Of a stretch of DNA of 51,605 nucleotides, positions 1 through 51,605 are shown in pieces; the first letter of the stretch is position 1; each line of letters begins with the position of its first letter. Location: assembly GCA_017511945.1 (NCBI GenBank), contig JAFWHR010000011.1:1-51605 (forward strand), read 5' to 3'. The position numbers and the translations under genes were made by a program. The DNA comes from Bacilli bacterium. Its GTDB lineage: Bacteria > Bacillota_I > Bacilli_A > RF39 > UBA660. Below the pieces are notes generated by a model. The model searched no databases, was not told where the DNA came from, and saw only the letters and a program-made list of their open reading frames with translations.

Positions 1-76
1 GTCTCCCCATAAAATTATAATTTGTATATACAAATTCAGTGCTGGCTATACCATAAATTGATACATTTTCATGCAT
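1..76 (-). other. possible partial ORF running off the left edge
   Basis: On the minus strand an open frame starts at an ATG at 74-76 and runs off the window edge without a stop (about 25 codons). The same frame continues upstream but is broken by two stops near 125-130. No family is recognised and no clear ribosome binding site precedes the ATG. It could be the start of a real gene or part of a decayed one. Confidence 0.2.
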
Positions 77-127
77 TGTTTTTATGCTTTTTTTAGACCT
101 TTTGTACTTCAGTTTTAGGAATTAATA

Positions 128-208
128 CTAAAACATCAACTCAATTATTGTATTGTCTTCAAAGTATGGATAACTTATAATTCCATCTACGTAAAAATAC
201 TGTATCAT
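128..208 (-). other. possible 26-codon ORF or gene remnant
   Basis: A short minus-strand ATG-to-TAG frame that lies immediately downstream of the tRNA-Gly terminator. It shares its reading frame with the open frame at the left edge, separated by two stop codons, which would fit an interrupted gene. No motif is recognised. This could equally be chance. Confidence 0.15.
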
Positions 209-217
209 ATTATATAA

Positions 218-252
218 AATAAAAACTTACGAACTATTACAGTCCGTAAGTT
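218..252 (-). terminator. Rho-independent terminator of tRNA-Gly(GCC)
   Basis: Arms at 225-235 and 241-251 pair as an 11-bp stem with one mismatch (acttacg pairs with cgtaagt, then aact with agtc). Read on the minus strand it is followed by a T-rich run. It lies about 10 bases beyond the tRNA 3' end. Confidence 0.75.
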
Positions 253-261
253 GTATTCAAA

Positions 262-336
262 TGGAGCAACTGACCAGAATCGAACTGGCATCTTAGCCTT
301 GGCAAGGCCACATACTAACCGTTGTACTACAGCTGC
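262..336 (-). tRNA. tRNA-Gly (anticodon GCC)
   Basis: Read on the minus strand, the acceptor stem GCAGCTG pairs with CAGTTGC (one G-U pair). The anticodon stem TGGCC/GGCTA encloses a 7-base loop with anticodon GCC. A TTCGATT-type T loop follows, and CCA is encoded at the 3' end (262-264). The gene has its own promoter and terminator, so it is a single-gene unit. A second glycine isoacceptor (UCC) lies at the other end of the window. Confidence 0.95.
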
Positions 337-344
337 ACATTTAC

Positions 345-373
345 ATTATATAATATTTTATTATAGAAGTAAA
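345..373 (-). promoter_or_regulatory. promoter of tRNA-Gly(GCC)
   Basis: On the minus strand TTTACT (368-373) is separated by 17 bases from TATAAT (345-350), ending about 9 bases before the tRNA 5' end. Confidence 0.75.
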
Positions 374-388
374 GAAAAAATTATATAT

Positions 389-416
389 TTGAAGTTTTGG
401 CAATATATGATAAAAT
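389..416 (+). promoter_or_regulatory. candidate promoter of the P-type ATPase
   Basis: TTGAAG (389-394), a 16-base spacer, then TAAAAT (411-416). Transcription would start very close to the ribosome binding site, giving a very short leader, so this is a moderate call. Confidence 0.4.
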
Positions 417-432
417 AAATTTGAGGGATAAA

Positions 433-2715
433 ATGGAAAAAATAAAAGGACTTACTGAAAAAGAAGTGCATGATTTGAAAGAAAAAGGGCTTGTAAATTA
501 TAAGTCTGATGTAAAAACTAAGTCGATAAAACAGATAATTTGTGGAAATGTTTTTACACTTTTTAATTTTTTAAACTTTGGATTAGCACTTGCTATCTTT
601 TTCACAGGATCATATAAGAATTTGCTCTTTTTAGGTGTTGTTTTTTGTAATACAATTATCTCTACAGTTCAGGAGATAAGAAGTAAAATAACTGTCGATA
701 AGCTATCTTTAATGAATGAAAGTAAAACTACTGTAATAAGAGGTGGAGTAGAAAAAGTTATAAGCATATATGATATAGTACTAGGTGACATTATAAAATT
801 AACTCCTGGCAGTCAAATTCCAACCGACTGCACTTTAATAGATGGTGATGCTTTAGTTAATGAATCACTTATAACTGGTGAAGAAGAGCCAGTGGAAAAG
901 AAAAGTAAATCTAATCTTTTTTCTGGAAGTTTTATAATTAGTGGAACTTGCTACGGTAAAGCAATACATGTCGGAAGAGATAATTACGCTTCTACAATTG
1001 CTTTAGAGGCTAAATACATTAAAAAGGTTAACTCTGAAATTATGAATTTTATCAATAAAATAATTAAATATATTTCGATTGCTATCGTGCCTATTGGAAT
1101 TATGCTTTTATTAAATCAGATGAATAAGATGGAGCTTAACGATGCGATAATTGGAACAGTAGCAGCTTTAATAGGAATGATTCCAGAAGGACTAGTACTT
1201 CTTACAAGTACAGTTTTAGCTATTAGTATTATGAGACTTGCTAAGTATAAAGTTTTAGTTCAGGAATTATACTGTATCGAGACTTTAGCTCGGGTTGACA
1301 CTTTATGTTTGGATAAAACTGGGACAATTACAGAGGGGGTTATGGAAGTTTCTGAAATAGTTCCTTTGAATGGAGTTAAAATGATTGATATTACAGATGC
1401 ACTTGGACTTATGAGTTATCATTTAGATGGAGATAATCAGACGATGAATGCTATAAGTGCAAAATACTCCAGAAAAAATGATTATGAGGTGTTAAAAAAA
1501 GTGCCATTTTCTTCAAAGAATAAATGGTCTGGAATTTCATTTGAAAAGGTGTCTTATGTAATAGGTGCTCCTGATATAATATGTGACTATAAGATAAAAG
1601 AATTAGATGACTATACTAACTATAGGGTAGTCATGTTATGCAAAACGAATAAGGTACTAGATAGATCTCTACCTGACAATTTAAAACCGATGGCTTTAAT
1701 TGTTATTAACGATAAGGTTAAAAAAGATGCTAGGGCAATACTTAATTATTTTAAAGAAGAGGGTGTAGATATTAAACTTATATCTGGCGATAATCCCATA
1801 ACAGTTGCATCGGTTGCTGAGAGAGTAGGGGTTGAGAATATCAAATATATAGATATGAGTAAAACTAAACTAGAAATATCAGATATAGTAGAAGAGTATA
1901 ACATATTTGGAAGGGTAACGCCTCAACAAAAAAAACAGATTATAACCCACTTAAAAGAAAAAGGTCATACTGTTGCGATGACAGGTGATGGGGTAAATGA
2001 TATATTAGCTTTAAAGGAATCTGATTGTAGTATAGCGATGAATAATGGGTCTGATGCTGCTAGGTGTGTATCGCAATTAGTTCTTTTGGATTCTAATTTT
2101 TCATCTATGCCTAAAGTAGTTGCTGAAGGAAGAAGAAGTATAAATAACATTCAAAGGTCATCTTCACTATTTTTATGTAAGACTTCTTATGCGACGCTTT
2201 TAGCTATAATATTTACATTTTTAGGTAGAGCGTACCCTTTTATGCCTATACAGCTTACTTTAACTAGTACATTAACTATAGGTATTCCATCATTTATTTT
2301 AGCTCTAGAGCCCAATAATGAGAGAATAAATGGAAGTATGATTATAAATGTTTTAAAGAAATCTCTTCCAACAGCTTTAACTATAGTATCTACGATTTTG
2401 CTCATAATGATTCTTCCTGGATTTGTTAGACTTTCTAAAGATGAGATATCTACGTTGTGTGTCATTGCAACTGGACTTACTGGTTTTATACTACTTTATA
2501 GAATATGTGTTCCTTTTAATTCTATTAGAAGAATACTATTTATAGGTTTAATAATTGCCTTTATTATAGCTTTAATATTTTTAAAAGATCTTTTTTCACT
2601 TGTAGTACTAACACCTAAATTACTAATTATATCAACTTCTTTATTTGCCTTAGATATAATGCTGTTTAACTTCTACACTAAATTATTTTATAAAGTAGCA
2701 GACAAGATAAAATAA
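433..2715 (+). CDS. cation-transporting P-type ATPase (CtpE-like)
   Basis: ATP-driven cation pump of the plasma membrane. Visible in order are an N-terminal GLTEKEV segment, two membrane segments, the actuator motif TGEEEP, a transmembrane IPEGL motif, the phosphorylation site DKTGT around residue 293, the hinge motif TGDGVND, and six C-terminal membrane segments. The IPEGL motif and overall layout resemble the P2-type, CtpE-like pumps, for which calcium transport has been reported. The ion here is inferred, not shown. The start is ATG 433, with GAGGG 6 bases upstream; an upstream in-frame TTG at 397 lacks a good ribosome binding site. The 760 residues are normal for the family. It is a single-gene unit with its own terminator. 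Confidence 0.9.
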   Translation: MEKIKGLTEKEVHDLKEKGLVNYKSDVKTKSIKQIICGNVFTLFNFLNFGLALAIFFTGSYKNLLFLGVVFCNTIISTVQEIRSKITVDKLSLMNESKTTVIRGGVEKVISIYDIVLGDIIKLTPGSQIPTDCTLIDGDALVNESLITGEEEPVEKKSKSNLFSGSFIISGTCYGKAIHVGRDNYASTIALEAKYIKKVNSEIMNFINKIIKYISIAIVPIGIMLLLNQMNKMELNDAIIGTVAALIGMIPEGLVLLTSTVLAISIMRLAKYKVLVQELYCIETLARVDTLCLDKTGTITEGVMEVSEIVPLNGVKMIDITDALGLMSYHLDGDNQTMNAISAKYSRKNDYEVLKKVPFSSKNKWSGISFEKVSYVIGAPDIICDYKIKELDDYTNYRVVMLCKTNKVLDRSLPDNLKPMALIVINDKVKKDARAILNYFKEEGVDIKLISGDNPITVASVAERVGVENIKYIDMSKTKLEISDIVEEYNIFGRVTPQQKKQIITHLKEKGHTVAMTGDGVNDILALKESDCSIAMNNGSDAARCVSQLVLLDSNFSSMPKVVAEGRRSINNIQRSSSLFLCKTSYATLLAIIFTFLGRAYPFMPIQLTLTSTLTIGIPSFILALEPNNERINGSMIINVLKKSLPTALTIVSTILLIMILPGFVRLSKDEISTLCVIATGLTGFILLYRICVPFNSIRRILFIGLIIAFIIALIFLKDLFSLVVLTPKLLIISTSLFALDIMLFNFYTKLFYKVADKIK

Positions 2716-2728
2716 ATCTTGTCTTTTC
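2700..2728 (+). terminator. terminator of the P-type ATPase gene
   Basis: A 9-bp perfect stem (agacaagat 2700-2708 with atcttgtct 2716-2724) overlaps the stop codon and is followed by T residues. Confidence 0.8.
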
Positions 2729-2752
2729 ATTTTGGAAAATACTCTAAATCCA

Positions 2753-2782
2753 TTGACATAATCTTCATTTAAGATGTATAAT
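2753..2782 (+). promoter_or_regulatory. consensus promoter of the GH25-like gene
   Basis: TTGACA (2753-2758), an 18-base spacer, TATAAT (2777-2782): both hexamers are perfect. The start codon lies 23 bases downstream. Confidence 0.8.
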
Positions 2783-2805
2783 CATTTTGTGAGTAGGGTG
2801 GTTTA

Positions 2806-4131
2806 ATGGAAGCATTAGAGAAGCAAAATTTAGTAAATAGAATAAGTAATATCTATCCAGATCACACTTTGTGGATTAAAGAACAATTCGGTAAGAAAAA
2901 GTTCATGTACACGAGTGGTAGGATAGTTTTTATAGATGTACCTGGAAGAAATTTAAAAAGACAGATTGAAATTCCATCAAAAGAAGACCCTAGTTATAAA
3001 AATGCTTGGATAAATGTATATAACCACTGTTTAGACTATTTAGAAGGTTCTATTAATGTAGCTTGTCTAGAAAATAAGTTTATCCAGAGGATGGGAAATA
3101 GTTGGACACTCAATGGTCATACTATTTTTTGGCCTAAATATAATCCTAAAACTGCTGATTATGCAAGGGGACTTGAGAAGATTTTAGATGAATATATGTA
3201 TGTCAAAAAGAAATACATAGAACTTCATTCTAAACGCAGTAAGGGTCTTGTAGTTAGAAAGACGGAAGTTAAGTTAGACACTCCAAGACCTATTAGAGAA
3301 AATAGGGCTTTGAGAAGAGAAAAGAACTATATTAAAAATCTAGATATCAAGTATCAAAATTTATCTGCTTCTGAAAAAGATAAACCTTTAAAAACTGATG
3401 AAATAAGTGTCAATAATGAAGATAAATTTTTAAAAGTAAATGATATAAGTTCCAATAAAGAAAAACATGTAAAATTAGAAGAAGTTATAGATAATAAAGT
3501 AAAAATACATAAGATATCAGATGGTGATATATTAAATGGTAAGGACATCAGAAAACTTAAAGATACTTCAGATATGGTTTTAATTACATGTATGAATGTT
3601 TTAAATCCGAAAGAGGAAGATATTTTTCTCGAAAATAGTTCAAAGTGTAGAGACGCAAATCTTTCTACAGGCGCATTTATATATGGTGTTTCAACTGATG
3701 AAAAAGAAGCTGTTCAAGAACTTAAAAGACTATTTAATATGCTCAATAATATGAAAAGTGATTTTTCAGGTTTTATAGTATACTCAGTAAATAATGAATA
3801 CATAATTAAAAATAGAGATAGTGATATTAAACTTTTAAATTTCATTAACATGTATAACTCTATTATGAGATTGTTTAAGAAGATGGGGTATACTCCAACT
3901 CTTTCTATGAATTTAAGCAGTAAAAGAATTATTGATGACATAAACAGAAGATATAACATGCAGAATGAAAATGACATTATGTATGTAGTAGTAGTTAGAG
4001 ATTTAGAACAAGTTTCTAAAGATTCATCAGTTATAGTTGTCGATCCTTGGAATGATTTTGATTTAGTCAATGTTAAAAATAAAGAGATTTTAGATAAAAT
4101 TAGTGAAAAGAAGTCAAAAGTGAAACAGTAA
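2806..4131 (+). CDS. cytoplasmic protein with a GH25-like, apparently inactive C-terminal domain
   Basis: A 441-residue protein without signal peptide or membrane segment. Residues 1 to about 140 form an unrecognised domain. Residues 140-230 are a charged, lysine-rich linker. From about 235 on the pattern follows glycosyl hydrolase 25 (lysozyme fold): a strand with VLITCMN, then DIFLENSSKCRDANLSTGAF, a helix rich in acidic and lysine residues, a central strand, a helix ending FKKMGYTPTLSMN, and a late IVVDPWNDFDLV. The acidic residues of the GH25 active site are not present: the usual DxS start reads ISDGD and the usual DxE strand reads VYSVN. I infer a lysozyme-fold pseudoenzyme used for binding. 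The fold assignment comes from pattern reading and is moderate. A strong promoter precedes it. Confidence 0.6.
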   Translation: MEALEKQNLVNRISNIYPDHTLWIKEQFGKKKFMYTSGRIVFIDVPGRNLKRQIEIPSKEDPSYKNAWINVYNHCLDYLEGSINVACLENKFIQRMGNSWTLNGHTIFWPKYNPKTADYARGLEKILDEYMYVKKKYIELHSKRSKGLVVRKTEVKLDTPRPIRENRALRREKNYIKNLDIKYQNLSASEKDKPLKTDEISVNNEDKFLKVNDISSNKEKHVKLEEVIDNKVKIHKISDGDILNGKDIRKLKDTSDMVLITCMNVLNPKEEDIFLENSSKCRDANLSTGAFIYGVSTDEKEAVQELKRLFNMLNNMKSDFSGFIVYSVNNEYIIKNRDSDIKLLNFINMYNSIMRLFKKMGYTPTLSMNLSSKRIIDDINRRYNMQNENDIMYVVVVRDLEQVSKDSSVIVVDPWNDFDLVNVKNKEILDKISEKKSKVKQ

Positions 4132-4157
4132 AAAAAAGAGATTTATTTCTCTTTTTT
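4132..4157. terminator. bidirectional terminator between convergent genes
   Basis: A 10-bp stem (aaaaaagaga 4132-4141 with tctctttttt 4148-4157) with A and T runs on both sides. It serves the gene ending at 4131 and the minus-strand gene whose stop lies at 4143-4145. Confidence 0.7.
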
Positions 4158-4787
4158 ATAACTGTTTACGTATATTTTATTAAGTCTTTCATCTGGATAA
4201 TGTCTATCTAAAAATACAGATATTTCATTAGTAGCTTTAATTCCTTTTTCTCTTTCTTTTTGCCTTAGACATGCACTTACAGATATTACGCAGTTAAAAG
4301 CCATAAAAAGTGCGAGTGAGACAGTTAATATGTTTCCAAATTCAAGTGGAATGCTTTCAACCATCTTTGATAAATATGGATAAATTATTTTGACGAAGAC
4401 TATAGCTAAAATTCCCCAGAAAAACATTATGGCTATACTGGTTCTACCATTAAAATTTAGAAATTGATCGCTATAATCCCAGGCAACTGTACCAAATACT
4501 TTTTCTTGGACAAGTGAACACACATATTCACAAAATCCTCCAAGGCCCATTCCCGTTAAAAATAATTTAATGGGATTTTTGATGTTTACTATTGATGCGA
4601 ATACTAATGCCCCTAAACCATATACCGGATTAAATGGACCATATATTAGGGCACTTCTACTGACTATTTCACCGTGTTGGATAAAATGGTATGACATCTC
4701 CCAAATTGTTCCAAATACACATCCGAAAAGGAAAATCCAAAATAATTTTTTGGCATTTATCCCCTCAGCAAACTTCTTACTACTCAT
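4143..4787 (-). CDS. integral membrane protein, putative ABC-transporter type IV (PF06541-like)
   Basis: A 214-residue protein with about five hydrophobic segments. The signature of the PF06541 (CmpB-like) family is visible: an FGTIWEM segment in the first helix, YGPFNPVYGLGAL, GGFCEYVCSL, the AWDYSD motif and FNGRTSIAIMFFWG. Family members are called putative ABC permeases by annotation, but the function is not established. The start is ATG 4785-4787 with AAGGGG upstream; a GTG three codons earlier would begin inside that ribosome binding site. The gene converges with the GH25-like gene and diverges from the lipoprotein gene, with which it shares a promoter region. Confidence 0.75.
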   Translation of the reverse strand: MSSKKFAEGINAKKLFWIFLFGCVFGTIWEMSYHFIQHGEIVSRSALIYGPFNPVYGLGALVFASIVNIKNPIKLFLTGMGLGGFCEYVCSLVQEKVFGTVAWDYSDQFLNFNGRTSIAIMFFWGILAIVFVKIIYPYLSKMVESIPLEFGNILTVSLALFMAFNCVISVSACLRQKEREKGIKATNEISVFLDRHYPDERLNKIYVNSYKKEK

Positions 4788-4821
4788 AAAAAACACCCCT
4801 TTAAAAGTTTTTTACGTCTTT

Positions 4822-4872
4822 AGTATATATTTAAAAGTATTAATTGTCAAATCTACAAAAATGAGGTATAAT
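4822..4872. promoter_or_regulatory. overlapping divergent promoters
   Basis: Rightward: TTGTCA (4844-4849), 17 bases, TATAAT (4867-4872). Leftward: TTGACA (complement of 4845-4850), 17 bases, TATACT (complement of 4822-4827). The two -35 boxes occupy the same bases, so polymerase can bind only one at a time. Confidence 0.75.
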
Positions 4873-4897
4873 TTGAGTGTATAGGAGGATATTTAAT

Positions 4898-5167
4898 ATG
4901 AAAAAGTATTTATTATTTTTAGTCCCATTATTATTTATAGGTTGTAGTAGTGGAGAGGAAGTTAACTGTAATATCAACGGGAAAGACGCTAAATTTACTT
5001 TGAAAGATGGAATGATATCTAAATATGAATTAGATGGAAAAAAAGTTTCTAATAGAGAAGTTGATGAGATTAATGGACTTAATTTTACTTCTAGTGATAA
5101 TAATACTGAAGGAAGAGAAACTTTAGAGAAGTACGTAAATTCATTAGGAGGTTACTGTGAGAAGTAA
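4898..5167 (+). CDS. small lipoprotein
   Basis: An 89-residue exported lipoprotein. The N-terminus MKKYLLFLVPLLFIGCSS is a type II signal peptide with lipobox FIGC, so the mature protein begins at Cys18 or so and is tethered to the outer face of the membrane. The remaining 70 residues are polar, with two further cysteines (VNCNINGK and the C-terminal GGYCEK) that could pair. No known domain is recognised. The start is ATG 4898 with AGGAGG at 4883-4888. The gene overlaps the following capA-like gene by 11 bases, so the two are translated together. Confidence 0.75.
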   Translation: MKKYLLFLVPLLFIGCSSGEEVNCNINGKDAKFTLKDGMISKYELDGKKVSNREVDEINGLNFTSSDNNTEGRETLEKYVNSLGGYCEK

Positions 5168-6332
5168 AAAGAAAAAGGTAAAAGTTTTAAGAATATTATT
5201 ATTACTTTTACTTTTAGGTGGGATAGTTTTTTTAGGGTATAAATTAACTATAAAAAAATCTAACCAAAAAACTGTTAAAAAAGAAGTTAAAGAGGTCAAA
5301 GAAGAGACTAAAACTTCAAAACTAAGTTTGGTTATGGTAGGTGATGCTTTGCTTCACAGTTCGGTATATAAGGATGCGTATAAAGATGGGGTGTATGATT
5401 TTTCTTCTCAAATAGAACTTATTAAACCTATTGTTCAAAATTTCGATTTAGCCTTTTACAATCAGGAGACTGTACTTGGAGGAACTGAACTTGGTCTATC
5501 TGATTATCCGACATTTAATTCACCAAAAGAATTTGGTGACAATATGATAGATGCTGGATTTAACATAGTAAATTTGGCTACTAATCATACTATGGATAGA
5601 GGAGAAAAGGCTATAGTTTCATCTAATGAGTATTGGAAATCTAAAGAAGATACAGTGTTATCAGCTGGAACTTATTCTTCAGAAGAGGAAGCAACTAAAA
5701 TACCGATTAAAGAAAAAAACGGGATAAAGTATGCGATGCTTTCTTATACATATGGAACTAATGGCATTCCAGTTCCGCAAGGGAAAGAGTATTTAGTAAA
5801 TATATACAGTGATGAAAAGGCAAAATCAGATATTGAAAAAGTTAGAGATAAAGTAGATTTACTTTTAGTTTCTATGCACTGGGGAGTAGAATATCAATCT
5901 GAACCAAATGAAGAACAAAAAAGAGAAGCAGAGTATTTATCTTCACTTGGAGTTGATGTAATAATTGGAACTCATCCTCATGTCATTCAGCCTGTAACTT
6001 ATATAAATGATACTTTGGTCATTTATTCACTTGGAAATTTTATATCTGCTCAAGATACTGATGGTGATTATAACTGTATGGTTGAACTTATGAGTTCAGT
6101 TGATGTAGTTAAAGAAACTAAAGGAAAAAATAGTAAAATCAGACTTGAAAATTTAAATAATGAACTACTTTACAACTATTTTAAAAAAGGTGGAAAGTGG
6201 TATGACTTTAAAGTTATCCCATTTAGCCAGATGAATCAAAATTACAATTCGGATTATGTGAGATTACATCAAAAATATTCGGCTGTCGTTAAGAAATACG
6301 ATCCAAATATACCTGTTAAAGAATTACAGTGA
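5157..6332 (+). CDS. CapA-family putative metallophosphatase, membrane-anchored
   Basis: A 391-residue protein of the CapA/PgsA family (poly-gamma-glutamate capsule-associated, calcineurin-like metallophosphatase fold). After a basic N-terminus there is one membrane segment (about residues 10-27), then a lysine/glutamate-rich linker. The domain then shows VMVGDALLH, FYNQETV, NLATNHTMDRG, SMHWGVEY, GTHPHVIQP and YSLGNF, the usual family motifs with metal-ligand Asp, Asn and His residues. The catalytic domain should sit outside the cell. No other capsule genes are present, so a role in capsule synthesis is not supported. The start is GTG 5157, with AGGAGG six bases upstream inside the lipoprotein gene. 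Confidence 0.85.
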   Translation: MRSKKKKVKVLRILLLLLLLGGIVFLGYKLTIKKSNQKTVKKEVKEVKEETKTSKLSLVMVGDALLHSSVYKDAYKDGVYDFSSQIELIKPIVQNFDLAFYNQETVLGGTELGLSDYPTFNSPKEFGDNMIDAGFNIVNLATNHTMDRGEKAIVSSNEYWKSKEDTVLSAGTYSSEEEATKIPIKEKNGIKYAMLSYTYGTNGIPVPQGKEYLVNIYSDEKAKSDIEKVRDKVDLLLVSMHWGVEYQSEPNEEQKREAEYLSSLGVDVIIGTHPHVIQPVTYINDTLVIYSLGNFISAQDTDGDYNCMVELMSSVDVVKETKGKNSKIRLENLNNELLYNYFKKGGKWYDFKVIPFSQMNQNYNSDYVRLHQKYSAVVKKYDPNIPVKELQ

Positions 6333-6360
6333 TTGGACTTAAGTGTCCAGTCTTTTTTTT
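6331..6360 (+). terminator. terminator of the lipoprotein-capA unit
   Basis: An 8-bp stem (6331-6338 with 6345-6352, one G-U pair) followed by eight T residues. Confidence 0.85.
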
Positions 6361-6395
6361 AAAAGTGTAAAGTAGAAAAATATTTTTTAAAACTA

Positions 6396-6424
6396 TTTAC
6401 AAATAAAACTACTAATAGTAAAAT
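6396..6424 (+). promoter_or_regulatory. promoter of the mra (division) cluster
   Basis: TTTACA (6396-6401), 17 bases, TAAAAT (6419-6424). Transcription would start around 6431, inside the MraZ repeats. Confidence 0.7.
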
Positions 6425-6450
6425 AGTGTTATAAAGTGGGGGAAAGTGGG
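6425..6450 (+). promoter_or_regulatory. MraZ box: three 10-bp direct repeats
   Basis: GTG cores at 6426, 6436 and 6446 are exactly 10 bases apart. The last two repeats read AAAGTGGGGG and AAAGTGGGTG; the first is weaker (TAGTGTTATA). MraZ is known to bind short GTG-containing repeats of about 10 bp before its own gene. The array sits between the -10 box and the mraZ start, as expected for autoregulation. Confidence 0.75.
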
Positions 6451-6457
6451 TGATTAT

Positions 6458-6889
6458 ATGTTTATGGGAGAATATCATCAGAAAATAGATGAAAAAGGAA
6501 GACTCATTATACCTGCAAAACTTAGATATGATTTAGGTGAAAATTTTATAATAACTAGAGGTTTAGATGGATGTTTATTTGTCTATCCTAAAAATACTTG
6601 GGAAAGTATAATTGAGGAATATAAGAATTTACCTAATGTAAAAGATACTAGAAATTTTATGAGGATTTTCCTATCTGGGGCAAACTGTGAGAATTTAGAT
6701 AGGCAGGGAAGAGTAAACATATCATCACCACTGATTAATCACGCTGATTTAAGTAAAGAGTGCATAGTTATTGGTGTTGGAGATAGAATTGAAATATGGT
6801 CCTCTGATAGATGGAAAAAATTGAATGAGGAAAATGAGGATAACTTTTCTTTAATAGCTGATAAACTTTTTAAAGATATTTTAAATTAG
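6458..6889 (+). CDS. mraZ: transcriptional regulator MraZ
   Basis: A DNA-binding regulator of the division and cell wall cluster. The 143 residues start MFMGEYHQKIDEKGRLIIPA, the standard N-terminus. The two SpoVT/AbrB-like repeats are each visible: DEKGRLIIPAKLR and LDRQGRVNISSPL. The start is ATG 6458. An in-frame GTG at 6446 would extend it by four residues but lies in the operator, and family length favours 6458. It is the first gene of mraZ-rsmH-ftsL-PBP and probably represses its own promoter through the repeats directly upstream. Confidence 0.95.
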   Translation: MFMGEYHQKIDEKGRLIIPAKLRYDLGENFIITRGLDGCLFVYPKNTWESIIEEYKNLPNVKDTRNFMRIFLSGANCENLDRQGRVNISSPLINHADLSKECIVIGVGDRIEIWSSDRWKKLNEENEDNFSLIADKLFKDILN

Positions 6890-6900
6890 GGGGAATATAA

Positions 6901-7803
6901 ATGCATATAAGTGTCTTATTAAATGAGAGTATTTATTATTTAAATTTAAAAGAGGATAGTGTTATTGTTGATTGTACACTTGGTCTAGGTGGACACAGTA
7001 GTGAGATTTTAAAAAGAATTAAAAAGGGATTTTTATATGCATTTGATCAAGATGAAGAGATAATTAAAAAAGCTGATGAGAGACTTAAGATAATAGGAAA
7101 CAACTATAAAATTATAAATAAAAATTTTGTAAACATAGACGTTATAGATGAAAAGGTAGATGGGATATTATTTGATTTAGGAGTATCATCACCTCAGTTA
7201 GATGAGGATTATAGAGGTTTTTCTTTTCATAAAGATGCAGTGCTTGATATGAGGATGGACAAAAGACAAGAGTTAGATGCTAGAAAAGTAGTAAATGAAT
7301 ATTCATATGAAAAACTTTTAAAAATATTTAAAGAATACGGTGAAGAGAAGTATGCAAGTTCTATTGCAAAAGCTATTGTTAGAGAAAGAGATAATAGAGA
7401 GATAAATACTACTTTAGAACTATCAGAAATAATTAAAAATAACGTTCCCGAAAGTTATAGGAGAAAATCTCATCCATCAAGAAAGGTATTTCAAGCGATT
7501 AGAATTGAAGTAAACGATGAGTTAAACGTATTTGAAAAAGCTTTAAATAAGGCTTTAAATATGTTAAAATTAAATGGAAGAATATGTGTGATTACATTTC
7601 ATTCGCTAGAAGATAAAATATGTAAGAAAGTATTTAATGAGGTAAGCAAACTTCCCAAAGAATTAAAAAGTTTACCAGTAATTCCTAAAGATTATTTACC
7701 TAAATATAAAGTGATTGCCAATGTAGTTCCATCAGATGAAGAGATAAAAAACAACAGAAGATCACGTAGTTCAAGACTTAGAGTAATAGAAAGGGTTAGA
7801 TAA
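6901..7803 (+). CDS. rsmH: 16S rRNA (cytosine1402-N4)-methyltransferase RsmH
   Basis: Methylates N4 of C1402 in 16S rRNA with S-adenosylmethionine. The 300 residues carry the N-terminus MHISVLLNESI, the SAM-binding motif DCTLGLGGHS, the FDLGVSSPQLD segment, RGFSFHKDAVLDMRMD, the HPSRKVFQAIRIEVNDEL motif and the C-terminal RRSRSSRLRV. These are full-length family features. It begins 11 bases after mraZ, with a GGGGG-rich ribosome binding site, and ends one base before ftsL. Confidence 0.96.
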   Translation: MHISVLLNESIYYLNLKEDSVIVDCTLGLGGHSSEILKRIKKGFLYAFDQDEEIIKKADERLKIIGNNYKIINKNFVNIDVIDEKVDGILFDLGVSSPQLDEDYRGFSFHKDAVLDMRMDKRQELDARKVVNEYSYEKLLKIFKEYGEEKYASSIAKAIVRERDNREINTTLELSEIIKNNVPESYRRKSHPSRKVFQAIRIEVNDELNVFEKALNKALNMLKLNGRICVITFHSLEDKICKKVFNEVSKLPKELKSLPVIPKDYLPKYKVIANVVPSDEEIKNNRRSRSSRLRVIERVR

Positions 7804-7804
7804 T

Positions 7805-8095
7805 ATGGCTAGAAAGAAAAAAAATAAAGTTACTAAAGGAGAGGTGCTTCTATATACAGTAGCCGCACTTTCATTTATACTTATGCTCGGGCTTAAGATT
7901 TTTTGCGGGGCTTCTATTGGTGAGATGAAGATGAGTATTGAGGAAACTAAATATAAAATTGATACTCAGAAAAAGAAAAATGAGAGTTTAACTATGAAGG
8001 TAAATGAACTTACATCATTTGAAAACGTAAAAAAAGTTACTGAGGAAATGGGGCTTGCGTACAATAATGATAGTATAATCGTCATAGATGAGTAG
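7805..8095 (+). CDS. ftsL: cell division protein FtsL
   Basis: A 96-residue bitopic division protein. It has a lysine-rich cytoplasmic start, one membrane helix (about residues 14-34, LLYTVAALSFILMLGLKIFC) and an extracytoplasmic coiled coil with leucine spacing (residues 40-75). It ends in a VTEEMGLAYNND segment typical of FtsL. Its sequence is poorly conserved in general. The call rests on size, topology and its position between rsmH and the transpeptidase gene. Confidence 0.85.
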   Translation: MARKKKNKVTKGEVLLYTVAALSFILMLGLKIFCGASIGEMKMSIEETKYKIDTQKKKNESLTMKVNELTSFENVKKVTEEMGLAYNNDSIIVIDE

Positions 8096-8103
8096 GTGAA
8101 AAA

Positions 8104-10263
8104 ATGACAAAAAATAAAAGAGAGTGGAAATATCCTAAAAAAGTGTTTTTATGTATGCTATTTGTAATTTTGACTCTTTTTGGAAAGTATTGTTATTTAG
8201 CTTTGTCTTCGAATATCAACGGAAGAGATATAAAGGTTTTTGCTGAAAATAGAAATACTGTTTCAAAATCTTTAAAGGCTAAAAGGGGTACTATATTTGA
8301 CTCTGAGGGAAATATTTTAGCTCAAAATGTCACATCTTATACTTTAGTTGCCTATTTGGATGAATCTAGATCGACTAAAAATAAAATTAATCATGTAAAA
8401 GATATAGATAAAACTGCACGAGAACTTGCAGTAGTTTTAGAGTCTGATGAAAATGAGATTAGAGAAAAAATAAAAAATGGAAAAGATAAGAAGAAATATC
8501 AAGTAGAACTTGGAACGATAGGAAAGAATATATCAGAGATTAAAAAAAGTGAGATTGAGAATTTGAATCTTCCTGGAATAGATTTTGAAGAGAATGATAA
8601 AAGATATTATCCAAATGGCGATTTTGCTTCTTACATTTTGGGGTATGCAAAAACAAATGAGATGGAAGATGAAGATGGGAAAATAATAAGTTCAATTGAT
8701 GGTGAACTTGGAATTGAAGCTAAATTTGACAAAGAATTAAAGGGTACTGATGGATTTTATAAGTATCAACAAGATCGTTTTGGCTATAAGATACCTGATA
8801 CTGCTGAAACTAGGGTTGAAGCTTTAGATGGAAAAAATGTCTATTTAACTATAGATGCGAATATTCAAAGATTTACTGAAACTGAAATTAAAGATATTCA
8901 AAATAAATATGCACCTGAATGGGTATTTATGGCAGTTATGGATGCTAAAACGGGTGATATATTATCTTCAGCTTCTTCTCCTTCTTTTAATCCTAATTTG
9001 AGAGATTTATCCAGTTATCAAAATCCATTAGTGTCAGTTCCTTTTGAACCCGGGTCTACGATGAAAACTTATACTTACATGTGTGCGATAGATAAGGGCT
9101 CATATGATGGAAGTGCACTATTTTCATCAGGTACTATAGAAGTACTTGATGCAGTTATTAAAGATTGGAATAATACTGGATGGGGAGTTATAAATTACGA
9201 TAAAGGATTTGAGTATTCATCAAACGTCGGTGTAACTACTATGATAGGAAAGTTTTTAAACAAAGATGAACTTAAAGATTGTTTTAAAAAGTATGGATTT
9301 GGGTCAGCAACAGGTGTTGATCTATCTAAAGAGGTATCTGGAACTCTCGGGTTTAAATATCCAGTTGAGGTTGCCAATGCTACATTTGGACAGGGTGTTA
9401 CAACTACTCCGATTCAGCATTTAAAAGCTCTTTCAATGATTGCAAATGGTGGAAGACAGTTGACTCCACATGTAGTTGAAAAAGTTGAAGATCCTAATAC
9501 TAAAAAGATAACTTACGAAAGAAAGGTTGAAAGTTCGGAGAAACTTGTAAATGACAACACTATTAATAAAATCAAAGATTTAATGTATAACGTCGTTAAT
9601 AGTGAAGATCCTGCTGCGACAGGTAAAAAATACTATATCGAAGGATTTAATGTAATAGGTAAAACGGGAACGTCTCAAATATACGATGAGGCTAGAGGAG
9701 GATATTTAAAAGGTGAAAATGATTATATATATTCATTTTCTGGTATGTTTCCTAAAGACAACCCTGAAGTTATCTTATATACTGCTGTTAAAAGGCCTAA
9801 TGCACCTTCTTCTAATACTATAAGTGAATCTACGGTTAAGCTTATGAAAAATATTGCTAAATATAGAAATTTAGTTAGTGAGGGAAATAAGATCAATTCT
9901 GGAGTTACTTCATTGACATTAGATTCTTACATCAATAAGAAAACTAGTGATGTTAAAGGTATAATGGATTCAAATAAAATTCAGACAGTTATAATAGGTG
10001 ATGGTGATAAAATAATTGATCAGTATCCGCAAAAAGGTGAAGTTGTTCTATCATATGATAAAGTGTTTTTAATAACTAATAAAGGGCAGAAAGTAATGCC
10101 TGATTTAAAGGGATATTCGAGGTCTGAGGCAATTTATCTTTTAAAAACTTTAAACATAAAATATGAACTTGAAGGATATGGACATGTTACTGAGCAATCA
10201 GTCCCACCAGGAACTATAGTTGGTGATGAGGCTGTTAAAATTAAATTGGATCAGGCAAATTGA
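8104..10263 (+). CDS. class B penicillin-binding protein with PASTA domain (PBP2B/SpoVD-like)
   Basis: A peptidoglycan transpeptidase of division or spore cortex synthesis. The 719 residues show a membrane anchor (about 12-33), a dimerisation/pedestal domain starting AKRGTIFDSEGN, and the catalytic domain: SxxK as EPGSTMK around residue 318, SxN as YSSNVG around 371, and KTGT around 520. The C-terminus has one clear PASTA repeat (PDLKGYSRSEAIYLLKTLNI) and a degenerate one before it. Both PBP2B and SpoVD occupy this place in Firmicutes and both may have PASTA. With SigG and SigK nearby, either is possible. It is the last gene of the short mra cluster. Confidence 0.92.
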   Translation: MTKNKREWKYPKKVFLCMLFVILTLFGKYCYLALSSNINGRDIKVFAENRNTVSKSLKAKRGTIFDSEGNILAQNVTSYTLVAYLDESRSTKNKINHVKDIDKTARELAVVLESDENEIREKIKNGKDKKKYQVELGTIGKNISEIKKSEIENLNLPGIDFEENDKRYYPNGDFASYILGYAKTNEMEDEDGKIISSIDGELGIEAKFDKELKGTDGFYKYQQDRFGYKIPDTAETRVEALDGKNVYLTIDANIQRFTETEIKDIQNKYAPEWVFMAVMDAKTGDILSSASSPSFNPNLRDLSSYQNPLVSVPFEPGSTMKTYTYMCAIDKGSYDGSALFSSGTIEVLDAVIKDWNNTGWGVINYDKGFEYSSNVGVTTMIGKFLNKDELKDCFKKYGFGSATGVDLSKEVSGTLGFKYPVEVANATFGQGVTTTPIQHLKALSMIANGGRQLTPHVVEKVEDPNTKKITYERKVESSEKLVNDNTINKIKDLMYNVVNSEDPAATGKKYYIEGFNVIGKTGTSQIYDEARGGYLKGENDYIYSFSGMFPKDNPEVILYTAVKRPNAPSSNTISESTVKLMKNIAKYRNLVSEGNKINSGVTSLTLDSYINKKTSDVKGIMDSNKIQTVIIGDGDKIIDQYPQKGEVVLSYDKVFLITNKGQKVMPDLKGYSRSEAIYLLKTLNIKYELEGYGHVTEQSVPPGTIVGDEAVKIKLDQAN

Positions 10264-10306
10264 AAAAGATTAAAAAATAATTTATAATATTTAGACAGGT
10301 GATAAT

Positions 10307-10951
10307 ATGGCAAATATATATTCGTTAGTTTACGTATCGAAAAATGGTGATAAAAAGGTAATTCCCTTTACTAAAGAAAAAGGCGTAGTTAGAGAAAAAA
10401 TAGCTTTAACTACAATAGATAGTTATACTACTAATTTTTCTTCATGTGAAGAATTAATTAGTGACCTTAATAGTTTAGGCTATAATTTATCAGATGGTAC
10501 ATTTCAAATCCAGTATAATAATAAAGGCAAGGTTAAAAAAACTGAGGTTATATATAGTGACAAAAAACTTATTAAAAAAATTGCAGATGAAAATAATGGA
10601 AACAATATAATAAAAAAAGATTTGTTATATACGAGATATTTTCTTTATTTGATGAGAACTATTCAACTTGAACCGGAACTTTTTAAGTATTTAAAATCAT
10701 ATCACTACATTTCTCCTATGCTAGCTCAGTCTATTGGAGAGTATTTACACTATGTAGATTTGGAAATTGATATTGAGATGAATTATAGAAAAATTGAAAT
10801 TAATAAATTTTTGACTCAGTATAAAACTATAAGAGAAATAGAAATTGGAATATCTAACTATAGAAAAAGAGGTGAGGTTTCTATTGATGACACACCGCTT
10901 ACAAAACAAAAGAATATAGAAGAAGAACCTAGACAGTTAAAGTTATTTTAA
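10307..10951 (+). CDS. uncharacterised protein ending in a clamp-binding-like QLKLF
   Basis: A 214-residue soluble protein that I do not recognise. The first 100 residues look like a small beta-rich domain; residues 105-200 are predicted helical and rich in Tyr, Ile and Lys. The last five residues are QLKLF, which fits the QLxLF pentapeptide that bacterial DNA polymerases and repair proteins use to bind the DnaN sliding clamp. The terminal position suits such a motif, but the match is short and could be chance. The start ATG is preceded by AGGTGAT. It follows the PBP gene by 43 bases and is closed by its own terminator. Confidence 0.6.
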   Translation: MANIYSLVYVSKNGDKKVIPFTKEKGVVREKIALTTIDSYTTNFSSCEELISDLNSLGYNLSDGTFQIQYNNKGKVKKTEVIYSDKKLIKKIADENNGNNIIKKDLLYTRYFLYLMRTIQLEPELFKYLKSYHYISPMLAQSIGEYLHYVDLEIDIEMNYRKIEINKFLTQYKTIREIEIGISNYRKRGEVSIDDTPLTKQKNIEEEPRQLKLF

Positions 10952-10961
10952 GAAAATAAAG

Positions 10962-10990
10962 TAAAACAGTATAAATTCTGTTTTATTTTT
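10962..10990 (+). terminator. terminator downstream of the QLKLF protein
   Basis: A perfect 8-bp stem (taaaacag 10962-10969 with ctgtttta 10978-10985) followed by T residues. Confidence 0.8.
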
Positions 10991-10992
10991 GA

Positions 10993-10998
10993 TATAAT
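10993..10998 (+). promoter_or_regulatory. candidate -10 box of the rlmN run
   Basis: A perfect TATAAT 17 bases before the rlmN start codon. The -35 position (10970-10975, TATAAA) is weak and overlaps the preceding terminator. Confidence 0.45.
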
Positions 10999-11014
10999 AA
11001 AATATGGTGAAAGC

Positions 11015-12037
11015 ATGAACATATATGATTATTCAAAAAGTGATTTAGAAGAGTATTTTGAAAGTATTAATGAGAAGAGATATAAAGCTAAACAGGTATA
11101 TGATTGGCTTTATAAAAAGAGGGTTAAATCTTTTGATGAGATGAGCAATATTAAAAAAGATATAATTCAAAAATTAAAGGAAGATTTTACTTTTAATACT
11201 ATAGAAATAGTTAAAGTTCAAAACGGAAATGATGTTCACAAGTTTCTATTTAAACTTAAAGATAACAATTATATCGAAGCTGTTTTAATGAATCACGATT
11301 ATGGTAATAGTCTATGTATATCAACTGAAGTTGGATGCAATATGGGGTGTGCATTTTGTGAAAGTGGTAGAGTTAAAAAGATAAGAGATTTAGAAGTTAG
11401 TGAGATGACTTGTCAAATATTACTTATAGAAGAGCATTTAAACATTAGGATATCTCATGTCGTACTTATGGGTATAGGAGAACCTTTTGATAATTTTGAT
11501 AATGTTATGAAGTTTATTGACATTATAAATGATGATAATGGCATTTCTATAGGTTCTAGACATATAACTATATCGACATGTGGAATAGTACCTAAAATAA
11601 GAGAGTTTACTAAAATGCATAAACAGGTTAATTTAGCTATTTCACTTCATGCACCAAATGATAAACTTAGAAGTAAACTTATGAAGATAAATAAAGTATA
11701 TCCTATTAGCGAAGTGATTAAAGCTGTTAAGGATTATTTGAAGGAAAATAATAGAAAAGTTACATTTGAATATATAATGCTTAAAGGTGTGAATGATAAG
11801 AAAGAACATGCTTTAGAACTATCTAAACTTTTAAAAGGTATGAATGCATACGTCAATCTGATTCCGTATAATGAGACTAGTCATATAGAGTTTAAACCTA
11901 CTTTTAGAGATGAAATTATGAAATTTTATGATATACTTAAGAAAAATAGGATAAATGTTACAATTCGAAAAGAATTTGGAAGTGGGATTGATGCTGCCTG
12001 CGGACAGCTTAGAACAAAATATAAGGAGGATATTTAA
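11015..12037 (+). CDS. rlmN: dual-specificity 23S rRNA/tRNA (adenine-C2)-methyltransferase RlmN
   Basis: A radical SAM enzyme that methylates C2 of A2503 in 23S rRNA and of A37 in tRNAs. The 340 residues show an N-terminal helical domain with RYKAKQVYDWLY. The iron-sulfur motif is C108, C112 and C115 in GCNMGCAFC. The HVVLMGIGEPFDN segment follows, and the C-terminal FGSGIDAACGQL holds the cysteine that carries the methyl group. All key residues are present. It is the first gene of a long co-directional run, and prpC begins directly after its stop codon, as in other Firmicutes. Confidence 0.95.
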   Translation: MNIYDYSKSDLEEYFESINEKRYKAKQVYDWLYKKRVKSFDEMSNIKKDIIQKLKEDFTFNTIEIVKVQNGNDVHKFLFKLKDNNYIEAVLMNHDYGNSLCISTEVGCNMGCAFCESGRVKKIRDLEVSEMTCQILLIEEHLNIRISHVVLMGIGEPFDNFDNVMKFIDIINDDNGISIGSRHITISTCGIVPKIREFTKMHKQVNLAISLHAPNDKLRSKLMKINKVYPISEVIKAVKDYLKENNRKVTFEYIMLKGVNDKKEHALELSKLLKGMNAYVNLIPYNETSHIEFKPTFRDEIMKFYDILKKNRINVTIRKEFGSGIDAACGQLRTKYKEDI

Positions 12038-12775
12038 ATGGAATACTCGTATTTAACTGATCCAGGTAAGGTAAGAGATCACAATGAAGATAGTGTTACA
12101 ATTGTTAAAAATGATTCTGGTGAGATATTACTTATTTTAGCTGATGGTATGGGTGGACACAAAGGTGGCGAGATAGCATCTTCCATTGCGGTTACTCATA
12201 TAGGAAAGAGATTTACTGAGATAACTACTGTTGGAAATAGAGAAGATAGTATTAATTTTTTAAAGGAAATAGTAAGTGAAGCAAATATGCTTTTATATAA
12301 ATATTCTAGTGAAAATCCAGAGAGTCAAGGAATGGGAACTACTTTAGTCATGGCTCTTTTGACAAAAGATTTTCTTCTTTATGGAAATATAGGAGATTCA
12401 TCTGGATATGCGATTAAGGATGGTAAGATGTATAAGATAACAAATGATCATACTTTGGTAAATTTACTGGTTAAATCTGGTGAACTTACTGAAGAGGCTG
12501 CTAAAAATCATCCTAAGAAAAATGTCTTGATGAGGGCTTTGGGAGCAAACATGTCGGTTGAGATGGATGTGTTTGATGTTGAAAGAGATGTTGAAGGTAT
12601 ATTTTTGTGTAGTGACGGGCTGAGTAATATGCTTAGTATAGATCAGATAGAAAATGTTTTAAATAGCTCACTACCAATAGATGATAAACTTCAAAAGTTA
12701 ATTAATAAGGCTAATAATAGAGGGGGAACTGACAACATATCAGTCGCTTATTTAAAAAAGGAGGTAGTTGAATGA
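12038..12775 (+). CDS. prpC: PP2C-type protein phosphatase PrpC (Stp)
   Basis: A metal-dependent Ser/Thr phosphatase that reverses phosphorylation by the neighbouring kinase. The 245 residues carry the PPM motifs in order: DPGKVRDHNEDS, LADGMGGHKGGEIAS, GDSSGYAI, LCSDGLSN and GGTDNISVAY. These supply the Asp residues that hold the two metal ions. The start codon follows the rlmN stop without a gap, with GGAGG inside rlmN. Its last four bases overlap the kinase start as ATGA, which implies coupled translation. Confidence 0.95.
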   Translation: MEYSYLTDPGKVRDHNEDSVTIVKNDSGEILLILADGMGGHKGGEIASSIAVTHIGKRFTEITTVGNREDSINFLKEIVSEANMLLYKYSSENPESQGMGTTLVMALLTKDFLLYGNIGDSSGYAIKDGKMYKITNDHTLVNLLVKSGELTEEAAKNHPKKNVLMRALGANMSVEMDVFDVERDVEGIFLCSDGLSNMLSIDQIENVLNSSLPIDDKLQKLINKANNRGGTDNISVAYLKKEVVE

Positions 12776-14550
12776 TAACTAGGGGTCAGATGATAAATGA
12801 AAGATATGAAATTATAAGAGCTATCGGAGAAGGAGGTATGGCTAATGTATATCTCGCACTTGATACGATATTAAATAGAAAAGTTGCAGTTAAAATACTG
12901 AGAGGTGATTTGGCAGAGGATGAAAAGTTTGTAAGGAGATTTCAAAGAGAAGCTATATCTGCAAGTTCACTTAATGATCCAAATATTGTTGAGGTATACG
13001 ACGTTGGAGAAGATGATGGAAAGTATTTTATAGTTATGGAGTATGTTGAGGGAAGAACTTTAAAACAGTTAATTAAAAAAAGAGGTAGTTTAACTTTACC
13101 TGAGGTAGTAGACATAATGCTTCAGTTAACTTCAGCTATTGCTCATGCTCATGAAAGTTATATAATCCATAGAGATATTAAACCGCAAAATGTAGTTATA
13201 TTAGAAGATGGAAGAGTTAAAATAATGGATTTTGGTATTGCGGTTGCTTTAAATGCTGGAGAACTTACGCAAACGAATAGTGTAATGGGAACTGTTTACT
13301 ACATACCACCTGAGCAGGCAAATGGTGGTAAAGCGACAGTTAAAAGTGATATATACTCTCTTGGGATACTAATGTATGAACTTGTAACTGGACATGTACC
13401 TTTTAAGGGTGAAAATCCTGTTGAGGTTGCAATTAAACACATGAATGAAGATATTCCAACTATATGTGAATATGATCCTGAGATGCCTCAGTCAATTGAA
13501 AATATCATTTTGAAAGCTGCTGCTAAAAATCCTAAAAATAGATATTCATCTGCTATGGAGATGCATGAAGATTTAAAAACAGCTTTAAACAAAGATAGAT
13601 TTAATGAACCTAAAATAGTCTATACTTTTAAAGATAAAGATTTTGACGATTTTGCTGAAGAAAAACCTGTTAAAAGAAGAAGTGATAGAAATTCAGAAGA
13701 TAAAAAGGATAAAAAAGTCAATAAAGCTTTAATTATTATAGGTAGTATTATAGGTGTACTTTTATTAGTTTTAGGAATTATGTTCATGCTTCCTAAAGAT
13801 AAAGAAGCTAAAATACCTGATGTAAAAGGCATGAGTATATCTCAAGCTAAAGACATTTTGAAAGATAAGGGATTTAGTATTAATTCAAAACAAAAAAAAG
13901 AATACGATGAAAAGATAGATAAGAATAAAGTTATTGGAACTGATCCAAAAATAGGAAAGACTATTAAAACTAAAAACAAAGTAACTTTAATCGTATCTAA
14001 AGGTAGTAAAAAGGTAAAAATAGAGGATTATACTGGTCAAGATTTTGAAACTGTTAAAAAGAAATTAGAAAAATCTAAAATTACTGTTTTATCAGTGACT
14101 AAAGATGTATCTGCCTCTGAAAATGTAAAAGCTGGATCTATCATTAGTCAAGATGTTAAAGCAGGTGAAAAGTTAGGTAAAGGTGATAAGATAACATTTA
14201 CGATACCTAATATTTATTCGGCTTATCCTAATTTTACTGATGGAACTTATACTGTCGATTCAGTTAATAAATTTGCATCTGATAATGGTATTACTGTCGA
14301 TGTTACATATGTTGAAGATGCATCTTCAAATAATGGTGCGATTATCTATCAAAATATGGCAGCTGGAAGTAAAATTAATAAAGGTGATAATTTGAGGATT
14401 AAGGTTGTTAAAAATCCGGAGAAAAAAGAAGAGGTAATTCCAGCATGTGTTGAAAATGCGACTTATGATAAAAATTCTAAGAGATGTATATGTGATAGTG
14501 GGTATAAGGAAACAACTTCAGGAACTTGTGAGAAAGAAAAAAATGCATAG
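12772..14550 (+). CDS. prkC: PASTA-domain Ser/Thr protein kinase PrkC with cysteine-rich tail
   Basis: A membrane kinase that senses muropeptides or lipid II through PASTA repeats and controls growth, division or germination. Its kinase domain (about 10-272) has the GEGGMA loop (19-24), Lys40, HRD 132-134 and DFG 152-154. The juxtamembrane stretch is basic and acidic (290-316). A membrane helix spans about 318-339, followed by three PASTA repeats (about 347-412, 413-478, 480-547). The last 35 residues are unusual: four cysteines in a pattern with CICDSGY and SGTC, like an EGF module. It overlaps rsgA by 8 bases. Confidence 0.95.
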   Translation: MITRGQMINERYEIIRAIGEGGMANVYLALDTILNRKVAVKILRGDLAEDEKFVRRFQREAISASSLNDPNIVEVYDVGEDDGKYFIVMEYVEGRTLKQLIKKRGSLTLPEVVDIMLQLTSAIAHAHESYIIHRDIKPQNVVILEDGRVKIMDFGIAVALNAGELTQTNSVMGTVYYIPPEQANGGKATVKSDIYSLGILMYELVTGHVPFKGENPVEVAIKHMNEDIPTICEYDPEMPQSIENIILKAAAKNPKNRYSSAMEMHEDLKTALNKDRFNEPKIVYTFKDKDFDDFAEEKPVKRRSDRNSEDKKDKKVNKALIIIGSIIGVLLLVLGIMFMLPKDKEAKIPDVKGMSISQAKDILKDKGFSINSKQKKEYDEKIDKNKVIGTDPKIGKTIKTKNKVTLIVSKGSKKVKIEDYTGQDFETVKKKLEKSKITVLSVTKDVSASENVKAGSIISQDVKAGEKLGKGDKITFTIPNIYSAYPNFTDGTYTVDSVNKFASDNGITVDVTYVEDASSNNGAIIYQNMAAGSKINKGDNLRIKVVKNPEKKEEVIPACVENATYDKNSKRCICDSGYKETTSGTCEKEKNA

Positions 14551-15367
14551 AGGAGTAATAATTAAACAGATCAGTAATGATTATACTGTTAAATCTGACA
14601 GTTTATATGTGTGTAAACCTAGAGGAAAATTTAGAAAGATAAATATAACACCTTTAGTTGGGGATGAAGTTATGTTTGAAAATGGCTATATATATGAAGT
14701 GCTTCCAAGAAAAAATGAATTATATAGGCCATCTATTTCTAATGTTGATCAGGCTATTATAATTACAAGTCTTAAACAGCCTGATTTTTCTTCTAATTTG
14801 CTTGATAAGTTTTTATCGGTAGCTGAATTTAACAGGGTAAAACCTATAATTATTTTTACCAAAAGTGATTTATTAGATAAGATTGAGTATGATAAATTAA
14901 AAGAATACATAGATTACTATAGTAAAATAGGTTATAAGGTATATATGAATACTGAAATTGATGAGATAAAGAAAATATTTAAAGGGAAGTTTTCAGTCTT
15001 TACTGGTCAAACGGGAGCGGGTAAATCTACACTTTTAAATAAGTTAAACTCTAGTTTAAATTTAAAGACATCTGAGATTTCTCTTTCTTTAAACAGGGGA
15101 AAACATACAACTAGACATACTGAGGCTTTAGAGATAGAAGGTGGTTTGGTTGCTGATACGCCAGGTTTTTCTGCTTTAGACTTTAAAGGTATGACAAAAG
15201 AGGATATAAGAGATAATTTTGTAGAGTTTAATTTATATAGAGATGAATGTGAATTTAGAGACTGCATGCACGTTCATGAGAGAAAATGTATGATAAAACA
15301 AAAAGTAGATGATGGAACAATTTTAAAGGATAGGTATTTGAATTATAGAAAGTTTATAGGTGAGTGA
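14543..15367 (+). CDS. rsgA: ribosome small-subunit GTPase RsgA
   Basis: A circularly permuted GTPase that checks late 30S subunit assembly. The 274 residues show an OB-fold (1-65), then G4 TKSD before G1 GQTGAGKST (near 155) and G3 DTPGF. The order is the mark of permutation. The C-terminal zinc knuckle includes ECEFRDCMHVHERKC. The start is ATG 14543 inside the end of prkC. Further upstream in-frame codons would give an N-terminus unlike the family. The prpC-prkC-rsgA-rpe order is conserved in Firmicutes. Confidence 0.94.
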   Translation: MHRGVIIKQISNDYTVKSDSLYVCKPRGKFRKINITPLVGDEVMFENGYIYEVLPRKNELYRPSISNVDQAIIITSLKQPDFSSNLLDKFLSVAEFNRVKPIIIFTKSDLLDKIEYDKLKEYIDYYSKIGYKVYMNTEIDEIKKIFKGKFSVFTGQTGAGKSTLLNKLNSSLNLKTSEISLSLNRGKHTTRHTEALEIEGGLVADTPGFSALDFKGMTKEDIRDNFVEFNLYRDECEFRDCMHVHERKCMIKQKVDDGTILKDRYLNYRKFIGE

Positions 15368-15370
15368 AAT

Positions 15371-15973
15371 ATGCTTATATCAGGTTCACTGTTAAAAATA
15401 TGTGATGATAAAGAAAAGATAGATGAGTTAAACAGGTGCTGTGACATGATTCATTTTGACGTTATGGATGGTGAGTTTACTGATGATAAAACTGATTATT
15501 TTAAAAATGTCTCTGGGGTGACAAAACCGATTGACGTTCATCTCATGGTATATGATGTAGAAAAGTATTTGGATGAAGTTTCTGTCTTTAAACCTGAATA
15601 TGTAACTTTTCACTATGAGATTGGTAATATTTTATCTAATATTAATTTAATCAAAAATAGGGGTTTTAAGGTTGGGATTGCCATTAATCCTGAGACAGAG
15701 GTAAGTGACATATTTGAATATTTGAATTTGATTGATCTAGTTTTAGTTATGTCAGTTCCACCCGGAAAGGGAGGTCAGAAGTTTATCGATGTATCTGATA
15801 AGATAGATAAGCTTGTAGATTATAGAAGTGAAAATGGATTAGATTACCTTATAGAAGTGGATGGCGGAATTAATAGTGAAACTATAAAAAAAGTTAAGAA
15901 TGTTGATATTGCAGTATGTGGATCTTATATTACAGATAGTTTAGATTACGAAAAGATGGTGAAGAGTTTATGA
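15371..15973 (+). CDS. rpe: ribulose-phosphate 3-epimerase
   Basis: Interconverts ribulose 5-phosphate and xylulose 5-phosphate in the pentose phosphate pathway, and so supplies the substrate of the phosphoketolase encoded at 41693. The TIM-barrel motifs HFDVMDG, DVHLMV, VMSVPPGKGGQKF and EVDGGIN are present, with the metal-binding His and Asp residues. At 200 residues it is slightly short: the family has about 215. Its start follows rsgA by three bases and it overlaps the prepilin gene by four bases. Confidence 0.93.
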   Translation: MLISGSLLKICDDKEKIDELNRCCDMIHFDVMDGEFTDDKTDYFKNVSGVTKPIDVHLMVYDVEKYLDEVSVFKPEYVTFHYEIGNILSNINLIKNRGFKVGIAINPETEVSDIFEYLNLIDLVLVMSVPPGKGGQKFIDVSDKIDKLVDYRSENGLDYLIEVDGGINSETIKKVKNVDIAVCGSYITDSLDYEKMVKSL

Positions 15974-16335
15974 ATAAAAAAGGGTTTACTTTAATTGAAC
16001 TACTCGTAGTTATCGTAATTTTGAGTATTATTGGAATAATTGCCGTTTCAACTATCGATAAAAACATTAAAGATGGAAGAGTTAAAACGTGCAAGGCGCA
16101 GGAGAAAAACATTATTGAAGGGGCTAAAATGTATTCTGTAGATAATCCTAATTATGTTGGAGAAGTAAATATTAGTTCATTAGAAGGTTTGGGATATATT
16201 AAAGACGAATTGGTTAATCCGATGACGGATGAGAAGTATGATGATAGTACTTCAGTCAATATTTCATATGATGAAAGTACTAAGAAATATACATATACAA
16301 TTAATTATAGTGAAAAAGATAAAGGGTGCGGGTAA
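15970..16335 (+). CDS. type IV prepilin-like protein
   Basis: A 121-residue secreted protein with a class III (prepilin) signal: MNKKGFTLIELLVVIVILS. Cleavage is expected after the Gly, before FTLIE, and the Glu at position 5 of the mature protein is present. A hydrophobic helix follows and then a small polar head with two cysteines (KTCKAQ and the C-terminal GCG) that may form a disulfide. The gene overlaps rpe by ATGA. No prepilin peptidase, assembly ATPase or PilC-type gene is in the window, so its machinery lies elsewhere, if it exists. Confidence 0.85.
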   Translation: MNKKGFTLIELLVVIVILSIIGIIAVSTIDKNIKDGRVKTCKAQEKNIIEGAKMYSVDNPNYVGEVNISSLEGLGYIKDELVNPMTDEKYDDSTSVNISYDESTKKYTYTINYSEKDKGCG

Positions 16336-16359
16336 ATAATTATTAGGAGGTTTGGAAAT

Positions 16360-17205
16360 ATGATAAACGATATAAAAAAACTAAAGATGATAGATCATAA
16401 AACCAAAAGAAATATAGAACTTGAGGAAGAAGAACTTGAATTTTTATACATGATTAATAGATATTTAGATTATGAAAATAGACAGAGAAAAGGATATAAT
16501 AAGAGAAATTCAATTCTTTCAAGAAGAGATATAAAGGAAGATCTTGCTAGAATTTTAAATTGTAATAAAGAAAATATAGCTCTTTCATTAGACGATTTCA
16601 AAAAGGAAGATATTTACGGTTTTTTTGGTAATGCCACTATGCACGGAGAAACTGTTCCTGATGAATTTAGACATTTAAAACTAGTTGTAGGAAGTATAAA
16701 TTTTCCTGATTTAATAGATGCATCAGGACTTGAGAATTTAAAAGTTGTAACATTGATGTTCAGTGCTGAAAAATTAGAAAAATCATTCGGTTTAAGTGGA
16801 CTTGAGTATGTATATATGTTAATGCTTCCAAATTTAAAAGAAGCTATTAATCTTTATAATTTAAGAAGAATAGGTTTGGAAGTTAATCTTATTAATCTTA
16901 AAAATTCAAAAGGGCTTGAGAATTTAGAAGATATTGAGGGCATGGCTTATTTTAATTCTTTGGAAAAAGCAGATAGTTTGTTTAATTTAAAAAGTATTGG
17001 TCATGGTAATTTTAATAAGTTAAAAAGTAGTAAGGGACTTGAAAACTTAAAAGAATTAGATTCTATATATTTTTTAAATTTAGAGGATAGTTCTTCTTTG
17101 GAAAGAGTTTTTAGTGAAGGATATTGTTTGTCAAAAGGAATTAATAAATGTGCTATTTTTGTAAGAAAAAATGAAAATAGTAATGATAAAATCTTAAGAA
17201 GGTGA
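16360..17205 (+). CDS. irregular leucine-rich-repeat protein
   Basis: A 281-residue soluble protein with no signal peptide. The first 105 residues are charged and helical. From about 115 to 255 there are roughly six repeats of about 21 residues with the pattern SxGLENLKxx (for example ASGLENLKVV, SKGLENLEDI, SKGLENLKEL) separated by beta-like segments, which indicates a solenoid. The exact family is not recognised. AGGAGG precedes the ATG. It lies between the prepilin and oxidoreductase genes with short gaps, so it is probably co-transcribed, but no role follows from that. Confidence 0.7.
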   Translation: MINDIKKLKMIDHKTKRNIELEEEELEFLYMINRYLDYENRQRKGYNKRNSILSRRDIKEDLARILNCNKENIALSLDDFKKEDIYGFFGNATMHGETVPDEFRHLKLVVGSINFPDLIDASGLENLKVVTLMFSAEKLEKSFGLSGLEYVYMLMLPNLKEAINLYNLRRIGLEVNLINLKNSKGLENLEDIEGMAYFNSLEKADSLFNLKSIGHGNFNKLKSSKGLENLKELDSIYFLNLEDSSSLERVFSEGYCLSKGINKCAIFVRKNENSNDKILRR

Positions 17206-17211
17206 TTCAAA

Positions 17212-20200
17212 TTGAAAAAGGTAATAGTTGATGGAAATGAGGCTTGTGCGAGAGCGTCGTTTCTATTTACAGAAATTGCGGGAATATATCCGATAACTCC
17301 ATCTAGTACAATGCCTAAATTAATAGATAAATGGGCAAATGATGGAGAAAAAAATATATTTGGAAATGTACCACAGGTATCTGAGATGCAAAGTGAAGCA
17401 GGAGCTATTGGAATGTGTCATGGAGCGCTTATGAGTGGATTATTTTCATCTACTTATACTGCATCTCAGGGATTACTTTTAATGATACCTAACATGTACA
17501 AAATTGCTGGTGAGATGCTTCCTTTTGTCATGCATGTTGCAGCTAGAAGTTTATCAACTCACGCTTTAAGTATATTTGGAGATCATCAGGATATTTATTC
17601 TGTAAGGTCTACTGGTTTTTGTATGCTTTCTTCTTCATCAGTTCAAGATGCATACTTTATGTCTTTAATTGCTCATTTGAGTTCTATAGATTCATCTATT
17701 CCTTTTGTTCACTTTTTCGACGGGTTTAGAACTAGTCATGAGATATCTAAAATTGATATTCTTTCTAAAGGTGAAATAGAATCTTTAGTAGATTATGATA
17801 AAGTACAAAGATTTAGAGATAGAGCTTTAAATACTGAAAATCCAGTAGTTAGAGGAACTAATCAGAATCCTGATATATACTTTCAAATTACTGAATCTAG
17901 AAATAAGTACTATGATGATGCTTTGAATTCTACTATTAAGTATATGGATAAAATTAACGAGATTTGTGGTTTGGATTATAAACCTTTTAATTATTATGGA
18001 AGCAAAAATGCGAAGAAAGTTATTGTAGCTATGGGATCAGTTTGTGAGACTATTAAACAGACGATAGATTATTTAGGCGATGTTGGACTTTTGGAAGTTC
18101 ATCTATATAGACCTTTTTCTAAAGAATGTTTTCTATCTGTTTTACCTTCTTCTGTATCTAAAATTGCCGTTCTTTCTCGTACTAAAGAGTTTGGAAGTAC
18201 AGGTGAGCCTCTTTATTTAGATGTTGTAGAGGTTTTAAAGGAAAGAGATATAGAAATAGTAAATGGTAGATATGGACTTTCTGGAAAAGATACCACTCCT
18301 TCTATGATAAAGGCTATTTATGATATGCTTGATAGTCCTAAGGAGGAGTTTACTGTCGGAATTGAAGATGACGTTACTAATTTAAGTTTAAAGAGTGAAA
18401 AGTTAAATATAGATAATTCAAAAGGAATTCTTCTATATGGATATGGCAGCGATGGAATGGTATCAGCTAGTAAGAGTTTGATTAAAATTATCGGTGAAGA
18501 AAAGTACGTTCAGGGATATTTTGAATACGATTCTAAAAAATCTGGAGGTGTGACTACTAGTCATTTGAGGTTTTCTGATGAAAAGATAAAATCAGCATAT
18601 TTACTTGATAATCCTAAATTAATAGTAATATCTAAAGACAGTTATTTAGATTCGTTTGATGTTATTTCTAAAATATCTAGTGATGGAGTAATACTGATTA
18701 ATACTAATAAAGGAGAGGGTATATTAAAATCTCTTAGTCCTTATAATGATATTTTAAAGAAAAGAAATGTAAAAATATATATTATAGATGCGGGTATGAT
18801 TGCAGAAGATAATAATCTAGGCAGAAAAATAAGTATGATCATGTTAAAGGCTATTTTAACTCTTTTAAATTTTAATAAAGATGATAAAATTGAAAAAATA
18901 ATTAGAGATAAATTCACTTTAAAAGGTGATGAAATTGTTAAAAATAATTTAAATTCTTTAAATGATGTAGATAAAAATATTAAACTTGTTAAATTAGACA
19001 GTTCTACACGTGAACTTAATTTTAAATACGATAATATATATGAGGCTATTAAACTTAGAAGAGGAAATGATTTAAAGGTATCTGATTTTAAGGGGTTTGA
19101 AGATGGAAGTTTTAAACATATATCTCTTAAAGATGAAAGTATATCAGATGTAATTCCAAGGTATATTAAAGAAAACTGTATTCAGTGTAGTCAGTGCAGT
19201 TTAGTATGTCCTCACGGAGTTATTAGACCTTACATTTTAGATGATGACGAATATAAAAAAGCTCCTTCATTTATTAAGGAAAGATGTGTAAAAGCACTTG
19301 GTATTAATGGCTACTATACTATCGGAATTAGTTCTAAACACTGTACGGGATGCGGGGTATGCATTAATACTTGTCCTGGTCTTAGAGGAAATAAGGCTTT
19401 AGAATTTATTAAGAATGACGAGAATGATAAGGTTTTTGACTATTTAGATAAGAATATTAAAGAAAAATGTATAGATATAAATACTATTAAAGGAAGTCAA
19501 AACAAGAGATGTAAATTTGCTTTTCACGGTGCATGTGCGGGATGCGGAGAGACTCCTTATATTAAACTTTTAACTCAGCTTACTGATGGTTTGATAATTG
19601 CTAATGCGACTGGATGTTCATCTATCTATGGAGGAGAACTTCCATATCTTCCATATGAAATACCTTGGGCAAGTAGTCTATTTGAAGATAATGCTGAATT
19701 TGGATTTGGTATGCTTTTAGGTTATGAAAAGAAGTCTATAGAAGTTAGAAATTACATGCTTAATAATAAAGATGAACTTTTTAGCAAGTGGCTTGATAAC
19801 TCTAACGATTACAGTATTACAAAGGAAGTCTATTCAAATTTAGATTATGAAAAACATCCTAAATTAAAGGAGTTAAAAAACTATATAATATCTAAAAAGA
19901 TATGGGCTGTTGGTGGTGATGGATGGGCATATGATATAGGTTTTGGTGGAATTGATCACGTGCTTTCTTCTAATAGTAATATAAATATATTAGTACTTAA
20001 TACTGAGAGTTATTCTAATACTGGAGGTCAGATGTCTAAAGCTACGCCAAAAGGTGCTGTTTTAGAATTTGCATCATCTGGAAAGAAGACATATAAAAAA
20101 GATTTAGCTAGACTTGCGATGAGTTACCCAAATGTATATGTCGCTCAGATTAATTTAGGTGCGAATATGATGCAGGCTATTAAAGCGATTAATGAGGCTA

Positions 20201-20523
20201 ATAATCACACTGGTCCATCACTTATAATTGCATACTGTCCTTGTATTGCTCATGGAATAAAAGGTGGTATGGGAAATAGTATGAACATATCTAAACTGGC
20301 AACCAAATGCGGATATTTTCCTATTTTTAGATATGATGAGAAGTTAACTTTAGATAGTAAAGATCCTGATTTTGATCTGTATGAGGAATTTTTAAATTGT
20401 CAAACTAGATATTCTGCACTTAAAAAGATAAATGAAGTAGAAGCAGAGGTTATATTAAATAGCAATAAAAAGTCTGCTATTAAAAGATATGAATACTATA
20501 AATCACTTGCTGATGGAAAATAG
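17212..20523 (+). CDS. nifJ: pyruvate:ferredoxin (flavodoxin) oxidoreductase
   Basis: Oxidises pyruvate to acetyl-CoA and CO2 and passes electrons to ferredoxin or flavodoxin. All domains are fused: the N-terminal domain with YPITPSS, the gamma-type domain near residues 400-560 (GYGSDGMVSASK, SKKSGGVTTSHLRF), and a ferredoxin domain with two 4Fe-4S motifs (CIQCSQCSLVCP near 654, CTGCGVCINTCPG near 710). A further cluster ligand set lies in GACAGCGE, and the thiamine diphosphate site GDGWAYDIGFGG is near 901. At 1103 residues it is somewhat shorter than the usual 1170. The start is TTG 17212 after AAGGTGAT. It marks an anaerobic metabolism. Confidence 0.96.
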   Translation: MKKVIVDGNEACARASFLFTEIAGIYPITPSSTMPKLIDKWANDGEKNIFGNVPQVSEMQSEAGAIGMCHGALMSGLFSSTYTASQGLLLMIPNMYKIAGEMLPFVMHVAARSLSTHALSIFGDHQDIYSVRSTGFCMLSSSSVQDAYFMSLIAHLSSIDSSIPFVHFFDGFRTSHEISKIDILSKGEIESLVDYDKVQRFRDRALNTENPVVRGTNQNPDIYFQITESRNKYYDDALNSTIKYMDKINEICGLDYKPFNYYGSKNAKKVIVAMGSVCETIKQTIDYLGDVGLLEVHLYRPFSKECFLSVLPSSVSKIAVLSRTKEFGSTGEPLYLDVVEVLKERDIEIVNGRYGLSGKDTTPSMIKAIYDMLDSPKEEFTVGIEDDVTNLSLKSEKLNIDNSKGILLYGYGSDGMVSASKSLIKIIGEEKYVQGYFEYDSKKSGGVTTSHLRFSDEKIKSAYLLDNPKLIVISKDSYLDSFDVISKISSDGVILINTNKGEGILKSLSPYNDILKKRNVKIYIIDAGMIAEDNNLGRKISMIMLKAILTLLNFNKDDKIEKIIRDKFTLKGDEIVKNNLNSLNDVDKNIKLVKLDSSTRELNFKYDNIYEAIKLRRGNDLKVSDFKGFEDGSFKHISLKDESISDVIPRYIKENCIQCSQCSLVCPHGVIRPYILDDDEYKKAPSFIKERCVKALGINGYYTIGISSKHCTGCGVCINTCPGLRGNKALEFIKNDENDKVFDYLDKNIKEKCIDINTIKGSQNKRCKFAFHGACAGCGETPYIKLLTQLTDGLIIANATGCSSIYGGELPYLPYEIPWASSLFEDNAEFGFGMLLGYEKKSIEVRNYMLNNKDELFSKWLDNSNDYSITKEVYSNLDYEKHPKLKELKNYIISKKIWAVGGDGWAYDIGFGGIDHVLSSNSNINILVLNTESYSNTGGQMSKATPKGAVLEFASSGKKTYKKDLARLAMSYPNVYVAQINLGANMMQAIKAINEANNHTGPSLIIAYCPCIAHGIKGGMGNSMNISKLATKCGYFPIFRYDEKLTLDSKDPDFDLYEEFLNCQTRYSALKKINEVEAEVILNSNKKSAIKRYEYYKSLADGK

Positions 20524-20550
20524 TTTCATTATGTAATTGGAGGTAATGTT

Positions 20551-21072
20551 ATGGAGATTTATTTGCCGGATATATATCAAAAGAGTATATACACGATTGA
20601 TTATTCAAAACTTTTAAATAGAGGTATTAAGTGTTTACTTTATGATTTGGATAATACTATTGCTCCAGGTAATTCTAAAGAAGTAACAAAGAAGACAAAG
20701 GACTTGTTTACAAGTTTGAAACAAAAGGGATTTAAGGTGTGCATTTTTTCAAATAGTCCTAAGTTTAGAACTAAAATATTTACGAGTAAACTTAAAATAG
20801 ATGGAATATCGAGTGCGGGAAAACCTTACACTTGGAAGTTAAGAAGGTTTTTAAAAAATAACGGCTATGATAAAAGTGAAGTTGCTATTATAGGAGATCA
20901 ACTTATGACTGATATAAAAGTAGGTAATAAAGTTGGAATAACGACTATACTTGTAAATCCGGTTTCTGAGAGGGATTTCTTGTTTACGAGATTTAACAGA
21001 TTTTTTGAGGAGAAGAAAATGGCTAAACTTACAGATAAAAAGTTATTTCACAAAGGAAGGTTTTATGATTAG
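20551..21072 (+). CDS. yqeG: YqeG-family HAD phosphatase
   Basis: A 173-residue HAD subfamily IIIA phosphatase of unknown physiological substrate. Motif I is YDLDNTIAP, motif II FSNSP, and motif III IIGDQLMTDI. These are the catalytic Asp pair, the phosphate-binding Ser and the metal-binding Asp. The gene overlaps yqeH by 8 bases, the arrangement known from Firmicutes, where the pair is linked to 30S ribosome biogenesis. GGAGG precedes the ATG. Confidence 0.92.
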   Translation: MEIYLPDIYQKSIYTIDYSKLLNRGIKCLLYDLDNTIAPGNSKEVTKKTKDLFTSLKQKGFKVCIFSNSPKFRTKIFTSKLKIDGISSAGKPYTWKLRRFLKNNGYDKSEVAIIGDQLMTDIKVGNKVGITTILVNPVSERDFLFTRFNRFFEEKKMAKLTDKKLFHKGRFYD

Positions 21073-22018
21073 ATGTTCTGGGTGTGGGGCTATATTACAA
21101 AATTTAGATGAAAATAAAGAAGGTTATACAGATGATTTAAATAAACCTCTATGTAAAAGATGTTTTAAGATTACTCATTATAATGAATACATAACTGTAG
21201 ATAAAGATGGTGATGAATTTACCCAAAAGTTAGAGTTTATATCGTCTACTAATGATTTAGTTATTTTAACTGTAGATTTTATAAATATGATAGATTTTGA
21301 TAAAATAAATATTAAAAATCCTATTTTACTGGTATTTACTAAAAGAGATATATTACCTAAAAACATGTATGAAGATAGAATACTTAGTAAAATTAAAACT
21401 AATTTAAATATTGTAGATAAAATGTTTATATCTAGCATGAATAATTACAATTTAGATGAATTGTTGTTAAAAGTAAAGAAATATAAAAAAAGTGATGATG
21501 TATATTTAATAGGTCTTACCAACTCTGGTAAGAGTACACTTTTAAATAAGTTAATTAAGAATTATTCTGATACTCAAAATTATATAACTGTAAGTAATCT
21601 GCCATCGACGACATTAGATTTTATTAAGAGGAAAATTGATGGGATTACTTTTATTGATACACCGGGACTTTTAGATGATGTATTAAGTGAAGAATATCTA
21701 AAGAAAGTTACGCCAAATAAGATGATTAATCCTATCGTATATCAAATTAAAACTGATCAGATAATTACTGTTGAAGATTTTCTAAGAATAGATGTTCCAA
21801 AGGATAATATTTTAATATTCTATATGTCAAACAGTTTAAAAATTAATAGATTTTATAAAGAAAAAGATAATCTCAAAAATTTAAAAAAAAGCATTATAAA
21901 GATAAATGCGGAAGAGGATTTAGTAATAAAGGGAATAGGATTTATCAAATTTAAAAAAGATAGTAGAGTTATTATATATTCTAATTTTAATTATTTTATT
22001 AGAAAGTCAATTATATAA
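21065..22018 (+). CDS. yqeH: ribosome biogenesis GTPase YqeH
   Basis: A circularly permuted GTPase needed for 30S subunit assembly. The N-terminal zinc finger is CSGCG followed by CKRCF. Then come G4 TKRD, G1 GLTNSGKSTLLN and G3 DTPG in permuted order, and a C-terminal domain. The 317 residues are a little shorter than the B. subtilis protein (about 366). ATG 21065 is chosen because the sequence from MIRCSGCG fits the family and AAGGAAGG lies just upstream. The next genes of the B. subtilis cluster (aroE, yhbY, nadD) are absent. Confidence 0.92.
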   Translation: MIRCSGCGAILQNLDENKEGYTDDLNKPLCKRCFKITHYNEYITVDKDGDEFTQKLEFISSTNDLVILTVDFINMIDFDKINIKNPILLVFTKRDILPKNMYEDRILSKIKTNLNIVDKMFISSMNNYNLDELLLKVKKYKKSDDVYLIGLTNSGKSTLLNKLIKNYSDTQNYITVSNLPSTTLDFIKRKIDGITFIDTPGLLDDVLSEEYLKKVTPNKMINPIVYQIKTDQIITVEDFLRIDVPKDNILIFYMSNSLKINRFYKEKDNLKNLKKSIIKINAEEDLVIKGIGFIKFKKDSRVIIYSNFNYFIRKSII

Positions 22019-22052
22019 AGAATTATCCAAAAGGATTGATTCTTTTTTCTTT
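22017..22052 (+). terminator. terminator closing the rlmN-yqeH run
   Basis: The arms aaagaat (22017-22023) and attcttt (22039-22045), with an inner tatcc/ggat pairing, are followed by a long T-rich run. It overlaps the yqeH stop codon. Confidence 0.75.
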
Positions 22053-22066
22053 TTTGTGGTAAACTG

Positions 22067-22072
22067 TATAAT
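22067..22072 (+). promoter_or_regulatory. candidate -10 box of herA
   Basis: TATAAT, 11 bases before the herA start codon. No convincing -35 box is seen: the region is T-rich and overlaps the yqeH terminator. The leader would be only a few bases. Confidence 0.35.
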
Positions 22073-22082
22073 AGGTGATGAT

Positions 22083-23858
22083 ATGTTAGGCAGAATAATA
22101 GGAATTGAAGAAGATACTGTATTGTTAAAATTATCAGTTGATTTAAACAGTATTCAAAATATTGCTGGTATGTATGTAGTTATTGAAGATGAAGGAAGAG
22201 TTCATGTCGGTGAGATTAGTAACATTAGAGATTCGGTTGCTCAAATCAATCTAATTGGTGAGATTAAAGATAACGTTTTTGTCTATGGAGTTAATTCTAA
22301 ACCTTCTTTTAAAGCTATAGTTAAGCTAATTAGTAGAGAGAAAATTCCTATGATACTAAGTGTGCAAAATTATGAAGAAAAAAAAGATGTCATAATAGGG
22401 GAAAGTCCTCTTTATCCTGGTGTTAGGATTGGATTTAGTATAAATGATTTTTTTGCTAATCACTTTGCCATATTTGGAAATACTGGTTCAGGTAAATCTT
22501 GGGGAACTGCTAAAGTTATACAGAGTATATTTGATAAAAAAGTAGCTGTTCCTTATAGGGCTTCTATATTTATATTTGATGCTTATGGAGAATATCATTC
22601 TGCATTTAAAAACATATCTGAAAAGGTTCCTGAGGCATCATTTAAGTCTTACACTACTAATACTAAAATATCTGATTCAGAGATTATTAAATTACCTTTA
22701 TGGCTGCTTTCTTTAGATGATTTTACTTTGCTTTTAGGAGCAACTACTAATACTCAAATACCTATAATCGAAAAGGCATTAAAGTTAGTTAATCTTTTTG
22801 TAAGAAAAGAAGAAGAGGTTATTAAACCTAAAAATGATATTATTGCAAGAGCACTCTTAGATATTTTATCTAGTGGTAAATCAGCATCTCAAATAAGAGA
22901 TCAGATATTTTCTGTACTATCTAAATACAATACTAAAGATTTAAATTTGGATGCTGAAATATTTCAACCTGGTTATGTTAGAAGTTTAAAACAGTGTTTA
23001 ATTATAGATAATACTGGTAAGATTAGAGAGATTGAACTGGTTACTAATTTTATAAGTTCATTTTTGGATGAAAACTATGAACTTGTCATGCCAGATGGTA
23101 CATTTAAATATACTCTTAAAGATTTAGAAAATGCTTTGGATTTTGCTTTGCTTTCTGAAGGGTCTTTAAGTAGCAATAAAGTATTTGATGAGAATAACAT
23201 TATACGAGTTAGACTTCACACCTTGATAAATGGTGATTACTCTAAATTTTTTGAATGTGAGAGTTACATTTCTAAGGATGATTATATTAAAAGTTTGTTA
23301 ACTGCTCCTAATGGAAGAAAAGCTCAGATAATCAATTTTAATATTAACTATGTAGATGATAGATTTGCTAAAATACTTACTAAAATATATTCTGGAATGT
23401 TATTTGAATATGCGAAGAATTTAGATCAGAGAGCTTCTTTACCATTTCATATAATTTTGGAAGAAGCTCACAGGTATGTTCAAAATGATAACGATGTAAA
23501 TATAATAGGTTATAACATATTTGATAGAATAACTAAAGAGGGAAGAAAGTATGGAGTATTACTTGGTTTAATATCTCAAAGACCTTCTGATTTATCGGAA
23601 ACTTCAATCTCTCAGTGTAGTAATTTCTTAATATTTAAAATGATTCATCCGAGAGATGTTCAGTACATTAAAGATATGGTTCCGCATGTTACAAATGAAG
23701 TTGTTAAAAGATTAAAGACTCTTCAGCCAGGTAATTGTATCGCTTTTGGATCAGCATTTAAAGTTCCTGTCATGACAAAATTAGATATACCAAATCCTAC
23801 ACCTTCTTCTAGTAGCTGTGACATAAGTGGAAATTGGTATATAGATAGGACTGTTTAG
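22083..23858 (+). CDS. HerA-type hexameric ATPase/translocase
   Basis: A 591-residue AAA-like FtsK/HerA-family ATPase. The first 65 residues form a HAS-barrel-like beta domain (MLGRIIGIEEDTVLLKLS). The P-loop GNTGSGKSWGT is near residue 132, the Walker B-like IFIFDAYGEYH is near 160 and the second acidic motif ILEEAHRYV is near 457. A SQRPSDLSET segment with a probable arginine finger follows. HerA proteins translocate DNA, usually with a NurA nuclease, or serve in defence systems. Neither partner is adjacent here, so the role is unknown. The start is ATG 22083 after GGTGAT. Confidence 0.85.
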   Translation: MLGRIIGIEEDTVLLKLSVDLNSIQNIAGMYVVIEDEGRVHVGEISNIRDSVAQINLIGEIKDNVFVYGVNSKPSFKAIVKLISREKIPMILSVQNYEEKKDVIIGESPLYPGVRIGFSINDFFANHFAIFGNTGSGKSWGTAKVIQSIFDKKVAVPYRASIFIFDAYGEYHSAFKNISEKVPEASFKSYTTNTKISDSEIIKLPLWLLSLDDFTLLLGATTNTQIPIIEKALKLVNLFVRKEEEVIKPKNDIIARALLDILSSGKSASQIRDQIFSVLSKYNTKDLNLDAEIFQPGYVRSLKQCLIIDNTGKIREIELVTNFISSFLDENYELVMPDGTFKYTLKDLENALDFALLSEGSLSSNKVFDENNIIRVRLHTLINGDYSKFFECESYISKDDYIKSLLTAPNGRKAQIINFNINYVDDRFAKILTKIYSGMLFEYAKNLDQRASLPFHIILEEAHRYVQNDNDVNIIGYNIFDRITKEGRKYGVLLGLISQRPSDLSETSISQCSNFLIFKMIHPRDVQYIKDMVPHVTNEVVKRLKTLQPGNCIAFGSAFKVPVMTKLDIPNPTPSSSSCDISGNWYIDRTV

Positions 23859-24332
23859 ATTCTTTTTCTAGTAGTGAGGAAAGTTAAAAATTAAATTATA
23901 AATTAACATTATGAGGGGCATAAAATTATGCTTCTTTTCTTGTATAATCCATAAGGGTAGTCATTTTAAAATTAGAATGGACAATAGCATTATAAAAATG
24001 TTAAAAATATTTCCATAATCATCATTTTGATTAAATATATATTTACATTTATAACAGTGAGTGGGAGTATAGGATAGATGAGTATCAATAATTTTACAAT
24101 TTTTATTTTAGAAAAACTAATTATAAACAATATTTTAACTAACAGGTATTTTTTTTAATTATTTTTCAAATAAGTTTAGCAAAAGTTTTAATATTTAAAG
24201 TTTGTTTTTATTATGTAAAGAAAATGTATAATTTTTAAAAATAAGTGATTTATTACAGATATTACTTGTTATTAAGTTTTTTATTTTGATAGAATGGTAC
24301 TGTAAGAGAAAATATGTAAAGGAGTGATTTTT
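23859..24332. other. AT-rich intergenic region, 474 bases
   Basis: Contains the herA terminator and the upstream region of the surface protein gene. A TATAAT at 24227-24232 has TTGTTT 19 bases upstream, a weak promoter candidate with a leader of about 100 bases. No open frame of note, tRNA or recognisable RNA element is seen. Confidence 0.5.
23914..23940 (+). terminator. terminator downstream of herA
   Basis: A 9-bp stem (aggggcata 23914-23922 with tatgcttct 23927-23935, two G-U pairs) followed by TTTCTT. Confidence 0.6.
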
Positions 24333-26135
24333 ATGAAAAAATTAAAACTATTTGGAGTATTATTGGTTGTAGTCTCGGGGTTTTTAATTGGTAATAATGT
24401 AGTTAAGGGGGAATCACCTTTTTACAATATTACAGGTTTATTTTTGAAAAATAGTGAAGTAGGGGCTGGCGAGCGTATATATGTTGATCTTTATATGATT
24501 CATAAAGATTCATCTACAAATATTACTGGTTATTTTAGTAATGGAAAAGGAAGTGATATTGGATTACAATTAAAAGATATTAATAAAAATCCATATTTTG
24601 AGGTATCTAATTTTATGAAACCGGGTGATACATATACGTTGACCTCGATTAAAGTTGTGGATTCAAAGGATAGTATAACGTATTCAATGATTCCTGGTGG
24701 ACCCGCACCTGGTATGAATCCATTAGGTAAAAATGTCGTAAGTATTAAAGCACAAGATAAATTAAAACATATGGAATTGGTTGGAAATTCACTGGTTGAT
24801 TCTAAAGGAAAAATGACTATAAAATTAGAAACAGATGTTAATTGCGATTATATATCAGTAAACGTAAGAAATAAAACTATTCCATCAATGAGTTCAATCG
24901 TTTATTTAAATAAGACTTCGAATAATTATTATGAGTTAAATTTATCAACTGGTTCTGATAAATTAACTTCTGGAGATTATTATATATCTGATGTGTTTAT
25001 GTTTGAAAAAAATACAACAACTCATTATAGTTATAATTCTATAGGTGATGATGTATTACCATTAAATTACCAAGTTGAATTTCAAATAATAGATAATGAA
25101 AAAACGGAAGACTTAAATGTGCCAGATTTACTAAAAGCAATTTCAGTTAATAGTGTAAATGCTAAATTAAATGAAAAAGTAAATGTAAACATTGATACTA
25201 CTAAAGATTTATCATCAGCCACATTAATATTTAGTAATGAAAAAGAGAGTATGATAGTTAATTTAAAAAATCTTAATTCAATTGATACATATTTTGTTAT
25301 ACCATTTACAACTAATGCAGGAACTTATAATTTAGATTACGCAATATTAAAAGATGTTAATGGTAAAGAATATCAATACAGGAAAGGAGAAGATTATCAT
25401 ACAGTAAAACATTTTGATTTTAATTCTTCTATTACGGTAGTAAATGAAATTGCTGGTGGAGACTTATTAAACCTTGATAATTCAAAAATGACTGCAGATG
25501 TATTAGAAAAAATTAAGGCATTAGAATCAAATATTGTTATTGAAGTAAATGCTAATGATAATCCTATAATTTTGAAAGAATTGTTTGAAACTATCAAGGA
25601 TTCCAATAAAACTATTATTATCAAATATAGGGATTTGGAGTGGACTTTCAATGGTTTAGATATTAAAAAGCCAAAACAAATAGATGTTAGTACAAATATA
25701 TATAATGTTAGTGAAGATAGCGATATTTCATCGAGGGTAGAAGAAGGGTTTGTATTAGATTTTGCTGATAATGATGAATTACCAGGTAAATGTTTAATTA
25801 AAGTATATAATTCAGATATTATTTCTAAAATTATGAATAAGAATAACGCAAATGTTTATTATTATAATGAAGAAACAAATAAATTTGAAATTATTAAATT
25901 GAATACTGAATATAGTGATAATGGTTATTATGAATTTTATATAAATCATAATTCAAAATATGTTGTTACATCAAAAAAAATAGAAGATAAATATATGTCC
26001 GGTAAAAAAATAACAGAAAAAAGCAATAAAGATTCAAAACTTGCATTATTTATTGCTGTTCCATCTATAATACTAGTAATAGTGGTAATTATAATAATAT
26101 TTGTTAAAAAAAAGAAGAAAGTAAATAATAGTTAA
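24333..26135 (+). CDS. large surface protein with signal peptide and C-terminal membrane anchor
   Basis: A 600-residue exported protein. The signal peptide is about residues 1-26 (MKKLKLFGVLLVVVSGFLIG). The C-terminus has a membrane helix (about 568-590, LFIAVPSIILVIVVIIIIFV) and a KKKKK tail. The mature part is beta-rich, with at least three similar Ig-like segments that each include a GTYNL or GDYYI type turn (near 80-110, 190-215, 320-345). These are followed by a mixed domain. No known family is assigned. Leucine is almost always TTA, whereas neighbours use much CTT, which may reflect transfer or low expression. The start is ATG 24333 with GGAG upstream. It is a lone gene between terminators. 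Confidence 0.75.
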   Translation: MKKLKLFGVLLVVVSGFLIGNNVVKGESPFYNITGLFLKNSEVGAGERIYVDLYMIHKDSSTNITGYFSNGKGSDIGLQLKDINKNPYFEVSNFMKPGDTYTLTSIKVVDSKDSITYSMIPGGPAPGMNPLGKNVVSIKAQDKLKHMELVGNSLVDSKGKMTIKLETDVNCDYISVNVRNKTIPSMSSIVYLNKTSNNYYELNLSTGSDKLTSGDYYISDVFMFEKNTTTHYSYNSIGDDVLPLNYQVEFQIIDNEKTEDLNVPDLLKAISVNSVNAKLNEKVNVNIDTTKDLSSATLIFSNEKESMIVNLKNLNSIDTYFVIPFTTNAGTYNLDYAILKDVNGKEYQYRKGEDYHTVKHFDFNSSITVVNEIAGGDLLNLDNSKMTADVLEKIKALESNIVIEVNANDNPIILKELFETIKDSNKTIIIKYRDLEWTFNGLDIKKPKQIDVSTNIYNVSEDSDISSRVEEGFVLDFADNDELPGKCLIKVYNSDIISKIMNKNNANVYYYNEETNKFEIIKLNTEYSDNGYYEFYINHNSKYVVTSKKIEDKYMSGKKITEKSNKDSKLALFIAVPSIILVIVVIIIIFVKKKKKVNNS

Positions 26136-26280
26136 GATATGAAATGAGCCAAGTAAATCAAATCCTTTTAGTTTTTGCCAAATTAATTGTATCATGGGTT
26201 TTTGATTATTGACTCCTTTTTATATTGAAACAGTGTCAATGGGATTTTACCCCACCAACACTATTTATTATAGAACCATT

Positions 26281-26307
26281 AAAAACGCCTTTTTAAGGTG
26301 TTTTTTT
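26281..26307 (+). terminator. terminator of the surface protein gene
   Basis: The arms aaaacgcc (26282-26289) and ggtgtttt (26297-26304) pair with one G-U and are followed by T residues. It lies 146 bases after the stop codon; the intervening sequence holds no gene. Confidence 0.75.
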
Positions 26308-26328
26308 AACTTTATATTTTTAATTTCA

Positions 26329-26334
26329 TATAAT
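26329..26334 (+). promoter_or_regulatory. candidate -10 box of feoAB
   Basis: TATAAT 21 bases before the feoA start. The -35 region (TTTAAC, 18 bases upstream) is weak. I see no clear Fur or DtxR operator. Confidence 0.4.
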
Positions 26335-26355
26335 AAAATGAGGAAGTTGATTTAA

Positions 26356-26571
26356 ATGAAATTAAACGATTTAAAACTTAATGATGAGAAAACTATAAAG
26401 TGTTTAAAGGCAAGTGATGACATTAAAAGAAGACTTATGGATATAGGTTTTACTAAAGGCGTAAAAGTTAAACCTGTAATTATTAAAAAGAATATTAGAG
26501 CTTACATGATAAAAAATACAGTAATATCTGTCAGATGTGTAGATACTTTAGATATAGAGGTTGAAGTATGA
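26356..26571 (+). CDS. feoA: ferrous iron transport protein FeoA
   Basis: A 71-residue SH3-like cytoplasmic protein that works with FeoB in Fe(II) uptake. The typical pattern is present: an N-terminal LNDLKLNDEKTI, the helix DIKRRLMDIGFTKG, and the closing strands with VRCVDTLDIEVEV. The start is preceded by GAGGAAG. It overlaps feoB by ATGA, so the two are translated together. Confidence 0.92.
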   Translation: MKLNDLKLNDEKTIKCLKASDDIKRRLMDIGFTKGVKVKPVIIKKNIRAYMIKNTVISVRCVDTLDIEVEV

Positions 26572-28595
26572 GGATTGGACTAGTTGGTAATCCTAATGTT
26601 GGAAAAAGTACTATATTTAACTCTTTAACAGGATCACATGTCCATACTGGAAATTGGCCGGGAAAGACAGTTGAAAAATGTGTAGGCTATAAAATATATA
26701 ATGGAGTTAGGTATGAGATAGAGGATTTACCGGGAACTTATTCTCTATCTTCTCACTCAAAAGAAGAAGAGGTAACTAGGGATTACGTCTATTTTGAAGA
26801 TTACGATGCTTTAATAATAGTATGTGATGCCTGCGCTTTAGAGAGAAATTTAAATTTAGTTTTAAGCATTTTAGAAATTACCAGTAAAGCTATAATATGT
26901 GTCAATCTAGTTGATGAGGCAAAAAGGAAAAAAATAAAAATAGATTTTAATAAGTTGGAAGATATTTTAAAGGTTCCTGTTATTCCTACCACAGCTAGAA
27001 GCAAAAAGGGAATATGTGATATTTTTAAAAGATTAAATGAAGTTATATATAGTAAAAATAGACCATTTAAAATAGATTATGATTTTTTAGAAGAGTACTT
27101 AAATAAATTAAATATATATATTCCAAATACAAATATTGATAAGGACATTATTTCACTTCATCTACTTCTTAAAGATTGTATGTTTTTAAATTCATTTGAT
27201 TATAAGTATTCATCTAATATCTCTAGAAATTTATATTTAAAAGAAAAAGTAGATAATGTACTTGGTGAAATAAAATCTAAAGGTGTAGATGATTTAGAAG
27301 TTTTAGTTAAGGAGATAGTATCTAATCAGTGTATGAAAATAGCTTTAGAAACTGTGAAGTATGAAAATAAAAACTGTGATTATAGGGATAGAAAAATAGA
27401 TAGATTTTTAACTGGTAGAGTAACTGGAAGTATCATTATGCTTTTACTTTTAATTATTGTTCTTTGGATAACGATAGTAGGAGCAAATTATCCATCTGAT
27501 TTTTTATACAGTTTGTTTTTTAAATTTGAAAAGGTATTATATAATTTTTTAACTTTTGTGCACGTTCCTAGCATAGTAGTTGATGCTTTAGTAAATGGAG
27601 TATATAGAGTTTTATCATGGGTAGTTGCCGTCATGCTTCCGCCTATGGCTATATTCTTTCCTCTATTTACTATATTAGAAGATTTAGGATATTTACCTAG
27701 AATTGCTTTTAACTTAGATGGAATATATGAAAAGTGTGGGTCATGTGGTAAGCAAGCTTTAACTATGGTAGAGGGCTTTGGATGTAATGCGGTTGGAGTT
27801 ACTGGAGCTCGAATAATAGATTCACCTAGAGAGAGACTTATATCTATTTTAACGAATGTATTTATACCTTGTAATGGTAGATTTCCACTTTTAATATCTC
27901 TAATAACTATGTTTTTAATTGAAAGTACCTTATTTGGAACTGTTATTTTAACATTGTTCATTCTATTTGGAATATTTATAACATTTATAATATCTAAACT
28001 TTTATCTACTACGATACTTAAAGGTGTACCATCATCTTTTACTTTAGAACTTCCACCTTTTAGAAGGCCTCAAGTAGGAAAAGTAATAGTTAGATCTATA
28101 TTTGATAGAACGCTATTTGTCTTAAAAAGAGCAGTACTCGTATCAATGCCTGCAGGACTTATAATATGGGTGTTTGCCAATATTAAAGTTGGAGATGTAA
28201 CTCTACTTAAAATGTTTTCTAATTACTTAAATCCTTTTGCAAATCTAATAGGTTTAGATGGTGTAATACTGATGGCATTTATTCTAGGATTTCCAGCAAA
28301 TGAAATTGTAATTCCTATTATGATAATGGGATATATGTCTCTTGGAAAGATTACCGATTTAAATTCTATAGTTGAACTTAAAAAACTATTTGTAGAAAGT
28401 GGATGGACTATTTCAACTGCTATATGTACGATGATTTTTTCAATTATGCATTTTCCATGCATGACGACACTACTTACAATAAAAAAAGAGACGGGTAGTA
28501 AAATGTGGACGTTTTTATCATTTTTAATTCCTACTTTAACAGGTATAATTATTTGTTTTATTTTAAATATATTATTAAAAAGTATAGGCATTTAG
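26568..28595 (+). CDS. feoB: ferrous iron transporter FeoB
   Basis: A membrane Fe(II) transporter with a G-protein domain. The N-terminal GTPase has G1 GNPNVGKST (7-15), the switch I HVHTGNWPGKTVEK, G3 DLPGTYSLS and a G4-like NLVDEA. The membrane part has two gate modules with EGFGCNAVG and FIPCNGRFP, whose cysteines may line the ion path. The 675 residues cover the whole family length. No FeoC follows. Its stop overlaps that of the convergent radical SAM gene by four bases. Confidence 0.95.
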   Translation: MRIGLVGNPNVGKSTIFNSLTGSHVHTGNWPGKTVEKCVGYKIYNGVRYEIEDLPGTYSLSSHSKEEEVTRDYVYFEDYDALIIVCDACALERNLNLVLSILEITSKAIICVNLVDEAKRKKIKIDFNKLEDILKVPVIPTTARSKKGICDIFKRLNEVIYSKNRPFKIDYDFLEEYLNKLNIYIPNTNIDKDIISLHLLLKDCMFLNSFDYKYSSNISRNLYLKEKVDNVLGEIKSKGVDDLEVLVKEIVSNQCMKIALETVKYENKNCDYRDRKIDRFLTGRVTGSIIMLLLLIIVLWITIVGANYPSDFLYSLFFKFEKVLYNFLTFVHVPSIVVDALVNGVYRVLSWVVAVMLPPMAIFFPLFTILEDLGYLPRIAFNLDGIYEKCGSCGKQALTMVEGFGCNAVGVTGARIIDSPRERLISILTNVFIPCNGRFPLLISLITMFLIESTLFGTVILTLFILFGIFITFIISKLLSTTILKGVPSSFTLELPPFRRPQVGKVIVRSIFDRTLFVLKRAVLVSMPAGLIIWVFANIKVGDVTLLKMFSNYLNPFANLIGLDGVILMAFILGFPANEIVIPIMIMGYMSLGKITDLNSIVELKKLFVESGWTISTAICTMIFSIMHFPCMTTLLTIKKETGSKMWTFLSFLIPTLTGIIICFILNILLKSIGI

Positions 28596-28606
28596 TCTAT
28601 ACTTTT
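28578..28606. terminator. bidirectional terminator between feoB and the radical SAM gene
   Basis: A perfect 10-bp stem (aaaagtatag 28578-28587 with ctatactttt 28597-28606) spans both overlapping stop codons. Confidence 0.8.
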
Positions 28607-29530
28607 ATCTCCTTGATATATGTTTTCTTTATTCATCTTTTTATCTATGGTATTTAAAACATCTATTTTTTTTATGGTCCATTTAGGTTCAATTAAGTCT
28701 TCTTTAACTGGGTCTGCAGATAATCTTTGAATGACAATATTTGGATTTAGATATTCTAACTGAGTTGTAACTATATCTACATATTCATCTTTAGTTAAGA
28801 TGTGAAATTTATTATTTTTATAATACTTTTCTAAAGGGGTATTCTTAAGTACTAAAAGCATGTGAATTTTAATTCCATCAATATTTAAATTGTTTAGATA
28901 TTTTACCGTTTCTATCATCATATCTTTTGTCTCATGGGGTAGACCATTAATAATGTGGACGACAGTAAATATATTCGCATCTTTTAATTTTTTTAAAGTT
29001 TTTTCAAAGCATTTTAAATCGTGACATCTATTTATCAATTTGCTCGTCTTTTCATGTATCGTTTGAAGGCCTAATTCTACAGTTAAAAATGTCTTTTTAT
29101 TTAGTTTTTTTAAATAATCTAAACATTCGTCACTAATTGAATCTGGTCTTGTTGCGATTGAAAGGCCTACAACATTTGGAAGTTTTAAAATGGATTCATA
29201 CTTTTCTTTTAATATATTTACTGGTGCATATGTATTGGTTCTGGCTTGAAAATATCCTATATATTTACTATTAGGCCATTTTTTATCCATAATTTTTTTA
29301 ACTTTTTTAAACTGAGTAATTAAATCTTCATTTGGATTACCACCATTTTCACCAGAACCTAATTTAGAGCAGTATATACATCCGTTTTTTCCAACAGTTC
29401 CATCTATATTTGGACATGTAAAACCTGCATTTAAGCTTATTTTGCAAACTTTACTTTTAAACTTATTTTTATAAAAATAGTCTAAGGTGTGGTATCTTTT
29501 ATTTGTGTTTGAATATGGAAATAAATTCAT
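28592..29530 (-). CDS. radical SAM protein of the TIGR01212 (YhcC/YtqA) family
   Basis: A 312-residue radical SAM enzyme of unknown substrate. N-terminal YHTLDYFYK is followed by the unusual cysteine set of this family (GFTCPNIDGTVGKNGCIYC), then IGYFQARTNTYAP, SIATRPDSI, TVELGLQT and HIINGLPHET. The family layout is complete. The start is ATG 29528-29530 with GGTGAT upstream. An in-frame start nine codons earlier has no ribosome binding site. It is convergent with feoB and divergent from the transporter gene. Confidence 0.88.
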   Translation of the reverse strand: MNLFPYSNTNKRYHTLDYFYKNKFKSKVCKISLNAGFTCPNIDGTVGKNGCIYCSKLGSGENGGNPNEDLITQFKKVKKIMDKKWPNSKYIGYFQARTNTYAPVNILKEKYESILKLPNVVGLSIATRPDSISDECLDYLKKLNKKTFLTVELGLQTIHEKTSKLINRCHDLKCFEKTLKKLKDANIFTVVHIINGLPHETKDMMIETVKYLNNLNIDGIKIHMLLVLKNTPLEKYYKNNKFHILTKDEYVDIVTTQLEYLNPNIVIQRLSADPVKEDLIEPKWTIKKIDVLNTIDKKMNKENIYQGDKSID

Positions 29531-29547
29531 TGTGATCACCAGAGAAT

Positions 29548-29576
29548 AGTATAACACTTTTTTAAATACTAATCTA
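29548..29576 (-). promoter_or_regulatory. candidate promoter of the radical SAM gene
   Basis: On the minus strand TAGATT (complement of 29571-29576), 17 bases, TATACT (complement of 29548-29553). The -35 box is weak. Confidence 0.4.
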
Positions 29577-29706
29577 AGAGAAATTTTACATTGTTATAAA
29601 ACTAGAGATATTATGGTAATTAAATAACATTATTTTGACACTTTATTTTACAAAAAGCTTTATATTAAAACAAAAATTTGATATAATGCTTATTGGGAGG
29701 TAGAAA

Positions 29707-31257
29707 ATGAAGAGAAATATACTCAAAGTAATTGGAATATCATTTTTAGTATTTTTTGTACTTAGTTGGGTTATTCCAACAGGAACTTATTCAGGAGGTA
29801 AACTTACGACTAATAGTATTAGTCCAGTTGGATTAATTGATCTATTCAATAAACCTATGTCTGCAATTGTAACATTTGCTTTGTATGGAGTAGTGTTTAC
29901 GGTTATCGGTGGTTTTTATGGAGTAGTAGAGAAAATTGGAGTTTTAGATAAGATTACTACAAACTGGTCAAAAGCGTTTGAAAAGAATGCGAATAAATTT
30001 GTAATATTTACAATTGTTTTATTCACTTTACTTTCATCTTTAACTGGTCTTATAATTCCTCTATTTGTATTAGTTCCTCTATTTGCAGCTACTTTGTTTA
30101 AACTTAGATATGATAAAGTAACTGTACTTGCTTCAACTGTAGGGGCAATTATGGTTGGAAGTATAGGATCAACTTATGGTTTTAATATCACGGGATACAC
30201 TAAAAATTTATTATCCTTGGATATGAATAACCAAATTTGGGCTAGAATAGTTTTACTTGTACTTTTAACAGTTCTTTTATGTGTAGTTGTTATTAAATCA
30301 AGTAAGAGAAAGGAAGTTAAAGAGACTGTTTCAGAGGTTAAGAGTAGTAAAAATGAAACTAAAAAGGTTTCTGAAACTAAAAAATCTTCTGTAAATGAGA
30401 CTAAAAAGACTTCTAAAAAGACTACTAAAAAAGCAGTTAAAAAGACAGGCAAGAAACCAAACACTAAAAATATGGCTGTCAGTAAACCTGTAAAAAAGGT
30501 TTCAGATAAAAAACGTGTAAAGACTACTGCATTTACTATAATATTTATACTTATGCTAATAGTAACTTTTGTGGGAATGTACAATTGGTATTACAGTTTT
30601 AATATTGGACTATTTAACGATATTCATGAAGCAGTTATGAAAGTTAAAATAAGTGATTTTGCCATTTTTGAAAGTTTACTAAGCGGAGCTAGTCAATTTG
30701 GTTATTGGAGTAACCTTGAATTTGCTGGATTGCTTGTGTTTACGTCAATGGTAATCGCATTACTTTATAAACTTTCAGTAAATGAATATGTTGAAAGTTT
30801 TATAAGAGGTATGAAAAAATGGATGCCAACAGCTATATATGTATGTCTTGCAAATGTAATTTTGGTAGTACTTTATCAGGCTATGCAGACAGGAACTGGA
30901 ACACTTGTAGATACAATTAATGGTACATTATTTAAAATGACAGATGGTTTTAATCCTGTAATTACTGCTTTAGCAACTTTTGTAAGTAGTTTCTTTTACA
31001 ACGATTTATATTACTTACTAGCAAGTATGTCTGCTTATACTACTGGATTTGCTAAAGGTGATTTAAAAGTAGCTGGAGTTTTAATTCAGTCTATATATGC
31101 ATCTGCAATGTTAATTCTTCCAGTTAGTACTACTTTAATTGCTGGTTTAAGTATTTTTGATGTTTCATACAAAAAATGGATTAAGTACATTTGGAAGTTT
31201 GCTTTAATTGCAATACTAATAGTGATGATACTTTGTGGCGTTTTAACGCTTATGTAA
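29707..31257 (+). CDS. multi-spanning membrane transporter with lysine-rich loop (YfcC/DcuC-like)
   Basis: A 516-residue protein with about ten hydrophobic helices in two halves. The N-terminal VLSWVIPTGTYSGG and later glycine-rich segments (GAIMVGSIGSTYGFNITGY) resemble the YfcC/C4-dicarboxylate carrier type of the ion transporter superfamily; the substrate is unknown. Between the halves (about residues 198-275) lies a highly basic K/T/S-rich loop with repeated KKTSKKTTKKAVKKTGKK elements, like a histone H1 tail. By the positive-inside rule the loop faces the cytoplasm. GGGAGG precedes the ATG, and a TATAAT is seen at 29682-29687. Confidence 0.7.
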   Translation: MKRNILKVIGISFLVFFVLSWVIPTGTYSGGKLTTNSISPVGLIDLFNKPMSAIVTFALYGVVFTVIGGFYGVVEKIGVLDKITTNWSKAFEKNANKFVIFTIVLFTLLSSLTGLIIPLFVLVPLFAATLFKLRYDKVTVLASTVGAIMVGSIGSTYGFNITGYTKNLLSLDMNNQIWARIVLLVLLTVLLCVVVIKSSKRKEVKETVSEVKSSKNETKKVSETKKSSVNETKKTSKKTTKKAVKKTGKKPNTKNMAVSKPVKKVSDKKRVKTTAFTIIFILMLIVTFVGMYNWYYSFNIGLFNDIHEAVMKVKISDFAIFESLLSGASQFGYWSNLEFAGLLVFTSMVIALLYKLSVNEYVESFIRGMKKWMPTAIYVCLANVILVVLYQAMQTGTGTLVDTINGTLFKMTDGFNPVITALATFVSSFFYNDLYYLLASMSAYTTGFAKGDLKVAGVLIQSIYASAMLILPVSTTLIAGLSIFDVSYKKWIKYIWKFALIAILIVMILCGVLTLM

Positions 31258-31280
31258 AAAGACTTAATTAGTCTTTTTTT
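31256..31280 (+). terminator. terminator of the transporter gene
   Basis: The arms aaaaagact (31256-31264) and agtcttttt (31270-31278) form a 9-bp stem ending in T residues. Confidence 0.85.
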
Positions 31281-31282
31281 GT

Positions 31283-31311
31283 TTTACTTTGAGTAAAAAT
31301 TAGTGTATAAT
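31283..31311 (+). promoter_or_regulatory. promoter of the prepilin-like LRR gene
   Basis: TTTACT (31283-31288), 17 bases, TATAAT (31306-31311). Confidence 0.65.
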
Positions 31312-31329
31312 TGACAATAGGTGAGGAAA

Positions 31330-31842
31330 ATGGATGAAAAGGGATTTGTTACATCCGCACTTTTATATGGAGTTTTATCTTTGTTTTTGGTATTACTATT
31401 GGGTACAGTTGCGGTTATAGGAAATAGAAAGATAACTAATGATAAGATTAAACAAAGTGCTTTAGATGATGTTCAAAATTTAACGACACCTGATAATTGT
31501 TTTACGTTTGTATTAAATGATAGAGATAACTATACTATAATAGGGTATGATAATAAAATAGGGTATGATAATAATTGTCCTAAAACTGTATATATTCCTG
31601 AAAAAACAGGTGGTTATATAGTCGATGAAATTGGAGAAAATGCTTTTAGTAATAAAAATTTAGAAAATGTAACTATTAAATCAAATATAACTAGAATTAG
31701 TTCTAATGCTTTTATAGGAAATGGAAGTGTTAAACCTTTACTATTTATAATTAAAGGATCTTTGCCTTCAGAGGTAGTAGGAGAGGGGACAACTTCATTT
31801 AGTGGATGGGGAGCTTCTAATTATACTGTGAGATATGATTAG
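31330..31842 (+). CDS. prepilin-like protein with BspA-type leucine-rich repeat
   Basis: A 170-residue protein that starts MDEKGFVTSALLYGVLSLFL. The KGF junction followed by a long hydrophobic helix resembles a prepilin leader, although the Glu at mature position 5 is absent. After the helix comes a polar region, then a short LRR_5/BspA-like element (TVYIPEKTGGYIVDEIGENAF and NVTIKSNITRISSNAF). It should be anchored in the membrane or in a pseudopilus with its C-terminus outside. The start is ATG 31330 with AGGTGAGG upstream; GTG 31321 would overlap that site. Its function is unknown. Confidence 0.65.
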   Translation: MDEKGFVTSALLYGVLSLFLVLLLGTVAVIGNRKITNDKIKQSALDDVQNLTTPDNCFTFVLNDRDNYTIIGYDNKIGYDNNCPKTVYIPEKTGGYIVDEIGENAFSNKNLENVTIKSNITRISSNAFIGNGSVKPLLFIIKGSLPSEVVGEGTTSFSGWGASNYTVRYD

Positions 31843-31851
31843 ATGTTTCTC

Positions 31852-31880
31852 TTGAAAAAGTTAAAAAAAAGTAGTATACT
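31852..31880 (+). promoter_or_regulatory. promoter of the tail-anchored protein gene
   Basis: TTGAAA (31852-31857), 17 bases, TATACT (31875-31880). Confidence 0.65.
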
Positions 31881-31906
31881 TTATTTAGAATATGGGAGGA
31901 TTTATT

Positions 31907-32269
31907 ATGAAGCCGAAAGATTATTATGGTTCTTATTATAAAAATAATGAGAAAAGACAAGATGAGAGACTTGAAAATAATATGCATGCAATAAAGAGTA
32001 TGTTTAAAGAAGATCCTCTCGAGAAAACTCAAGATATTAAAAAGGTTGAACTTTTAGAGCTAAAAGAGTTACTTGCTAAAAGGTATGATGAAAGGCAAAA
32101 AGACGATAATAGTTCACAAGAGAAGGGAAAAGTATTAAAGAAATCTCTTCCTGGATATAAGTCTGATGCTGAACAGATACTCACATCTTTTATAAGTTGT
32201 TTCTTACTTGCTTTAGTTACTGCTTTCATAGGAACAGGATGGCTTATTTATATAATTAATCATATATAA
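31907..32269 (+). CDS. small tail-anchored membrane protein, function unknown
   Basis: A 120-residue protein not assigned to a family. About 90 residues are highly charged and predicted helical (KKVELLELKELLAKRYDERQ), probably a coiled coil. They are followed by one C-terminal membrane helix (ILTSFISCFLLALVTAFIGT and beyond), so the bulk lies in the cytoplasm. The start is ATG 31907, with GGGAGG 9 bases upstream. It has its own promoter and terminator and lies directly before sigK. Confidence 0.65.
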   Translation: MKPKDYYGSYYKNNEKRQDERLENNMHAIKSMFKEDPLEKTQDIKKVELLELKELLAKRYDERQKDDNSSQEKGKVLKKSLPGYKSDAEQILTSFISCFLLALVTAFIGTGWLIYIINHI

Positions 32270-32295
32270 CTTCACATTAATTTGTGAAGTTTTTC
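32268..32295 (+). terminator. terminator before sigK
   Basis: A 9-bp stem (aacttcaca 32268-32276 with tgtgaagtt 32283-32291) followed by TTTC. It overlaps the last bases of the preceding gene. Confidence 0.8.
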
Positions 32296-32324
32296 ATATT
32301 GTTATATTGGAGGATGGTTTAAGG

Positions 32325-33017
32325 TTGTTAAAACTTTTAAAAAAATTATTTAAAGATTTCTATCTTTTTACGGCATCATATTCTAATAATGTATTTCCAG
32401 AACCTCTATCTAAAAAAGAAGAAGAGGAATATATTAAAAAAGCCAATATGGGTGATAAGAAGGCAAGAGAAAAGTTAATTGAACACAATTTGCGATTAGT
32501 TGCTCACATAGTAAAAAAGTACGATAATCAAAACGAAAATAGTGATGATTTAATAAGTATAGGAACTATTGGTTTAATAAAAGGGGTTGATACTTATAGT
32601 AATAAACATAAAACTAGACTAACAACTTACTGCGCTAGATGTATTGAAAATGAGATACTTATGTTTTTTAGATCAAATAAAAAAAATATCAAAAACATAA
32701 GTATTGACGAGCCTATAGGGTTTGATAAAGAGGGTAATGCAATTACACTTTTAGATGTTTTGAAAACTCCTAATCCTGATTTTGCTTTGGATCTACATGT
32801 TAAAGATAACATTAAGCATTTGAAAAAATATTTTGACGTTTTATCTGAAAGGGAAAAGGAGATAGTTATAAAAAGGTATGGACTTAATGACGAAGATGAA
32901 CTTACGCAAAAGCAAATTGCAAGTGAACTTGGAATATCTAGAAGTTATGTATCTAGGATAGAAAAAAGAGCACTTACTAAAATGCTCCGAGAATTCATTA
33001 AAAATAAGAACAATTAA
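32325..33017 (+). CDS. sigK: sporulation sigma factor SigK (pro-sigma-K type)
   Basis: An RNA polymerase sigma factor of the late mother cell in spore formation. Region 2 has EHNLRLVAHIVKKYDN, SDDLISIGTIGLIKGVDTY and TYCARCIENEILMFFR. Region 4 has LSEREKEIVIKRYGL and ELGISRSYVSRIEKRAL, all close to SigK. The N-terminus is a hydrophobic and basic pro-sequence ending TAS before YSNNVFPEPLS, matching the known pro-sigma-K cleavage point, so processing by a SpoIVFB-type protease is expected. The gene is intact and lacks a skin-type insertion. The start is TTG 32325 with GGAGG 11 bases upstream. An earlier TTG at 32307 would overlap that site. Confidence 0.9.
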   Translation: MLKLLKKLFKDFYLFTASYSNNVFPEPLSKKEEEEYIKKANMGDKKAREKLIEHNLRLVAHIVKKYDNQNENSDDLISIGTIGLIKGVDTYSNKHKTRLTTYCARCIENEILMFFRSNKKNIKNISIDEPIGFDKEGNAITLLDVLKTPNPDFALDLHVKDNIKHLKKYFDVLSEREKEIVIKRYGLNDEDELTQKQIASELGISRSYVSRIEKRALTKMLREFIKNKNN

Positions 33018-34279
33018 TCTTTATACTCAAATTCAAAATCTAATAGTTTAACGGTATCTCCTTCTTGTGCACCCATTTTTTTAAGTTCGTCATCTACTCC
33101 CATTTTTCTTAGTTTATTTGAAAATCTGAGGATTGCTTCATCTGTATCGAGTCTACTCATTTTAAATAGTTTTTCTATTTTTTCCCCTTTTAAGATAAAG
33201 TAATTATTTTCTTTAATTATGATAAAAGGTTTTTCCTCTTCAAATTTATATAAAACGTGATTTTCAAAATTATCTTCTTCATACAATTTTTCATCGGGTA
33301 GGGTTTTAAGCAGATCTTTAAGGGCATACATTACTTTATCTAAACCTATATTATTAAGGGCTGATACCTCGTAGATTGGCTCTTTTACTTTTTTCTTAAA
33401 TGATTTTAAGTTTTCTTTAGAATTAGGCATATCCATTTTATTGGCTATAATTATCTGTTTTTTCTTTAAAATGTTTTTATTAAAATTATCTAGTTCACTA
33501 TTTATCATGACATAATCCTCATATGGATCATTTGTCAAACCAGACATATCTATTACATGGACGATTACTTTAGTTCTCTCTACGTGTTTTAAAAACTTAT
33601 CGCCAAGACCACTACCTAGGGATGCTCCTTCTATTAGACCAGGTAGGTCTGCTAGAACAAAACTGTAATCATCTACTTTGACAACTCCTAAGTTAGGTTT
33701 TAAAGTAGTAAAAGGGTAGTCAGCTATTTTGGGCTTAGATGCTGATACTTTAGATATAATAGTAGACTTTCCAACACTTGGTTTTCCTACTAATCCCACA
33801 TCAGCCATAAGTTTTAGTTCGACTTTAATTTTTCTATATTCACCAGGTTCTCCATTTTCAGCAAATTTTGGAGCAGGATTGTTTTGAGTTGCAAATGCCA
33901 TATTTCCTCTTCCGCCTCTACCACCTTGTGCGATGATAGCTTCCTCGCCATTTTTTGTAAGGTCTGCTATTACTAAATTAGTATCATAGTCAGTGACAAC
34001 CGTTCCCTCAGGCACTCTAATTATTATATTTTCTGCATTTTTACCGTGTTTTCCTTTTCCAAGACCATTTTCACCATTTTTTCCTTTTATGATTTTTTTA
34101 TATTTGAAATCGATTAGGGTATTTAGACCAGAGTCTACTTTAAATATTATATCAGATCCTTTACCTCCATTTCCCCCAAAAGGTCCTCCCATGGCGACGT
34201 ATTTTTCTCTTCTAAAGGCCATGCATCCATCTCCGCCATCTCCGGCGTATAATTCTAATATTACTTCATCGACAAACAT
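33014..34279 (-). CDS. obg: GTPase Obg (CgtA)
   Basis: A large-subunit ribosome assembly GTPase, also linked to stress and sporulation control in Bacillus. The N-terminal glycine-rich Obg fold (FVDEVILELYAGDGGDGCMA) is followed by the G domain with GKPSVGKST, DYPFTT, ADLPGLIEGAS and NKMD. A C-terminal OCT domain follows. The 421 residues are full length. The start is ATG 34277-34279 after AGGTGAT; a GTG three codons earlier lies within that site. Its stop overlaps the sigK stop by four bases, tail to tail, and no separate terminator is visible between them. Confidence 0.95.
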   Translation of the reverse strand: MFVDEVILELYAGDGGDGCMAFRREKYVAMGGPFGGNGGKGSDIIFKVDSGLNTLIDFKYKKIIKGKNGENGLGKGKHGKNAENIIIRVPEGTVVTDYDTNLVIADLTKNGEEAIIAQGGRGGRGNMAFATQNNPAPKFAENGEPGEYRKIKVELKLMADVGLVGKPSVGKSTIISKVSASKPKIADYPFTTLKPNLGVVKVDDYSFVLADLPGLIEGASLGSGLGDKFLKHVERTKVIVHVIDMSGLTNDPYEDYVMINSELDNFNKNILKKKQIIIANKMDMPNSKENLKSFKKKVKEPIYEVSALNNIGLDKVMYALKDLLKTLPDEKLYEEDNFENHVLYKFEEEKPFIIIKENNYFILKGEKIEKLFKMSRLDTDEAILRFSNKLRKMGVDDELKKMGAQEGDTVKLLDFEFEYKD

Positions 34280-34295
34280 TTGAATCACCTAGTAC

Positions 34296-34324
34296 ATTAT
34301 ACATTAAGAACAAATTATTAACAA
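34296..34324 (-). promoter_or_regulatory. promoter of obg
   Basis: On the minus strand TTGTTA (complement of 34319-34324), 17 bases, TATAAT (complement of 34296-34301). Confidence 0.65.
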
Positions 34325-34332
34325 GTTTTATA

Positions 34333-34360
34333 TTGACGAGTGGCATATTTCTGATATAAT
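34333..34360 (+). promoter_or_regulatory. promoter of the 169-residue protein gene
   Basis: TTGACG (34333-34338), 16 bases, TATAAT (34355-34360). It lies back to back with the obg promoter, 9 bases between their -35 boxes. Confidence 0.65.
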
Positions 34361-34381
34361 TATTATTAGAGGGCTGATAAA

Positions 34382-34891
34382 ATGAATGATGAAAAGATGT
34401 TAGATGCGAGATTAGAAATAGAAATATCTAATCCGGCATACGATATAATAGATGAAGCAATTACATATACGATGAAGAAGTATCACTATAGTGCATACGA
34501 CGTGGTAAAACTAGTCATGATTTTATATGATGCAGATTACAGTTTTATAACTAATGATAACGACTATAGAAATCAGGTTAAACTTTTAGATGAGTATTTT
34601 AAAAAGGCATTTAATCACAGTATCATTACTTTTATTATGATGAGAAAATTTATAAGTCTTAAAAAAGATTCTAGATTTGAAAGTCTAATGAATGAAATAG
34701 CCTATATTGAAAAGACTTTAAGAAGCAGTGATAAAAGTAAACCATCTGATTTGAGTATATTCTCATATCCTCTTGAGAATAAAAAGTATACTGATTTATT
34801 GACTAAGATAGAGAAAAATATAAGTATGAAATATGCAACTGCAATAGTGTACGATAAAGTTAAAATAGATGAGGTTAAAGACTTTATGTAA
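34382..34891 (+). CDS. uncharacterised 169-residue protein
   Basis: A soluble, mostly helical protein rich in Tyr, Asp and Lys. No signal peptide, membrane helix or known motif is seen. Segments such as ITYTMKKYHYSAYDVVKLVM suggest a helical bundle. GAGGG precedes the ATG. It is transcribed away from obg and precedes the NrtR-like gene, which has its own promoter, so an operon link is weak. Confidence 0.6.
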   Translation: MNDEKMLDARLEIEISNPAYDIIDEAITYTMKKYHYSAYDVVKLVMILYDADYSFITNDNDYRNQVKLLDEYFKKAFNHSIITFIMMRKFISLKKDSRFESLMNEIAYIEKTLRSSDKSKPSDLSIFSYPLENKKYTDLLTKIEKNISMKYATAIVYDKVKIDEVKDFM

Positions 34892-34893
34892 AT

Positions 34894-34922
34894 TTGACAG
34901 ATAATTAAAATCACTATATAAT
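34894..34922 (+). promoter_or_regulatory. consensus promoter of the NrtR-like gene
   Basis: TTGACA (34894-34899), 17 bases, TATAAT (34917-34922): perfect hexamers and spacing. Confidence 0.85.
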
Positions 34923-34952
34923 ATAGCGTAAATTTTCGAAATGGGTGATTTT

Positions 34953-35600
34953 ATGGGAAATTTACTAGAAAATTTAGTTCTCATCTATTCTGCAGATGAG
35001 GGTAAACTTAAAATATTACTTAAAAAAAGGTTGGAAGAGCCATATAAGAACTACTGGACTATTCCAGGAGATATGTTAGATGAAAAGACTACTTTAGAAG
35101 AAAGTACTAGAGATATCTTTGAGAGGGAGACTAATGTTAAAGTTAGGAGTATAATTCAGGGCAGTGTCTTCAGCAATCTAAAGAGAAATAGAGATGCGAG
35201 AATTATAGCTTTTACTAATGTCGTAATTACAGACAAAGATTTAGTAGATATGAAAAAAGATAATGATCTTTTAGAATGGTTTGAGGTAGATAGTCTTCCT
35301 AAACTTGCTTTTGATCATAGAGATATAATTGAAAAAGTTACGGAAGATATTAAGGAGAAGATCACTTTAAATTATTCAGATATTTTATTAGAACTATTTC
35401 CAAGTGATTTTACCTTACCTGATTTTCAATTGTTTTATGAAAATGTCATTGGAAAAGAGATAGATAGAAGAAATTTTAGAAAGAAAATATTCAATCAAAA
35501 TCTAGTTATAGATACGGGATTTAAATCTAATAAAAAAATGGGTAGACCTAGTACTTTATATAGATTTAATCCTGACGAAATAAGAGGTAAAAGGATATGA
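34953..35600 (+). CDS. NrtR-like regulator: Nudix domain plus winged helix
   Basis: A 215-residue protein with a Nudix fold (about 1-135) and a C-terminal winged helix of the NrtR type. The latter includes FTLPDFQLFYENVIGKEIDR followed by RNFRKKIF and GRPSTLYRF. NrtR proteins repress NAD or related metabolism genes and bind ADP-ribose-like ligands. The Nudix box is degenerate: aligned to GxxxxxxxE and REUxEE, most catalytic acids are replaced (DIFERETNV where REUxEExGU is expected). I infer ligand binding without hydrolysis. The start is ATG 34953 after GGGTGAT. It overlaps the next gene by ATGA. No NAD genes are adjacent. Confidence 0.8.
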   Translation: MGNLLENLVLIYSADEGKLKILLKKRLEEPYKNYWTIPGDMLDEKTTLEESTRDIFERETNVKVRSIIQGSVFSNLKRNRDARIIAFTNVVITDKDLVDMKKDNDLLEWFEVDSLPKLAFDHRDIIEKVTEDIKEKITLNYSDILLELFPSDFTLPDFQLFYENVIGKEIDRRNFRKKIFNQNLVIDTGFKSNKKMGRPSTLYRFNPDEIRGKRI

Positions 35601-36031
35601 ATCAAGAAGGATGGGGCTTTAAAGATTTTATCATAATACTAGGTATAATTATGGGTGCGGTTATTATTACATTTATAATTTATCAGATAACATTTAAACC
35701 TGAAAAGGTTGCCGAGCCAATAGAAACTGTCAAAAAAACATACTCTTCATATGAAGATATGGAGTATGAACTTAAAAGAAGTGCAGAGAGGTATCAAAAT
35801 GATAAATACAGCGGACGAGATGATGATGATGAGACTTGGATTTTAAGTTCTAAATTGTTAATCGAAGAAGGTTATTTAAAAAATAAACTTTTAGATATTA
35901 ATGACAGTTCGGCCGAATGCGAAGGTTATGTGAGATTTATTAAAAAAGGTGCATACATTTCATACATTCCATATTTAAAATGTGGAAGTAATTACATGAC
36001 TGAAGGTTATGAGTCATATTATATAGAGTAG
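35597..36031 (+). CDS. membrane-anchored extracellular protein, pilin-like topology
   Basis: A 144-residue protein of unknown family. It has a short N-terminus with GWGFKDF, one membrane helix (about 10-32), a charged extracellular linker, and a C-terminal small domain with two cysteines (SSAECEGYVRF and PYLKCGSNY) that probably form a disulfide. The layout is like small pilin-type or secreted proteins, but there is no FTLIE signal. It overlaps the NrtR-like gene by ATGA, so the two are translated together. That is an odd pairing, and its meaning is unclear. Confidence 0.6.
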   Translation: MNQEGWGFKDFIIILGIIMGAVIITFIIYQITFKPEKVAEPIETVKKTYSSYEDMEYELKRSAERYQNDKYSGRDDDDETWILSSKLLIEEGYLKNKLLDINDSSAECEGYVRFIKKGAYISYIPYLKCGSNYMTEGYESYYIE

Positions 36032-36047
36032 GTATTCCTACTTTTTT
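36027..36047 (+). terminator. terminator after the pilin-like protein
   Basis: A perfect 6-bp stem (agtagg 36027-36032 with cctact 36037-36042) with a 4-base loop, followed by T residues. Confidence 0.75.
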
Positions 36048-36067
36048 AAATTGTTTGTAAATTTTTA

Positions 36068-36096
36068 TTGACTTTAAATCAATAAAATGATATATT
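36068..36096 (+). promoter_or_regulatory. promoter of the str operon
   Basis: TTGACT (36068-36073), 17 bases, TATATT (36091-36096). The leader to rpsL is about 90 bases; no known riboswitch or clear protein-binding structure is recognised in it. Confidence 0.7.
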
Positions 36097-36191
36097 AATT
36101 GTGCTTTTTAATTTTAGGTTTACTCTATGTAAATCTTTAATTAATTGTATAAATGAAACACCTGGGTATGTGTAAAGAAAGGAGGATGAAT

Positions 36192-36608
36192 ATGCCAACT
36201 ATTAATCAGTTAGTCAGAAAGAGAAGAAAAGACAAAGTTAAGAAAAGTAAATCACCAATGCTAGGTATTGGTTTAAATAGTAAAGATAACAAACAGACAA
36301 GTACTAATTCACCACAAAAACGTGGAGTTTGTACTCGTGTTGGAACTAAGACACCTAAAAAGCCAAACTCAGCACTTAGAAAATACGCCCGTGTTAGACT
36401 TTCAAATGGAAAAGAAGTTGATACTTACATTCCAGGAGAAGGACATAATTTACAAGAACACTCAGTTGTACTTGTAAGAGGTGGACGTGTTAAAGACTTA
36501 ATCGGTGTACGTTATCACATCATTAGAGGTACTATGGATACTGCTGGAGTTGATGCAAGACGTCAAGGAAGAAGTAAATATGGTACTAAAAAACCTAAAG
36601 GTAATTAA
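36192..36608 (+). CDS. rpsL: 30S ribosomal protein uS12
   Basis: A protein of the decoding centre. The 138 residues start [12 protein letters not shown] and contain [39 protein letters not shown] and GVRYHIIRG. The lysines where streptomycin-resistance mutations usually occur are the wild-type residues. The start is ATG 36192 after AAAGGAGG; the longer frame from 36153 has no support. It is the first gene of the str operon. Arg codons CGT and CGC are frequent here, unlike the AGA-dominated neighbours, as expected for high expression. Confidence 0.98.
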
Positions 36609-36626
36609 TTGGAAGGAGGATTATAA

Positions 36627-37094
36627 ATGAGAAAGAGAAGAGCCGTTAAAAGAGATGTACTTGCAGATCCTCTATACAACTCTAAAGTTGTAACAAAATT
36701 AATTAATCAAATTATGTTAGATGGTAAAAGAGGAACTGCTCAGAAAATACTTTATGAAGCTTTTGATACAGTTAAAGAGAAAACTGGTAAAGAGCCTATG
36801 GAAGTATTTAATCAGGCACTTGAGAATATTAAACCTGCTTTAGAAGTTAAGACTAGAAGAGTAGGTGGAGCCAACTATCCTGTACCTATTGAAGTAAAAT
36901 CAGATAGAGCTCAGGCATTAGGACTTAGATGGCTTGTACAATATTCACGTTTAAGAGGTGGTCATTCAATGGCTGAGAATTTAGCTAATGAGATAATTGA
37001 CGCTTCTAATGGAACAGGTGCAGCTGTTAAGAAACGTGAAGATACACATAGAATGGCCGAAGCTAACAAAGCATTCGCTCATTATAGATGGTAA
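36627..37094 (+). CDS. rpsG: 30S ribosomal protein uS7
   Basis: Nucleates assembly of the 30S head and contacts E-site tRNA. The 155 residues show the standard start [49 protein letters not shown] and the C-terminal [20 protein letters not shown]. It is preceded by GGAAGGAGG and lies 18 bases after rpsL in the str operon. Confidence 0.98.
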
Positions 37095-37112
37095 TAGAAA
37101 GGAATAAAAATT

Positions 37113-39185
37113 ATGGCCCGTGAATACAGTTTAGAAAAAACCCGTAATTTCGGAATAATGGCACATATAGATGCCGGAAAAACCACCACTACTGAAAGAG
37201 TTCTATATCATACAGGTAAAATCCATAAAATAGGTGAAACTCACGATGGTGAATCTCAGATGGACTGGATGGAACAAGAACAGGAACGTGGTATAACTAT
37301 CACATCAGCTGCCACTACAGCTTACTGGAATGGTCACAGATTAAACATTATAGACACTCCAGGGCACGTAGACTTTACTGTTGAAGTTCAAAGGTCACTT
37401 CGTGTACTTGATGGAGCAGTTGCTCTAATAGATGCACAAGCTGGTGTTGAACCACAGACAGAGACAGTTTGGAGACAAGCAGATGAATACAAAGTCCCAA
37501 GAATGATTTTTGCCAATAAAATGGACAAAATGGGAGCAGATTTTGAATTCAGTTTAAAAAGTATTGATGAGAGATTTGGAGTTAATGCCAAACCAATACA
37601 GTGGCCAATAGGAGCTGAAAGTGAATTTAATGGAATAATTGATCTAGTTACTAAAACTGCATATCATTATGATGGAAAAGAGGAAGAAAATCCTGAAATA
37701 ATAGATATCCCAGAAGATTTAAAGGATATCGTAGAAGAGAAGAGAAATGATCTAATCGAGGCAGTTTCTGAGTTTGACGATGATCTAATGACTAAATACT
37801 TAGAGGGAGAAGAAATTACTGCCGATGAGATTAAGAAGGCTATCAGAAAAGGAACACTTGAAGTTAAGTTCTTCCCAGTAATGTGTGGAACTGCTTTAGG
37901 AAATACTGGAGTTAAACTTTTATTAGATGCAGTAGTTGATTATATGCCTTCACCAGTTGATGTTGAGTCAATTAAGGGCGTTGACATGAATGGTAAAGAG
38001 ATTGAAAGACATCCTAGTGACTCTGAACCATTTAGTGCACTTGCATTTAAAGTTATGACAGATCCATTTGTCGGAAGATTAACCTTTATGAGAGTATACT
38101 CTGGACATTTATCTTCAGGAAGTTATGTACTAAATGCCAATAAAGATAAAAAAGAAAGAGTTGGAAGAATACTTCAGATGCATGCCAATACTAGAACTGA
38201 GATATCAGATGTTTATACTGGAGATATTGCAGCTGTAGTTGGACTTAAGAATACTACTACTGGTGATACTCTATGTGATGAAAAACACGCATGTATATTA
38301 AATCCGATGGAATTTCCAGAACCAGTACTTGAACTTGCAATTGAACCTAAATCAAAAGGTGATCAAGATAAGATGGCTTTAGCACTTCAAAAACTTGCTG
38401 AAGAAGATCCAACATTTAGAGCAACTACTGATCATGAAACTGGTCAGACTATAATTGCCGGTGTTGGAGAGTTACACTTAGATATCATAGTAGATAGAAT
38501 GAAAAGAGAATTTGGAGTTGAAGCTAATATTGGTCAGCCACAAGTTTCTTATAGAGAGACTATTAAAGTTCCTGCTGAATGTGAAGGAAAATACATTAAG
38601 CAGTCTGGTGGACGTGGACAATATGGTCACGTTTGGATTAAATTTGAGCCAAATCCAGATAAGGGATATGAATTTGTCGATGCAATTGTAGGTGGAGTTG
38701 TTCCAAGAGAATACATACCTGTTGTCGATAAAGGACTTCAAGAGGCTATGGAATCTGGTATACTTGCTGGTTATCCATTAATGGATGTTAAAGCTACACT
38801 TTACGATGGTTCATATCACGATGTAGATTCAAGTGAAATGGCCTTTAAAGTAGCTGCTTCACTATCACTTAAGGAAGCTAAAAAGAAATGTCAACCTGTA
38901 CTTTTAGAGCCAATTATGGCAGTTGAAGTAGTTGTTCCAGAGGAGTTTTTGGGAACAGTTATGGGAGACATTACATCTAGAAGAGGAAAACCTATGGGAC
39001 AAAATTCTAGAGGAAATGCTCTAGCAATTGAAGCTATGGTACCGCTTTCTGAGATGTTTGGTTATGTTACTTCACTTAGAAGTAATACTCAGGGTAGAGG
39101 AAACTTCACGATGAAGTTCGATCACTATGAGGAAGTACCTAAAAATATCACTGATGAAATAATCAAAAAAAATGGAATAAATTAG
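37113..39185 (+). CDS. fusA: elongation factor G
   Basis: A translocation GTPase. The 690 residues include G1 AHIDAGKT (17-24), the switch region [25 protein letters not shown] and the later domains with [14 protein letters not shown] and [12 protein letters not shown]. All five domains are complete, ending near [14 protein letters not shown]. It sits between rpsG and tuf. Confidence 0.98.
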
Positions 39186-39241
39186 TTGAATTTTTATAAT
39201 AGTCATGTTAAAATGTTATATGAAAAAGGAGGAATATAAAA

Positions 39242-40426
39242 ATGGCAAAAGAAAAATTTGATCGTTCTAAACCACACGTTAATATTGGAACTATAGGTCA
39301 CGTTGACCATGGTAAAACAACATTAAGTGCGGCTATTAGTAAAAGACAAGCTGAAAAAGGGCTTGCACAATTAACAGACTTTGCGAATATCGACAAAGCA
39401 CCAGAGGAAAGAGAGAGAGGTATTACAATTAATACTGCTCATATCGAGTACGAAACTGAAAAGAGACACTACGCACACGTTGACTGTCCAGGACATGCTG
39501 ATTATGTTAAAAACATGATTACAGGTGCAGCTCAAATGGATGGTGCTATATTAGTTATTGCTGCAACTGATGGACCTATGGCTCAGACTCGTGAGCACAT
39601 CTTACTATCACGTCAGGTTGGAGTACCACGTATGGTTGTATTCTTAAATAAATGTGATATGGTAGATGACGAAGAGTTATTAGACCTAGTTGAAATGGAA
39701 GTAAGAGAATTATTATCTGAATATGATTATGATGGAGATAATACTCCAATTATAAGAGGTTCAGCTCTTAAAGCTCTAGAGGGAGATGCTGCATATCAAG
39801 AGAAAATTGATGAACTTATGGATGCAGTTGATGAGTGGATTGAAACTCCAGTAAGAGATAATGACAAACCATTCTTAATGCCAATTGAGGATGTATTTAC
39901 TATCACTGGACGTGGAACAGTTGTTACAGGAAGAGTTGAGAGAGGTAAATTAACACTTAACGAAGAAGTTGAAATCGTTGGTATTAAAGATACTCAAAAG
40001 ACAGTTGTTACTGGAATTGAAATGTTCAGAAAACAACTTGACTATACTGAAGCTGGAGATAACACAGGATTACTTTTACGTGGTATCGGAAGAGAAGACG
40101 TTGAAAGAGGACAAGTTATTGCTAAACCTGGATCAGTTACACCTCATACTAAGTTTAAAGCACAAGTTTATGTTTTAACTAAAGAAGAGGGTGGAAGACA
40201 TACTCCATTCTTCAGTAATTATCGTCCACAGTTCTATTTTAGAACAACAGATGTAACTGGTGTTATTGAACTTCCTGAGGGAGTTGAAATGGTAATGCCT
40301 GGTGACAATGTTGAGATGACTGTAGAGTTAATCGCACCAATCGCTATGGAAAATGGTACTAAATTCTCAATCCGTGAAGGTGGAAGAACAGTTGGTGCTG
40401 GTAACATATCTGAAATTATTAAATAA
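39242..40426 (+). CDS. tuf: elongation factor Tu
   Basis: Delivers aminoacyl-tRNA to the ribosome. The 394 residues carry GHVDHGKT (19-26), the effector region [31 protein letters not shown] and the C-terminal beta barrels with [13 protein letters not shown] and [11 protein letters not shown]. Codon choice is biased to CGT for Arg and to a limited codon set, a mark of strong expression. It ends the str operon and is followed by a terminator. Confidence 0.98.
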
Positions 40427-40453
40427 GAGACCTTTTATTAGGTTTCTTTTTTA
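40425..40453 (+). terminator. terminator of the str operon
   Basis: The arms aagagacc (40425-40432) and ggtttctt (40441-40448), with a G-U pair, are followed by T residues. Confidence 0.8.
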
Positions 40454-40630
40454 ATGTTTTTTTAATTTTTGCTAATTTTTCCTTTTTGATTTTATTATAT
40501 TATTTAAAATAGTAATTTTGCCTATAGATAAAATGACAAATTGAAGGTATTATTAGTTTTAAATTTAGTAAATTACTCATTTGATTAATTATCATATATG
40601 TATTATTATCCTCATTAAGGAGGAGATATT

Positions 40631-41554
40631 TTGAAAGATATAAGAATAGAAAAATTAGAAGAAGGAATGATAATACCGATAAGTTTTGATTATCATTTTG
40701 TGAGAATATTTGGTCAAAAGGATAATATGGATATACTAGAGTATTTTATATCAGATTTTTATGACATACCTATTAAAGATGTAACTGGAAATATTGAACT
40801 GTTATCTAGAGATTTAAAACAGGATAGTAAAATTGAAAAGAGTAAACAAGTTGATTTACTTTTGAGTTTAAATGATAAAAAGATAAACATAGAAATATCT
40901 AATACATCATCTATTGGAAGAAAGGAAAGAGATTTAGTTTACTTATCTAAAATTCATGGAGGGCAGCTTAAGTATAGAGATGACTATAGTAGTATAGGTT
41001 CATCATGGCAGATAAGACTAAACAACATAGCTTGTAATGGAGGAAGAGTTAGAAGAACATATTACATGATAAGTAATGATGAGGATAGATATATCTATTC
41101 TTCTAAGTTTAGAATCGATAATATAGACCTTGTAGCTGCATCTAAAATGGAGTATAATGAAGATGAAAAGTTAATCAGATGGTGCCGAATATTAAGGGCA
41201 AAAACTAGAGATGAGATAATCAAAGAACTAGGGGATGAGATTATGGATAAAGATTCTAGAGATAAACTACTAAAAGAAGTTGATAGAAACAGCAGGAATG
41301 AAGAAGTGTATGAGTTATATGAAAAATATTCTAGAGAAGAGATGGAAAGAAGAACAGAGTTAAAGGAAGCCATTGAAAAGACGACTAAAGAGGTTACAGA
41401 TAAAGTGACTAAAAAAGTAACTAGTGATGTCACTAAAAAAGTAAAAAAACAAAGCCAGGTTGATATGGCCAAAAAGATGATTGATGAAAAAATAGAAATT
41501 GATATAATTTCAAAAGTTACTGGGCTTTCAAAAAGTCAAATAGAAAAGTTATAA
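40631..41554 (+). CDS. Rpn/PD-(D/E)XK nuclease-family (PDDEXK_2-like) protein
   Basis: A 307-residue protein of the recombination-promoting nuclease/transposase-like family. The N-terminal part has FDYHFVRIFG, then the nuclease core KQVDLLLSLNDKKINIEISN, in which Asp and Glu are the presumed metal ligands. The usual Glu-x-Gln is here Glu-x-Ser. The C-terminus has a KxVTxKVT-type coiled-coil stretch and then the typical AKKMIDEKIEIDIISKVTGL helix-turn-helix-like end. Such genes are often multicopy in these genomes. The start is TTG 40631 after AGGAGG. It has its own terminator. Confidence 0.75.
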   Translation: MKDIRIEKLEEGMIIPISFDYHFVRIFGQKDNMDILEYFISDFYDIPIKDVTGNIELLSRDLKQDSKIEKSKQVDLLLSLNDKKINIEISNTSSIGRKERDLVYLSKIHGGQLKYRDDYSSIGSSWQIRLNNIACNGGRVRRTYYMISNDEDRYIYSSKFRIDNIDLVAASKMEYNEDEKLIRWCRILRAKTRDEIIKELGDEIMDKDSRDKLLKEVDRNSRNEEVYELYEKYSREEMERRTELKEAIEKTTKEVTDKVTKKVTSDVTKKVKKQSQVDMAKKMIDEKIEIDIISKVTGLSKSQIEKL

Positions 41555-41564
41555 TAGTTTAACC

Positions 41565-41592
41565 GCGCACTTTTAATTATGTGCGCTTTTAT
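41565..41592 (+). terminator. terminator of the Rpn-like gene
   Basis: A perfect GC-rich 6-bp stem (gcgcac 41565-41570 with gtgcgc 41581-41586) followed by TTTTA. Confidence 0.75.
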
Positions 41593-41638
41593 AGTCGTTA
41601 AAAAGTGTAAAATGACGAAATTTCTTGCATTAATTTTG

Positions 41639-41667
41639 TTGATGATATAAAAAAAAGTATATATAAT
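41639..41667 (+). promoter_or_regulatory. promoter of the phosphoketolase gene
   Basis: TTGATG (41639-41644), 17 bases, TATAAT (41662-41667). Confidence 0.7.
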
Positions 41668-41692
41668 TATGTATAGAAAAGAGGGGATAAAT

Positions 41693-43978
41693 ATGGATGA
41701 GAAAATAGAACTCATAGATAAATATTTTGATGCGGCAAACTACCTTTCAGTTGGACAGTTATACTTAAAAGATAATCCACTTCTTAAAAGAAAACTAGAA
41801 AAAAGTGATATTAAGAGTAAAATAGTTGGTCATTTTGGAACTGTTCCTGCGCAAAACTTTATATATGCTCATTTAAATAGATTAATTAAAGAAAAAAATC
41901 TAGATATGATATATGTCTCTGGTCCTGGTCATGGTGGAAATAGTCCGGTTGCTAATACATATTTAGAGGGCAGTTATAGTGAAATATATGAAGATGTTAC
42001 TGAGGATGAGGAGGGTATGAAAAAACTATTTAAAAGATTTTCTTATCCCTTTGGAATACCATCACATGCAGCTCCTGAAACTCCTGGATCTATTCATGAA
42101 GGAGGAGAACTTGGCTATAGTCTTGCTCACAGTTTTGGAGCAGTTTTAGATAGTCCTAACTTAATAGTATCGTGTGTAGTAGGAGATGGTGAGGCTGAAA
42201 CTGGTCCACTTGCAACATCTTGGAATGGAATAAGGTTTTTAAATCCAAAAAGAGATGGTTTTGTTCTTCCTATACTTAATTTGAATGGATATAAGATAAG
42301 TAATCCAACTGTACTTTCAAGAAAGAGTAATAAACAGTTAGGTAGTTATTTTTATGGGCTTGGATACCATCCTTATTTAGTGGAAGATAAAGATAGAAAT
42401 AGACTTCATAAAAAGATGTATCTAACTTTAGATAAAGTAATCGATGATTTTAAAAAGATTAAAAATGGTGAGGATATACTATATCCGATGATAATATTAA
42501 AAACACCTAAGGGATGGACTGGACCAAAGAAAGTTAAAGATATACAAATAGAAGGTACTTTTAGATCTCATCAAGTTCCTCTAATTATAAATGATGAAAA
42601 GGATGTTTTAGAACTTGAAAAATGGTTAAAGTCTTATCATCCTGAAAATCTTTTTGATGAAAGTGGAAGATTATTAAAAAACATAAAAGAAATCATTCCA
42701 GAAGGAAATATGAGAATGGGTTTAAATATGCATTCTAATGGAGGAAAAGTGCTTAAAGAGTTAAAACTTCCTGATGTATATGATTACGCTTATAACTTTG
42801 ATAAACATGGATCTTATGAATCAGAGGATATGACAAATTTAAGTAAGTATTTGAGAGATGTATATAAAAATGACAATTTTAGACTATTTTCACCTGATGA
42901 GGCTATGAGTAATAGATTATATAAAATATTTGATAGTGAAAATAGAATGTGGAATAGCGAGATAAAAGAAAATGATGAATATTTATCGGTTGATGGTAGA
43001 ATAATGGATTCATATCTATCAGAACACTTATGTGAGGGAATGCTTGAGGGATACATTCTCACTGGAAGACATGGAATATTTACAAGTTATGAGGCTTTTA
43101 TTAGAGTTGTAGATTCTATGGTTTCCCAGCACGCTAAGTGGTTAAAAACTTCTAGTGAACTAGAGTTTAGAGAGGATATATCATCTTTAAATATACTACT
43201 TACATCTCACATTTGGCAGCAGGATCACAATGGATATACACATCAAGAACCTGGATTTTTAAATCATATAGCTGATAAAAAAGGTTTTATTTCTAGAATA
43301 TATCTTCCGTATGATACTAACAGTTTAATTGTGACTGTAGATCACGCACTTAAAACTAAAAATAAAATAAATGTAATAACTGCATCTAAACATCCTTCGC
43401 TTCAGTGGTTAAATATGAAAGATACGATTGATCATTTTAATAAAAAAATTGGAATTTGGGATTTTGTTTCTGACAGTGGGAAACCTGATATTGTAGTTGC
43501 ATCTGCTGGAGATACTCCAACTTTAGAGTCTATTGCTGCCGTAAAATTATTTAAATCATATTTTCCTAAAATTAAAGTTAGATATGTAAATGTTATTGAT
43601 CTTATGAGTTTGGATAAAAATCATCCTCATGGAATAGATGATAAATCTTATAATGAACTATTTCCTAAAAATGTACCTATATTATTTGTCTTTCATGGAT
43701 ATCCTACTTTAATTAAGAGTTTAACATATGATAGAGATAGCAAAATGCTTATTAGAGGATATGTAGAAGAGGGATCTATAACAACACCTTTTGATATGAG
43801 AGTTAGAAATGGAATTGATAGATATCATTTAGTAAATGATATGATAGATTTATTAAATTTAGGTAAAAAGGGTAGTGAAGTTAGTAATAAAATGATAGAT
43901 AATATATCTATGCATCACAATTATATTTTAGAAAATGGAATAGATCCTCCTGAGATAAAAAATTGGACTTTTGAATGA
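41693..43978 (+). CDS. xfp: xylulose-5-phosphate/fructose-6-phosphate phosphoketolase
   Basis: A thiamine diphosphate enzyme that splits xylulose 5-phosphate (and often fructose 6-phosphate) to acetyl phosphate and an aldose phosphate. The 761 residues show YVSGPGHGGNSPVANTYLEG, IPSHAAPETPGSIHEGGELG, VVGDGEAETGPLATSWNG, WQQDHNGYTHQEPGF and a C-terminal domain with FHGYPTLI. It is slightly shorter than the usual 790-820. The start is ATG 41693 after AGAGGGG. It is a lone gene with its own promoter and terminator. Together with rpe it offers a route from pentoses to acetate. Confidence 0.95.
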   Translation: MDEKIELIDKYFDAANYLSVGQLYLKDNPLLKRKLEKSDIKSKIVGHFGTVPAQNFIYAHLNRLIKEKNLDMIYVSGPGHGGNSPVANTYLEGSYSEIYEDVTEDEEGMKKLFKRFSYPFGIPSHAAPETPGSIHEGGELGYSLAHSFGAVLDSPNLIVSCVVGDGEAETGPLATSWNGIRFLNPKRDGFVLPILNLNGYKISNPTVLSRKSNKQLGSYFYGLGYHPYLVEDKDRNRLHKKMYLTLDKVIDDFKKIKNGEDILYPMIILKTPKGWTGPKKVKDIQIEGTFRSHQVPLIINDEKDVLELEKWLKSYHPENLFDESGRLLKNIKEIIPEGNMRMGLNMHSNGGKVLKELKLPDVYDYAYNFDKHGSYESEDMTNLSKYLRDVYKNDNFRLFSPDEAMSNRLYKIFDSENRMWNSEIKENDEYLSVDGRIMDSYLSEHLCEGMLEGYILTGRHGIFTSYEAFIRVVDSMVSQHAKWLKTSSELEFREDISSLNILLTSHIWQQDHNGYTHQEPGFLNHIADKKGFISRIYLPYDTNSLIVTVDHALKTKNKINVITASKHPSLQWLNMKDTIDHFNKKIGIWDFVSDSGKPDIVVASAGDTPTLESIAAVKLFKSYFPKIKVRYVNVIDLMSLDKNHPHGIDDKSYNELFPKNVPILFVFHGYPTLIKSLTYDRDSKMLIRGYVEEGSITTPFDMRVRNGIDRYHLVNDMIDLLNLGKKGSEVSNKMIDNISMHHNYILENGIDPPEIKNWTFE

Positions 43979-44008
43979 GATTAGACTTTAAAGTTTAATC
44001 TTTTTTTG
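43978..44008 (+). terminator. terminator of xfp
   Basis: A long palindrome (43978-43989 with 43990-44001, one G-U pair) followed by seven T residues. Confidence 0.8.
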
Positions 44009-44023
44009 ATTAAAAAAATAATA

Positions 44024-44046
44024 TTTCTAACATTATTAGTTAGAAA
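44024..44046 (+). promoter_or_regulatory. perfect 8-bp inverted repeat over the sigG ribosome binding site
   Basis: TTTCTAAC (44024-44031) and GTTAGAAA (44039-44046) flank a 7-base AT loop. The right arm overlaps the AGAAAGGAG ribosome binding site, so the RNA hairpin could limit translation, or the DNA palindrome could be an operator. No T run follows, so it is not a terminator. Confidence 0.5.
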
Positions 44047-44057
44047 GGAGAATTGTA

Positions 44058-44831
44058 ATGGCACGTCATAAAGTTGAAATATGTGGCGTGAATACTGCGA
44101 ATATAAAAGTTTTGAGTCATGATGAACAATTGAAATTATTTAAGAAATATCAAAATGGAGAATTAAGGGCGAAAGATGAGCTCGTAAATGGCAACTTAAA
44201 ATTAGTTTTATCTATTTTAAAATCATACTCTGGAAGGTGTGATAATATGGATGATTTATTCCAAGTTGGATGTATGGGATTAATTAAGGCTATAGATAAT
44301 TTTGATCTATCTCATAATGTCAAATTTAGTACTTATGCGGTTCCGATGATACTAGGTGAGGTAAAGAGATATATAAGAGATAATAATAGTGTTAGAATTT
44401 CTAGAAGTATAAAAGATTTATCTTATAAGATACTCAGTTTAAAGGAAAAATATGTAAAAGATAATTTAAAAGAGCCTTCGAATAGTGAGATTGCATGTAT
44501 GCTTGGTGTTACTGAATACGATGTTGTGAGTGCTTTAAATTCTCTTAAGGATACTGTAAGTATGTTTGAACCTATTTATAATGATGGCGGTGATGTAATA
44601 TATCTCGCTGATCAACTGTCAAAACAAGATGGAATATATGATGCCGAAACTAAGATATCTCTTAGAGAGGCTTTAGGTAAGATAAAAGAAAAGGAAAAAT
44701 ACATTTTAATTCAGAGGTATTTAGTTGGTAAGACGCAGATGGAACTGTCTGAAGAGATTGGAATAAGTCAAGCACAGATATCGAGACTTGAAAAAAGTGG
44801 ACTTAAAAATGTAAAGAAACTTATAAAATAA
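44058..44831 (+). CDS. sigG: sporulation sigma factor SigG
   Basis: An RNA polymerase sigma factor of the late forespore. The 257 residues begin MARHKVEICGVNTANIKVLS, the hallmark N-terminus of SigG that distinguishes it from SigF. Region 2 has NLKLVLSILKSYSGRCDNMD, DLFQVGCMGLIKAIDNFDLS and KFSTYAVPMILGEVKRYIRD. Region 3 starts NNSVRISRSIKDLSYKI, and region 4 ends EIGISQAQISRLEKSGLKNV. In Bacillus it follows spoIIGA-sigE; here it is alone between xfp and an ABC exporter. The inverted repeat over its ribosome binding site suggests special control. Confidence 0.95.
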   Translation: MARHKVEICGVNTANIKVLSHDEQLKLFKKYQNGELRAKDELVNGNLKLVLSILKSYSGRCDNMDDLFQVGCMGLIKAIDNFDLSHNVKFSTYAVPMILGEVKRYIRDNNSVRISRSIKDLSYKILSLKEKYVKDNLKEPSNSEIACMLGVTEYDVVSALNSLKDTVSMFEPIYNDGGDVIYLADQLSKQDGIYDAETKISLREALGKIKEKEKYILIQRYLVGKTQMELSEEIGISQAQISRLEKSGLKNVKKLIK

Positions 44832-44856
44832 TTTATCTTTTTAATTAAATTTTTTT

Positions 44857-44887
44857 AAAAGAAACATTATATTTGTTTCTTTTTTTA
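44857..44887 (+). terminator. terminator of sigG
   Basis: The arms aaaagaaaca (44857-44866) and tgtttctttt (44874-44883) form a 10-bp stem followed by T residues. Confidence 0.8.
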
Positions 44888-44940
44888 ATATTCGTTTAAT
44901 ATTTTTAAAATATAATTACCATGTGAAAGGTGATGACGTT

Positions 44941-46389
44941 ATGTATATTTTAAAGAATGCTTTAATTTCTATTTTTAGGAATAAAGGAAGAAACATTTTA
45001 ATTGGAATAATTATTTTTATTATTTCTTTGGCTTCTACTATAATGCTTGCAATTAACAATACAGCAAGTGATTTAATTGCTTCATATGAAAGTGCTTATG
45101 AAAAAGAAGTTACAATATCTTTTAACCGTGAAAATATGATGAAAAAATCTGATTTCTCTAGTGAGGATGGCAAGGAGAAAGCGAAGGAAAACTTTTCCAA
45201 TATTTCTTCTTATACAATAGATGATATTGAGAAGTTTGCAAATAGTAAATATGTAAAAAGTTATTATTATACTTATGACATATCTCTTAATGGTAGTAGC
45301 ATCCAAAAGGTAACGGATGAGAAAGCAGATGATTCTAAGAAGGATGATTTTCATTTTGATAAAAGTCATGGACAGTCTTCTTTAGATTTTACTTTGATGG
45401 GATATAGTTCAGCCGAAGCAATGAGTGAATTTATAGATGGTAACTATGAAATAACTCAAATAACTGATGACGCTTGGGATAATATATTTAAGGGAAAATA
45501 TGTATTTATTAGTGATGAACTTGCAAGTTACAACAATACTTCTTTAAATGATAAGATAGAACTGAGTGATGAAAATGGTAATAAATACGAGTTTGAAGTA
45601 GTTGGTATTTATAAGGAGAAATCTAATGAAAATTCTATGGAGATGTTTTCAAATTCTGCTAATACAATTATTACTAATGCAGATGAGGTTGTTTCAATAA
45701 CTAGTTCTAATAATAGTATAAAGGGAAAACTTAACCCAACTTTTATAATTGATGATTATAAAAATGTTTCAAAGATCCAAAAGGAGTTTTACTCAAAAGG
45801 TTTAGATAAAAATTATGTTTTAGAAAGTAATGAGGAAAAAGTTTCTTCGAGTCTTTCATCTATTTTAAATGTTAGGTCCTTTTCTGTAACTTTTTTGATT
45901 GTCACATTGGCAATTGGTGTGGTAGTGTTATTTGTAATAAACATGATTAATATTCGTGAAAGAAAGTATGAAATAGGAGTTTTGAGAACTATAGGTATGA
46001 GTAAGTTAAAACTAACTATTCAGTTTACTTTAGAACTTTTAATTATTGCTTTTATCTCATTAATAATTGGTACTGGTGTCGGCTTTATTACGTCAAAGAA
46101 TGTGAGTAATACTTTACTATCTAACGAAATAAAAAATAGTGAAAAAACAGTTAGTGATATTAAAAGTAATTTTGGTGGACCTGAATCTAAAGGAGGACCT
46201 TCTTTAGAACATGGCTACAGGGGAATGCCAAATGTTCAAGCTTATGATAAGGTAGATGCAGTTGTAAACGTTAAAGTAGTAGGCGAATTACTGGTTATAG
46301 GACTTACACTTGTATTCATAAGTAGTACATCTTCAATGATAACAATTCAAAGGTTTTCACCACTTACGATACTAAAGGAGAGAAGTTAA
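44941..46389 (+). CDS. MacB/FtsX-type ABC transporter permease
   Basis: A 482-residue permease. It has one N-terminal membrane helix (about 15-38), a large extracellular domain (about 40-315) and three C-terminal helices with the FtsX signature (INIRERKYEIGVLRTIGMSK and SPLTILKERS at the end). Such type VII ABC systems do not move substrates through the membrane but export peptides or drive extracellular proteins by mechanotransmission. The start is ATG 44941 after AAAGGTGAT; the GTG at 44923 is disfavoured. The ATPase gene follows after one base, so the two form one transporter. Confidence 0.9.
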   Translation: MYILKNALISIFRNKGRNILIGIIIFIISLASTIMLAINNTASDLIASYESAYEKEVTISFNRENMMKKSDFSSEDGKEKAKENFSNISSYTIDDIEKFANSKYVKSYYYTYDISLNGSSIQKVTDEKADDSKKDDFHFDKSHGQSSLDFTLMGYSSAEAMSEFIDGNYEITQITDDAWDNIFKGKYVFISDELASYNNTSLNDKIELSDENGNKYEFEVVGIYKEKSNENSMEMFSNSANTIITNADEVVSITSSNNSIKGKLNPTFIIDDYKNVSKIQKEFYSKGLDKNYVLESNEEKVSSSLSSILNVRSFSVTFLIVTLAIGVVVLFVINMINIRERKYEIGVLRTIGMSKLKLTIQFTLELLIIAFISLIIGTGVGFITSKNVSNTLLSNEIKNSEKTVSDIKSNFGGPESKGGPSLEHGYRGMPNVQAYDKVDAVVNVKVVGELLVIGLTLVFISSTSSMITIQRFSPLTILKERS

Positions 46390-46390
46390 T

Positions 46391-47059
46391 ATGAAAAAGA
46401 ATAATAATATTTTATCTATACAAAATGTAAGTTATAGATATAGTGATGCTGAAAAGGATGAGTATGCGATTAGAAATATAAGTTACAATTTTGAAAGTGG
46501 TAAGGTTTATGCGATTAGAGGTAAAAGTGGTTCTGGTAAGACAACTTTACTTTCATTAATTAGTGGTTTGGAGAAATGCAGTGAAGGAAGTATTTTATTT
46601 GATGAGAAAGATCTTAAAAATATTAATTTAGATGAATATAGGAGTCATGACATTGGCGTTGTATTTCAAAGTTATAATTTACTCCCTTTCATGAGCGTAA
46701 GTGAAAATATCATTTTGTCTATGGATGTAAGTGGAATTAAGATAGATAATAAAAAAGCCAGGGCTTTAGAACTTATGAAAACTGTTGGACTTAAGGATAG
46801 TTATGCAAATAGAAAAGTACTTAAAATATCTGGTGGTGAGCAGCAAAGGGTTGCTATTGCAAGAAGTTTGTCTTATGATCCTAAGATAATTATAGCGGAT
46901 GAACCTACTGGAAATTTAGATAAAGAAACTGAAGAAGATATTATAGATATTTTTAAAAAGCTTGCTCACATTAATGGTAAATGCGTAATTATAGTTACTC
47001 ATTCACCTAATGTTTGTGCTATGGCTGATAAAGTATATGATTTAAAGACAAATAAATAA
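46391..47059 (+). CDS. MacB/LolD-type ABC transporter ATPase
   Basis: The ATP-binding partner of the preceding permease. The 222 residues contain Walker A GKSGSGKTT (about 43-51), the Q-loop VFQSYNLLPFMSV, the signature ISGGEQQRVAIARSL, Walker B IIIADEPTGNLD and the switch His in VTHSP. This is typical of the LolD/MacB subgroup. The start codon follows the permease stop by one base, with GGAGAG inside the permease gene. No adjacent histidine kinase or response regulator suggests a bacitracin-type resistance module. Confidence 0.95.
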   Translation: MKKNNNILSIQNVSYRYSDAEKDEYAIRNISYNFESGKVYAIRGKSGSGKTTLLSLISGLEKCSEGSILFDEKDLKNINLDEYRSHDIGVVFQSYNLLPFMSVSENIILSMDVSGIKIDNKKARALELMKTVGLKDSYANRKVLKISGGEQQRVAIARSLSYDPKIIIADEPTGNLDKETEEDIIDIFKKLAHINGKCVIIVTHSPNVCAMADKVYDLKTNK

Positions 47060-47179
47060 GTTATATACTTTTTTTAATAATTATAACCTTTTTTAGTAAA
47101 TAATTTATCTTTTTACTCTTTTTTATGTATAATTATGTTAGATTTTATAATATATTTATTTTGAAAGAAGGTAATAAAT

Positions 47180-47902
47180 ATGAACGAGCCTATTATAGGA
47201 ATTATATCTTCGAGAAAAGTGGATAAAGAAAATGTCTTTAAAAACCAAACATGTTTTAACAATAATTATTTTAAAATGGTTGTATTATCGGGAGGTATTC
47301 CTTTGGGAATTGTTTTTCCTGATGGAAAATTTATAGAAGAAGAACTTGAAATTTGTGACGGTTTTATTTTTCAAGGTGGAAGTATAATTGAATCATGTCA
47401 ACTAGAGGCTATGGATTATGCAATTAAAAATAAGAAGCCTATTTTAGGTATTTGCTTGGGGATGCAGACGATGGTCGCTTATGAGTGGTTTAAAAATAAT
47501 TTTGATGAAGATGCTAAATATCTTATAGAGTATGAAAACAAATTTTTATCAAAAGTTGACGGGCATAATAATGTTGATCCATTTATGATTAGTGATATTG
47601 ACAAAAGCAAACATGAGGTATTTTTAGATAAAAACAGCATTTTATATAATATATATAATGATGAGATCATAAATGTACCATCAGTTCATAATTATTCGGT
47701 TAATAAGAATGTATTTGATAGCAGTAGTTTTTTTAAAATTACTGGTAAAAGTAGCGATAAAATAGTTGAGGTGATTGAAAGTAGAGATCCTAATTATTGG
47801 GCAGTTGGAGTTCAATTTCATCCAGAACTTGAGGAATTTAATTTAATATTATTTAAAGAATTTGTAAGTCAGTGCAAAAAGCGTCAATTTGACAATAAAT
47901 AG
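47180..47902 (+). CDS. class I glutamine amidotransferase-like hydrolase (peptidase C26)
   Basis: A 240-residue protein related to gamma-glutamyl-gamma-aminobutyrate hydrolase (PuuD). It begins EPIIGIISSR. An oxyanion-type glycine motif lies in GFIFQGG, the nucleophile Cys92 in LGICLGMQ, and the catalytic His and Glu in GVQFHPELE. The catalytic triad is complete. The substrate cannot be stated; related enzymes act on gamma-glutamyl amides, and in some Firmicutes GatD-like members modify peptidoglycan, but those differ in length. AGAAGG precedes the ATG. Confidence 0.85.
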   Translation: MNEPIIGIISSRKVDKENVFKNQTCFNNNYFKMVVLSGGIPLGIVFPDGKFIEEELEICDGFIFQGGSIIESCQLEAMDYAIKNKKPILGICLGMQTMVAYEWFKNNFDEDAKYLIEYENKFLSKVDGHNNVDPFMISDIDKSKHEVFLDKNSILYNIYNDEIINVPSVHNYSVNKNVFDSSSFFKITGKSSDKIVEVIESRDPNYWAVGVQFHPELEEFNLILFKEFVSQCKKRQFDNK

Positions 47903-47916
47903 ATTTAATGTATAAT
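47889..47916 (+). promoter_or_regulatory. promoter of the 118-residue protein gene
   Basis: TTGACA (47889-47894), 16 bases, TATAAT (47911-47916). The -35 box lies inside the end of the preceding gene. Confidence 0.7.
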
Positions 47917-47943
47917 AAAGCCCTTGGAAAGAGGGGATTATAA

Positions 47944-48300
47944 ATGAATGACAAGATAAGTGTTTTTGCTGCTGATTATTGGACTGATAGATATCAGCGT
48001 TCGTATTCATATATACATAGTGGAAATATTAAATTTAAAGTTAATAGAAAAAGTGCAATGAATATGGCAAAAGGTGCTATATTTAAACGTGTTTTAAGTT
48101 TAAATATAAAAAAATTACTAGATAGTAGTTTTGGCTATATTCAAATTAGGGAAGATAGTGATATATTACTTAGATCTTTAGATAGTGCAGGAGTAAAACT
48201 TCCTTTAAACTATTCTAAAAATAAATCTATAATGTATATAGAGGATGATAAAATATATGTATATGAGGATGGTATGAGTCATGCACAAAAAATAAGATGA
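47944..48300 (+). CDS. uncharacterised 118-residue protein
   Basis: A soluble basic protein that I do not recognise. It has an alternating beta/alpha pattern (for example SYIHSGNIKFKVNRKSAMN, then FGYIQIREDSDILLRSLDSA and SIMYIEDDKIYVYEDG), with no signal or membrane segment. AGAGGGG precedes the ATG. It has its own promoter and terminator. Its only context is the YlmC/YmxH-type gene that follows 55 bases later. Confidence 0.6.
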   Translation: MNDKISVFAADYWTDRYQRSYSYIHSGNIKFKVNRKSAMNMAKGAIFKRVLSLNIKKLLDSSFGYIQIREDSDILLRSLDSAGVKLPLNYSKNKSIMYIEDDKIYVYEDGMSHAQKIR

Positions 48301-48324
48301 TGTATTAGTCATTTTATTTTTTTT
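48289..48324 (+). terminator. terminator of the 118-residue protein gene
   Basis: A 12-bp stem (48289-48300 with 48309-48320, one G-U pair) followed by T residues. Confidence 0.75.
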
Positions 48325-48355
48325 ATCTCATATATTATTTTGAAGGTGAAGATGT

Positions 48356-48577
48356 ATGATGCTTTCAGATTTGCAATCTAAAGATGTTGTTAATTTATTA
48401 GATGGTAAAAAATTAGGTTCGATTATAGATGTAATGGTAGATAAAGAAGGTGGTATTGTTGAAATAAATATTCAAAAGAAAAGGTTTTTGTTTTTCTCTT
48501 CAGCAAGTAATGTAATTAAATGGTCACAGATTGACAAGATTGGAAAAGATGTTATACTAGTAAGTGTAAAAAGTTAG
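48356..48577 (+). CDS. PRC-barrel protein of the YlmC/YmxH family
   Basis: A 73-residue PRC-barrel protein. The pattern LSDLQSKDVVNLLDGKKLGS, IIDVMVDKEGGIVEI, IKWSQIDKIGKDVILV matches the small YlmC/YmxH proteins of spore formers, whose expression is linked to sporulation but whose molecular role is unknown. A second Met two residues from the first could also be the start. AAGGTG lies upstream. It is followed after 10 bases by the lipid glycosyltransferase gene, so the two are likely one unit. Confidence 0.85.
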   Translation: MMLSDLQSKDVVNLLDGKKLGSIIDVMVDKEGGIVEINIQKKRFLFFSSASNVIKWSQIDKIGKDVILVSVKS

Positions 48578-48587
48578 GGGAGAGTAT

Positions 48588-49607
48588 ATGAAAATACTAT
48601 TACATACTGGAAAGTTTAAAGAGGTTGAAAAAAGTGGAGTTGGAAGAGCAATCGTTCATCAAAAAAAAGCATTAGATTTGGTTCATATACCTTATACTAC
48701 AGATGTTAATGGTGATTATGATATTGTTCACATTAATACTATATTTCCAGAATCACTTATGCTTGCTAAAAAGAGCAAGAAAAGGGGAAAAAAGGTTATT
48801 TTTCATGCTCATTCTACAGAGGAAGATTTTAGAAATTCGTTTAAACTTTCAAATGCTGTATCACCACTTTTTAAACAGTGGTTGAAAAGTTGTTATGGTT
48901 CGGCTGATTTATTAATTACACCTACTGAATATTCAAAAAAATTATTAGAAAAATACGATTTAGATAAAGAAATTATTGCTATATCTAATGGTATAGATTT
49001 GGATTTTTTTGATAGAAAAAAATGTCATCCAGACGTCTTTAGAAAAAAATATGGTTTTACTAAAGATGACAAGGTGATAATGTCTGTTGGTCTTTATATT
49101 GAAAGAAAAGGTATACTTGATTTTTTAGAACTTGCAAGAAGGTTACCTGATTATAAGTTTATATGGTTTGGTTATACAAAGCCTTCATTAATTCCTGAAA
49201 ATATAAGTAGAGCAATTAAAAATAAACCGGATAATGTTTTATTTCCTGGTTACATAGATTCAAAAGAACTTAGAGATGCTTATGCTGGGTGTGATATATA
49301 TATATTTCCGACAAAAGAGGAAACTGAAGGTATAGTTTTATTAGAGGCGCTTGCTTTAAAAACTAAGACTATAGTTAGTGATATTCCAATATATGAGGGT
49401 TGGCTTAAAGATGGAGTTAATATATATAAAGCTAAAGATGTAGATGAATTTGAAAGTAAAATTAAATCTATTATAGAAAAGAAGTTACCTGATTTAACAA
49501 GTGAAGGTTATAAGGTTGCTAAAGAGAGAGATATAAAATCAATTGGTTATGAACTTAAAAAAGTATATGAACATGTTTTGGAAAGTGATTTGATAAATAC
49601 GGATTAA
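48588..49607 (+). CDS. GT4 glycosyltransferase, CpoA-like diacylglycerol glycosyltransferase
   Basis: A 339-residue retaining glycosyltransferase of family GT4 (GT-B fold). The N-terminal half has GVGRAIVHQ, DIVHINTIFPESL and KVIFHAHSTEED. The linker and C-terminal half have ISNGIDLDFF, SVGLYIERKGILDFLELARR and the nucleotide-sugar site EETEGIVLLEALA. The order and spacing resemble CpoA-type enzymes that add a second sugar to monoglycosyl-diacylglycerol, a lipid precursor of lipoteichoic acid anchors. That specificity is inferred. No signal peptide is present, so it acts at the inner face of the membrane. Confidence 0.82.
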   Translation: MKILLHTGKFKEVEKSGVGRAIVHQKKALDLVHIPYTTDVNGDYDIVHINTIFPESLMLAKKSKKRGKKVIFHAHSTEEDFRNSFKLSNAVSPLFKQWLKSCYGSADLLITPTEYSKKLLEKYDLDKEIIAISNGIDLDFFDRKKCHPDVFRKKYGFTKDDKVIMSVGLYIERKGILDFLELARRLPDYKFIWFGYTKPSLIPENISRAIKNKPDNVLFPGYIDSKELRDAYAGCDIYIFPTKEETEGIVLLEALALKTKTIVSDIPIYEGWLKDGVNIYKAKDVDEFESKIKSIIEKKLPDLTSEGYKVAKERDIKSIGYELKKVYEHVLESDLINTD

Positions 49608-49622
49608 TGTCCGTTTTTTTTG
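49599..49622 (+). terminator. terminator of the glycosyltransferase gene
   Basis: The arms acgga (49599-49603) and tccgt (49610-49614) are followed by seven or more T residues; the stop codon lies in the loop. Confidence 0.75.
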
Positions 49623-49674
49623 ATATATATTGTCATTATACAAATTATATTTTATCTTTGAAGTAGACATGAAA

Positions 49675-49713
49675 AAAGGATTGTAATTTATTAATAATAT
49701 ATTACAATCCTTT
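49675..49713 (-). terminator. terminator of the DUF4352-type gene
   Basis: A 13-bp perfect stem (aaaggattgtaat 49675-49687 with attacaatccttt 49701-49713). Read on the minus strand it is followed by T residues. It is nearly symmetric and could also act on the + strand. Confidence 0.8.
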
Positions 49714-49722
49714 ATAAATTTT

Positions 49723-50283
49723 TTATTTAGCAATATTTAAGTCAATATCGATTTTTTTTGCAAAATTGTCTAATTCAATTGTATATTTTCCATCACCATC
49801 ATATGTATAATATAAATATTTAGTATATGATGCATCAGGTCTTAATTCGCCACCAGATTGAATAGAATCATCAAAATATGCAAATTGGTTTTTAACTTCA
49901 GTACCTTGTGAGCCAAAAACTTTTATGTAGAACATATTTAAACTGTGAGTTTCATTTTTTAAGTTTTTAACTGTAATAGGTATTTTAATAACATCTTTGT
50001 CATATTCATCACTAAATTCATTGGTGTTTTTCACAAATTCTATTTGACTTCCAATAGTGATTTCTAAGTCATCAAATTTAAACGATTTATCTAATGAATA
50101 ATCAGATGTTTTTTGATTTTTCGAATCATTTGTTATATCTGTTGAATTTATTGTTGTAGTATTATTTTCATTTCCATTATTTTTGTCATTATCTCCTACT
50201 GAGATAATAACAGTTCCTAGAATAAATATTCCAATAATCACACATAATACAACAAGCCATGTAGGAGTTTTCTTTTGTTCCAT
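49723..50283 (-). CDS. DUF4352-type membrane-anchored extracellular protein
   Basis: A 186-residue protein with a short basic start, one membrane helix (about 9-30, LVVLCVIIGIFILGTVIISV), a threonine/asparagine-rich linker (30-65) and a beta-sandwich domain of the DUF4352 type. In the latter, DKSFKFDDLEITIGSQIEF is followed by VIKIPITVKNLKNETHSLN and YYTYDGDGKYTIEL. Such domains are Ig-like and lie outside the cell; the role is unknown. AGGTG precedes the ATG. It is a single-gene unit, convergent with the glycosyltransferase gene. Confidence 0.75.
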   Translation of the reverse strand: MEQKKTPTWLVVLCVIIGIFILGTVIISVGDNDKNNGNENNTTTINSTDITNDSKNQKTSDYSLDKSFKFDDLEITIGSQIEFVKNTNEFSDEYDKDVIKIPITVKNLKNETHSLNMFYIKVFGSQGTEVKNQFAYFDDSIQSGGELRPDASYTKYLYYTYDGDGKYTIELDNFAKKIDIDLNIAK

Positions 50284-50319
50284 TTTTTACACCTCACTTC
50301 CTAGTTCACTAATCTATAT

Positions 50320-50345
50320 TAAAACTCCTGTACTAGCGAGTTTTA
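50320..50345. promoter_or_regulatory. 8-bp inverted repeat upstream of the DUF4352-type gene
   Basis: TAAAACTC (50320-50327) and GAGTTTTA (50338-50345) surround a 10-base centre, about 37 bases before the start codon. It could be an operator or an mRNA leader hairpin. Confidence 0.35.
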
Positions 50346-50434
50346 ACCAATCTTATATTTTTAAAAGTAATGTATTTGTGCTGCTATAATAATTATATAT
50401 AAAATATTGATGAAAATCAATGATTGTCTAAATA

Positions 50435-50467
50435 CAGTGATATTTTCAGTGATATTTGTGATATAAT
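50435..50467 (+). promoter_or_regulatory. two 12-bp direct repeats before a -10 box
   Basis: CAGTGATATTTT (50435-50446) and CAGTGATATTTG (50447-50458) are adjacent. A third TGATAT runs into TATAAT (50462-50467), the likely -10 box of the acetyltransferase gene. The repeats cover the -35 position, so they may be an operator. Confidence 0.4.
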
Positions 50468-50474
50468 TGCTTTG

Positions 50475-51034
50475 ATGATTAGTATGAAATTAAATAATTT
50501 GGGTTCTGAACGCATTGTGACTGATAGGTTAATTCTTAAGAAAACACAAAAAAAGATTTAAAAAAAATATATAATTTATTTAATGACAAAGAAATATGTG
50601 ATAAAGAAGGATGGAAGTACTGGAATTCATTTGATGATTTTGAAAAACAAATAAATGATAATATTACTTATTATAATAGTAAGTCTGTATACGATTGGAT
50701 AATTTTTATAAAAGATAATGAGACCCCTATCGGTATAATCAGCGTTCATACAAAACATGAAGAGGATTACTCATGTGAAATCGGATATAGTATTCATCCT
50801 ACATATCACGGAAAAGGATACTGCACAGAAGCATTAATTACTGTGTCAAAATTTCTAATAAATAAAGTTGGTTTTTATAGGCTTGTATGCAAATACAGAA
50901 ACAATAATATAGCTTCTAAAAAAGTTTTGGAAAAATCAAGTTATAAATATGAAGGAACTGAAAGATGTGCGCGATATAGAAAAGGTAAATTTTTGGATGT
51001 GCATGTATATTCGTTATTAAAAATAGACTTATAA
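50475..51034 (+). pseudogene. GNAT-family N-acetyltransferase, frameshifted
   Basis: A RimJ/RimL-like acetyltransferase reading frame broken by one base. The first part (from ATG 50475 or 50484) gives the typical GSERIVTDRLILKKTQ and then hits a stop. The next frame continues with DLKKIYNLFNDKEI, WIIFIKDNETPIGIISVHTK, the acetyl-CoA loop HPTYHGKGYCTEAL and NNNIASKKVLEKSSYKYEGT. The break lies in a run of seven A residues at 50548-50554; eight A residues would restore one frame of about 186 codons. It may be a pseudogene, a sequencing error or slippage-controlled expression. Everything else in the gene looks intact. Confidence 0.75.
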
Positions 51035-51279
51035 AAAATTTAAAGTGGATAGTATAGAATTTATTATTCACTAATCTTATTTAATAATCTTATTTAGTTC
51101 GGAAAGATTTATTAATCTAAGTTGTTAATCTATAGAATAACCATTATATCTTTGATCATAGTATTCATTTTTGACAAATCGCATATCATAACTTAATATT
51201 ATTATATATAAATGCAAAAATACTATTAATGCTTTCATTCATCATGCTTAAATAGATTACTTAATCTTTTTTTACAAAT
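51035..51279. other. AT-rich intergenic region without a recognised gene
   Basis: Between the acetyltransferase remnant and the tRNA-Gly terminator. A short direct repeat (TAATCTTATTTA) occurs twice near 51072-51097. No open frame, RNA or promoter is supported. Confidence 0.4.
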
Positions 51280-51302
51280 AAAAAATCGAACTAGAGGTTC
51301 GA
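51280..51302 (-). terminator. terminator of tRNA-Gly(UCC)
   Basis: A 6-bp stem (tcgaac 51286-51291 with gttcga 51297-51302) followed, on the minus strand, by six T residues. Confidence 0.8.
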
Positions 51303-51315
51303 CTAAATAATCAAA

Positions 51316-51389
51316 TGGAGCGGATGAGGAGAATCGAACTCCCGTAGTCAGCTTGGAAGGCTGGGGTTCTACCATTGAACTACATCCGC
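51316..51389 (-). tRNA. tRNA-Gly (anticodon TCC)
   Basis: Read on the minus strand, it starts GCGGATG and ends with CATCCGC, T and the encoded CCA (51316-51318), so the 7-bp acceptor stem is perfect. The anticodon stem CAGCC/GGCTG-like pairing encloses a loop with TCC, and the T loop is TTCGATT. It is a single-gene unit with its own promoter and terminator. It reads the GGA/GGG codons, complementing the GCC isoacceptor at 262-336. Confidence 0.95.
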
Positions 51390-51403
51390 ATCAGACAACA
51401 TAA

Positions 51404-51432
51404 ATTATACCTTTATTTATCTTGTCTGTCAA
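51404..51432 (-). promoter_or_regulatory. consensus promoter of tRNA-Gly(UCC)
   Basis: On the minus strand TTGACA (complement of 51427-51432), exactly 17 bases, TATAAT (complement of 51404-51409). It is a perfect consensus, as expected for a stable RNA gene. Confidence 0.88.
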
Positions 51433-51486
51433 CATATTTGATATAAAAAAGTTAAAAAAGTCTATTTTGTGAATTGAAAAAGTAAA

Positions 51487-51560
51487 TTCCAGTTCCGATA
51501 TTCTTAAACAGAATTTAGTTATGCACAAAGTTCCAGTTTTGAATTTGTAAAACTAAATTC
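51487..51560. repeat. degenerate tandem repeat, unit about 44 bases
   Basis: TTCCAGTT recurs at 51487 and 51531, and each copy is followed by a similar AT-rich stretch that ends in AATTTAG or AAATTCC. The copies are imperfect. No gene is seen in the last 215 bases of the window. Confidence 0.3.
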
Positions 51561-51605
51561 CTTTTTATATAATATCTCACATGGGTGTTTCGACATTGAA
51601 AGTGA

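Follow-up and report, generated by a model that had tools for sequence, protein, structure and literature searches.

A conserved, probably cytosolic protein of GH25 descent lacks the muramidase DxE pair in a genus of uncultured Bacilli

Introduction

In GH25 muramidases, the Asp of a DxE motif is the proposed acid, the Glu supports it, and the nucleophile is the N-acetyl group of the substrate, while the second half of the barrel has been tied to target binding (PMC7954357). That a protein with a wall-lytic fold can be kept in the cytosol as a pseudo-hydrolase is already known from mycobacteria, where CwlM, a cytosolic amidase homologue whose enzymatic function is not essential, activates MurA (PMC4946905). 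A search of the open-access literature, within its limits, found no GH25 pseudoenzyme described.

Here, we analyze a protein family of GH25 descent, referred to below as pseudo-GH25, that occurs throughout a genus of uncultured Bacilli. As in CwlM, a wall-hydrolase homologue appears to be held in the cytosol lineage-wide and used without hydrolase activity, a likeness that is read here from sequence. The two proteins are not homologous: CwlM has an amidase fold, and its phosphorylation and its MurA target are known, whereas pseudo-GH25 derives from the GH25 fold.

Results

The gene and the layout of its protein

The window, that is, the whole stretch of DNA that was analyzed, is a contig of 51,605 nucleotides (JAFWHR010000011.1). 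The genome assembly to which it belongs has 28 contigs that total 909,893 bases, at a completeness of 85%; the genus relatives with which it is compared are deposited metagenome-assembled genomes (MAGs) of uncultured Bacilli. The features of the locus are as follows:

2700 to 2724, forward strand: intrinsic terminator-like hairpin 3' of the upstream P-type ATPase gene (terminator scan).
2753 to 2782, forward strand: perfect sigma-70-type promoter, TTGACA-N18-TATAAT, also found before homologues.
2795 to 2801, forward strand: ribosome-binding site AGGGTGG in a short 5' leader; GGGTG(A/G) is equally placed in nearly all homologues.
2806 to 4131, forward strand: open reading frame of the pseudo-GH25 protein, 441 residues, ATG at 2806 and TAA at 4131.
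2830 to 3246, forward strand: genus-specific N-terminal domain, residues about 9–147, alpha-beta3-alpha-beta3-alpha in the model (model and searches).
3247 to 3498, forward strand: variable, probably disordered linker, residues about 148–231 (pLDDT mostly below 50; family alignment).
3499 to 4077, forward strand: GH25-derived (beta/alpha) barrel domain, residues about 232–424, with a confident match over ∼246–372 (profile and fold searches).
3520 to 3522, forward strand: near-invariant D239, perhaps what remains of the GIDVS Asp (the alignment may be off by one residue).
3784 to 3792, forward strand: former catalytic DxE, here Ser327-Val-Asn329 (alignments).
4132 to 4157, no strand assigned: inverted repeat AAAAAAGAGA/TCTCTTTTTT, a probable two-way terminator between convergent genes (read from the sequence; under the scanner's G+C threshold).

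Because a hairpin terminator follows the ATPase gene, the pseudo-GH25 gene is probably transcribed alone, as its own transcription unit; at its other end, T-runs accompany the inverted repeat, and a convergent CmpB-like gene lies beyond. The linker had been called lysine-rich in a first-pass annotation of this DNA, a description that suits the window copy and not the family, in which the linker is variable and most homologues are net acidic.

The C-terminal domain is a GH25 relative

Searches with family models give no hint of the origin of the protein: in Pfam, there is no match for the window protein even at E 10, and no family in Pfam, NCBIfam, or PHROGs rises above noise. None of the 32 aligned family members matches the GH25 model PF01183 at E 0.1, and a genome search with this model places the best genus members at E 0.04–0.1. 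Profile comparisons based on the family alignment (32 sequences from across the genus; homologues share 21 to 48% identity with the window protein) are far more informative. HHalign aligns the C-terminal domain of the family with GH25 domains taken from different genera within its taxonomic family at 98.6% probability (P 1.2e-15, 121 columns), and hmmsearch of the full family profile against all PDB sequences yields a sole match, the muramidase LytC (E 2.6e-9). A fold search with the model of the C-terminal domain points the same way, as its top six PDB matches are all GH25 proteins, led by 2wwc (E 5e-4, prob 1.00). The AlphaFold model behind that search was built from a shallow alignment of 17 sequences and is modest (mean pLDDT 63.6); it shows five beta-alpha units across residues 231–370 (block means of 69–89), degrades afterwards, and is weak past residue 370, and the second half of the barrel (i.e., strands 6 to 8) is therefore only weakly supported. 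The C-terminal domain is a genuine relative of GH25 muramidases, as the first-pass annotation had proposed from the pattern of strands and helices: the fold search returns GH25 barrels, and no alignment restores the DxE pair.

Compared with GH25 muramidases proper (PF01183; LytC of Streptococcus pneumoniae, PDB: 2ww5, 2wwc, and 2wwd), the family has profile homology across strands 2 to 5, a matching fold, and a common set of conserved fold-core residues, namely an Asn (N277), a Gly, and a Tyr. It differs in that the DxE pair and a Trp/Gln platform are gone, there is no export signal, an N-terminal domain has been added, and the sequences are too diverged for the Pfam model. By homology the superfamily is thus GH25, but, given what has been lost at the catalytic site, the substrate platform, export, and Pfam score, the family is not to be filed as a GH25 muramidase.

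The catalytic pair is lost throughout the family

DxE is present in all 37 true GH25 domains that were checked, two of which come from the source genome, and in none of the 32 family members. The positions read ExN in 22 members, SxN in three (including the window copy), SxD, AxD, and QxN in two each, and AxN in one, such that the supporting Glu is gone in 32/32; in the window copy, two aligners agree on the residues S327-V-N329. The first active-site Asp is a separate matter: D239, within the sequence ISDGD, is kept in 31 of 32 members, with a spacing one residue off that of the GIDVS Asp, and may be its remnant. The earlier description of the domain as one without catalytic acids consequently holds in part: it is correct for the DxE positions of the window copy and five others, but 22 of the 32 homologues carry a Glu in place of the GH25 Asp, and the Asp of ISDGD is possibly that of GIDVS.

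One could argue from the Glu kept in these 22 homologues, and from D239 as a possible first active-site Asp, that the protein retains muramidase activity or wall binding, reaches the outside through lysis or some unknown route, and in most homologues uses the ExN Glu as its acid. We consider this extremely improbable, given the Ser and Asn of the window copy, the loss of the supporting Glu in every member, and the absence of an export signal. Hydropathy analysis reveals neither a signal peptide nor a membrane helix in any of the 32 members (maximum 19-residue mean 1.43), in keeping with the annotation of the protein as cytoplasmic and free of a secretion signal; as there is no export or membrane segment, we infer that it stays in the cytosol.

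The pocket appears re-tooled rather than decayed

In true GH25 domains, W151, W168, and Q169, on strands 6 and 7, are present in 37/37 sequences. The 32-sequence alignment of the family C-terminal domain contains no conserved Trp, and the GH25 Gln likewise has no conserved counterpart. What is conserved instead is a different set of positions, with K236, D239, C262, G294, Y326, N329, R398, D413, P414, and D419 kept in 26 to 32 of the 32 sequences. With the conserved Trp of lysozyme gone, binding of a muropeptide or other sugar in lysozyme fashion, as had been suggested, is not favored. A broader version of the idea is that the old sugar groove still binds a muropeptide, lipid II, or UDP-MurNAc and senses wall precursors or recycling products, which would be in line with GH25 ancestry and with the CwlM analogy; we regard it as unlikely, because the invariant Trp and Gln of strands 6 and 7 lack conserved counterparts and because the half of the barrel tied to target binding (PMC7954357) is the most diverged part of pseudo-GH25.

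The distribution of conservation along the barrel suggests continued use of the pocket. At the C-terminal ends of the first five strands, the relative entropy is 2.70, compared with a domain mean of 1.97 and a value of 1.87 for the strand N-terminal ends, and only 2 of 20,000 random draws of five four-residue blocks equal the conservation of the strand C-terminal ends (strand limits were taken from the moderate-confidence model, which makes the test supportive, not decisive). Active sites of barrel enzymes sit at the C-terminal ends of the strands. Conserved residues clustered in this region suggest a pocket that has been re-used, or re-tooled, rather than one that has decayed, possibly with a changed ligand or, conceivably, a changed reaction.

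Such conservation would also fit a new cytosolic enzyme, with K236, D239, C262, N329, R398, D413, and D419 catalyzing a reaction other than cleavage of muramic acid glycosides, since the polar residues kept in 26 to 32 of 32 members lie where a barrel has its active site. We nevertheless judge a new enzyme rather unlikely, as the protein matches no other enzyme class in fold or sequence and the former acid position varies freely among Glu, Ser, Ala, and Gln. Conversely, the same pattern is unexpected for a pure scaffold or assembly factor whose barrel is merely a stable module, because the strand C-terminal ends are conserved above the rest of the fold; the conserved consensus promoter, the new N-terminal domain, and the long, variable linker would all suit a scaffold, an explanation that we hold to be very unlikely.

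The N-terminal domain is a candidate new fold

Modeled separately, the N-terminal domain gives an alpha-beta3-alpha-beta3-alpha arrangement at a pLDDT of 82 and a pTM of 0.78. Its best match among PDB folds has an E value of just 0.024 (probability 0.44), and a search with it across 381 genomes of the taxonomic family produces, outside the genus, only short, weak matches, the best at E 3.8e-4 over 55 positions. The domain, listed as one of unknown type in the first-pass annotation, is thus restricted to the genus and has no convincing fold match in the PDB, and the model makes it a candidate for a new fold or for a strongly diverged known one. Two more specific interpretations were rejected: an internal duplication, to which the two beta3-alpha units of the model might point, is not significant when non-overlapping segments are compared, and a fold of the double-stranded-RNA-binding type, at which the alpha-beta3-alpha order hints, finds no meaningful match in the fold search.

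A genus-core gene of probable single origin coexists with true GH25 genes

Homologues occur in 43 of 44 genus genomes, usually as one copy, and the genome that lacks one is 62% complete; pseudo-GH25 is a genus-core gene. A phylogenetic tree groups the family into one clade (100/100 support) whose stem is very long, in agreement with a single origin and vertical inheritance thereafter. Horizontal spread was considered and rejected, as matches to the N-terminal domain outside the genus are short and weak and the full-length profile recovers the GH25 part alone there. A phage origin was set aside as well: there are 0 matches in 50,697 phage records, the PHROGs matches are scattered and weak, and the gene is found in nearly every genus genome.

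The family shares its ancestral domain and its genomes with the GH25 lysozymes of the genus, of which every genus genome encodes one to six above the Pfam cut-off; wall cutting is thus covered elsewhere. These lysozymes keep GIDVS and DxE and form a separate group, at a very long branch from pseudo-GH25. Two are found in the source genome (contig C21, 9397–9921, and contig C15, 21612–22178), both with GIDVS/GVDVS-type motifs and an intact DxE.

The homologue and neighbor searches envisaged in the first-pass annotation also show that genomic neighbors vary between clades. One group of species has a P-type ATPase gene with no assigned ion specificity upstream (63–74% identical), the other has an SPFH/HflK-like gene there, and the downstream neighbor, often a MacB-like ABC transporter, is different in the window. 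Because the neighbors differ between clades, genomic context does not give the function. In the window, the ATPase gene occupies 397–2715 (neighbor comparison, loci L063–L079 and L110–L129). An operon with the ATPase was rejected, and no functional coupling is proposed, given the intervening terminator, the gene's own promoter, and the change of neighbors between groups.

A conserved consensus promoter and a non-polar C-terminal tail

In 32 of 37 homologues, the gene is preceded by TTGACA-N18-TATAAT, a 12/12 match to the consensus with an unchanged 18-nt spacer, despite protein identities down to ∼21%. Perfect promoters are uncommon, numbering 32 genome-wide, compared with 1 for a reversed control pattern. 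The perfect promoter noted earlier is indeed present, and it makes the predicted expression likely; judged by this sequence, the gene is probably well expressed. Across the window, there are four perfect TTGACA/TATAAT promoters (at 2753, 34894, 47889, and 51404), compared with 0.24 expected by chance.

The C-terminus is [ASVLIT][AV] in 31 of 32 family members (mostly LAKAA or LANVA), compared with 8 of 292 other open reading frames at the same loci; like the promoter counts, these come from related, non-independent sequences and are not to be read as probabilities. The one exception is the window copy, which ends in KSKVKQ and has no non-polar tail (C-terminus at 4114–4128). Small non-polar C-terminal tails can direct proteolysis by AAA+ proteases, and the tail of the homologues is a candidate FtsH-type degron. 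Neither ClpX nor Lon is found above cut-off in any of the 44 genus genomes, and on these grounds the tail was rejected as a recognition signal for ClpXP or Lon; FtsH, in turn, is readable in the source genome from its AAA+ and HEAGH motifs, which makes it the candidate protease.

Two side observations concern the proteolytic machinery of the genus. A ClpX-like open reading frame of ∼453–517 residues that scores below the ClpX cut-off is present in ∼18 of the 44 genomes (e.g., genome G415, contig C53, 727–1329, and 17 more) and is a candidate divergent or re-purposed unfoldase. Moreover, the predicted tmRNA tags of the genus (loci L080–L109) mostly end in AFA (e.g., GNRNNYVPAFA and EGYNGQLAFA), an ending that has been described for Mycoplasma, where it accompanies the absence of ClpXP (PMC3985003). 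With ClpX and Lon below cut-off in 44 genomes, recognition of the tag may fall to FtsH or to a different protease. A tmRNA was sought in the source genome and not recovered, possibly because the assembly is incomplete.

Discussion

In our assessment, pseudo-GH25 is very probably a cytosolic protein of GH25 descent that is not a muramidase; that it regulates or binds, rather than catalyzing something new, is the best-supported reading, which we hold at about even odds. In our preferred scenario, the ancestor of the genus took a GH25 barrel into the cell interior on a single occasion, after which the barrel would have lost its DxE pair and gained a new N-terminal domain. The remodeled pocket would then recognize a ligand or a partner in the cytosol, with the N-terminal domain relaying its state, following the logic by which the non-homologous, amidase-like CwlM acts on peptidoglycan precursor synthesis in mycobacteria. 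The amount of protein would be set by the consensus promoter and by removal via the non-polar C-terminal tail, the latter in most species, although not in that of the window. That the ligand is a wall precursor is no more than a guess, made from ancestry.

Family searches with the pseudo-GH25 homologues return no amidase family match; the protein perhaps works like CwlM, by analogy, and is not a member of the CwlM family. The most far-reaching proposal, which we put forward tentatively and with considerable doubt, is that the re-tooled GH25 barrel has become a new kind of cytosolic enzyme or sensor that is expressed at a high level and is core to the genus, its N-terminal fold being new and its proteolysis regulated through the tail.

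To the libraries searched, one protein family and one N-terminal domain are new. With genus genomes of ∼1 Mb, a luxury protein is unlikely. Alongside CwlM, pseudo-GH25 would be an independent example of a cytosolic pseudo-hydrolase, in another fold and another phylum, fixed genus-wide and probably well expressed, and as such it would provide a clear test case for the recruitment of lytic folds into regulation.
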